Shown here piece by piece: positions 1 to 37,604 of a stretch of DNA of 37,604 nucleotides. Origin of the DNA: a virus. Made by a program: the position numbers and the translations under genes. The DNA is taken from positions 1 through 37,604 of IMG/VR virus record IMGVR_UViG_3300021185_004185. One strand, 5' to 3'. Each line of letters starts with the position of its first letter. The first letter of the stretch is position 1. The notes under the pieces are model-generated. The model was given only the letters and a program-made list of their open reading frames with translations, was not told the DNA's origin and did no database searches.

Positions 1-1333
1 CTGGTCCAGTCACTCCATAGTCTAGTCCATATCGATTTTGGAATTGTAACTTATCTTCATCATTCCACTCAAGTTCAGGTTTAGAAATATTATTCCCCTG
101 ACCATCATCAACCACCCTAAAGTTTGCGTTATTACTTTGAAAAAAAGTACCAGGTCGGTAAGTGGGTAAGGATTCTTTTAGGTATCCTGCACTACCAATT
201 GCTATAGGACCATTCGCTAGGCTTGGGAATCTGTTATGTAGTCCTAGTATATCTTGGTTGTTCCTGCTAATTTTCTTTTGCAATCCAACCAATTGCCCAC
301 CTACTATCTTATCGTATCTAGCAGTCACTTCTTTTGCATTTTCTCCTGATGAATACTTGCTATATAGCTCTCTCTTTAAGTCGGGAATCATGGATTTATC
401 TACTATCATTCTTGGGTTTTTTACTTGCCCATAATCTATTGCCTGCTGGTCGGTATACATGCTATCAATTGCCACAGCATCCGCTATTTGCCTTTGAGTT
501 GTATATTGGTTTTCTAGGCTTGTTCTTGCGTCAAGTAAGTCATCATTGTATCCAATGTACTTCTTTGCTCCGCCTCGACGCACCATATCATTCATTAAGG
601 CTGGAGGCATTTCATCCATAACCTTGAATTGATCAAAGCTTGTAATTCCGGTGCTTTCTATAATCTGCTCCTTATACTGGTCCCAGAGAGTCCTCTTTCC
701 ATTTTCGTCTAATTTCGTATCCCAAATCCTTTGCATGTTACTGCGCGCAGTTTTAGGGTCAGCCGCCATCATCTTAGCAACATGAGGTTCAGCTCCAAAT
801 ATACGCTCAAATGTTTCCGCATAATGCTCTGAAAGGTTTTTGAAGTTTTCTTTTTCGAGTTTCTGCTCGTTATATATTTCGTCCTCTCTAGTGATTCTTC
901 TTTTCCTGTCCTCCTTACCGTCTTTGTAATCTGTAATCGACTTAAACTGCTCAAATGCCTTGGGGTTGCGAGCATACATCATCGCATCTTCCTCTGACAT
1001 TTCTTCAAAGTTAGAACGAATCATATCTGCCATTCGCTCATTACGCTCTTTTCCTGCATCTGCTTTTACTTGCATGGCATCCATGCCTTTTACTTGTGCA
1101 ATTCCCTTTATTACAGTTCCAAGAATACCACTTGGTGCCATAGATGCAGCCATACCTAATTTAGCTAACCTTGGGTCATCTACATCAGGGTCCATTCCGA
1201 GAGCAGTGAGTTGCCTGCCTAGCCTTTGACCTTCTGCCTGTTGAGCCCTGTCATCTCTATTTCTCTCATTATTGTACTCCGCCAAGTTCCGTTGGAACAT
1301 TTGACTCCCTGCTGAATTTATTGTCGTAGCCAT
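1..1333 (-). CDS. Probable internal virion protein, partial (3' end outside window)
   Basis: The reading frame is open from an ATG at 1333 to the window edge, 444 codons without a stop, so the protein is longer than what is visible. It begins MATTINSAGSQMF and is rich in charged and helix-forming residues. A stretch around residues 140-175 (EDRKRRITREDEIYNEQK) looks like coiled coil. There is no signal peptide and no catalytic motif I recognise. It lies 22 bases downstream of another long helical protein at the end of the late operon, the usual place for podovirus internal core or ejection proteins. That role is inferred from position and composition only. The region before the ATG is A/T-rich with only a weak ribosome-binding site. 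Confidence 0.6.
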   Translation of the reverse strand, partial: MATTINSAGSQMFQRNLAEYNNERNRDDRAQQAEGQRLGRQLTALGMDPDVDDPRLAKLGMAASMAPSGILGTVIKGIAQVKGMDAMQVKADAGKERNERMADMIRSNFEEMSEEDAMMYARNPKAFEQFKSITDYKDGKEDRKRRITREDEIYNEQKLEKENFKNLSEHYAETFERIFGAEPHVAKMMAADPKTARSNMQRIWDTKLDENGKRTLWDQYKEQIIESTGITSFDQFKVMDEMPPALMNDMVRRGGAKKYIGYNDDLLDARTSLENQYTTQRQIADAVAIDSMYTDQQAIDYGQVKNPRMIVDKSMIPDLKRELYSKYSSGENAKEVTARYDKIVGGQLVGLQKKISRNNQDILGLHNRFPSLANGPIAIGSAGYLKESLPTYRPGTFFQSNNANFRVVDDGQGNNISKPELEWNDEDKLQFQNRYGLDYGVTGP

Positions 1334-1355
1334 ATTAATATTTTTCTACTTATCC

Positions 1356-2666
1356 TCAGGCAAGCATAGAGCCACCCGAGAAAGTATTAGGATTTGCAGG
1401 GACATGATTGTAACTAACCCCGCTTCCTGTTCCAGACACGGTTGTGGTTCCGGGGCCACCGAGCGCACTCGCTAACATATATGTACTTAACCCACCCTGA
1501 ACCCCTGCGTTTGCGTGTTCCAAGAAGCCCTTTTTAATTGGAGCCGTGTATGATGGTATATTATACTGACTAGCTCGTGCAGTTTGACCTTTCAAGTAAC
1601 CACCTCCAGATAGTGCTGCTGTAGTTACATTCTCAGGCAAAAAGTAATTATTAACTCCTGCAGTTTGATTATTCGCTAATGAATTAAGTGTGTTAGTTAT
1701 TTGTCCGGCATTCTTTTGTTCTGCTAAGTTCTGTTCGTAAGCAGCATACTTTGATGTCTCATTCAACTCATCAATCCTTGCTCGCTCTCTCACTCCCTGT
1801 AGTCCTTCTCCTGCCGTGGTGATTGCATCCTTTGCGGTCAGAACACCTTCCTGTGCTGTCTTTACTCGGTCTTGCTCATTAAGAACCTGGTCTCGTTGAT
1901 TAAGGACATCTACATTTGCTCGCTCCCTTGACATGCCAACATATGAATTCATTAGTGCTTGTAAAGATTGCGCCCCTCCAAGTCCTGTTCTTACGCCATT
2001 CCTAGTATTGTTATTACCCGCTTGCCTTTGTGCCTCTAATGTCATTGCGGTTGCCTGTGACTGAAGTCCTGCATTTCTTGCATCCGCAATACCATCTCTT
2101 GCATTAATCATCTGCTCACGAGCATCTCCCACTAATCCTCTTGCATCCCCTACACCCGCACGAGCGTCACCAATACCTTGCCTTGCTAGGTCAATTTGGC
2201 CCTGACCTTGTAATCTTTGATCAGTTATTCCTTGGAGGTACTGTTGCGATTCAGAAAGCTGAGAACCATCATAAATTCCTTTAATTGCTCCGACTGCACC
2301 TAGCTCAGAATCTGCAAGACTAGAGCGATATCCATCCATTCTTTGAGTCATCTCTTCAGGGTTGTAAGACTCCTGTAATGACCCGTACCCATCGGATATG
2401 TTCTGTGCTATTGCTCCTTCAAGTTCATGATTGTAGAAAGGTTGAATTGCTGACCTTGCTCCATCAAATGTACCATTCTCAAAATCCTCCAACGACATTC
2501 CGTTAGAAAGTGCCCACTCCTTTTCACGGGCATAATTTGCTTCTTTAGCCCTTCTTTCATCCGCTGCGTTTTGATTATTTTGTGCTTTGCGTGCATTTCT
2601 GCTCGACGAATATGAAGAACCGGCAGCCATAACTCCGCCAGCTACTGCTGCTGCTACTACGCTCAT
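1356..2666 (-). CDS. Probable internal virion / ejection protein, Ala-Gly-rich coiled coil
   Basis: This 436-residue protein starts with a small-residue hydrophobic stretch (VVAAAVAGGVMAAG), followed by a long Ala/Gln/Arg-rich helical region. Around residues 160-200 a roughly seven-residue unit (IGDARAG, VGDARGL, VGDAREQ, IADARNA) repeats, as expected of a coiled coil. The C-terminus is Gly/Ser-rich and ends in SGGSMLA. The layout resembles T7 gp14-like internal virion proteins, which have a short hydrophobic N-terminus and helical body, but I see no residue-level signature. AGAAGGA lies before the ATG, and the start overlaps the GNAT gene's stop as ATGA, so translation is probably coupled. 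The function is inferred. Confidence 0.65.
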   Translation of the reverse strand: MSVVAAAVAGGVMAAGSSYSSSRNARKAQNNQNAADERRAKEANYAREKEWALSNGMSLEDFENGTFDGARSAIQPFYNHELEGAIAQNISDGYGSLQESYNPEEMTQRMDGYRSSLADSELGAVGAIKGIYDGSQLSESQQYLQGITDQRLQGQGQIDLARQGIGDARAGVGDARGLVGDAREQMINARDGIADARNAGLQSQATAMTLEAQRQAGNNNTRNGVRTGLGGAQSLQALMNSYVGMSRERANVDVLNQRDQVLNEQDRVKTAQEGVLTAKDAITTAGEGLQGVRERARIDELNETSKYAAYEQNLAEQKNAGQITNTLNSLANNQTAGVNNYFLPENVTTAALSGGGYLKGQTARASQYNIPSYTAPIKKGFLEHANAGVQGGLSTYMLASALGGPGTTTVSGTGSGVSYNHVPANPNTFSGGSMLA

Positions 2667-3109
2667 GTAATTTCCTTCTGGTAAGTGGTTTCAATCATCT
2701 TATAACCTTTTTTTTCGTAAAGATTTTTTAATCTCTCAGGCATTGAATTTGTTAGATGAATCATATTCATTCTCTTTGACCCACTTTCCTTTGCCCATTT
2801 TTCTGCCGTAATAAATAATTTCAATCCACCACCACGACTTTTTTCATCCACAAACCAAAAGGCTTCAGTTGTTGTCATTACACCATCTTCAAGAGCCGGA
2901 AAGAGAATAAGTCCAATCCCTCCAACAATTTTATTTTTATCCCAAAGACCAAATATTTTCCCCGCACCTGAGCTAATTAAATTAAACCATCTATCCGCCC
3001 ATTGACCAATATCAAAGAATACTTTCTTGTATGGCATAATGTTATAAAAAGATTCAAGCACTCCTCCTAAATCTAAAAGTTCTGTTCTATCTTCTATTGA
3101 CTTAATCAT
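2663..3109 (-). CDS. GNAT-family N-acetyltransferase
   Basis: This 148-residue protein matches the GNAT fold by pattern. A central strand pair (IFGLWDKNKIVGGIGLIL) is followed by the acetyl-CoA pyrophosphate-binding loop (SRGGGLKLFITAEKWA, a variant of R/Q-x-x-G-x-G/A) and a late strand/helix with LYEKKGYKM. An ATG five codons upstream (3124) is possible. I prefer 3109 because it forms an ATGA overlap with the preceding stop, as most junctions in this operon do. GNAT enzymes occur among structural genes of several marine podoviruses. The acceptor is unknown and could be a virion protein or a host protein. The family assignment is confident, the substrate is not. Confidence 0.8.
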   Translation of the reverse strand: MIKSIEDRTELLDLGGVLESFYNIMPYKKVFFDIGQWADRWFNLISSGAGKIFGLWDKNKIVGGIGLILFPALEDGVMTTTEAFWFVDEKSRGGGLKLFITAEKWAKESGSKRMNMIHLTNSMPERLKNLYEKKGYKMIETTYQKEIT

Positions 3110-4059
3110 AACCACCCCATGCAATACATTGACCAGCTGTCGCTAGAAAGTTCCTTATTTTGAATCCAGCACTTACCATCAATAATTGGTGCCATAAACT
3201 GAACAGTCATATCTTGTGACTTGTCTGAAGAATTCTTTGCTACCATGTTTGGGTATGTATAGTTTGCCCCAGAATACACCCATACTTCGTGGGTTGGATA
3301 TGAACTCCCAATCATGTTGATTGTAAATATACCCCATTTTGCAACTGCGGGCGCTCCACGAAGACCCATGGCAACTGCCATTTGTTTAGTAGTAGTGCCA
3401 TTTTGAACGAGTGCATTATTCAGGGGGGATGTTAGGCCTCCCGCACCTGTTATGGCACCATTTCCTACAATCTTGCCTTGAATATTTAAGTCACCTTCAA
3501 TTTGTGCATCACCACCAACCTCGAGGTCGGACTTCTGCAAAAATACACTACCCTGCTCCGAACCAGAGCGAGGCTTTATTGTGAGTGCTTCATAGTCATC
3601 GTTTGCTATAAATGTCGCTTCACTATTACCTGAGGTTAACCTAAGGGTCTTAGCTACAGTTAGTTCACCTGTTGATGCAGTTCCACTTACAGCTAAACTA
3701 TCTGTCTGTATGTCCGTACTTAATGTATTACCTAGTTCCGTTATCGTAGATGTTAGCGAACTAAGATTAGATGCGATTGTTGCATCCTGAGCCGCATTTG
3801 AACTATTTATACTATTTGTTAGAGTAGTAGATAGATTCGATATCTCAGTCTGTAGTGAACTCTGATTACTAGATACAGTTGATGTTAAATTACTGACCGA
3901 ATTTAATAGGTCATTAACTCTCCCTTTAAAATTTATAAAGTTTTGCTCAGCGTCAAACTGTGCGATAGGTCCACCTGTATACTCCCGAAGTGTAATAGTA
4001 TTATCTTCAGAAGGTTCAGGCTTTCCATTGCTATTAAAAATTAAAGGTGTTAATGACAT
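3106..4059 (-). CDS. Tail fibre / appendage protein with coiled-coil stalk
   Basis: This 317-residue protein opens with an N-terminal segment (SLTPLIFNSNGKPEPSEDNT). A Ser/Thr/Asn/Leu heptad-like stretch follows at roughly residues 45-120 (LNSVSNLTSTVSSNQSSLQ, ISNLSTTLTNSINSSN), typical of a trimeric coiled-coil stalk. Then comes the TASTGELTVAKTLRL type of beta repeat that also occurs in the next two fibre genes, and a compact C-terminus with aromatic residues and two Cys (GKCWIQNKELSSDSWSMYCM). It starts from a TAATG overlap with the tiny gene upstream and has a good ribosome-binding site (GGAGG). It is most likely a receptor-binding fibre. The receptor is unknown. Confidence 0.65.
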   Translation of the reverse strand: MSLTPLIFNSNGKPEPSEDNTITLREYTGGPIAQFDAEQNFINFKGRVNDLLNSVSNLTSTVSSNQSSLQTEISNLSTTLTNSINSSNAAQDATIASNLSSLTSTITELGNTLSTDIQTDSLAVSGTASTGELTVAKTLRLTSGNSEATFIANDDYEALTIKPRSGSEQGSVFLQKSDLEVGGDAQIEGDLNIQGKIVGNGAITGAGGLTSPLNNALVQNGTTTKQMAVAMGLRGAPAVAKWGIFTINMIGSSYPTHEVWVYSGANYTYPNMVAKNSSDKSQDMTVQFMAPIIDGKCWIQNKELSSDSWSMYCMGWL

Positions 4060-4196
4060 TATTTTTCCTCCATCGATTTTAAAACTTTATCTATCCAGTC
4101 TCGCAAAAGGGAGGAGACGCTGACACCAAGGGTGCCAGCAATCTCCGTAAGTTTTTCTTTATCCCCAGGAGGGACAGTTAATGAAACCTTATCCAT
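4059..4196 (-). CDS. Small ribbon-helix-helix-like protein (45 aa)
   Basis: A 45-codon frame runs from ATG at 4196 to TAA at 4059 and begins MDKVSLTVPPGDKEKLTEIA. It continues with LGVSVSSLLRDWIDKVL and ends in KSMEEK. The pattern is a short strand (VSLTV), a first helix (DKEKLTEIAGTLG), a turn with Ser, and a second helix (SSLLRDWIDKVL), which fits an Arc/CopG/MetJ ribbon-helix-helix DNA-binding subunit. Its ATG overlaps the preceding fibre stop as TAATG, and its stop overlaps the next fibre start the same way, so it is embedded in the late operon. CTCCTGGGGA-like coding sequence and clean TAATG junctions support a real gene. A regulator inside a fibre block is unusual. Confidence 0.7.
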   Translation of the reverse strand: MDKVSLTVPPGDKEKLTEIAGTLGVSVSSLLRDWIDKVLKSMEEK

Positions 4197-5446
4197 TACG
4201 CGTCATACCCTGCATTGAAGTCATCAAGGTTGCCAAGTTGTTGAGGGCTTGCATCAGCATAGTTATAGGTAGCGTTACCATTACTATTAGTTATTCTTGC
4301 AAGCTCACCATTCTCGAAAACGAGTCTGATTTGATTATCACCAACTCCGTACGCGATATCCGCGCTGAGAAAGTTAAGACCTAGTGCAGGCGAATTAGTA
4401 TACCCCCCATTCAGTGAGACCGAAGCTTGGTGAGTTACTCCATCAATAGTAATTGAGCTAACTCTAGTAACTCCATCATTGCCCATGCCACCAGAGGTGG
4501 AAAATGTAATAACTGCATCACTTGTGGTAAGTGAAACTGGACCTACTAACTTAAGTGAACCAACAGTTAATGGTGCAGGAGTTGTGTTTGCAATATCACT
4601 ATTTGAATTACTTGGTGCATTACTGAAATCATACTGAACCCAATAACCCCCGGGGTTCACACCGAATGATTGAATGCCAGTTATTTCACCATTCGCAAAT
4701 AGAGGTTTGATTTCCATACTGGAAGACCCGTACGTACCGGAGTAATCAGTAGCGAATTTCCTCCCACCAAGGCCTGCAGATGTATTAATGTAATTACTAT
4801 TATCAGGGAAGTAACTATATACCCCGACCGCGTAACCAGGACGACGTGTAGTCACAATAATATTAGTAACTTCATTATTGGAATTAGTTACATACTCAAT
4901 GTCCGAAGATGAAATTATATATGGGTGACGAGTTTCAGTTATACTTCCTTCAAGCGTACCAACAACAAATGATTCCTCTGATTCATCAAATACAAATGCT
5001 GATGCAGATTTACCTGCCCCACGCTCAAAGTAGAGTCCTGAATCTTTAGCGTAAGTCCCACCACTTGCACCGTCAGATAACTTTATAATGTTATCAGTGA
5101 CATCTAATGAATCCGTATCAATTACTGCTTCCGTGCCGGAGACAATTAAGTCACCATTAACGGTAAGGTTTTTTGATATGGTAGCATCTCCCGTGACATT
5201 AAGACCTCCCTTTGCATCTGTGTCGCCTGTAGATTCCAAAGATTCTGCAGTAAGTAATCCACTTGTACTTGCAGTACCTTTAACATCTAAAGCTGTGCCT
5301 TCTGCATATGTAACTGTTACTGCTTTTTCAAAGTCGTTAGTTCCCGTCCAAGTATTGTCAGCAGCAAGAATAGCTGTAGCCTGTCCGGCTATAGCATCCT
5401 TTACCTTTCCTCCAATTTGGTAAAATATTGAGTCTGTATCTGCCAT
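4196..5446 (-). CDS. Modular tail fibre protein (SIFYQIG N-terminal tag, NIIKL module)
   Basis: This 416-residue protein begins MADTDSIFYQIGGKVKDAI, closely matching the N-termini of the next two tagged genes upstream (5450-6127 and 9360-9668). Residues 30-90 hold repeated beta-strand units (NTWTGTNDFEKAVTV, TASTSGLLTAESL). Then follows the module LDVTDNIIKLSDGASGG with KDSGLYFERGAGKSASAFVF, shared with 5450-6127 and, more distantly, with the large fibre at 14771-17344. The C-terminal half (about 170-416) is Gly/Asn/Tyr-rich and unique, as expected for a variable receptor-binding domain. The start has AGGAG nine bases upstream. The fibre role is inferred from repeat type and operon position. 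Confidence 0.75.
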   Translation of the reverse strand: MADTDSIFYQIGGKVKDAIAGQATAILAADNTWTGTNDFEKAVTVTYAEGTALDVKGTASTSGLLTAESLESTGDTDAKGGLNVTGDATISKNLTVNGDLIVSGTEAVIDTDSLDVTDNIIKLSDGASGGTYAKDSGLYFERGAGKSASAFVFDESEESFVVGTLEGSITETRHPYIISSSDIEYVTNSNNEVTNIIVTTRRPGYAVGVYSYFPDNSNYINTSAGLGGRKFATDYSGTYGSSSMEIKPLFANGEITGIQSFGVNPGGYWVQYDFSNAPSNSNSDIANTTPAPLTVGSLKLVGPVSLTTSDAVITFSTSGGMGNDGVTRVSSITIDGVTHQASVSLNGGYTNSPALGLNFLSADIAYGVGDNQIRLVFENGELARITNSNGNATYNYADASPQQLGNLDDFNAGYDA

Positions 5447-5449
5447 AAA

Positions 5450-6127
5450 TTATGCTCCTAATGAATTAAAATTTGCATCTAGGTTAGCACCAGATAAGAA
5501 ATCGGCATAATCACCAAGAGCTACAGTTGCTAATTTTAATGAACCAACTGTCAATGGAGCCGGAGTAGTAGTCAGGTTATCGTCCCCTGCTGTACCAGTA
5601 GTAGTTCCTGCAACAAATGATGTAGCATCTTCGTCATATACAAAAGCTGCTGCTTCTTTTCCTGTACCACGCTCGAATAATAATCCTGAGTCCTTAGAGT
5701 ATGCTGCTCCAGAAGCACCTTTTGAAAGACGGATAATATTATCTTTAATGTCCAGGTTGGTTGTAGAAACAGTAGTAGTTCCTCCCTTTACATCAAGGTT
5801 ACCATTAACAGTTAAGTTTTTAGATACAGTTGCATCCTTTGCGGTGGCATCACCAGCTGCACCCGTACCAACAGTTAAGTCACCACCAACAGTAGCGGCA
5901 TTTGTTACTTCAAGAGAATTTGCAGTAAGCTTACCACTTGTACTTGCAGTTCCTGAAACAGTTAAAGAAGAAGCTGCGCCGGCAGTACCTACTGTCACTG
6001 CTTTCTGAAAGCCATTAGTACCTGTCCAGGTATTATTGGCTCCCTTAAGTTCGCCAATTGCGTTAGAAGTAGCTACTTTGGTCGCTTGACCAATTTTGTA
6101 GAATATTGATGATGTATCTGCTGACAT
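5450..6127 (-). CDS. Short modular tail fibre protein (SIFYKIG tag, NIIRL module)
   Basis: This 225-residue protein looks like a short paralogue of the downstream 416-residue fibre. It starts MSADTSSIFYKIGQATKVAT and carries the NTWTGTNGFQKAVTV and TASTSGKLTANSLEV repeats. The DIKDNIIRLSKGASGAAYSK module and LTTTPAPLTVGSLKL follow. What it lacks is the long unique middle/C-terminal domain: the paralogue inserts roughly 190 residues between the module and its TTPAPLTVGSLKL motif. The next start is 3 bases downstream. No Shine-Dalgarno sequence is visible; the leader is A/T-rich (AAACAAAAAAATT). It could be a spacer or alternate fibre made with the longer version. A duplication origin is well supported by the shared motifs. 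Confidence 0.75.
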   Translation of the reverse strand: MSADTSSIFYKIGQATKVATSNAIGELKGANNTWTGTNGFQKAVTVGTAGAASSLTVSGTASTSGKLTANSLEVTNAATVGGDLTVGTGAAGDATAKDATVSKNLTVNGNLDVKGGTTTVSTTNLDIKDNIIRLSKGASGAAYSKDSGLLFERGTGKEAAAFVYDEDATSFVAGTTTGTAGDDNLTTTPAPLTVGSLKLATVALGDYADFLSGANLDANFNSLGA

Positions 6128-6141
6128 AATTTTTTTGTTTT

Positions 6142-9100
6142 TTAAAGTAAGCTAGGAATTAGCTTAGAATTGTTGTTGGTTGAAGAAATTTTTGCGTTAC
6201 TATTTAAAGCACTTTCTAGTTGTGGTTGAATGTTAGCTACCAATGCTCCGGTGTCTAGGGATAGAGGCTTATCACCATCTACTGCATGCAATACTGATGC
6301 ACCATCTTTTCGGAATATTCTACCTCCAGTAATATTTACGGCGACATCACCGAGGTTTTGAATTTTAATATTAGCAATAGCTTGGTCAATTTGGTAGTTA
6401 CTGCCATCAATTGCTCGTACTACATTAAACCACTTATCTACTCCATTAATTGAGGTTTGTGAGTACACCATAAATGCGTAGATTTCTTGTACGGTTGCTC
6501 CTCCATCTGCCTCACTAAGGTCTACTCCCATAGGAGTATTTGAGAAGTCTGCCGTCCATGTACTAATCGCACTTCCATCTATCGCATTGGTATTGTAAAC
6601 TGAATCCTCTTCTTGGCTTATTGAGAAACTAAGACCCGAAGATGAGGCAACTCCCGTTACCTCCAGGGGAAGCATGGCAGTTGCACCAACTACGCAAGTA
6701 ACTCTTAATCGTACAACATCGCCAGTAGCAATTTCACTAGATGTGTATGTTCCGCTAGTATCTACATTCCCACTGCTATTAGTAATTGCTTCGTCATTAA
6801 ATTCGGAGCTACTAATCGTTGTCGTGGCCGTAACTGTGTTATTTTCATTACCCTGAAGAAGGTCCACCTTAATATCAGTATCGTCTTGGATGAGTGCTGA
6901 ACCTAATACACCTGAGCTACCTACATTAAATTGTACTGCTCCACTTTGTAATGTCCAACTGCTAGAAGCGGACCCATTAGCGATTACCTCGACTGAAGTT
7001 GCATCTATAAATGCTCCGTCATGCCTTAATGTAACAGCGTATGTAAGACCCGCAAGCTCAAGCAACGTTGTCTTATTGTAAGCAATGCCTGTTAATTTTT
7101 GAGTAACAACTACTGCGTCTTTGGTTACATTATATAACTGCAATCGTGATGTTGCTTCTATATTTTTTATTTCCCAAGGAAGAACCGTGGTCGCTCCAAA
7201 TGTACCAATGACTTTTGCATCATTAAATAAAGTAGTAGTTCCAGTTGTGCTAATATTACCCACAAATGTGGTAGCTTTAATGGTTAAAGTATTACCGCTA
7301 ATCTCAAATACTGAACTTGCTGAAGCATCCAAAACTACATCATAAGAGCCCGCATTAATGGTGTTACCTTCACGAGAAACAATAGTTGATGTTTCGCCTG
7401 CGTAGTTATCGGTCAAGTATGCCTTTGCTCTGTTATAGAACTTCTGCGGTGTTTCAATTACTGTGTATGCATCTGTGGTTGCTCGCGTGTCAGTAATTAT
7501 AGAGTCATCAAAAAGAAGCCAATCAAATGACAAGGTTTGTGTTCCGAGTAATGACCTTGCACTAGTTCCTAGCATCTTGTCGTAGGCACAAAAATTGAAA
7601 TTAAAAATATCTTCTGTAGTATTCCCCTGACCCCTTCTGTCTACTTTGTAAAATCCACCAAACTTATCCGTGTCCCAATCGGCGTATGAAGCTCCTCTAT
7701 TTTCTGCATTGTCCTTCCACGCACTCGTATAGTCATCAATTGCGTAAGGGCCTCCAAATGATTGGAGTGCTGCCCGCTCACTGGTGTTATATTCTTTGAT
7801 TTGAGCACCAGTTAAAATTGAAAATTCAGATATTTCTCCATTAGAATCGGAAGTGTTAAGGTATTCTTTTGCACTCAGGTTGTTATACTCTATAGCGGTA
7901 GCTAGTTTTCCGTCACCGACAGCATGGTTAATAGTTCCAACAACATCACTGCCATCAAAATCTTGCAAACTAAAGGAATCAGCGTCAATAACTGTGATTT
8001 TTTTTCTACCATTAACTACATCTGCTCCGCTTATGCCTGACGCATCAGGAAAATTATATATTGCCACACAATCTCCAGTAGCAAATCCATGACTAGTAAA
8101 TGTCACTACGGCAGGAGTTGCGGCAGATATACTTACAGAATAAGAATGACTACCACCGCTTTTATTTCTTAACGCTGTATTTTTTGCATACTCTGAAGGA
8201 TTGTCTTTTACATGAACTTTAACATCAGGCAATGGATTATTCGCAATATCCGTAATATTTATGCTAACATTTCTATATGTTTCTGTGACATTACTCTGGT
8301 TTACACTTCCTGTAGTGCCTCTCCACATAGACCTAAAACTTGAGCCAGCAGAAGGATTGTACGCCTTGACGAGCGTGTGCCCATGCCCCGTCCCTGAAGC
8401 ATCACCAAAATCATAACCATTGGTATTTTGATTGGTGTCTACATTAAACAAAGGTAGTTCATAGGTATTCCCGAAAGTTCTAAAGAAAGACGCATTTACA
8501 AGATTAAATTCTTTCGTGTAAAGACTGCTGAAGTTTCCGATAGACATATTAACAAGTTCAACATTTGTTATATATCCTGTTGCCATACCCCTTGCCTCTG
8601 GACTCCAACCAGCTATTGGGTTTACTATTTTTAAATCTTTCCATTCTACATGAGAGCCAAAACTCCAAGGCTTAGTTATTACTATTGTTCCACCATTAGC
8701 TCGGAACTTAGTTCTGGAACCGCCAGACATACCGTAACCACTTGGATGCCAATTGCTGTTAGTTTGACCCGTAATAAAAATACCTGTCCCACGGGATGTT
8801 CTTGTTTTGCCGTAACCTGTATACTCTCCCCCATACTCAAAACCAGGATAACTTGCAATTCTACTACCGCCACTGGTCGCTAATGTATCACCAATGTCCT
8901 TGTAATCCAATGTAACTTCCCTAGTATCTGAGGAAATACTTCTAATAAGATGGGGTAAATCATTAAATCTTCTTAATGAATCTGAAGAATCACCTGTAAT
9001 TCCTTGGATGAAAAGACTTTGTCCTACCTCATAGACTGTATCGGAGGTAAAAGTAAGTACAGCATTACCCTCAGAATTATATGCGATTGTAAATCCGTAT

Positions 9101-9363
9101 TTCCAGCTAGTAATTTGTGTGCCAGAAATAGAAAGGGCAGCCCCATCCCCATCAGGATTTTGGTCATGTTGAAAAATTGCAACTTCAGATTCTGGGTCTA
9201 GTTTTAATCCACCCTTTATAGAAAGTCTATTCACGCCAAAGTCATAATACGTCAGACCTTGGTCAACGGTTATGGTCACGCCACTATTGCCTGTTAGACC
9301 AGACAAATTCAAGTCACTACCTGTTTGTTCTATAATACCATTACTTGGTGCTGAAAAACTCAT
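6142..9363 (-). CDS. Large tail fibre / tailspike-like protein (1073 aa)
   Basis: This is the longest protein in the window. It begins MSFSAPSNGIIEQTGSDLNL and is rich in Gly, Ser, Thr and Asn with many short beta-like segments (GGTIVITKPWSFGSHVEWKD, VELVNMSIGNFSS), consistent with a beta-helix or adhesin-like shaft. Around residues 365-400 a segment YRNVSINITDIANNPLPDVK resembles a carboxypeptidase-regulatory or Ig-like insert. Another beta-rich region (about 690-900) follows. There is no Cys-rich motif or obvious depolymerase catalytic signature, but trimeric tailspikes rarely show one by eye. The start overlaps the previous stop as ATGA. It is probably an adsorption protein. Enzymatic activity cannot be judged. 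Confidence 0.65.
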   Translation of the reverse strand: MSFSAPSNGIIEQTGSDLNLSGLTGNSGVTITVDQGLTYYDFGVNRLSIKGGLKLDPESEVAIFQHDQNPDGDGAALSISGTQITSWKYGFTIAYNSEGNAVLTFTSDTVYEVGQSLFIQGITGDSSDSLRRFNDLPHLIRSISSDTREVTLDYKDIGDTLATSGGSRIASYPGFEYGGEYTGYGKTRTSRGTGIFITGQTNSNWHPSGYGMSGGSRTKFRANGGTIVITKPWSFGSHVEWKDLKIVNPIAGWSPEARGMATGYITNVELVNMSIGNFSSLYTKEFNLVNASFFRTFGNTYELPLFNVDTNQNTNGYDFGDASGTGHGHTLVKAYNPSAGSSFRSMWRGTTGSVNQSNVTETYRNVSINITDIANNPLPDVKVHVKDNPSEYAKNTALRNKSGGSHSYSVSISAATPAVVTFTSHGFATGDCVAIYNFPDASGISGADVVNGRKKITVIDADSFSLQDFDGSDVVGTINHAVGDGKLATAIEYNNLSAKEYLNTSDSNGEISEFSILTGAQIKEYNTSERAALQSFGGPYAIDDYTSAWKDNAENRGASYADWDTDKFGGFYKVDRRGQGNTTEDIFNFNFCAYDKMLGTSARSLLGTQTLSFDWLLFDDSIITDTRATTDAYTVIETPQKFYNRAKAYLTDNYAGETSTIVSREGNTINAGSYDVVLDASASSVFEISGNTLTIKATTFVGNISTTGTTTLFNDAKVIGTFGATTVLPWEIKNIEATSRLQLYNVTKDAVVVTQKLTGIAYNKTTLLELAGLTYAVTLRHDGAFIDATSVEVIANGSASSSWTLQSGAVQFNVGSSGVLGSALIQDDTDIKVDLLQGNENNTVTATTTISSSEFNDEAITNSSGNVDTSGTYTSSEIATGDVVRLRVTCVVGATAMLPLEVTGVASSSGLSFSISQEEDSVYNTNAIDGSAISTWTADFSNTPMGVDLSEADGGATVQEIYAFMVYSQTSINGVDKWFNVVRAIDGSNYQIDQAIANIKIQNLGDVAVNITGGRIFRKDGASVLHAVDGDKPLSLDTGALVANIQPQLESALNSNAKISSTNNNSKLIPSLL

Positions 9364-9668
9364 GCGTAATCCTTGGTAACAGACTCTAAGTTTCCACTTG
9401 AATCGTATGTTAAAGTTTTTGTAAGAGTAGTAACATCGGAGCCGTCTTTTTCTACTACGCTAGTTAGATTACCACTTGTATATGTAAATGTTTTAGATGA
9501 AACCTTAGTACCACCATTACTCGTCCATGTGGTAAGTGATGTTAACGCACCATCCGTAAAGGTAGGCTCAGAATAGTCATCAGTTAAGGTGGGTCCGCCA
9601 CCACCTGATTGCCCAGCAATTTTTACTGCCTGCCCAATCTTATAAAGTATGGAATTTACATCAGTCAT
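9360..9668 (-). CDS. Short virion appendage protein with SILYKIG N-terminal tag
   Basis: This 102-residue protein begins MTDVNSILYKIGQAVKIAGQ, the same N-terminal tag as the fibres at 5446 and 6127. The remainder is low-complexity Thr/Ser-rich, with two short repeats (KVSSKTFTYTSGNLTSVVEK and TLTKTLTYDSSGNLESVTK) that resemble the YD/RHS-like strand pattern seen in small phage neck or collar proteins. It overlaps the upstream gene by 8 bases and the large fibre downstream by ATGA. I infer a small fibre-associated or connector piece. Because it carries the tag but no fibre domain, it may cap the same attachment point used by its paralogues. Confidence 0.65.
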   Translation of the reverse strand: MTDVNSILYKIGQAVKIAGQSGGGGPTLTDDYSEPTFTDGALTSLTTWTSNGGTKVSSKTFTYTSGNLTSVVEKDGSDVTTLTKTLTYDSSGNLESVTKDYA

Positions 9669-10401
9669 CTTTTGTAAATGTTGCCTCTGTATAAAAATTA
9701 TCCGTTGGAATGACTGTAATTACATCATCAGTCTCTCCCCCCTGCTCCCATTTAAGAAATTTGTGACCAGATAATGGAGTCGCTTTTATTATTAAATGCG
9801 TTCCTTCTTCATATACATTATCTGAAGTTGTTGGTATTTTTTTCTTAAATTTGTCTGCTTCCAATTCATACTCCACTCCATTCTCTGTTGCCTTTCTTTC
9901 TGAGGTAAGTGTAAGTGATTCACCTATTATGAAGTTTCTTCCTCCGGAAGTAAAGGGTGCGACAATTAGCACATCATCATTTACTTGCGCGTCCCCTCTG
10001 CCTGCAGACTGAACGGATGCAACACCACCGGAGCGACTTGCGATATGTATATTATACTTCGCGACTAAAGATTGACTAGGTGTTCCATACACCCCATCAA
10101 GCCCTGCAGAGAAATTATCAAATCCATTTTCAACCAAATCTGTACGGACATACGCCTCCTCGAGGGCATGCTTTATCGTATCAATCTCTTGCTTGAAAAC
10201 TGAACCATCATGAACGAAACTACCTGGTGACTGGGCTAGGTTTGACAGAGTGGAAAAGACTTCATTCTTTAAGTTGGCTAAAGATACACGAGTTGCAGCA
10301 TAATCGTAAACACTTGATGGAGCGCCCTGCTTCTTTGCCCGAGACGAAAAAATGTCAGACTCATCAAAACTAGATTCCCCTAATGCGTTAACAGTAAACA
10401 T
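9661..10401 (-). CDS. Virion protein with C-terminal InlB-B-repeat-like domain
   Basis: This 246-residue protein has an N-terminal half (MFTVNALGESSFDESDIF, then helical SVYDYAATRVSLANLKNEVF) that looks like a podovirus structural or fibre-attachment module. Its C-terminus, about residues 200-246, reads EEGTHLIIKATPLSGHKFLK, W-E-x-G-G, then a strand ending EATF. That matches the divergent InlB B-repeat / bacterial repeat fold (G-x3-L-x-A-x-P-x2-G-x2-F-x2-W). Such domains are common in secreted adhesins, so host-surface binding is a reasonable inference. The gene starts directly at a copy of the late palindrome (10401-10421), with a TTGACA -35-like box further upstream, so the mRNA may be nearly leaderless. 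Confidence 0.7.
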   Translation of the reverse strand: MFTVNALGESSFDESDIFSSRAKKQGAPSSVYDYAATRVSLANLKNEVFSTLSNLAQSPGSFVHDGSVFKQEIDTIKHALEEAYVRTDLVENGFDNFSAGLDGVYGTPSQSLVAKYNIHIASRSGGVASVQSAGRGDAQVNDDVLIVAPFTSGGRNFIIGESLTLTSERKATENGVEYELEADKFKKKIPTTSDNVYEEGTHLIIKATPLSGHKFLKWEQGGETDDVITVIPTDNFYTEATFTKDD

Positions 10402-10440
10402 GACCTAATATAATATGTTCACTTATTTAATTTATGTCAA
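10401..10440 (-). promoter_or_regulatory. Late palindrome copy 5 with TTGACA box
   Basis: The palindrome (10401-10421; TGACCTAATATAATATGTTC plus A on the plus strand) touches the ATG of the InlB-repeat protein. On the minus strand TTGACA (10440-10435) lies 17-19 bases before CATATT or TATTAT. A small stem (AATGAC / GTCATT, 10442-10457) is next to it. The transcript would have almost no leader. Confidence 0.6.
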
Positions 10441-10509
10441 CTAATGACTTGGGTCATTCCATTTGCGTACACTAATGATATCTTTGGCATGTTAGTTGGG
10501 TTAGGGTTT

Positions 10510-11502
10510 CTAGAGAAGAAGTAAGACTTGTGGGGCGGCACCGGAGTTGACATTCTGTCCATTCAATCTTTCCGAGATGATGTGAATTTTATTATCAAAT
10601 GGGGGACTTCGACCATCACCCCCTTGATCAGCCGGCAGAGGTAACCCCCAGTGCCGGCCGGGGCCGGGGTAGGTTGGGTATGCTGTTGTCCTTTTTGTTA
10701 CAGCTGTCCCATCCATGAAGACGACTTTTGTTACCCCCGCAGGTACTTCGTAGCCAGTACCGTTCGAGAATATTGTATTAGTAAACCCTAGGCCACCCCA
10801 AGTAATATTATCTGCATAAACAATCCTCCCCCCCGAACTCATTCCATCCAGCTTACTCTTGTCACCCGAGGACATCAGTCCATTCGCAGTTGTAGTAGCT
10901 ACACCAGGAACTGTAGGTATGGTGGGCTTATTACTTAAATCCCCGTAATCACCACTAAACACATCCCCCGTACCCGCTTTTCCTTCTAAGGTTGTAGATA
11001 AATCAGTAATATCTGATATGTTATGGTTATGTGAGGATGGATTAAATTCATTTGGTATATTACTTAAATCACCATAATCACCAGTCTTCCCAACTGTACT
11101 AATATTTAATTGATCAGCAGTTACACTATGAGGGTTATTGGTTGAATTTATATGGTCAGTGATATTTTTTGTTAATGTACCCTCTAGGTTTTGTATAGCT
11201 TCATTTATTTCACCATCAAGACTCCTAACCAAATCATTTGCTAATTGAGAAAGTTCATTTTTAGCACTTACTAAATTCCCCTCCGTTCCTTCCTTTAGAT
11301 CCGCAACTTGGAAATTTACCACCATGTCTCGAATACGATTCAAGTTTTCATACACCGATTCCCACCACTCCTTAAGTAATAAATGATAATGACTTGCTTG
11401 GTCAGGATTCTGATCCGATAAAAACTTAGGGAGCAACGGAATTTCATCTGGCCCAGTAAACTTTGGATCAGTACCTACCTTATGCTTTTGATTTCCAATC
11501 AT
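10510..11502 (-). CDS. Tail fibre protein with NPHS / SHNH repeats
   Basis: This 330-residue protein has an N-terminal virion-attachment region (FLSDQNPDQASHYHLLLKEW, with a helix to about residue 110). It continues with the classic phage fibre repeats INSTNNPHSVTADQLNIS, GDYGDLSNIPNEFNPSSHNH and GDYGDLSNKPTIPTVPG, then a Gly/Pro-rich C-terminus ending APQVLLLL. His-containing repeats of this kind bind metal ions along trimeric fibre shafts in long tail fibres. ATGA overlap couples it to the nozzle gene upstream. The intergenic region after it holds a late-promoter candidate for the next gene. The assignment as a fibre is solid; the receptor is unknown. Confidence 0.8.
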   Translation of the reverse strand: MIGNQKHKVGTDPKFTGPDEIPLLPKFLSDQNPDQASHYHLLLKEWWESVYENLNRIRDMVVNFQVADLKEGTEGNLVSAKNELSQLANDLVRSLDGEINEAIQNLEGTLTKNITDHINSTNNPHSVTADQLNISTVGKTGDYGDLSNIPNEFNPSSHNHNISDITDLSTTLEGKAGTGDVFSGDYGDLSNKPTIPTVPGVATTTANGLMSSGDKSKLDGMSSGGRIVYADNITWGGLGFTNTIFSNGTGYEVPAGVTKVVFMDGTAVTKRTTAYPTYPGPGRHWGLPLPADQGGDGRSPPFDNKIHIISERLNGQNVNSGAAPQVLLLL

Positions 11503-13820
11503 CCTTGATTAGGTGCTGATTGTGAGAGTTTTGAACTAACTCCACTAACTTCAAATGTACGACCAATTAGTTTTATTGGATTATCTTTACCTTCTATAAT
11601 AATCGCATCCCTAAAGTATGGACCACGTAAGTATAATGGTAGCATATTTTCAGATGTAGTATTATCCATTAAGTGTTCCGCCTCAACTCTCTCACCTGAG
11701 GCAAATTCATACTCCCCGTCCTCATTTAGTTCCACTTCAGTTATATCATTATTAGCCGCTTGAGCGGATGGTAGTGTCGCAATTCTTACTTTTACATTAG
11801 CGGATGATGGAAGCCCATAGAGCGTATTCTCTGCTACATGCAATGCATATGACCTAACATCTTTGTCATTAAATTGATCAGTAAAATCTATTAATCCACT
11901 TTGGAGAACTGACCTGTAGTCATTTCCATATCTATTATATATCGCATAATTATCCGGTCCCCTTCCGTACCTTACCAAGAAGTGGAATATATCCTCCGAT
12001 GTTCCTGCAAATTGATTAATGTTCTTTTCCTTATCTGACACCGAAAATACAACCCATCGATATTCTATTCTCTTTGTAGTGGCTGGTCGTGTAATCTGAG
12101 CCCCCGCTGTAAATACTTGGTCTATTTCAGAAACCGTATTATTTTCATAATCGAATGCATATGTTCCTTCGGGCGAGCAGAAGAAAATCTCCTTTGTCTC
12201 CCCATTATCTACTGTGAATACACGCTCAGATTGATCAGCACTTAGACCTTCCCAAAACCTAGTGCCTTTGTCCATCGACTGAAGTAACTTTGGTTGAGAT
12301 GCAGCACGGTCGGTTTGATAAACTCCAGTATAACCCATGAAAATATGGTATCTACCCGCAACATCAATTAATGTATTCCTAAAGTCGACTACTCGTGGGC
12401 CTGTATATCTTCTTTCAAATTGAAAAACTTCAGCAGTATTGACCTTAATTGCAGTCATGTAACCCGTGTCCCTGTAAATCATAAGTCGATCTACAAGGGT
12501 TTTCATTTTAATTATTCGACTTCCGTCATCAACTAAATCCGCAACCGAGGTAAGTTTACCAACCGAATCCAACCGAATCATATATCCTGTGGTGGAATTA
12601 TTAATGGGTTCGGAAAGTTCCTCATCAGTTATACTACCAGGAGCATTTGCGTTATTCCCTTCCTCGTCCACAATTGAATAAGTCTGCGTTCCGTCACCAT
12701 TATCAATGACTGATCCAATGTGTATCCTTGAGTCTCTCGTAACCGAACCTTTAACAATTGGAGTGGTAGAAAATGCACTATTAAATTCAACTCCATTCTC
12801 AAGTGTGGTTATTGCCTCTCCAGCACCAACAATAACAACCTCCGTCCCCTCCCTTGGGCTAAATGTAATTGCAGGATGCTCGAGGTTGGTCTGGTAATCC
12901 CCGTCAGTATCTGTTCGCAATGGATACTTGGAAATAAATTGATTTGTACCCTCCGCCATTGTTCCATACAGAGCCGTACCATATCGCAATCCATCACCTT
13001 CATAACTCCAGACTAATGAATAAGGACTCCTAATTGTTTCGGTTTCGCCATTTAAGTATGTCGGACTATCAAGAACCTTTCCGTAAGGGTCGTCCCCTTT
13101 CATCCAGTCAACCCAATCCCTTGCTTTGATTTGTGTAATATCACCCAGCATGAGGAATCCATTAAACTCACTAATTGTACCTACTGCAGCCATCCGGTAT
13201 GCAGGAGACTCTCGTAATTCTAAGAGTGGAATTGCGTTATCCCAATCCTCGCGAAATGCTAGTGGTAAGTCTTTTCCATTATTTAAATAAAGCACTCCAT
13301 TTACAACAGTTGCCTCCCATGCATTAACCTCATTTGCAAAGTAATCTCCTACTGTGTCATCAACCGAACATAATCCTTCAGCTATAATGTCCCATTTAAA
13401 GTCTGCCGGAGGTTCCTCTATGTATCCATCCACAAAGTAAGTACCTGGAGCCCATCCTGAAGATGTATTCTTATTTATATACTCAGGATTATTTACATAT
13501 TTATAACGATAAAGCTTATCTCCTGCGGCTACCACTAGGCAGGATATATTATTAGTTGAACGGAATTGGCAAATTAAGCGGATCGGATCGGTGGAGGGAG
13601 AATTGGTAGCAACTTGGGGAAACCCCTCAAGGAATTTACCTGATGGTTTAAATATCTCCCACCCTTCTCTTCTTGCCTCCCCTTCTTGATGTCTGCGAAA
13701 ATTTAACTTCTTTGTATAGTGTTCTCCACTCGCACTTTCGCCTGCTAAGTTTTGCAACAAGGCACCCCCCATCATGGGCTTGATGGTTTTATTTACGAAC
13801 TTTTTTGTTTTACTAGGCAT
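11499..13820 (-). CDS. Tail nozzle protein (T7 gp12 / tail tubular protein B-like)
   Basis: This 773-residue protein has the N-terminal signature typical of podovirus nozzle proteins: a short basic start, then YTKKLNFRRHQEGEARREGW and a beta-propeller-like series (CLVVAAGDKLYRYKY, EATVVNGVLYLNNGKDLPLA, GFLMLGDITQIKARDW, RTDTDGDY, RYHIFMGYTGVYQTDR). Length is close to the gp12 family. In T7 the nozzle closes the tail and contacts the adaptor and fibres. Here the adaptor lies upstream with two fibre genes between, which differs from T7, where gp11 and gp12 are adjacent. The assignment rests on pattern and context and has not been checked by a search. Confidence 0.75.
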   Translation of the reverse strand: MPSKTKKFVNKTIKPMMGGALLQNLAGESASGEHYTKKLNFRRHQEGEARREGWEIFKPSGKFLEGFPQVATNSPSTDPIRLICQFRSTNNISCLVVAAGDKLYRYKYVNNPEYINKNTSSGWAPGTYFVDGYIEEPPADFKWDIIAEGLCSVDDTVGDYFANEVNAWEATVVNGVLYLNNGKDLPLAFREDWDNAIPLLELRESPAYRMAAVGTISEFNGFLMLGDITQIKARDWVDWMKGDDPYGKVLDSPTYLNGETETIRSPYSLVWSYEGDGLRYGTALYGTMAEGTNQFISKYPLRTDTDGDYQTNLEHPAITFSPREGTEVVIVGAGEAITTLENGVEFNSAFSTTPIVKGSVTRDSRIHIGSVIDNGDGTQTYSIVDEEGNNANAPGSITDEELSEPINNSTTGYMIRLDSVGKLTSVADLVDDGSRIIKMKTLVDRLMIYRDTGYMTAIKVNTAEVFQFERRYTGPRVVDFRNTLIDVAGRYHIFMGYTGVYQTDRAASQPKLLQSMDKGTRFWEGLSADQSERVFTVDNGETKEIFFCSPEGTYAFDYENNTVSEIDQVFTAGAQITRPATTKRIEYRWVVFSVSDKEKNINQFAGTSEDIFHFLVRYGRGPDNYAIYNRYGNDYRSVLQSGLIDFTDQFNDKDVRSYALHVAENTLYGLPSSANVKVRIATLPSAQAANNDITEVELNEDGEYEFASGERVEAEHLMDNTTSENMLPLYLRGPYFRDAIIIEGKDNPIKLIGRTFEVSGVSSKLSQSAPNQG

Positions 13821-13823
13821 AGC

Positions 13824-14774
13824 TTACGATACGGAAACAAAATAAGGTAATGGATGTTGCCTATAGGCATCTGATGGAGCACTTGCGATTTCATATATAT
13901 ATGATTTTGGTATTAAAAAACCACCTGACTCTTGCCACCCCCACGGCGCGTTAGCATAGTCCAATGCGGTGTGTTGACTGCTTGGAGGCGACGCACTGAT
14001 GGGCGGAAGTGCTGGAGATGTTTTTATAAATTCTAATGAATAATTACTTGCTGATTGCTCAAGGGTATTCGCAGTGTGAGGTATATTAGTGAAAAAGGTT
14101 TTGTTTTCTAATGACATATTGCCAGGATTCTCCAATGGGGCTTGATTCCCTCCACTCCAAACAAGATTATGGACATAAAAAGTATCAGCGATACCGTTCC
14201 CACTGGTATCCGTATAATTAAGAGTATTACCCATGAATACCTGATTTCCTAAATCAATTGAAATAGACTCCGTATTTAGTGCATCGCTACCTGATGTTAC
14301 CTCATCCACCCCCGCCGGATACCACCAACGACCTAAGCCCATAATTCCTATATTGTTTGCCTGAGGGTAAAACACTTCATTTCGGTACTCACCATACAAT
14401 GCCGATATCAACCAAGGAGAAAATATGTTCGGGAATACAATTTGATGGGCTGCAATACCTCCATTCATTCCGAAATTTTGGTCCCAATGCATTCGCCCGG
14501 TGCTCGTTCTTGCCTTACTCAATAGCAATACATCAACGGAAGTTGTAGAGGAAGAAGCTCCCGCCGAATAAGGGTAATATGGAATCCCGTCGGGGTTGGT
14601 GATTCGTATTATTTGACCATCTAGAATCCCGTGGTCACCCACTGATGGATTTACATTTGGGTTACTTCGATATGCCGATGCTTTTTCCCATATCGTAGTG
14701 CCATTAAGGGTCAACTTATCAACATCTTGACCATCATAGGTGATGGCATCTGTATTACCCAAGTTATAGCTCAT
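13824..14774 (-). CDS. Virion protein, probable fibre tip or tail decoration
   Basis: This 316-residue protein begins MSYNLGNTDAITYDGQDVDK, then LTLNGTTIWEKA. That short module, in which a virion protein 'declares' a Gly-Thr-x-Ile/Val-Trp strand, is common at the N-terminus of phage tail proteins. The remainder is rich in aromatic residues, Asn, Ser and Pro (GLGRWWYPAGVDEV, FYVHNLVWSGGNQAP) and has no Cys pattern or catalytic motif. The middle suggests a beta-sandwich. It starts with ATGA overlap after the 857-residue fibre and precedes the nozzle by 3 bases, so it may sit on that fibre as a receptor-binding tip. This role is inference from neighbours. Confidence 0.55.
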   Translation of the reverse strand: MSYNLGNTDAITYDGQDVDKLTLNGTTIWEKASAYRSNPNVNPSVGDHGILDGQIIRITNPDGIPYYPYSAGASSSTTSVDVLLLSKARTSTGRMHWDQNFGMNGGIAAHQIVFPNIFSPWLISALYGEYRNEVFYPQANNIGIMGLGRWWYPAGVDEVTSGSDALNTESISIDLGNQVFMGNTLNYTDTSGNGIADTFYVHNLVWSGGNQAPLENPGNMSLENKTFFTNIPHTANTLEQSASNYSLEFIKTSPALPPISASPPSSQHTALDYANAPWGWQESGGFLIPKSYIYEIASAPSDAYRQHPLPYFVSVS

Positions 14775-17344
14775 GGATTTGTAATTGCTAAAGTCTTAGT
14801 GTCTTCATCGTATGCAAAGGTGGGGGTGGTTCCATCTGCTCCTTTGAGTCCATTAAGTTGAGCAGTGGTAAAGTCGCTATAAACGAAAGCATCTCCTTTG
14901 ACTTTGAGTCCATTAAGTTGAGCGGTGGTAAAGTCATTATAAACGAAAGCATCTCCTTTGAGTCCTTGGGGTATACCAAAAGCAATAGTTTGGTCGCCAT
15001 TTGTACCATTCCCGAGTTGTACGGTTGGGGTTGCCCCCGCCCCTAATCCATTAGCAGTTACACCTGAAATCTTAGTTCCTCTAGGGATATTTAATGAAAT
15101 TGAGACATCACCATTTGAATCTTTGGTATCAGTTGCAGATGCACTTGTTGCAGGAGTTACTGTACTTGCGGTTACATTTGTTATTTGACTACCTCTAGGA
15201 ATGCTAAATTTTAATGTTGAAGCATTGTATGATGCGTTTGAAGATGGCACTCCTTCCACAGCAGTTATATTAGCAAGCAAGGATGCAGTAGTGGGTGTAC
15301 CCGATATGTCAGTGTAGTTACCTGATGTCGCAACCGCATGAAATCCTGATGTATTAGCAGCAGGAACAGTTCCACTTACTATTGTCCCAAGCTTGGTAAT
15401 TTCTCCACTTCCTGCCCATGTCGATAGAGCCGTGTTCTCAACACTACCTAGTCCAACTTGTGCTTTAGTTACCGAGTGTGGATTACCTGTATCACTAGTA
15501 TGAGATGTAAGGTCTTCATTAAATGCAATTGTTTTTATCGTGCCACCAATATTCAACTTCCATGTATCATCACTCTCATCCCAAAATAACTGAGAATTTG
15601 TTGCGGTTCCACGCTCAACTTCAATCCCTGCATCCAAGGATGGTGTGCCTGTTACATTTTTATTAAGCTTTATTATATTATCCTCAACATCAAGTTGTGA
15701 TGTATTAAGAATAGTATTATCTCCATGAACAGTTAGGTCACCCCACACGACTAGGTCTGGTGGATTAGTATCAGTTGAATTTCCTAGAGTTATATTATCA
15801 TAGAAATTTGATGCTCCCCCCACATTTAAGCTACCACCTATTGATACGCCCCCAAGGATTTTTGCTCCTCCATTACCAATAGAAACTTGTGGGGCGGAAA
15901 ATAAGCTAACTACTTCTAGCTTACCATTTATATTAACATTATCATCTATTAATACATTAGAGTTTTCTGAGAATAGACGAAGTTGAGAAAGGCTCGAGAT
16001 TGCACCGCCCGATATACTAACATCCCCAATCTTTGCCCTAGGCATATCCGCCACGCCACCAAGTGACACATCCCCGGTAACTACAAAATTTCCATTAATA
16101 GAAGTAGTGTCGGAATTTACATCATAGGTAATATCCTTAACCCTATCCCATAAATCTCGCTGTGTAACTAATCCTGTACTACCTGTTCCTTCCTCTGGGA
16201 GTGTTCCTGTGTGTACCGTTCTGTAGATTTCGATAAGTGTTTGAATCTGACTATCAGTTTGTGCTCTTGAATATGTATCAAAGTCTGACAATGCCACCTT
16301 ATGGGGATTATCTTCATCATTCAAGTGAGCTTGTAGTAATGCCTGTGCATCAACATTTGGAACATTTCCAAGACTTACGCTATTTTTAGTTAAGCCAGTA
16401 ATTACGCCTGATAAATTAATATTACCTGATAAAGTTGGGTCGGTAAATAAACTTACCCTTGAGAGGTTTTCTACATTTCCTAATCCTACATCCGCTTTCG
16501 TAATGCTATGTGGATTAGATTCTGCTAAGTGACCAACCAACATAGTGGTTTTACCATCCTCTATCTTTTGGTCCGCCTCCGCTTTCGAGTATTTATCTAG
16601 GTCGGAAATATTAGCCTCCGTGTGAGTGTGAGCAGGAACGCTTCCATCACTAACCACTCCGGCGAAAAGAGAATCGACTTCCGCTTTTGAATACTTGTCT
16701 AGGTCAGAAATACTAGATTCACTATGCGTATGCCCAATATCAGACTTACCCTGCAATAATAAATTTGCAGTTGCAGATTCTATGTAATTCTTGAGGTCAG
16801 AAATTTCAGACTCAGTATGCCCGTGAGATAAGTCTGCTTTTCCTGAAATTGAAGTTTCTAATTCTGACTTTGCTTGAGCTACTAAACTTGAATCATTTGC
16901 ATTATCCAATGCAGTCTGAAGTCCAGTAACCTCAGATATTTGATGAGTATGAGCACTTGATGCGTGATTATCAACTAGGTCTTGAACCTGTGCCTTTGTG
17001 TAAACTAAATCAAGAAGGTCAGTAATACTAGACGCCAAGTGAGTATGGTTTGTGTCTGACTTCCCGACCAGGTAACCCCCTAAGTCAGCTTTAAGTAAAT
17101 AGTCATTAAGTGTTGTGGAATTTAATTCCTCAATAGACCCAACCCTTATTCCAAGTGCATCAACTACTGCCTTCAAGGCAACACCCTGACGAGCCGCAAG
17201 TGCTTGTACACCTGAGTCGGTAGTTAAGTTATCTGCGACTTCCTCATCTATCCCCAATAGGGAATCTATTAATATAGAAAATTGTGCCTGTGTTGGAGAG
17301 TCCCCAGTCTCGAAGTAACTCTTTAGTGTAGTCTTGGTAGCCAT
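14771..17344 (-). CDS. Long tail fibre with HTH/NPHS repeats and 60-bp tandem duplication
   Basis: This 857-residue fibre carries at least six repeats built around His pairs: KSDTNHTHLASSITDL, HASSAHTHQISEVTGL, KADLSHGHTESEISDL, KSDIGHTHSESSISDL, PAHTHTEANISDL. It also has the NPHSITKADVGLGNVEN and NPHSVTKAQVGLGSVEN type. A segment with LDVEDNIIKLNKNVTG is shared with the two modular fibres downstream. The C-terminus has IPRGS/IPRGTKISGVTANGL repeats, then two near-identical units KGDAFVYNDFTTAQLNGLK encoded by a 60-bp tandem duplication (14841-14960). It sits between the adaptor and a possible tip protein. It is most likely the main receptor-binding fibre. Confidence 0.8.
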   Translation of the reverse strand: MATKTTLKSYFETGDSPTQAQFSILIDSLLGIDEEVADNLTTDSGVQALAARQGVALKAVVDALGIRVGSIEELNSTTLNDYLLKADLGGYLVGKSDTNHTHLASSITDLLDLVYTKAQVQDLVDNHASSAHTHQISEVTGLQTALDNANDSSLVAQAKSELETSISGKADLSHGHTESEISDLKNYIESATANLLLQGKSDIGHTHSESSISDLDKYSKAEVDSLFAGVVSDGSVPAHTHTEANISDLDKYSKAEADQKIEDGKTTMLVGHLAESNPHSITKADVGLGNVENLSRVSLFTDPTLSGNINLSGVITGLTKNSVSLGNVPNVDAQALLQAHLNDEDNPHKVALSDFDTYSRAQTDSQIQTLIEIYRTVHTGTLPEEGTGSTGLVTQRDLWDRVKDITYDVNSDTTSINGNFVVTGDVSLGGVADMPRAKIGDVSISGGAISSLSQLRLFSENSNVLIDDNVNINGKLEVVSLFSAPQVSIGNGGAKILGGVSIGGSLNVGGASNFYDNITLGNSTDTNPPDLVVWGDLTVHGDNTILNTSQLDVEDNIIKLNKNVTGTPSLDAGIEVERGTATNSQLFWDESDDTWKLNIGGTIKTIAFNEDLTSHTSDTGNPHSVTKAQVGLGSVENTALSTWAGSGEITKLGTIVSGTVPAANTSGFHAVATSGNYTDISGTPTTASLLANITAVEGVPSSNASYNASTLKFSIPRGSQITNVTASTVTPATSASATDTKDSNGDVSISLNIPRGTKISGVTANGLGAGATPTVQLGNGTNGDQTIAFGIPQGLKGDAFVYNDFTTAQLNGLKVKGDAFVYSDFTTAQLNGLKGADGTTPTFAYDEDTKTLAITNP
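14841..14960 (-). repeat. 60-bp tandem duplication in the long fibre gene
   Basis: Two nearly identical 60-base units (14841-14900, 14901-14960) encode the repeated KGDAFVYNDFTTAQLNGLK segment; a partial third unit follows. They differ at a few bases. The length is a multiple of three, so gain or loss would keep frame. Confidence 0.85.
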
Positions 17345-17346
17345 AT

Positions 17347-18060
17347 CTATTTGATTGTAAAGTTTCCTATTCCATTACCTGAAGTTCCTCCAGAAACATG
17401 GTCAATTGGGTTAGTTATATTGTAGTCCTTCCAATTCACATGAATTTGCTGTCGTTGCTTGTTGTACATATCCATGTAGGATTTATACATCGCCACATCT
17501 TTATCCACCTCTCGATTAAGGTGAGCTTTGACAAAATCCGCTACTGCTTTTGCGCAACTATCGTCAAAGATTACAATATCATCCACATCGTATATTCTCT
17601 TCTCCCCACTCCAGTAAATATAAAGTTTCTCATCATCAATTAATGGCGAGCAAAGATATATCTTCCCATCTCCGAATGTAATCTTTCCGGCATATGATTT
17701 CGATCGAACTGGACAACCATTAATAACCGAAAATCTATTAACCCATGGAACAACCTGCACATATGAATACCACCTAGTTGACTCATCAGACTCTAGCCCT
17801 GATATAATCACCGAGTTTATCTTTGCATGGGTAGGGACGAACTCCACCTCTGATGACCTAGTTCCCGTTGGTACGGGTAGCATATCCGTAGCAAAGAATG
17901 TATTTACATTACTTGATTGTAACTGAGAGACATACTGCTGTAGGTCAAGTGCTCCTGCAATAATTTGCTTATCGATATACTTCTGTATCCCCCTGCCCTT
18001 TCTCTCTGAATCTACCAAAAGAAAAGTTCTTACCGATTCATTAAATTCAAGCCACTTCAT
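17347..18060 (-). CDS. Head-tail adaptor (T7 gp11 / tail tubular protein A-like)
   Basis: This 237-residue protein begins MKWLEFNESVRTFLLVDSER, then KGRGIQKYIDKQIIAGALDL, a helical start typical of podovirus adaptors. A beta region follows (PTGTRSSEVEFVPTHAKIN), and near the end the signature helix pair DDSCAKAVADFVKAHLNREV and DVAMYKSYMDMYNKQRQQI, which in the gp11 family packs on the portal ring. In T7 this ring joins portal to nozzle. ATGA overlap couples it to the membrane-protein gene upstream; the next fibre starts two bases after its stop. Length fits the family (about 195-240). Moderately confident by pattern and context. Confidence 0.75.
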   Translation of the reverse strand: MKWLEFNESVRTFLLVDSERKGRGIQKYIDKQIIAGALDLQQYVSQLQSSNVNTFFATDMLPVPTGTRSSEVEFVPTHAKINSVIISGLESDESTRWYSYVQVVPWVNRFSVINGCPVRSKSYAGKITFGDGKIYLCSPLIDDEKLYIYWSGEKRIYDVDDIVIFDDSCAKAVADFVKAHLNREVDKDVAMYKSYMDMYNKQRQQIHVNWKDYNITNPIDHVSGGTSGNGIGNFTIK

Positions 18061-18521
18061 CGCCTACCTCCTGGTGTAAAATAAAATCCAATAATTAGAG
18101 GCAACACTACGGTTGCTTCGAAAAGTGCAATATGTCCTGTTGTAACGACCAGAGGGGCTTGCTCAGCTGGAAAACTGAGGAGCCCGAATAAAAACTCTCT
18201 CCGCCCTTCTCCCGTAATGTTTGTTGTACTGATGAGTGGAACCGAGGGGTAGATGGTTGTGATACAGGTGATGAAGGAGAGTGTGCACATGCCGATAAGA
18301 GCAAGCATCCTACGAGTAGCACGAGTAAAAGCTCCACTAGGTCCGCTATTAAGCGCTTGTTGAAATTGTATAGCTTGTTCATTATTTCGGCACTCCCTTG
18401 CCATTTCCATTTCATGTTTAGCCGAGCGTGAATCGGTAATCATGCCAAACACGCCTTTAAGAATACTACCCATTGCAGCTGAACCGCCTCCGGTTAAAAA
18501 CAATGCAAGTAACTCAAACAT
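18057..18521 (-). CDS. Multi-pass membrane protein of the late operon (holin-like?)
   Basis: This 154-residue protein has an N-terminal hydrophobic segment (LLALFLTGGGSAAMGSILKG), then a charged helix (DSRSAKHEMEMARECRNNEQ, AIQFQQAL), then two membrane segments (MLALIGMCTLSFITCITTIY and EATVVLPLIIGFYF). Proteins of this layout (Gly-rich first segment, Glu/Arg-rich helix, C-terminal membrane pair) occur in many podoviruses and are usually annotated as hypothetical or holin-like. A virion-associated role is also possible. The ATG lies about 7 bases after a near-consensus -10 (TATTAT), with a TTGACC box 17 bases upstream, so this gene may head its own late transcript. An out-of-frame lipoprotein-like ORF is nested inside it. 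Confidence 0.65.
   Translation of the reverse strand: MFELLALFLTGGGSAAMGSILKGVFGMITDSRSAKHEMEMARECRNNEQAIQFQQALNSGPSGAFTRATRRMLALIGMCTLSFITCITTIYPSVPLISTTNITGEGRREFLFGLLSFPAEQAPLVVTTGHIALFEATVVLPLIIGFYFTPGGRR
18107..18382 (-). CDS. Nested lipoprotein-like ORF (Rz1-like spanin candidate)
   Basis: In another frame of the membrane-protein gene, a frame from a possible ATG at 18382 (a longer start at 18415 also exists) begins MNKLYNFNKRLIADLVELLL. A hydrophobic run and a perfect lipobox follow (LLLSAC, Cys at about residue 32). After the Cys comes a Ser/Pro-rich stretch (AHSPSSPVSQPSTPRFHSS). That is the layout of an outer-membrane spanin (Rz1): short N-region, signal, lipobox, Pro-rich mature chain. 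In lambda Rz1 is nested out of frame in Rz, but here the host gene is not a clear Rz. No Shine-Dalgarno sequence is seen at either start. Coincidence is possible since the outer gene is itself hydrophobic. Confidence 0.35.
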   Translation of the reverse strand: MNKLYNFNKRLIADLVELLLVLLVGCLLLSACAHSPSSPVSQPSTPRFHSSVQQTLREKGGESFYSGSSVFQLSKPLWSLQQDILHFSKQP

Positions 18522-18525
18522 AACT

Positions 18526-18556
18526 ATATAATATATTAGGTCAGAACTTAGGTCAA
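18526..18556 (-). promoter_or_regulatory. Late palindrome copy 4 with sigma-70-like promoter
   Basis: On the minus strand a TTGACC box (18556-18551) is followed after exactly 17 bases by TATTAT (18533-18528), and the ATG of the membrane protein starts 7 bases later. TGACCTAA occurs twice, inside the -35 and again in the spacer, so a regulator could bind over the promoter. The half-palindrome TAATATATTAGGTCA covers 18529-18543. Confidence 0.65.
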
Positions 18557-19312
18557 TGAATAGTAATCAGTCCAGTCATCAAACACCTGGTCGATTGAAT
18601 CATTCTGTATTTCAAAATCAGTAACAATCATTTCGTATATCTTACCCGTGAAGTAATTTCCTGCATCTTTACCCATACAGCATACTGAAAGTGGTGATGA
18701 CAATTCGAGCGAGCGTACTGACTTACCTGTACTCCCAGATACATTAGTAATATTTATTTCATCTGAGAAATTTGCCACATATCCGTCTCGCTTCAATTCA
18801 GGACTATCAAGCCCGCCAAATAATAATTGCTTGTCGCTTAACTTATAGTAAGAAAATCGCATATAAGCAGAACCCACATCCATTGATAACTCATGAGTCG
18901 CGCTAAATCCTGAGAAGACTGGCTCCCTGCCAGTTCCGTCAGGGTCACAAACTACAAATACTCCAACATCTTTTGTTAGATACTGCGTGATAGGAATATC
19001 AAAAAATGAAGACCCATTGAAATTTAAGTAATATCTAGAGCCGTCCTTTCCTAGTGTTACATCCCCGTACGCAATTGCGTCATGTTGAGAGTGATTATAC
19101 CTAGATTTTTGATCAAATATTCCTTTAACTCGACTGCCCACCTTGGTTGATATGTTATCCAAGGTTATTGGCTCATCGTCATTATCTAGTAAGAGTGGGC
19201 CTCTGTAATTCTCCCTTACATTACGATTACAGGAGAATGCAAATAAAGGCTTCTCTGTTAATGCATCAACAGGAAGGTTGAAATCAATAGACTCAACATT
19301 AACCCCAAGCAT
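18548..19312 (-). CDS. Virion protein with arabinofuranosidase-B/concanavalin-like domain
   Basis: I choose the ATG at 19312 (254 residues, MLGVNVESIDF) because it forms TAATG with the upstream stop; a start at 19348 would overlap by 37 bases. Residues about 25-110 read FAFSCNRNVRENYRGPLLLD, then VKGIFDQKSRYNHSQHDAIA, then YYLNFNGSSFF. This matches the pattern of arabinofuranosidase-B-type beta-sandwiches in phage appendages (YSLR-x-L-x4-Y-x-G-P-x3-V-R ... YDQSGN). The catalytic residues are not evident by eye, so it may be a binding domain only. It lies among small appendage genes after the capsid. Polysaccharide binding is an inference. Confidence 0.6.
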   Translation of the reverse strand: MLGVNVESIDFNLPVDALTEKPLFAFSCNRNVRENYRGPLLLDNDDEPITLDNISTKVGSRVKGIFDQKSRYNHSQHDAIAYGDVTLGKDGSRYYLNFNGSSFFDIPITQYLTKDVGVFVVCDPDGTGREPVFSGFSATHELSMDVGSAYMRFSYYKLSDKQLLFGGLDSPELKRDGYVANFSDEINITNVSGSTGKSVRSLELSSPLSVCCMGKDAGNYFTGKIYEMIVTDFEIQNDSIDQVFDDWTDYYSLT

Positions 19313-20010
19313 TATGCAATTGGAGTTAGGTCGCCTATAGCAAACCAATCACTACCTGTCCAATAAACCGTAGCGGATGAATAAGCCTGAGATAAGCCAG
19401 GGTGCTTTGCCTTTAGCGTTCCTGCCTCTGTTGCAATAACTGTAAACGCACCCTGCTTTGCGTTAATAACATCAAAGGTGAAACCAGTAGGTATACCGAA
19501 AGCAGGAAGAGTTAAGGTCACACTAGCAGCATCGGGTTCGACATGAATTATTTTAGATTTATCATCTATGGATATTGTCTTATTTTGAGTGACAACTTCT
19601 ATTGCTCGAAGAAACTTTAAATTTCCCGCCACATCCAAATCTCCTCTTATCCCTTGCCCTATGGATACGCTACCATCTATTGTAACATCTTCATAGAACT
19701 TACCATTGTCGGCATAAAGATTATAATCTTTTACCGATATAGGAAGTCTGACTTTATTTGCATCGGGGTATAGTTGTAAGTCAACAAATGGTCTCTCCCT
19801 ATTATCAAATAAAAGACTATCCCACTCAAGCGTATCATGTACCTGTGACTTTATTGCACTGATATCAGATTGAGGAATCGGGTCATTAACCGAGTCCTTT
19901 AAATCTCTAGGAGTTGGAGGGGTTGGTGTATTACCAGGTTCTGCCTGACTACTCTTGCCCGTCTTAAGGCTAAGGTATTGCGTGTCTGAATATGATGTTG
20001 GGTCAATCAT
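19312..20010 (-). CDS. Virion appendage protein, beta-rich
   Basis: This 232-residue protein begins MIDPTSYSDTQYLSLKTGKS, then a Pro-rich linker (EPGNTPTPPTPRD). A beta-rich body follows with a short fibre-like repeat (YEDVTIDGSVSIGQGIRGDL, DVAGNLKF). Its C-terminal half (TISIDDKSKIIHVEPDAASV, TLTLPAFGIPTGFTFDVINA, then GTLKA... VYWTGSDWFAIGD) is a compact beta domain of the type seen at the tips of phage fibres, where a short 'LPxxGxxxG' strand pair occurs. It is coupled by ATGA to the gene upstream and by TAATG downstream. I do not recognise a catalytic site. It is probably a neck or fibre-tip protein. Confidence 0.55.
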   Translation of the reverse strand: MIDPTSYSDTQYLSLKTGKSSQAEPGNTPTPPTPRDLKDSVNDPIPQSDISAIKSQVHDTLEWDSLLFDNRERPFVDLQLYPDANKVRLPISVKDYNLYADNGKFYEDVTIDGSVSIGQGIRGDLDVAGNLKFLRAIEVVTQNKTISIDDKSKIIHVEPDAASVTLTLPAFGIPTGFTFDVINAKQGAFTVIATEAGTLKAKHPGLSQAYSSATVYWTGSDWFAIGDLTPIA

Positions 20011-20996
20011 GACTCTTCATAAAATCCAGTAAGATAAATTGGGTCAGTATTATCCTTATACTCCCCTGCAATTGAGCCAAGGCTTTTAACCATTAATTCA
20101 TCGGTTGATAAGGAAAGGCTAAATACAGTCGAAGAAGATGTTGGTAGCACCTCAAAATCACGGTCCGCAGGATTAAATAAATACATTCTAAATTCATCAA
20201 CCAATGCACCCTCTCCCTCTGCCCCAACTCGATAAGAATTATAGGCAAGATTTTCAGCTTTAATTGTATCTACCACCCCCTCTTTAATTAAGTATCTAAC
20301 CTCATTTTGAAACGCATAGTACTTAATAAATCCAATAGATGGAGCAAAAACAATCTCAAGCCTAACTGCTGAATTAGGGTCAACCTTTATGGCACTATCA
20401 GTATCAACGCCACCTTCAGTTGTACCGAGGAATCCATCTTTTGTGTAAATACCTACCACTAAGTTTTTCGAGCCATCATAAAGACCAAGACCAGTAAGCT
20501 TAGACGCTAACCTCGGGCGAAATAAAGAAGATACTTTAGTTCCGTCAGGAACGACTCCATTGTAACTTTCCCCCTGTTTGGTTATCTTGTCATTTATATA
20601 AACAGACCTTCTTCCCTGGAGTATCTCCATTATCGGCGTCCTTGTCTCATCATTTGAGTCAGGAGTTGTTACGCCATTACCTTCCCATCCATTTACTCCA
20701 TCGATGGTTTGACCGTCTGCATACGGATCCGCATCAAATGAACCTAAGATTGAAGGGTTCCATGTCTTAGCCAAGGCAATTTCTTTACCGGATGTATTTG
20801 AAATTCTAACCTGATCAGATTTGAAATATGGAAGCTTTACATAACTATCCGCACACATCACCCCAAATATACCATGCCCTGCTGGCTTTTGGGACACCAT
20901 TAAGCGACCTTGGTTTGTTGCAAGAATAGGAACCTCTGAATCTTGAACAGTTGGGTATATTGGAGGATATCCGTCTTTTTCCCTTAAGGTATTCAT
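20007..20996 (-). CDS. Virion protein of unknown role (LamG/jelly-roll-like pattern)
   Basis: This 329-residue protein begins MNTLREKDGYPPIYPTVQDS, then PILATNQGRLMVSQKPAGHG. Its middle alternates short strands with polar loops (FRPRLASKLTGLGLYDGSKN, LVVGIYTKDGFLG, AVRLEIVFAPSIGFIKYYAF), which is a jelly-roll or LamG-like pattern; no Cys pair or metal site stands out. The start forms an ATGA overlap with the 57-residue membrane gene. Because it and the two genes that follow share the coupled junctions and beta-rich composition, they probably form one appendage set attached near the head or neck. I do not recognise the family. Confidence 0.55.
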   Translation of the reverse strand: MNTLREKDGYPPIYPTVQDSEVPILATNQGRLMVSQKPAGHGIFGVMCADSYVKLPYFKSDQVRISNTSGKEIALAKTWNPSILGSFDADPYADGQTIDGVNGWEGNGVTTPDSNDETRTPIMEILQGRRSVYINDKITKQGESYNGVVPDGTKVSSLFRPRLASKLTGLGLYDGSKNLVVGIYTKDGFLGTTEGGVDTDSAIKVDPNSAVRLEIVFAPSIGFIKYYAFQNEVRYLIKEGVVDTIKAENLAYNSYRVGAEGEGALVDEFRMYLFNPADRDFEVLPTSSSTVFSLSLSTDELMVKSLGSIAGEYKDNTDPIYLTGFYEES

Positions 20997-21166
20997 TTTT
21001 TAATTAATTGTTTTATTTTAATAATTGTCCAAACGCATGTCAGGGAAAGCAGTATAATATTCATAACGCTTTCAAAGTCGCCAAATGTAACAACCCCAAG
21101 AACTCCGGTATTTACACCTATTACGCGCAGGCCATCCAGTATTTCACTAATCGAGTCATCACTCAT
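20993..21166 (-). CDS. Small membrane protein, holin-like candidate (57 aa)
   Basis: A 57-codon frame begins MSDDSISEILDGLRVIGVNT, then a hydrophobic Gly/Val segment (GVLGVVTFGDFESVM). A second membrane segment (NIILLSLTCVWTIIKI) follows, and it ends KQLIKK. Its ATG forms an ATGA overlap with the stop of the gene upstream, and its TGA overlaps the next ATG the same way, so it is a coupled member of the operon and unlikely to be noise. The two hydrophobic segments and basic tail fit small phage holins, but small structural membrane proteins look similar. No endolysin gene lies next to it, which weakens the lysis call. Confidence 0.7.
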   Translation of the reverse strand: MSDDSISEILDGLRVIGVNTGVLGVVTFGDFESVMNIILLSLTCVWTIIKIKQLIKK

Positions 21167-21552
21167 TTCTTCTTCCTAGACCTCTTTGGTTTTGGACTAT
21201 CAACAACTTCGACTTCAGCTACTTCAGCTTCAGTTACCTCAATCTCACTAAGGTCTACCTCCACAGACTCCACACTTTTTTCCTGAGCCGTTGTTGGCTT
21301 TGTTGGGTCGGCTGATGTTAATATTTCTTTTCGATTGGGGTCTTGATTCAGATTCTTTTTTTTTAAAATATCTTCGTAAAAAGCCTCATCTACCTCAATT
21401 ACTTGCTCGTGCTCTAATAGCTTTTCGGCAATATCACCGCCAATCTTTAAGACCCCTATCCAACCACTTAACGACTGAACCGACTTGAATTTAAAAAAAT
21501 CTCGCCCTGCCTTATATTCCCTCGTGGCGTTATTCGTATATAAAAATTTCAT
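21163..21552 (-). CDS. Small late protein after capsid, acidic linker and basic tail
   Basis: This 129-residue protein begins MKFLYTNNATREYKAGRDFF, then a compact domain (VQSLSGWIGVLKIGGDIAEK, LLEHEQVIEVDEAFY). That start resembles small head-completion or decoration proteins. The second half is low complexity: an acidic repeat (VEVDLSEIEVTEAEVAEVEV) followed by a basic end (PKPKRSRKKK). The strongly polar tail suggests a flexible element that contacts DNA or another virion part. It is preceded by the capsid terminator on the same strand, so it needs read-through or its own promoter. No family recognised. Confidence 0.65.
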   Translation of the reverse strand: MKFLYTNNATREYKAGRDFFKFKSVQSLSGWIGVLKIGGDIAEKLLEHEQVIEVDEAFYEDILKKKNLNQDPNRKEILTSADPTKPTTAQEKSVESVEVDLSEIEVTEAEVAEVEVVDSPKPKRSRKKK

Positions 21553-21600
21553 AATAAAGAAAAAGAGGGAGGCCCCGCATACGCAGTGCCCCCCTCCCTA
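21553..21600 (-). terminator. Rho-independent terminator after the capsid gene
   Basis: On the minus strand AGGGAGG (21599-21593) pairs with CCTCCCT (21572-21566), followed by TCTTTTTCTTTATT. It lies 28 bases after the capsid stop. It would reduce read-through into the appendage genes and help set a high capsid level. Confidence 0.8.
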
Positions 21601-21627
21601 ATAAACCAGTGAATGAAAGAAGGGTGA

Positions 21628-23403
21628 CTACTCAGTTGTGACCGATGGTGCTTCTCCACTAAAGTTTTGGATAATGAGGTGACGCTCAGGTCGATCCATC
21701 ATAGTTGTCCAAGTAGTAGAGCGAAGTGAGTATTCCTTAATTACGGCACTCATGCGGCACTTATAAGCATCCATGACTTCAGGAGCCGGATTCTTACGAG
21801 TAACAGAATTAGTTCCTGCAATTCCAACTTTAATGTCAGACCAATCTAATAACCACAATGCACGCGAGCGTGACTTGGAGTCATATCCAGTTATGGATGT
21901 GTCTTTTGGAGTTGCTGAAATTAAATCATCAAAGTACTGGTCATGAAATACCGCAAGTTGGATACCAATCTCAGGAATGTCGTACTTGTTGTAGTTAAAC
22001 AACATGATTCCGTTATGCTCAATCTTTTGATTGATATCTGCATTACGAACTGTATCCCAACCATACTTCGCTTTGTAGTAATTATTCATTACAGTGAAGA
22101 TGTTGTTCGCAGTAACACGGTCAGTCATGACATCAATAACTTGAATGCTATCTCCATCTGCCTCACGATTACGCTTTAAGTAGTACAACTGTTGGAATAA
22201 GTAATCCAAGTCAAGTTTTGCACCTTGATTATCAACTACACGATTTGCGTCACGAAGTTGAGTGTGAAGGCCAAGAGCATTTGATTTATACTCAAGAACA
22301 CAATCAGAACTGCCTGTGCGAGCACCCTCGGGGTCAACAACAGCAGGGAGATTCATGTAAGTCTCAGGAGTTTGATTCTCATCAATCTTTTGACCGTACC
22401 ATACTGAACGCATCCATGCTTCGTCAGAAAGTTGACTTGCGCGCTTGTTCTGCTCGGCGAGAGGTTGGTAAACAAAGTTCTGTAAGAACGGATTTGTTTT
22501 ACCAGTCATAATTGACTCAAGAGTAGCTTTGTACTGGTCATCAACAATGCGAGATTCGCGAGTTGTTTGAAGCCAATTTACAATCAAGTGATTACTTAAA
22601 TCAGAAGGTTGATTGTGGCACCACTCTTCGTAATCATTAACCGAATTTGCTCCAGTCTGAACTACACCGACTCCGAATTGATAAGCTGCTTTTGCACCTT
22701 CACTTAATGCGGCATATGCAGTAGAAGTTATATTTGGCTCAAGAACGAGAGTTGCCTTTGCTTCACCACCAGAAGGAGTAGCATCAACTGCGGAAACAAT
22801 TTTGTAAACTAAGTCTTTAGCTTTCTTGTCTTCCCCCCATGAGCTTACAATAACAGTAGCACCAGGTAGGAAGTATCTGTCAATTAATGAAAGATTTGAC
22901 TTCCATGGAGAATCACCAAGGTCAACAGTGCATGACCATGCCCCTGCGTGTAATCCGTTTGTTCCTGCACCAGAAGCAGCTTCTCCACCAGAACCGGCAA
23001 AGTAATTACTATTGATTTGGGTTCTTTGTCTTCTTTGGATGTAAGGAAGAATCAAAGACTGTGTTTCAATCTTTTGCTGATTAAGTAATGGTTTGATGTT
23101 CGTGATACTCGATCTAATTAAAGAGGAGAATCCTTTTTCTTGAACTCCAAGCATTTTAGCTTCAGCGGCAGATGCAATCACGCGAGCGAGGTCAATTTCC
23201 TTATTGGAGAGACCTTCAAACTCAGCAGGAGTCATACCCTTGATGCTGGCGTTAGTAAGTGTACAACCGGTACTGGAGTCTACACTTACGATGCGAGGAA
23301 GAAAATCTCCACTAGCATTCAATGCGCCAGGTGCCTTTACTAGACTTCCGTTAGAAGATGTAGCGGGCGTACTCAGTTGCGAGTTATCGAATGGATTTGC
23401 CAT
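21628..23403 (-). CDS. Major capsid protein
   Basis: This 591-residue protein follows portal and scaffold, has no membrane segment, and is directly followed by a strong terminator, the usual signs of the major capsid gene. It begins MANPFDNSQLSTPATSSNGS, has a helical stretch (NKEIDLARVIASAAEAKMLG) and a long middle (WLQTTRESRIVDDQYKATLE). An HK97-like C-terminal region carries DYLFQQLYYLKRNREADGDS, VMTDRVTANNIFTVMNNYYK and LFNYNKYDIPEIGIQLAVF. At 591 residues it is long for T7-like capsid proteins (about 345) and may carry insertions. The leader is A/T-rich with no Shine-Dalgarno sequence but has a copy of the late palindrome 24 bases upstream. Confidence 0.8.
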   Translation of the reverse strand: MANPFDNSQLSTPATSSNGSLVKAPGALNASGDFLPRIVSVDSSTGCTLTNASIKGMTPAEFEGLSNKEIDLARVIASAAEAKMLGVQEKGFSSLIRSSITNIKPLLNQQKIETQSLILPYIQRRQRTQINSNYFAGSGGEAASGAGTNGLHAGAWSCTVDLGDSPWKSNLSLIDRYFLPGATVIVSSWGEDKKAKDLVYKIVSAVDATPSGGEAKATLVLEPNITSTAYAALSEGAKAAYQFGVGVVQTGANSVNDYEEWCHNQPSDLSNHLIVNWLQTTRESRIVDDQYKATLESIMTGKTNPFLQNFVYQPLAEQNKRASQLSDEAWMRSVWYGQKIDENQTPETYMNLPAVVDPEGARTGSSDCVLEYKSNALGLHTQLRDANRVVDNQGAKLDLDYLFQQLYYLKRNREADGDSIQVIDVMTDRVTANNIFTVMNNYYKAKYGWDTVRNADINQKIEHNGIMLFNYNKYDIPEIGIQLAVFHDQYFDDLISATPKDTSITGYDSKSRSRALWLLDWSDIKVGIAGTNSVTRKNPAPEVMDAYKCRMSAVIKEYSLRSTTWTTMMDRPERHLIIQNFSGEAPSVTTE

Positions 23404-23426
23404 AATATATTTTTTGTTAATTAAAT

Positions 23427-23444
23427 ACCTAACTTATTAGGTCA
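23427..23444 (-). promoter_or_regulatory. Late palindrome copy 3, upstream of major capsid gene
   Basis: ACCTAACTTATTAGGTCA lies 24 bases before the capsid ATG in a gap of about 165 bases. The rest of the gap is A/T-rich with no gene; a weak stem (ATAACTT / AAGTTAT around 23446-23471) lies next to it. Confidence 0.6.
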
Positions 23445-23569
23445 GATAACTTATATTAACGAAAAGTTATATAAAAATTGGCACAAATCGTTTTTTACAT
23501 GATTTTTCTACAAAACGTACAAATACTAGTTTACTTTTTTATATTAAAATTAGGTTTTACAACTTAAAA

Positions 23570-24907
23570 CTAAAGACCTAGGGCGGATAAAACAGGGTTC
23601 GCTTTTTCCTTACCTTGAGCTTCCTGATTTACATTATGACCCTGTCTTGGTGCTGGCTTAGGTTGCCTTGGGGTCTGCTCAACTGATTGACTTACAGCAC
23701 CTTGTGACCTTACATATCCAGACTTTCTTAATCTCTCCTCGTTAGCATTGAGTTCATTAGTAATGTAAAGTTTCGCGGAGTCATGGGCCATTGATACAAC
23801 ATCATTATCTGTTAAAGTGTATGATTTGGACTTTTCCTTGGAACTTAATTTTCCGAAGTCCTCCCTGCGAACAAACTTTTTTCCGTCTTTTTCTGGCATA
23901 GAATGCTGTAAATTATCCAACCAGGTAGCTAATCTTATGTGCGTATCATTGGTTGGGTCGAACTTTTTCAATCCACTGCTAATTTCATGGAACGCAAACA
24001 TTGCTCCTTGGTGAAAAGTTGCAACTTTATCAACGATATCAAACTCAATAGGGTTCTGCTCATAAGCAACATCTGAGCCTTTACTATTAATTACTTCTCT
24101 CATGCCCTCCGGGATTAAATCTTTGATACTTTCCCTAGTAGCTTCTTTTAGTTTATTAACGGTAGGTTCTACCTTTAAGACTCTTTGCTGTTCTTTCAGT
24201 TTTTCAATTTCAGGCGTCAACTCAGATATAGTTTCCTGCTTTGCGCGATTCATCGTTCTTTTTTCAATTACCTTCTCCAGGTCATCCTGAGAGAATTTAG
24301 GCTTTTTACGCTGAAGGAAATTTTGATACTCATAGTCTGTTTCATCAAACTTAGCATTCGGGTCTTCGATTAATCGCTCGTCTATATATTTCTTTTGCTC
24401 ATCAAAGAAATTTAAATATTCCTTAGCTAAACCTTTATGCTCACTGAAGTTCTCTTCTGCAAATTTAGCTAACTGATACCTTTTATCCTGGTCTTCGGTT
24501 AGAACTACCTCAGGTTCAGGTTCAGGTTCAGGTTCAGGTTCAACCTTAGGTTCGGGTTGTGGATCAGGTTCGACCTCACTTGGTTCTGGTAGCCCCCCTT
24601 CAAATAAATTCTTATCGAACTTTTCAAGATTCCTCGGTTGTTCTTCTTTAACCTCTTCCTTGGATTCCGGTTCAGGTTCTACCTCTGTCGGTTCAGGGGT
24701 AGGTTCGTTAATAATATCCGTTAACGCAAGTGGCTCATTAGGGTCAAACCCTTGCCCTACCTCTTGCTCCGCCTCTTGCTCCGCCTCTTGTTCTTGAACT
24801 GGCGTAGACTCCTCTGACTCTGCCGCGGCAAAAAGGGAGTCCAGTAATGAATTCCCTACTGTCTTTTCTTCTTGTGGTTCACTTTCACTAGTTACTTCTT
24901 CACTCAT
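23570..24907 (-). CDS. Probable capsid scaffolding protein
   Basis: This 445-residue protein is very acidic in its first 150 residues, with Glu/Pro repeats (EPTEVEPEPESKEEVKEEQP, and EPEPEPEPE encoded by a CAGGTT hexamer repeat). A long charged helix follows (KPKFSQDDLEKVIEKRTMNR, ELTPEIEKLKEQQRV), and the C-terminus has a Gln/Pro-rich tail ending NPVLSALGL. Acidic N-terminus, helical middle and a position between portal and capsid are typical of podovirus scaffolds; the C-terminal region would bind capsid subunits. Lengths near 300 are common, so this is a long member. Its start lies 24 bases after the portal stop. Confidence 0.75.
   Translation of the reverse strand: MSEEVTSESEPQEEKTVGNSLLDSLFAAAESEESTPVQEQEAEQEAEQEVGQGFDPNEPLALTDIINEPTPEPTEVEPEPESKEEVKEEQPRNLEKFDKNLFEGGLPEPSEVEPDPQPEPKVEPEPEPEPEPEVVLTEDQDKRYQLAKFAEENFSEHKGLAKEYLNFFDEQKKYIDERLIEDPNAKFDETDYEYQNFLQRKKPKFSQDDLEKVIEKRTMNRAKQETISELTPEIEKLKEQQRVLKVEPTVNKLKEATRESIKDLIPEGMREVINSKGSDVAYEQNPIEFDIVDKVATFHQGAMFAFHEISSGLKKFDPTNDTHIRLATWLDNLQHSMPEKDGKKFVRREDFGKLSSKEKSKSYTLTDNDVVSMAHDSAKLYITNELNANEERLRKSGYVRSQGAVSQSVEQTPRQPKPAPRQGHNVNQEAQGKEKANPVLSALGL
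24511..24542 (-). repeat. CAGGTT hexamer repeat in scaffold gene
   Basis: About 5.3 copies of CAGGTT encode Glu-Pro repeats in the acidic part of the scaffold. Change in copy number would keep frame. Confidence 0.85.
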
Positions 24908-24931
24908 TTACTATACTGGTTATTGCACATT

Positions 24932-27226
24932 TTACTGTGGTGGTTGTTGCATTCCTTGAGGGGGAGGAGCAAGTTCTTGCGGAGGCATTCCTGCCTGAAA
25001 TTGTTGCGGTGGGGGTGGAGCACCTTGTGGTGCTGGTTGAGCTAATGCACCCTTAATTGACTGAACCTCTTGATTCATGCCTTCGAGTATTTGCATGAGT
25101 TGAGGAACTTGCTGTTTCAATTGCTCAACAAACTGAGTATTAGCAAGGGACATATCCTCCTGGCTTTCTGTTTCAATATTTAAATCATATGCGGCACCTG
25201 AGAGTCTGAATATTTCATTCATTATCTCTAACACTTTTTCAGTTCCCACTGCCTGCATGATTGGTTGAACGGATACTACCTGTTGGAGTAGGCCTGCTAA
25301 AGTTTGAGCAGACTGTGTATTTACGGCTCGCTCTGCCCCATCTCTCGATGAAAAGTTATATTCATGGAACAATACTTCAGGCTTACCGATAACTGTTCGT
25401 TTTGATTGAGGATTACGGTCTAAATCTCCTTCATCTGCATCTAGCAACCCTGCCCTCTTCACTACATCTTCTGTGTATCTACCAGTCACTGGAACTTTAA
25501 ATTCCTCGTTACTGCATGAAACTAAATGTTCAAATAGCATCTTCTTAGCCCCACCTCTTAATTCATCTATACCTTCTGATATAAACGAATATATTGCCTG
25601 TGTTGTAGTAGCTATCTCCGTTACTTCTGTGGCAGAGATTTCACGAGGTGCTGGTTGCCCCAGTTCCTGTGGCGATAGAATAAGTAGTCGCTCAACTAGA
25701 TTAAGCAATTGAGTAACTGCAGTCATTGCTTGAGATATCGATGCTGACATCTCTTTTTGAACATCCACCACGGTTATAAAATCCTTCGCATTTAGTCCAA
25801 GGTCTGCCATCTTTGATCCGGAATAAAATATCGCATGTTGCTTTGAGTACAATGTACCCTCGCTCATTGAATCCATGATGTAATCTTTGACCTCATCATC
25901 TAATGCATCCTGATCGATTGTGAAAATTTTCATCATCGAAATCTTCATATCGTGAAGCATCTTGTTCATGATGTTATTCATCTGGTCCTGAAATGGCATC
26001 AACTCATGTGCAACGGATGTATTTACCATTCGTGCGTCATTCTGATTTAAACCACCATAAATAGCAGGAATACTAGGAAGAAACTCTGCATGCAGTACCG
26101 TGTTATCACTAGCGACTACCATCTTCATCCAAACATCGTGAGGATAATCACCAATACCTTCTTGCGCGGGATTAACCTTACAAAAATAATTTGTTATAAA
26201 TATCCCCTTATCTGTGTCCTCTGAGCCGTAAACGCCAACATTTGCAGTCCTGTCGTTCTTCATGGCCCACTCCGCTTTCCTTGTTGGGAAGCGCATAGTC
26301 TCAGGCTCTACATAGTAATTAAAAAACTCTTTATAAGAATCGTAAGCACCAAATAAATTACTATTGAAGGATATATCGTCCGTGTTCCAATATCCAGAGT
26401 TTTCAGAGATGTCACTAAATTGAATAATGTCCCAATATCCTAACCAACTAGGGCCGTTATCTGTATTAATATCCGCCATTGGAGCAGACTGGTCGTGCAT
26501 GATTCTAGTCGGGTGTGGCTTAATAAAGTCTACCCCCTCCTTGCATACATAACTACTTACTCCGCTCTCTCTATCCTTATTCACCTTCCACTGAACATCT
26601 CTAGTCCATGCCTGTGACGGGAACATAACAACATGACCGTACATAAACATATCCCTAATACCCTGAGCGAATAAATGCCTGTAATTAAATTGATCAGCGA
26701 TTATCTCAACTCTTTGACTAAGTGCGTCTGCTCTTAGCTTATCAACTGATGATGTACCCCTTGGCTCGTATTTAAAATAAGGAAATAGGTTTGAAAAACG
26801 AGATACCTGTGCCGCAACTCTTCGAGTTACATAAGACCTAATAATATCAACAGAAACATCATAAAAGTTCTGAAGGTTAATATTTTTTAATGTACCTTCC
26901 TCGTCATACTCACAAAACTGCTCCGAGCATCCCGCATCAGTTAAACCTTGAGCCGCATCTTCAATATCTATTTTACCTTGAGCATACTGAAGCAATGGAA
27001 TTGATGCCTTGTTTATAGGAAGAGTATCCCACGCTAAATCCACAGACATATAAAGATTACTATGCTTGGCGGAATGAAAAATACCCTGCCTCACCCTTGA
27101 CTCTATCTGGTCTTCAAATTTTGCTCTTATTCGGAAATTATCGGAGTTTTCATCAGTCTCCGTAAATATCTGCATTAAGCGCTCATGTGTGCATCCGAAC
27201 TTCTTGAGTATGTCTAAGTTTACCAT
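24932..27226 (-). CDS. Portal protein (podovirus type)
   Basis: This 764-residue protein is the portal by size, position and motifs. It starts VNLDILKKFGCTHERLMQIF, followed by the helical region where portal subunits form the wing (FYDVSVDIIRSYVTRRVAAQ), a clip/stem region (FITNYFCKVNPAQEGIGDYP), then the region HELMPFQDQMNNIMNKMLHD that resembles the stem/crown helix. The last 60 residues are Gln/Pro-rich (PAPQGAPPPPQQFQ) and probably disordered. A GGAG box precedes the ATG, which I keep although it overlaps the upstream HTH gene by 44 bases. The scaffold follows it, in the expected head-gene order. Confidence 0.9.
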   Translation of the reverse strand: MVNLDILKKFGCTHERLMQIFTETDENSDNFRIRAKFEDQIESRVRQGIFHSAKHSNLYMSVDLAWDTLPINKASIPLLQYAQGKIDIEDAAQGLTDAGCSEQFCEYDEEGTLKNINLQNFYDVSVDIIRSYVTRRVAAQVSRFSNLFPYFKYEPRGTSSVDKLRADALSQRVEIIADQFNYRHLFAQGIRDMFMYGHVVMFPSQAWTRDVQWKVNKDRESGVSSYVCKEGVDFIKPHPTRIMHDQSAPMADINTDNGPSWLGYWDIIQFSDISENSGYWNTDDISFNSNLFGAYDSYKEFFNYYVEPETMRFPTRKAEWAMKNDRTANVGVYGSEDTDKGIFITNYFCKVNPAQEGIGDYPHDVWMKMVVASDNTVLHAEFLPSIPAIYGGLNQNDARMVNTSVAHELMPFQDQMNNIMNKMLHDMKISMMKIFTIDQDALDDEVKDYIMDSMSEGTLYSKQHAIFYSGSKMADLGLNAKDFITVVDVQKEMSASISQAMTAVTQLLNLVERLLILSPQELGQPAPREISATEVTEIATTTQAIYSFISEGIDELRGGAKKMLFEHLVSCSNEEFKVPVTGRYTEDVVKRAGLLDADEGDLDRNPQSKRTVIGKPEVLFHEYNFSSRDGAERAVNTQSAQTLAGLLQQVVSVQPIMQAVGTEKVLEIMNEIFRLSGAAYDLNIETESQEDMSLANTQFVEQLKQQVPQLMQILEGMNQEVQSIKGALAQPAPQGAPPPPQQFQAGMPPQELAPPPQGMQQPPQ

Positions 27227-27512
27227 AAGGCTCCATTATTACATTTGGTATTGTGTCATCGACATAGTCTCCAATTATGGAATGTTCCAAAATTGTAAGT
27301 AGAATACATGCCGAAAAATTTATTTTCCTTCTTGATAGTTGCCTTTGGAAAGTCTGAAAAGGTACCCCAATTAAAGCTGCTAGTTCCATTCGATTTATTC
27401 GAATAAAACCACATAGTCTTGAGATTCTTCTTTCGTTCCATTTATCCTGAAGGTCTAGTTTTTTATAGTGTATTTCAACTGCAAGTGATGCAGGAGTTTG
27501 AAAATCACCCAT
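27183..27512 (-). CDS. Small helix-turn-helix protein between terminase and portal
   Basis: This 109-residue protein begins MGDFQTPASLAVEIHYKKLD. It has a clear helix-turn-helix (RISRLCGFIRINRMELAALI then GVPFQTFQRQLSRRKINF), in which 'x-ELAALIGVPFQTFQRQL' is the recognition-helix pattern of XRE-type or phage regulators. The C-terminal part (CILLTILEHSIIGDYVDD) is short and hydrophobic. It overlaps the portal start by 44 bases and the acidic gene upstream by 8, so it is probably real and translated from the same message. A DNA-binding protein among head genes could regulate late transcription or act on packaging. The role is unknown. Confidence 0.65.
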   Translation of the reverse strand: MGDFQTPASLAVEIHYKKLDLQDKWNERRISRLCGFIRINRMELAALIGVPFQTFQRQLSRRKINFSACILLTILEHSIIGDYVDDTIPNVIMEPYGKLRHTQEVRMHT

Positions 27513-27783
27513 TTGTCATAGACCGAAGTACGCCACCAGGAATCTCAGACTCTGGCTCTTCATCTTCATCATCCATTTCATTCGCGTCATTCTGGTCGTC
27601 AATGTCACCCTTCATGCGCCTAACTTCATCTACAGGAAGCTTAATTGTTCCAGCAATTCTTTCGTCCGTCTTCTCGCTAATAAGAACCTGTACGGTCATC
27701 TCAACCGTTTGTCCTTCGCTTACCCCAGAGAAAGCATTTTGTGTTTTTTCATCATCCGTAGTGTCTAGTAGAATTGTGTTCAT
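27505..27783 (-). CDS. Small acidic late protein
   Basis: This 92-residue protein begins MNTILLDTTDDEKTQNAFSG. A beta-rich middle (GQTVEMTVQVLISEKTDERI, AGTIKLPVDEVRRMKG) is followed by a highly acidic tail (DDQNDANEMDDEDEEPESEI) and GGVLRSMTNG. The acidic end is similar in type to the scaffold's. I do not recognise the family. It starts 11 bases after a copy of the late palindrome (27794-27809), which also lies just past the TerL stop, so it may be the first gene of the transcript that carries portal and scaffold. The HTH gene downstream overlaps it by 8 bases. Confidence 0.65.
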   Translation of the reverse strand: MNTILLDTTDDEKTQNAFSGVSEGQTVEMTVQVLISEKTDERIAGTIKLPVDEVRRMKGDIDDQNDANEMDDEDEEPESEIPGGVLRSMTNG

Positions 27784-27793
27784 ATTTTAGAAT

Positions 27794-27809
27794 CTAATAT
27801 ATTAGGTCA
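27794..27809 (-). promoter_or_regulatory. Late palindrome copy 2, upstream of acidic gene and portal
   Basis: CTAATATATTAGGTCA lies between the TerL stop and the next start, 11 bases before that ATG. It keeps the CTAAT/ATTAG core of the consensus and the GGTCA arm; the opposite arm reads AGAAT instead of TGAC. Confidence 0.6.
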
Positions 27810-27814
27810 TTAAA

Positions 27815-29335
27815 TCAAGCATTGATTTCTATTATCTCTGATTTTGTTGTCTGTATTGCACCTGGGCCTGCATGGTAATACAGAATCGGGTATGTCATTG
27901 CATCATGGGAGTGGACATATTGATTTCTTCTAGGCTTAAATGACTTCATTGGGTCGAAGCTACCACTAGTGTTCTCTGACACTAAACCAAAAAACATCTT
28001 CTTTAGGTATGTGCATTTATTGGAAAGTAAAAATTCTTCGTTTTGTAACTTGGAAATAAGTAACCTTATTCTAGTTTCTACCGACCCATTAAACTTGGGT
28101 GCCGCTTTTAGCTTTATTGCCTCGAGGTTATACTCCTTGAAGCTCTCAAGTTTTTCCCTAGATATCTCTTCTATATCCCTGACATCGTAAGAACCTGTCT
28201 TTGCCCTGTATTGATTAAATGCAGAATTATCCGATATATGAATATACTTAAACTCATGGTCTAGTTTTTGATTCCAGTACTTCATTTTCCTGAACACCTC
28301 TACCACTAGTTGCGTGTACGGGATATGTTCCTCGTTGTGTATTATTTCATCAAACACTAACCAGACTGGCTTACCACCCATAACTATGCTTTGCATGAAT
28401 ATCATCGCATTATTAACCGAACCGGGGTCCCACCCGCATATAATTGGAAATTTAGTAGATGGGTGGTATTCAGCTTTACTATGTACTCCCTCCACGAAGT
28501 AGGGTTTATAAATTGCGTTACCCGCTGGCCTGTCAATCCATTCCCCTCTAACCATTCGGGCTTCCTCAATCGGGTCATCCGAAATAGCCTCCATAATCCG
28601 GTCATAATACCCTGCTGGGAGATTATCTTTATTATCATCAATCTTTAAATGTCTTACAAAGTAATCTTCATTATACTTGCCATCCCTGAGCGGAGTTTTG
28701 AAAAACCTTTTATATACCCAATGCGATGGGCCGTCAGGATTGCAAGCTGCAGTGTACTGCATTGGTGAATCAATACCTGGTCTTCTACCTAACTGCTGAA
28801 CAACAGCATTAAAGTAATCATCTGTGTCTAAATTTGTTAGCTCATCCACAAATACATAACTTGGCTCAAAACCTTTGATTCTATCTTTGATATAAGTACC
28901 ATATGGCGCAGATACTAAATACACCTGGCTTGTACCACCAAATCTATTAGATACTGCAATATATAAATTCTTCTGTGCATCCTGCCTTTCCCCTGCTACA
29001 TGCATACCAATTCCATCTTCCCAAAGTGGTAGTATTTCTGTTTTTAATTTATGCCAAACCCCTCCCATTGTAGCCTGAGACTTTATACCTACTATTAATA
29101 CTGCTAGTGCATTAAAGTTTTCCCATAAATGTCTTACCAATTTATGACCACCCAATATGTAGGTTTTTCCTGTTCCTCTTTCGCCATATGCAAGAATATA
29201 CAGAGCCGAGGAATCAAACATCTCCTGTTGGGTGGGAGTGAGACTTGGAGTCCAAGGAAGTGACTCTACCTCACCTTCATCTTTTATTGCCTGACCCAGC
29301 CTTTCGGCTAATAAATCTTTATCTAGTTTTCCCAT
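27815..29335 (-). CDS. Terminase large subunit (TerL), ATPase and nuclease
   Basis: This 506-residue protein drives DNA packaging through the portal and cuts the genome. The ATPase has Walker A GERGTGKT (residues 51-58) and Walker B VFVDEL at 161-166, with the Q-motif-like LTPTQQEMF before it. The RNase-H-like nuclease starts near GWDPGSVNNAMIF (first Asp of the metal site), followed by HISDNSAFNQYRAKTGSYDV and the last acidic motif HDAMTYPILYYH near the end. Both domains look intact. The start is set by AGAAG just upstream and leaves a short overlap (17 bases) with the preceding gene. The order small unknown, TerS, unknown, TerL is unbroken. Confidence 0.95.
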   Translation of the reverse strand: MGKLDKDLLAERLGQAIKDEGEVESLPWTPSLTPTQQEMFDSSALYILAYGERGTGKTYILGGHKLVRHLWENFNALAVLIVGIKSQATMGGVWHKLKTEILPLWEDGIGMHVAGERQDAQKNLYIAVSNRFGGTSQVYLVSAPYGTYIKDRIKGFEPSYVFVDELTNLDTDDYFNAVVQQLGRRPGIDSPMQYTAACNPDGPSHWVYKRFFKTPLRDGKYNEDYFVRHLKIDDNKDNLPAGYYDRIMEAISDDPIEEARMVRGEWIDRPAGNAIYKPYFVEGVHSKAEYHPSTKFPIICGWDPGSVNNAMIFMQSIVMGGKPVWLVFDEIIHNEEHIPYTQLVVEVFRKMKYWNQKLDHEFKYIHISDNSAFNQYRAKTGSYDVRDIEEISREKLESFKEYNLEAIKLKAAPKFNGSVETRIRLLISKLQNEEFLLSNKCTYLKKMFFGLVSENTSGSFDPMKSFKPRRNQYVHSHDAMTYPILYYHAGPGAIQTTKSEIIEINA

Positions 29336-29609
29336 TTCTTCTAAAATATTCTAATTTTGTGAGAGGTCCATTTTTACCTAGTAACCATCTTGGAAATACA
29401 GGAGGGATATCTTCATACTCCTCAGTGCCTCCATTAATGCAATTTAACCACCTTTCTGGCTTTGGTTCCAAATCTACCTCTTGGTCAACAAGACTTCCCA
29501 CTTCTTTAATGGCTTTAAATGGAGCCCTTCTCTCATTATATTTTTTTGCTAAATATTTCTTAAGTCCGCTTACTACTTCCTTGCTATTAATTGGATTCTC
29601 CTTCGGCAT
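29319..29609 (-). CDS. Small unknown protein between TerS and TerL
   Basis: This 96-residue protein begins MPKENPINSKEVVSGLKKYL and continues AKKYNERRAPFKAIKEVGSL. It is basic and helical in the first half and ends with PVFPRWLLGKNGPLTKLEYF. No membrane segment, Cys pattern or known motif is seen. Its start overlaps TerS by 23 bases and its stop overlaps TerL by 17, an arrangement that argues for translation. In several marine podoviruses a short protein with unknown role sits here. A packaging accessory role is inferred from position only. The LPEPKPERW-type linker hints at a small folded C-terminal domain. Confidence 0.65.
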   Translation of the reverse strand: MPKENPINSKEVVSGLKKYLAKKYNERRAPFKAIKEVGSLVDQEVDLEPKPERWLNCINGGTEEYEDIPPVFPRWLLGKNGPLTKLEYFRRNGKTR

Positions 29610-30258
29610 CTTTTTTCATCTGTTGAAGATTCTTGAGTGGTTGGAAGCCTGCTTTCTTCTTAGATTTAGACTGCTCATCGTTATGCATCTTTAACATAAT
29701 GTTTATTCCTGTAAGCGTCCTATCATACCCTTTGCCTATTTCTGAACTTACTTGGGTTAGGGAACGGATGTACTGAAGTTTCATCTCCGGATCCATTTCT
29801 GTGGTTTCTAGTTCCTCTTTAAGTCTCTGTGAGACTTCATAAAGTTGCATATTCTGCTGAATATTTAAGGATTGGTAGCCTTTTAAGGCCTCCACCATTA
29901 ATAAACCTGTATGCTTTTCAAACTTCTCAAAGGCACGAATTGATTTTATTGTCTCTGCTTTTAACCCAAGACCCTTTAACGCCTTTAAGTATTCCCCTTG
30001 TGGCTCGATAGCGGCTACTGCTTCACTTTCAGTCAATGGTCTATCCTCGCTTCTTGTAAGTAGCTCAACCTTATCAGGGATGGGGTCGCCCACTTGAGTG
30101 GGGTTATACAATGCCTTTAGTTTATCCGACCGACTTATTATTCTATTAAAGTGATTAAGTGTAACGCCAAGTATTTCGGCTGCTTTAGGCTTAGACATCT
30201 TAGCCTTCTTCATGGAAGCACCAACCTCCTCATCGCTAAACTTTTTATCTCTAGGCAT
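29587..30258 (-). CDS. Terminase small subunit (TerS)
   Basis: This 223-residue protein has an N-terminal helix-turn-helix (FSDEEVGASMKKAKMSKPKA then AEILGVTLNHFNRIISRSD) of the type that binds packaging sites. A central helical oligomerisation region follows (YLKALKGLGLKAETIKSIRA, EKFEKHTGLLMVEALKGYQS). A basic C-terminus (SKSKKKAGFQPLKNLQQMK) would contact TerL. Order and size fit terminase small subunits of podoviruses. It starts at ATG 30258 overlapping the gene upstream by 8 bases and ends 23 bases into the next. The HTH and location next to TerL make the call fairly safe although sequence families of TerS diverge widely. Confidence 0.8.
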   Translation of the reverse strand: MPRDKKFSDEEVGASMKKAKMSKPKAAEILGVTLNHFNRIISRSDKLKALYNPTQVGDPIPDKVELLTRSEDRPLTESEAVAAIEPQGEYLKALKGLGLKAETIKSIRAFEKFEKHTGLLMVEALKGYQSLNIQQNMQLYEVSQRLKEELETTEMDPEMKLQYIRSLTQVSSEIGKGYDRTLTGINIMLKMHNDEQSKSKKKAGFQPLKNLQQMKKDAEGESN

Positions 30259-30604
30259 CTTTAATTAATTTAACTAATGGCAGGAATGTGGACTCCCAAT
30301 GTGGATGATGCCTTAAAAATATAAATTGCGGATTACTCCTCATGTATGCCCCTGCTCGATTTCGGTCGGCACTTGAGAATGGGTCAAACCTACAACCATC
30401 GCAAAACTGCTTTGCCTCACCTATGGGAACTTCAGACCAATTAGTAAATTTTGATAACTCCCTAACCTTAATAGTCGTTAATCCGCCTGAGCCAATTGCA
30501 ACCTCCTGATCAGTTAATGCCCTAACCGCCCGACCCCTTGCCTTTACCCTAGCTAAACATCGAACCAAGGGAGGGGGGAAATCATTCAGCTTTTCCCAAT
30601 TCAT
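30251..30604 (-). CDS. Small unknown protein upstream of TerS
   Basis: This 117-residue protein begins MNWEKLNDFPPPLVRCLARV. It continues with GRAVRALTDQEVAIGSGGLT, TIKVRELSKFTNWSEVPIGE, then CDGCRFDPFSSADRNRAGAY. The CDGC pair near residue 88 and the compact charged regions before it suggest a small DNA-associated or redox/zinc-type fold, but only one Cys pair is visible. The segment 'LTDQEVAIGSGGLTTIKVRELSK' looks like a helix-turn-helix, since an x-G-G-L-x-x-x-K-V-R-E-L pattern follows a short helix. It overlaps the upstream gene by 23 bases and TerS by 8. Role unknown; a TerS-accessory role is possible. Confidence 0.6.
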   Translation of the reverse strand: MNWEKLNDFPPPLVRCLARVKARGRAVRALTDQEVAIGSGGLTTIKVRELSKFTNWSEVPIGEAKQFCDGCRFDPFSSADRNRAGAYMRSNPQFIFLRHHPHWESTFLPLVKLIKDA

Positions 30605-30797
30605 CCTTATTTGCCCAGTCTATAGCTTTTTTAACTATTTCCTTCATTTCACCTTTTCGCCTTTTAACTGATACGGTATCTAGGACCATTCTTTGTTTAG
30701 TCCCTGCCTTAATTCCAATTATTAGGTAGTCATCCATAAATTCTGACAACTGACCACCGAATGCTTCGTGTATAATTTCTCCTGCTGGTTTATCCAT
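30582..30797 (-). CDS. Small unknown protein, first gene of the packaging operon
   Basis: This 71-residue protein begins MDKPAGEIIHEAFGGQLSEF. It has a short beta-rich segment (YLIIGIKAGTKQRMVLDTV) and ends with a charged helix (RKGEMKEIVKKAIDWANKDE). It has no membrane segment or known motif. It is the first leftward gene after a copy of the late palindrome (30841-30860) and its 3' end overlaps the next gene by 23 bases, so it is probably expressed from that promoter. The start at 30797 lies after an A/T-rich leader with no Shine-Dalgarno sequence. The family is not recognised and no function is proposed. Confidence 0.6.
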   Translation of the reverse strand: MDKPAGEIIHEAFGGQLSEFMDDYLIIGIKAGTKQRMVLDTVSVKRRKGEMKEIVKKAIDWANKDELGKAE

Positions 30798-30840
30798 AAT
30801 TTAAAACTTAAAATAAAAACTTTGTACATGGCAAGCATTT

Positions 30841-30860
30841 TGACCTAATTTATTAGATCA
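30841..30860 (-). promoter_or_regulatory. Late palindrome copy 1, upstream of packaging operon
   Basis: A palindrome TGACCTAATTTATTAGATCA lies 43 bases before the first packaging gene. It is the most symmetrical copy in the window. A TTGACT box lies just upstream on the minus strand; no well-spaced -10 is obvious apart from the A/T core of the palindrome. Confidence 0.6.
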
Positions 30861-30875
30861 AAGTCAAACTATCGT

Positions 30876-30915
30876 TAAAGGGGACTGCCTTTAGCCATTG
30901 TGCTAAATCCCTTTA
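30876..30915. other. Strong nested stem-loop between int and packaging promoter
   Basis: TAAAGGG (30876-30882) pairs with CCCTTTA (30909-30915), and inside it TTTAGC (30890-30895) pairs with GCTAAA (30902-30907). There is no U-run on either side. It may end int transcription by another route, or be a structured RNA or processing site. Confidence 0.5.
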
Positions 30916-30973
30916 CTTATCGGCTCTAGAGGGTGAATATTAAAATACTTTCCTACCTTATTTAATCAAGAAA

Positions 30974-31005
30974 AGCGTTACGAAGCGTTACGAAAAGGGT
31001 TACGA
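30974..31005. repeat. Three GTTACGA direct repeats at the int 3' end
   Basis: AGCGTTACGA occurs at 30974 and 30984 and AGGGTTACGA at 30996, overlapping the int stop codon (31000-31002). Spacings of 10 and 12 bases are close to one helix turn. They may be protein-binding sites, possibly for integrase or excisionase. Confidence 0.5.
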
Positions 31006-32010
31006 ATCCGTATCTATACTAAAATACTTTTTTGCTTCAGCTTTAGATACTTTTTTATTCATGTAGTAAGTTTTAAAGGTATTGTAGTTCATGTGACCCA
31101 TCGTGTGCATCGTCCACTCTAGTCCATACATCCAGTATCCATACGAGCCGAAACTATGCCTCGCTCCATCACCTGGATATTTAAATCCTAGTCTCTTAAC
31201 TGCTCTTGACCGACTTTGGTTCATTCCCTTCCATGATGGCATCACGGGGCCACTTTTCTTATCGGGTATCCATGACCACAAATTATCAGGCAATTCCGTA
31301 ATAAATCGAGAGGGTGTCTTTGAAGCGGGAACGCTAATAGACTCACCATGCTTTATATGAGAGTAATCAAGCTTTTCCATTTCACCCTGCGGTCGCAGTC
31401 CGGCAAATAACATAATAGCAAGGGATGGTTTATATTTCTCCCACGAACGGGAATTATTTCGCTCGCCTCCATCTTCGTTGAGTAACAGTTCAGCTTGTTT
31501 GGGAGTTAAAATTCCAATCTCTCTTTCTTTCGGGGGCATTCTGAGTGTTTTAATTTCCCATTTGGTTTTCTTGCAGTACCCCATTAAGCCGCACCAATTT
31601 AAAAATATTACAAATTGATTCTTATAGGTGTACTTACTTGAAGCTGTTTTCCATGAGGATTGCTCCTCTACCCGTCTTTGAATGTACTGGACATCAATTG
31701 AATCAATTTTCTCACCACCAAGTCCCCACTTTAATAAATAATTTAGCCTCGATTCAATGTGGCTCCACCTCGCATCTGGGTATCTACTTTGGTAATTCTC
31801 CAAGTACTTTCTTATACCTACCGAAACAGTTGTGTTATATCCATCCGGTTGGTCTTCAAAACTGGACAACCATTCATTCAGCCCACCATCTTTCTCAAAT
31901 CTTTGAGACTCACCAAAGTCGGAAAAACTTTTTCGCCTACGCTTTCCATGATGCATAACATCAATCACATATTTAGTTTCACCCCTAACCGTTCGCTTAT
32001 ACTTTTTCAT
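31000..32010 (-). CDS. int: Tyrosine recombinase integrase
   Basis: This 336-residue protein has the full phage-integrase layout: an N-terminal arm-binding region (about 1-60; KYVIDVMHHGKRRRKSF), a core-binding helical domain (about 61-150) and the catalytic domain from about 165. Catalytic residues as I read them are Arg206 in AGLRPQGE, Lys231 in PASKTPSR, Arg284-His285 in DGARHSFGSY, His306 in MGHMN and Tyr315 in TFKTYYMN. The first position of the HxxR box is Asp281, not His. Direct repeats flank the gene on both sides, and the attP core lies 200 bases upstream of its start. It should integrate the phage at a tRNA-Thr gene. Confidence 0.93.
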   Translation of the reverse strand: MKKYKRTVRGETKYVIDVMHHGKRRRKSFSDFGESQRFEKDGGLNEWLSSFEDQPDGYNTTVSVGIRKYLENYQSRYPDARWSHIESRLNYLLKWGLGGEKIDSIDVQYIQRRVEEQSSWKTASSKYTYKNQFVIFLNWCGLMGYCKKTKWEIKTLRMPPKEREIGILTPKQAELLLNEDGGERNNSRSWEKYKPSLAIMLFAGLRPQGEMEKLDYSHIKHGESISVPASKTPSRFITELPDNLWSWIPDKKSGPVMPSWKGMNQSRSRAVKRLGFKYPGDGARHSFGSYGYWMYGLEWTMHTMGHMNYNTFKTYYMNKKVSKAEAKKYFSIDTDS

Positions 32011-32056
32011 AGTGGTGACATGATTTTTGGGGATGGTGACATAAGTGGTGACATAA
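32011..32056. repeat. Three direct repeats TGGTGACAT(A/G) upstream of int
   Basis: Copies begin at 32011, 32033 and 32044. Spacing of 22 and 11 bases keeps them on one face of the helix. A fourth, weaker copy (TGGTGACA) lies at 32289-32296 beyond the attP core, so they look like integrase arm sites. Confidence 0.6.
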
Positions 32057-32100
32057 AATCTGTAAATTTATGAGTAATCGTGATGAACAGTGAAGTAAAT

Positions 32101-32134
32101 AAAAAAGGACTTCTCGATTAAAAGAAGCCCCTTT
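32101..32134 (-). terminator. Terminator between lysogeny genes and integrase
   Basis: On the minus strand AAAAAGGGGCTTCT pairs with AGAAGTCCTTTTTT (14 pairs, two of them G-U) and is followed by a U-rich run. On the plus strand the G-U pairs become A-C mismatches, so it should work leftward, ending transcripts from the regulator/membrane gene before the integrase. Confidence 0.75.
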
Positions 32135-32211
32135 TTACTTAAGGAAAATGGCTTTATTGTTGCATTTCCTCTGTATTTTAGTAGTGTGTTGGCTTATTGC
32201 TTTTGCGATTC

Positions 32212-32250
32212 GCCACCTTAGCTCAGCTGGTAGAGCACCTCACTTGTAAG
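32212..32250 (+). other. attP: attP core: 5' half of a tRNA-Thr (anticodon TGT)
   Basis: The sequence GCCACCTTAGCTCAGCTGGT and onward forms acceptor 5' strand, D arm (GCTC...GAGC) and 5' anticodon stem plus loop CTTGTAA with anticodon TGT. After the loop the expected TGAGG stem is replaced by GGCGA and no T arm follows, so this is not a complete tRNA gene. Homology to the 5' half only fits an integrase attachment core in a tRNA-Thr gene. A weak promoter-like stretch (TTGCAT near 32159) lies upstream. Confidence 0.75.
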
Positions 32251-32279
32251 GCGATTAACTTCCCCGTCTTTACTGACCC

Positions 32280-32738
32280 TCAGGGCCTTGGTGACAAGTT
32301 GGTGCCAAGTTCCACCCAATTTGGGTCGACTACCCACTTGTCCTTGACCCATGTATTTCCAGTCAATTCGTATAGTCTGCTCGCGAGGTGTTGCCGGGAG
32401 TGGACAGCATTAATCATCTCGATGTGATGATTTTTCTCGTTTATCAATAAGGTTGCTAAATTCCTTTTTTGATTATCCTCGTAATGGTAAATCAGAGATA
32501 CCAACACGAGTACCGCTATGGCAATCAAACTTGCCAATACTGCAATTACTCTTATTTGCCGAGAAAGCGTTTCAGTTTTCTTGGCAATGTCATGTGTTTG
32601 CAATATATCCTCTCCATTGACTTTCAGATTTTTCAGGTTCCCAGACAACACGGGAAATTCGAGGATTTGTTCTTCCCCGTCAATGTAGCTGATAGTTGAA
32701 TTTTGCATATATTTTATTTGTTTTCTATTTTTTGACAC
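32280..32738 (-). CDS. Single-pass membrane protein in the lysogeny region
   Basis: This protein has up to 152 residues. The first ATG (32738) overlaps the regulator gene upstream by 25 bases; a second ATG (32708) begins MQNSTISYIDGEEQILEFPV and is also possible. After about 60 polar residues and a charged helix (DIAKKTETLSRQIRV) comes a strong membrane segment (IAVLASLIAIAVLVLVSLIY). The remaining 60 residues (HYEDNQKRNLATLLINEKNH) lie on the other side. It ends SPRP inside the attP arm region, so integration rearranges sequence close to its 3' end. Lysogenic conversion or superinfection exclusion is a reasonable inference; I do not recognise the family. Confidence 0.6.
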   Translation of the reverse strand: MSKNRKQIKYMQNSTISYIDGEEQILEFPVLSGNLKNLKVNGEDILQTHDIAKKTETLSRQIRVIAVLASLIAIAVLVLVSLIYHYEDNQKRNLATLLINEKNHHIEMINAVHSRQHLASRLYELTGNTWVKDKWVVDPNWVELGTNLSPRP

Positions 32739-32944
32739 AAATCCCAGGCAAAGCGGTCTATTTTTAGAGCAACTTTATTGGGATTTGTTTTTTGTTTTAT
32801 TAAGGCGAGGTAGTTTTCAATTGCATTCGTTATGAACGAAGCGGAAGATTTTTCGGTCTTAGATAGCAATTGAGTCATTTCCTCATGAAGGTCGGCCCGT
32901 AACCTAAAGTTAACGCCGATTTGGGTTGGTTTTATTTTTGTCAT
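32714..32944 (-). CDS. Ribbon-helix-helix regulator (CopG/Arc-like)
   Basis: This 76-residue protein begins MTKIKPTQIGVNFRLRADLH and continues EEMTQLLSKTEKSSASFITN. The strand IGVNFRLRADLH, helix EEMTQLLSKTEK, Ser turn and second helix SFITNAIENYLALIKQK fit an Arc/CopG/MetJ-type dimeric DNA-binding fold with an extended C-terminus. It is transcribed leftward from the divergent region that holds a long palindrome, opposite the AlpA-like gene, as expected for an autoregulated switch protein. With no CI-type repressor in view it is the best candidate for lysogeny control. That is inference from position. Confidence 0.75.
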   Translation of the reverse strand: MTKIKPTQIGVNFRLRADLHEEMTQLLSKTEKSSASFITNAIENYLALIKQKTNPNKVALKIDRFAWDLCQKIENK

Positions 32945-33063
32945 ATGGTCCTTTTCTTATTGTTGAGGGCAAGATAGGGAGATGAGTTAGGGATACACAC
33001 TTTGTAACACTACACTTCATTATGTCAACATGTTTTATTTTAAAAAATTAAATTACTTATTTA

Positions 33064-33090
33064 GTTGCAACACTTGTCACAAGTGCTACA
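33064..33090. promoter_or_regulatory. Palindromic operator between divergent regulators
   Basis: TTGCAACACTTGTCACAAGTG and onward is a 27-base imperfect palindrome with a perfect core CACTTGT-C-ACAAGTG. It sits 10 bases before the AlpA-like ATG and about 120 bases from the ribbon-helix-helix start, in a gene-free gap of 155 bases, so it is a likely switch operator. Confidence 0.6.
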
Positions 33091-33099
33091 AAAGAACAC

Positions 33100-33339
33100 A
33101 TGGATAAAACAATTACTAATTCAACACTAATGAAAGGCAGTGAGGTCTTGAAAATGCTTCGACTCGGTGGTACTGCGGGGTACAGGCTTTTAAAGCACTG
33201 GGAGAAGGAGAATATTCTCAAACCCATAAGGCTACCTGCATTGAAGTCGCTTCGCTACAGACGAGATGAAGTCGAAGAGATTTGTAGCAATAAGAACCCC
33301 GTGAATTGCAATGAATTCAACATACACGAAAAAATATAA
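33100..33339 (+). CDS. AlpA/Xis-like winged-helix protein
   Basis: This 79-residue protein begins MDKTITNSTLMKGSEVLKML. It has a MerR/AlpA-type winged helix (LMKGSEVLKMLRLGGTAGYR, LLKHWEKENILKPIRLPALK, SLRYRRDEVEEICSNK), in which the RYRRDEVE turn is the usual DNA-contacting wing. Small proteins of this type in temperate phages act as excisionases or transcription activators of the early operon. It is the first rightward gene after the divergent palindrome, 12 bases before the annealing protein gene, so it could couple excision to replication. The leader lacks a Shine-Dalgarno sequence. A function as Xis is inferred. Confidence 0.7.
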   Translation: MDKTITNSTLMKGSEVLKMLRLGGTAGYRLLKHWEKENILKPIRLPALKSLRYRRDEVEEICSNKNPVNCNEFNIHEKI

Positions 33340-33351
33340 AAGAATAATAAT

Positions 33352-33990
33352 ATGGATATAAAAAAAATTGGCGAACCAACTCCGCCTAAAAGAATTGGAC
33401 AAAAACCCGGTAAAGGTGGAAATAAAATGGACTATGTTACTGCGAGATTCTGTATGGACAGACTCGACCAAAGCGTAGGTCCACAGAATTGGAAGAATGA
33501 ATATAAAGAAATTGGCGGACACCTTATTTGCGGAGTTTCCGTAAAGAGTGATGGTGAATGGGTAACTAAGTGGGATGTTGGTACCGAGTCGAATTTCGAA
33601 GCTGAGAAAGGACATTTCAGCGATGCTTTTAAAAGAGCGTGTGTTCATTGGGGCATTGGAAGAGACCTTTATAAAGAACCGACTGAAGCTTTTACGAAAC
33701 AGGGAGGGGGGACTAAGGTTAAAAAATCTGGTGGGGCAGAAAAAGTAACTGCTCCCTCCCCTGTTTCCGTAGAAACAGTAGAAACAGTAGTGGTGGATTC
33801 ATGGGAGGAAATTCAAATTCATTTCGGTAGAAATTCAGGCGTCCCTTTGGGTGACCTCAAGCCAAACCAATTAGAATGGTACCAAAGTAAATGGACTTCT
33901 AATGACCCCTCGGAAGAAGATAAAATTCTTCGCAAGGCATTAGATAAGAGTATGAAAAAAGGAGGGTCAAAGGATGGATTCGGAGCCTAA
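33352..33990 (+). CDS. Rad52-type single-strand annealing protein
   Basis: This 212-residue protein matches the Rad52/22 family of phage annealing proteins: a basic start (PPKRIGQKPGKGGNKMDYVT), the first conserved core (ARFCMDRLDQSVGPQNWKNE, with the WK turn), a beta region (GVSVKSDGEWVTKWDVGTES) and the strongly conserved EAEKGHFSDAFKRACVHWGI, then GRDLYKEP. That covers residues 26-109. The C-terminal part is low-complexity and Val/Lys-rich and may contact SSB or the nuclease. The nuclease gene follows with a 17-base overlap, and SSB lies at the right edge, giving an annealing plus nuclease recombination set typical of temperate phages. Confidence 0.85.
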   Translation: MDIKKIGEPTPPKRIGQKPGKGGNKMDYVTARFCMDRLDQSVGPQNWKNEYKEIGGHLICGVSVKSDGEWVTKWDVGTESNFEAEKGHFSDAFKRACVHWGIGRDLYKEPTEAFTKQGGGTKVKKSGGAEKVTAPSPVSVETVETVVVDSWEEIQIHFGRNSGVPLGDLKPNQLEWYQSKWTSNDPSEEDKILRKALDKSMKKGGSKDGFGA

Positions 33991-35095
33991 GGACGAACGA
34001 GAAGGGCTACCATCTGCAAGTGGCATAGAGCAAATGAAGCTATGCCCAGGTAGTTGGAACTATCAAAAGATGTTCCCCTCTAGTGGCGGAAGTGATGCGA
34101 ATGAAGGTACTATCAGACATGACCTAATTGAACAGGTCATAAGAGGTGACATAACCTTGGATTCTATTGAGGACGACCAACAACATGAATGTACTAAAAG
34201 GGCATTAATGTTACTTGAAAAAGTTGAACTTGAAGCAGGAGTTTCAAATCATTCCAACCAATGGTTGGAAAAAAGACTTTGGTTGAATCAAAATGAAGAT
34301 AAGGTTTATTCCGCTAAGTACGACCTTTTGCGGGAGTATGAGGGTGGCATATACCTTCTAGTGGACTGGAAAACTCTTTATGGTGACCATACCCCTGCCC
34401 CTGATAATATTCAGTTACTCGCGCAAGCTTTGGCAGTTTATAGAAATAGTGAAGGGATGAAGAAAATGTACTGCTCATTGGTGGAGCCGTTTCCCTCCCC
34501 TTCTTTTAGCTTAGTTGAGTATTCTACTGAAAGGTTGGAACAATTAGAAAGTCTAGTAACAACTATTGTTTCTGAGGCTAATAAGGAAACTGCGGAAAAA
34601 GTTGTCGGCTTGAAGCAGTGCAAGTTCTGCAATGGTTTAGCTCATTGCGCAGATGTTGCCGGCACAATTCAAGAAGAGGCACATTTGGGTGCTGACTATC
34701 GATTTCATCCAGATGATACTCACTTAGGGTGGGCATTAGAAATTGCCGTTCTTGCAGAAAAATGGGCAAGTGCAGTTAAGTCTAGGGCTAAGGAAGAGCT
34801 TGGTAATGGTGAAGAAGTGGAAGGTTGGAAACTTCGCTCGAGTGGAAAAGTGAAGTCAATAAGTGACGCCAACCTTTGCGCTGAGAGAATCATGGACACC
34901 AACCTACTTAAATGGGAGGACCTACTGACGACTACTAGCATTTCTATTTCTAAGCTCGTTAAGGTTTGGATGGAAAAGAGAAATGAAAGTGGTGCCACAT
35001 TGAAAAGAAAAGATGCAGTAGAAGAATTGGAACAAATCCTTGAAGGGATAATCACCGAAAAGCCGAAAGCGGAGGCGCTAGTAAGAGCGAAATGA
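33974..35095 (+). CDS. PD-(D/E)XK nuclease with likely iron-sulfur cluster
   Basis: This 373-residue protein belongs to the Cas4/AddB-like nuclease group (DUF2800-type). Visible active-site features: His49 in TIRHDLIEQ, Asp117 in SAKYDLL, Asp131-x-Lys133 in LLVDWKT and Gln147 in NIQLLAQALAVY. The Cys24 in MKLCPGSWNY with Cys216, Cys219 and Cys225 (QCKFCNGLAHC) has the spacing of a 4Fe-4S cluster that staples both ends of the domain. It probably resects DNA ends for the annealing protein upstream, whose gene it overlaps by 17 bases. The remaining 150 residues are helical. The start keeps MDSEPKDEREGLPSASG, which fits the family's first helix. Confidence 0.85.
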   Translation: MDSEPKDEREGLPSASGIEQMKLCPGSWNYQKMFPSSGGSDANEGTIRHDLIEQVIRGDITLDSIEDDQQHECTKRALMLLEKVELEAGVSNHSNQWLEKRLWLNQNEDKVYSAKYDLLREYEGGIYLLVDWKTLYGDHTPAPDNIQLLAQALAVYRNSEGMKKMYCSLVEPFPSPSFSLVEYSTERLEQLESLVTTIVSEANKETAEKVVGLKQCKFCNGLAHCADVAGTIQEEAHLGADYRFHPDDTHLGWALEIAVLAEKWASAVKSRAKEELGNGEEVEGWKLRSSGKVKSISDANLCAERIMDTNLLKWEDLLTTTSISISKLVKVWMEKRNESGATLKRKDAVEELEQILEGIITEKPKAEALVRAK

Positions 35096-35677
35096 GCGAT
35101 GGAAAAGGGAGAAATAATAAACTTCAAGATAGCAAAACGGATTCCAAGTCTAAATCAACTCCTGAGGTGGGGTCCATGGGAAAGGCTAAAGGAGAAAAAG
35201 GAGATGAACCTAGTGGTCGCCCTCGCCATCATGTCCGAATTAAAAGCTTTAGAGTCAGGCTCCTCGACGTCGACAACCTCTATGGGGGGTGTAAGCATCT
35301 CATCGATTCGCTCAGGCTCACAGGCATTATCCCTGATGATGACCCAGCGTCCATCACCCTCGAAGTCTCGCAAGAGAAAATCAAAGGGTACTCGAACGAA
35401 GTCACGGAAGTGGAGGTAAAATGTGTCTAATCGAAACAGACTCAACCTCCGAACTAGTGACGAAATCATCACTAGAATCGAGGCTTTGGCGCACCTTTCG
35501 GGTGAGTCGAAAAATAGTGTGGCAAATGTTTTACTTGCCATTCAATTGGGTGGCACCACATGTGGCACCACATTTGAAAATGATAAAGTGGGTGAGAATC
35601 ATGAGGAAAGCGAGACTACTACTATGGTTGAGCATAATTCCACTGATAATTCTGAAAAGGAAAGTGGTGCCACATTG
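34985..35677. repeat. Four GTGGYRCCAC palindromes in replication genes
   Basis: GTGGTGCCAC occurs at 34989 and 35664 within an identical 18-base block (GAAAGTGGTGCCACATTG at 34985 and 35660). Its reverse complement GTGGCACCAC occurs at 35550 and 35562 as a tandem 12-base unit. Three of the four lie in the replication initiator gene, a usual place for a phage origin. Confidence 0.5.
35099..35430 (+). CDS. RusA-type Holliday-junction resolvase, split by a -1 frame change
   Basis: Two overlapping frames share the gene. The frame starting at 35099 (MEKGEIINFKIAKRIPSLNQ, then LLRWGPWERLKEKKEMNLVV) has the N-terminal RusA pattern (P-S-x-N and a basic helix). The frame ending at 35430 carries the catalytic half: VRIKSFRVRLLDVDNLYGG, CKHLIDSLRLTGIIPDDDPA, with the DxDN, the Lys/Asp helix and the DDD motif of RusA resolvases. 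Neither frame alone is complete. Joining needs a -1 shift between about 35195 and 35235. A G-AAA-AAG run at 35194-35200 is a possible slip site; a lost base is the alternative. ATGs at 35092 (ATGA overlap with the nuclease stop) and 35099 are both possible starts. Confidence 0.7.
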
Positions 35678-36133
35678 GAACCTAAAAGCAAAAGGGTTCC
35701 CTCTCCCCCCACTCCCCCCTCTCCTTCCCAAAAAGAAAAACCCCCTAAAGGGGTCAAAAAGAAAAAAGTTTCCTCTCAGGACATTGGGGAAAACAGGAAG
35801 CCGAAGGATTTCGCCGAATGCTTGGAGTATTTCAAGCAACGACGCATTCCCAACCCTCAGCGAAAAGCTGAACAATTCTTTGCCCACTACGAAGCAAACG
35901 GTTGGAAGCAAGGACGAACCCCTCTCGCAAAATGGGGTTATGCCCTCAACAAATGGATTGGAAACAACCCCGAGTGGAGGCCTGAGAAAGAGGATGAAGT
36001 CAAAGGTGGAGAAAGCTTAGAAGCGGTACTCAAGTGGATGGAGAAGAAGCACCCCGAGTGGTTCGAAAAGCATAAAGACGCAAAAACAATTAACGAAATA
36101 GACGGATATTATTTAGATGAATTTAGAAATTAA
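35423..36133 (+). CDS. Phage replication initiator / helicase-loader-like protein
   Basis: This 236-residue protein starts at a GTG (35423), six bases after a clear GGAGG box, and overlaps the resolvase stop. It begins MSNRNRLNLRTSDEIITRIE, a ribbon- or helix-type segment, followed by a long low-complexity region (about 45-120) rich in Glu, Ser, Pro and Lys. The C-terminal part carries a signature of phage replication proteins: RKAEQFFAHYEANGWKQGR then PLAKWGYALNKWIGNN (149-182; pattern F-x-x-Y-x-x-x-G-W-x-x-G-x-x-x-x-x-W-x-x-A). Located directly before DnaB, it likely brings the helicase to the origin. The gene contains palindromic GTGGYRCCAC repeats that may be that origin. Confidence 0.75.
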   Translation: MSNRNRLNLRTSDEIITRIEALAHLSGESKNSVANVLLAIQLGGTTCGTTFENDKVGENHEESETTTMVEHNSTDNSEKESGATLEPKSKRVPSPPTPPSPSQKEKPPKGVKKKKVSSQDIGENRKPKDFAECLEYFKQRRIPNPQRKAEQFFAHYEANGWKQGRTPLAKWGYALNKWIGNNPEWRPEKEDEVKGGESLEAVLKWMEKKHPEWFEKHKDAKTINEIDGYYLDEFRN

Positions 36134-37400
36134 AAATTACGACACGGACATCGAAGCAGGGTTGCTTGGGTGCATTGGAAAAAGAACAGAAAATTGGGCA
36201 GACGCTCTCGAACGTGGATTCTCGCCAGAATGGTTTATGGATCCGCTCCATCAGCAAATTGCAAAGCAAATGCTTTCCGAGGACCAAAAAGGTAGAGAGG
36301 TGGATGATATTTCAATCGCCTTCTCCATGCCAGAAGAGGTTAGGACTGAGGTTATTGAGGCATTCGATCGGGTTGAAACAACGGCACATTTCAGCAAATT
36401 TCTCGAAGACACAGAAGGTTTGTGGCTCAAGAGGCAAGCAATTGAGGCATGTCATGGAATTATCCAAATGGCGTCCGAAAGAGGGAGCCGTGCGGTTGAT
36501 GTTGTTGAGCAAGGTGGGAGTGAATTTTCAAAGCTTTCCCTCAAGGAAAAATCCAAGCTAAAAACGGGTGCTGAAGTTGTTGACTCAGCGTGGGAAGGTA
36601 TTCTCGAACGGCAGAAAGTTGGCGGAATTAATGGAATACCGAGCGGTATTCGCTCACTTGACAAAATGACATGTGGTTGGCAAAAAAACGACCTAATCAC
36701 CCTTGCGGCACGGACATCCGTGGGTAAGACCGCATTTTCAATTGAAATGGCATTGGGGGCTTTGCGGGCAGGAAAGACGGTACAATTCTTTTCACTCGAA
36801 ATGGTCAATGAGTCAGTGATGGAAAGAATGCTCGCAAATGTCTCAGGAGTACCCGTTCGGGTCATGGTGGATAAGGTGATGACCCAAGGTCAAATTGATG
36901 CCGTTGAGAAAGCAAAAGATTTTCTTCGGAAAGCTCCACTCTACATGGAAGATGCAGGAGATATGTCAGTTGCTACAATTCGAGCGAAAGCACGGAAATT
37001 GGCAAGAACAGGTTTGGATATGGTAATTGTCGATTATTGCCAAATAGTTCGCCCCGAAGACAGAAAAGCACCAAGAGAACAGCAAGTTGCCGGAATTACA
37101 TGGGGTTTAAAAGCGTTAGCAAAAGAATTAAAAATTCCAGTCATAATGTTGTCACAAGTTAACCGGAATGCAGATCAAACAAATGCCTGCCCTCGGGTTT
37201 CCGACTTAGCAGACTCAGACCGAGTGGGAAGAGATGCCGATATCGTTCTCATGCTATGGAAAAAGGAGGGTAAAGGTGGAGATGAAAACACCTATATCGA
37301 GCTCGCCAAGCAAAGGAATGGAAGATTGGGGCCAATAGAGGTCGAATTTAAGGCATCTATACAGAAATTTATTGAGAGGACTAAACCCTCTCTTAACTAA
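36117..37400 (+). CDS. dnaB: Replicative DNA helicase, DnaB family
   Basis: This 427-residue helicase unwinds the phage replication fork. The N-terminal domain is short but recognisable (EAGLLGCIGKRTENWADALE, FSPEWFMDPLHQQIAKQML). The RecA-like domain holds Walker A ARTSVGKT at 198-205, FFSLEMVNESVMERMLANVS after it, Walker B MVIVDYCQIV near residue 300, and the typical end with VIMLSQVNRN, DSDRVGRDADIVLMLW and the final strand FIERTKPS. All motifs look intact. Length is slightly below cellular DnaB (about 470), as is common in phages. It overlaps the initiator gene by 17 bases, so the two are likely coupled. Confidence 0.93.
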   Translation: MNLEIKNYDTDIEAGLLGCIGKRTENWADALERGFSPEWFMDPLHQQIAKQMLSEDQKGREVDDISIAFSMPEEVRTEVIEAFDRVETTAHFSKFLEDTEGLWLKRQAIEACHGIIQMASERGSRAVDVVEQGGSEFSKLSLKEKSKLKTGAEVVDSAWEGILERQKVGGINGIPSGIRSLDKMTCGWQKNDLITLAARTSVGKTAFSIEMALGALRAGKTVQFFSLEMVNESVMERMLANVSGVPVRVMVDKVMTQGQIDAVEKAKDFLRKAPLYMEDAGDMSVATIRAKARKLARTGLDMVIVDYCQIVRPEDRKAPREQQVAGITWGLKALAKELKIPVIMLSQVNRNADQTNACPRVSDLADSDRVGRDADIVLMLWKKEGKGGDENTYIELAKQRNGRLGPIEVEFKASIQKFIERTKPSLN

Positions 37401-37417
37401 GAACAAACAAAAATACT

Positions 37418-37604
37418 ATGAATCTAAGTAAGTGGACAAAGATAGGTCGGTTGGTTGCTGACCCAGAGACAAAAAAGACGGAAAACGGACAGTTGACCAA
37501 GGTACGAATTGCGGTAAATCGCAAGGTTGGTGGAGAAGACCAAGCGTCTTTTTATGAACTCGAAGGATGGGATAAAGTAGCAGAACGCCTCGCAACATTG
37601 AAGA
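37418..37604 (+). CDS. ssb: Single-stranded DNA-binding protein (SSB), partial 3' end missing
   Basis: From ATG at 37418 the frame reads MNLSKWTKIGRLVADPETKK then TENGQLTKVRIAVNRK and SFYELEGWDKVAERLA before the window ends. The pattern KIGRLVADPE, the T-x-V-x-I-A-V-x-R strand and the F/Y-x-x-x-x-W-x-K-x-A-E strand are the OB-fold of bacterial-type SSB. It lies 17 bases after the helicase in the same operon, as expected for the replication set, and would bind single strands exposed by DnaB and the nuclease. A leftward frame on the other strand of this segment is a shadow. The leader is A-rich without a Shine-Dalgarno sequence. Confidence 0.88.
   Translation, partial: MNLSKWTKIGRLVADPETKKTENGQLTKVRIAVNRKVGGEDQASFYELEGWDKVAERLATLK

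Follow-up and report, generated by a model that had tools for sequence, protein, structure and literature searches.

The attachment site (attP) of a marine phage carries the 5′ half of a tRNA-Thr(TGT) gene. The phage is represented by the 37.6-kb IMG/VR viral contig IMGVR_UViG_3300021185_004185, all 37,604 nucleotides of which were analysed (hereafter ‘the window’), and it is highly probable (about 0.88 by our estimate) that the site serves a temperate Opitutales phage as attP and that recombination at the anticodon loop would rebuild the host tRNA-Thr(TGT) from the phage 5′ half, to be expressed from a phage promoter. An element that integrates in a tRNA gene has to leave that tRNA functional, and the integrase family to which this phage belongs shows three ways of sparing the target tRNA: by a 3′ half, by a 5′ half and by a whole tRNA.

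Anatomy of the attachment site

The window encodes a terminase, a portal-like protein, a Rad52/Erf-like protein, an exonuclease, a DnaB-like helicase and an integrase. The features found at and around the integrase gene (int) are as follows:

31000-32010, minus strand: int, tyrosine-family integrase of 336 aa (PHROG phrog_1 integrase, E 3e-22)
32013-32054, plus strand: P arm, three TGGTGACAT repeats (32013-32021, 32034-32042 and 32046-32054) next to the int start
32101-32137, no strand assigned: hairpin between A- and T-runs, conserved in close relatives
32160-32165, plus strand: −35-like box TTGCAT, invariant in six phages
32182-32187, plus strand: −10-like box TAGTGT, 16 nt past TTGCAT, with variants in the six phages
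32212-32249, plus strand: 5′ half (nt 1-38) of tRNA-Thr(TGT), the attP core, an exact match to the tRNA
32280-32738, minus strand: open reading frame (ORF) with no family match, the first of the phage genes past attP and not host DNA
32288-32308, plus strand: P′ arm beyond the core, TTGGTGACAA (32288-32297) and TTGGTGCCAA (32299-32308)

Positions 32212-32249 read GCCACCTTAGCTCAGCTGGTAGAGCACCTCACTTGTAA, which is nt 1-38 of tRNA-Thr(TGT) from G1 through the last nucleotide of the anticodon loop; the chance expectation for a 32-nt piece of this block is 0. Homology ends exactly past the 7-nt loop (32243-32249), which is presumed to be the overlap of the attP core; five close phages have 0-2 more matching nt, and before G1 the identity between window and host extends for no more than 3-4 nt (TTC). 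Agreement between attP and tRNA thus begins at the tRNA 5′ end and stops at the presumed crossover; the 3′ half is missing from the window, where neither ARAGORN nor Rfam found a complete tRNA. A sequence-only reading of this DNA had claimed that the attP holds the 5′ and not the 3′ half of tRNA-Thr and that homology stops after the anticodon loop, and both claims are borne out; a core that spans the 3′ half as well, which it had named as evidence against itself, is absent in all relatives. The span to which it drew attention (32011-32296) runs from the P arm through the promoter-like boxes and the core into the P′ arm, whose second repeat ends outside it, at 32308.

Integrase residues R206, K231, R284-H285, H306 and Y316, which we take to be the catalytic residues, are invariant across seven relatives. 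A search of solved structures using the integrase profile gave no match, nor did the first integrase scan of genome contigs, and in a phage database neither the window DNA nor the terminase found a match, the integrase returning only weak matches to Akkermansia phages. The int start of the window lies ~200 nt from G1 of the half. The hairpin at 32101-32137 is a weak fold (z −1.5) that the scanner did not flag as a terminator; situated between int and the tRNA promoter region, it may terminate transcription in both directions, possibly insulating the two from each other in the lysogen.

One alternative is that the half serves solely as a recombination core, with a whole phage tRNA located elsewhere (tRNA-dependent lysogeny). 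Sister integrases, described below, do exactly so at tRNA-Thr(CGT), but their cores span just 10-20 bp, whereas the window match reaches G1 with a promoter-like pair ahead of it, and no tRNA is carried in the window or in two related contigs that cross the site (G004 and G005); this explanation is improbable.

Less probable still is that the window shows a prophage in its integrated state, the half being a host 5′ fragment displaced to attL, although the attL of a 5′-type insertion would hold exactly this half. That reading is already contradicted by the flanking phage features and contigs: int, arm repeats and the terminator-like hairpin immediately precede the half, phage genes follow it, and several contigs with different ends cross the site. 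Among these, G005 (99.9% identical) and G004 (diverged) have phage genes on both sides, and a near-identical phage contig continues through the ORF at 32280-32738. The arm repeats, moreover, covary. In relatives the P-arm repeat TGGTGACAT becomes TGTTGCCAT in step with the P′-arm repeats, and GGTGACA is replaced by GTTGCCA in the repeats of both arms in relatives L003-L005, a joint change that is expected if the integrase binds both arms. Because arm-type repeats (putative binding sites) and phage genes occur on both sides of a core adjoined by a tyrosine integrase gene, the tRNA half is, as judged from sequence, the attP of that integrase and not an integrated junction.

Host allele and predicted integration product

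The exact 38-mer occurs in only 3 of the 84,980 species genomes scanned, all three of them Opitutales (Verrucomicrobiota), and in each it is nt 1-38 of an intact tRNA-Thr(TGT) gene. This agrees with the target proposed in the sequence-only reading and suggests that the phage host belongs to the Opitutales. Each of these genomes has one match at up to 3 mismatches, so that tRNA-Thr(TGT) looks single-copy in genomes that may be incomplete.

Seven distinct phages carry the tRNA-Thr(TGT) 5′ half. In five of them, whose integrases are 76-100% identical, the tRNA block and the preceding TTC (GTTC or ATTC) are identical while the flanks diverge. The half of a sixth phage (L100, integrase 64% identical) has T and G at two allele positions, an exact match to the tRNA-Thr(TGT) allele that other members of the host family carry. 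The seventh, L021, is a different 35-kb phage with the same 38 nt at 8882-8919 and a 25% identical integrase at 6900-8210 (minus strand); the repeats near its core (CTGTCAG) differ from those of the window phage. The 3′ half alone was found in no viral contig, all sixteen viral-contig matches being whole tRNA genes. Five large phages with the 38-mer (L011, L012, L013, L018 and L020) were rejected as half carriers, since they hold whole tRNA genes. Since such phages carry whole genes of the same sequence, the half might be what is left of a phage tRNA gene and be unconnected with integration, but this is scarcely credible: every half stops at the loop or just past it and agrees with a host allele, the halves of the related phages are flanked by arm repeats at ~180-200 bp from the start of int, and a half is also found close to a distant integrase.

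Under the favoured attP reading, the integrase of this temperate phage would recombine the attP anticodon loop (CTTGTAA) with the loop of the host tRNA-Thr(TGT) gene. When this recombination was performed in silico, the int-side junction (attR) held an intact tRNA-Thr and the other side (attL) held no tRNA. The phage 5′ half and phage promoter would thereby be joined to the host 3′ half to give an intact, expressed tRNA, and the host 5′ half and host promoter would be displaced to the opposite prophage end. Neither an integrated copy of the window phage type nor a displaced tRNA-Thr(TGT) 5′ fragment turned up when 373 Opitutales genomes were searched by pattern and by integrase, and the insertion product, including the crossover point, is therefore given as a prediction. 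The junction search suggested by the sequence-only reading gave none for this phage type; the only direct junctions recovered belong to sister integrases and lie in the tRNA-Thr(CGT) anticodon loop.

Promoter candidate ahead of the tRNA half

Apart from an A6 run, TTGCAT is the only invariant run of at least 6 nt between int and the half in six related phages, and in 6/6 of them TAGTGT, TAGTAT or TACTGT follows 16 nt after it; these phages are related and do not count as independent instances. Similar boxes are found in the hosts. A two-box rule, formulated after the sequences had been viewed, matched upstream of 9 of 13 host tRNA-Thr(TGT) genes, mostly with a 16-nt spacer, against a background of 3% in random 70-nt stretches of the window and 7% in shuffled upstream regions. 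TTGATT-N16-TAGTGT precedes one host tRNA-Thr gene, and TTGCAT lies at −44 or −46 of five host tRNA-Thr(TGT) genes. The conserved host-like boxes may thus constitute a phage-borne promoter for the rebuilt tRNA. A sigma-70 scan called no promoter at the two-box site and L021 lacks the pair, and for these reasons, together with the post hoc nature of the rule, promoter activity is something that we infer. The proposal that insertion supplies a new 5′ half and a phage promoter region therefore stands as regards the boxes and the intact in silico tRNA, with insertion and promoter activity remaining predictions.

Integrase relatives and known systems

A profile scan recovered 54 loci related to the window integrase. 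The window clade (six rows) is set apart by a branch supported at 96/95 in a tree that was midpoint-rooted for drawing only and gives no direction of change. Neighbouring integrases (L117-L124 and L125/G281/G258) have a core of only ~10-20 bp from the anticodon loop of tRNA-Thr(CGT). Genomes G281 and G258 belong to the same host family as the presumed host of the window phage, and in both an integrated element of 18-19 kb splits tRNA-Thr(CGT) in the anticodon loop, with the 5′ half on the int side, the 3′ half at the far end and 15 bp common to the two junctions. The elements were located as follows:

G281 element: L032, 1267-2540, and L069, around 18516 (G281:C9)
G258 element: L033, L070 and L071 (G258:C11)

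In each element the 3′ end of int overlaps a whole tRNA-Thr(CGT) gene that the element itself carries, and neither genome yielded a further copy of this tRNA. Four more genomes from the host family, including G002, the presumed window-phage host, have the gene intact. Viral contigs L118, L119, L120, L122 and L125 likewise hold exactly one tRNA each, a tRNA-Thr(CGT) (tRNA loci L162-L166) whose anticodon matches that of the short att core. The combination of short core, split tRNA and element tRNA with the same anticodon, seen across G281, G258, L118-L122 and L125, looks like tRNA-dependent lysogeny outside the Actinobacteria. The window phage differs, with a 38-bp core that reaches G1 and no tRNA of its own.

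In the outer relatives the half is the ordinary 3′ one, from tRNA-Arg(ACG) or tRNA-Pro, and lies upstream of int in the same sense. The core of the window clade is antisense to int, and the half adjoining int is consequently the 5′ half. The near-palindromic anticodon stem-loop would be used in the opposite orientation to int from that of the sister integrases; after such a change the captured half would still be the int-side half, hence the 5′ half, and we infer that the 5′ half was captured in this way. A fuller version, to which we give somewhat less than an even chance, is that the core orientation flipped within one integrase family, turning 3′-half or whole-tRNA repair into 5′-half repair, and that a prophage promoter now drives an apparently single tRNA-Thr(TGT); if so, lysogens could possibly tune this tRNA from the prophage.

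Classic tRNA-targeting phages have a 3′-half attP (Williams 2002, as cited in PMC8371274). These resemble the window phage in having a tyrosine integrase, an anticodon-loop crossover and a restored tRNA, whereas the window phage has the 5′ half and the original promoter would be lost. Repair of the 5′ end costs the host promoter, and for this reason it is uncommon among bacterial phages, with sparse documentation; literature searches worded around a 5′-half attP were mostly empty, and a review describes 5′-half rebuilding as seldom encountered in bacteria (PMC8371274). It is nevertheless already known, and the window phage adds one more case. In Islander, 159 of 3919 islands (~4% of those mapped) have a displaced 5′ tDNA fragment, often with the crossover in the anticodon loop (PMC4383910). 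There, as predicted here, the 5′ fragment is displaced and the element supplies the 5′ end (PMC4383910); the window phage differs in presenting a free attP and a conserved promoter candidate, its integrated form not having been found. The attP of the archaeal plasmid pTN3 of Thermococcus nautili shares 41 bp with the 5′ half of tRNA-Leu (PMC5495485, PMC8371274), and integration rebuilds the tRNA and parts it from its original promoter (PMC5495485), as would the window phage. The pTN3 integrase gene is disrupted on integration, and its promoter is said to drive the tRNA (PMC5495485, PMC8371274), whereas the window phage has an intact int and, separate from it, a host-like promoter candidate directed at the tRNA. 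Finally, tRNA-dependent lysogeny has been described in actinobacteriophages, in which related integrases vary in whether they rebuild the target tRNA (PMC10865867). The sister clades share with these phages a short core and an element tRNA of the same anticodon and point to such lysogeny beyond the Actinobacteria; the window phage instead would rebuild the tRNA and carries none, and the hosts here are Verrucomicrobiota.

What is new is the occurrence of 3′-half, 5′-half and whole-tRNA solutions within one integrase family, where the change from one solution to another can be traced, alongside a conserved phage-borne promoter candidate. The window phage appears to bring a matching promoter, and two different solutions are found among its close relatives.

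Three further observations were made. In genome G348 (L045, L087), tRNA-Leu(CAA) is present as two complete genes that are identical in their 5′ parts. Each adjoins an integrase gene, one copy pointing its 5′ end and the other its 3′ end at the integrase; the former was considered as a 5′-type junction and rejected, both copies being complete tRNAs. In the window, a head-to-tail pair of 60-bp stretches (~95% alike) lies at 14842-14961, within a large minus-strand ORF (14771-17344). A sequence of ~37 bp is present once at the int stop codon (30970-31006) and in about four overlapping copies at 11456-11573 of L016.
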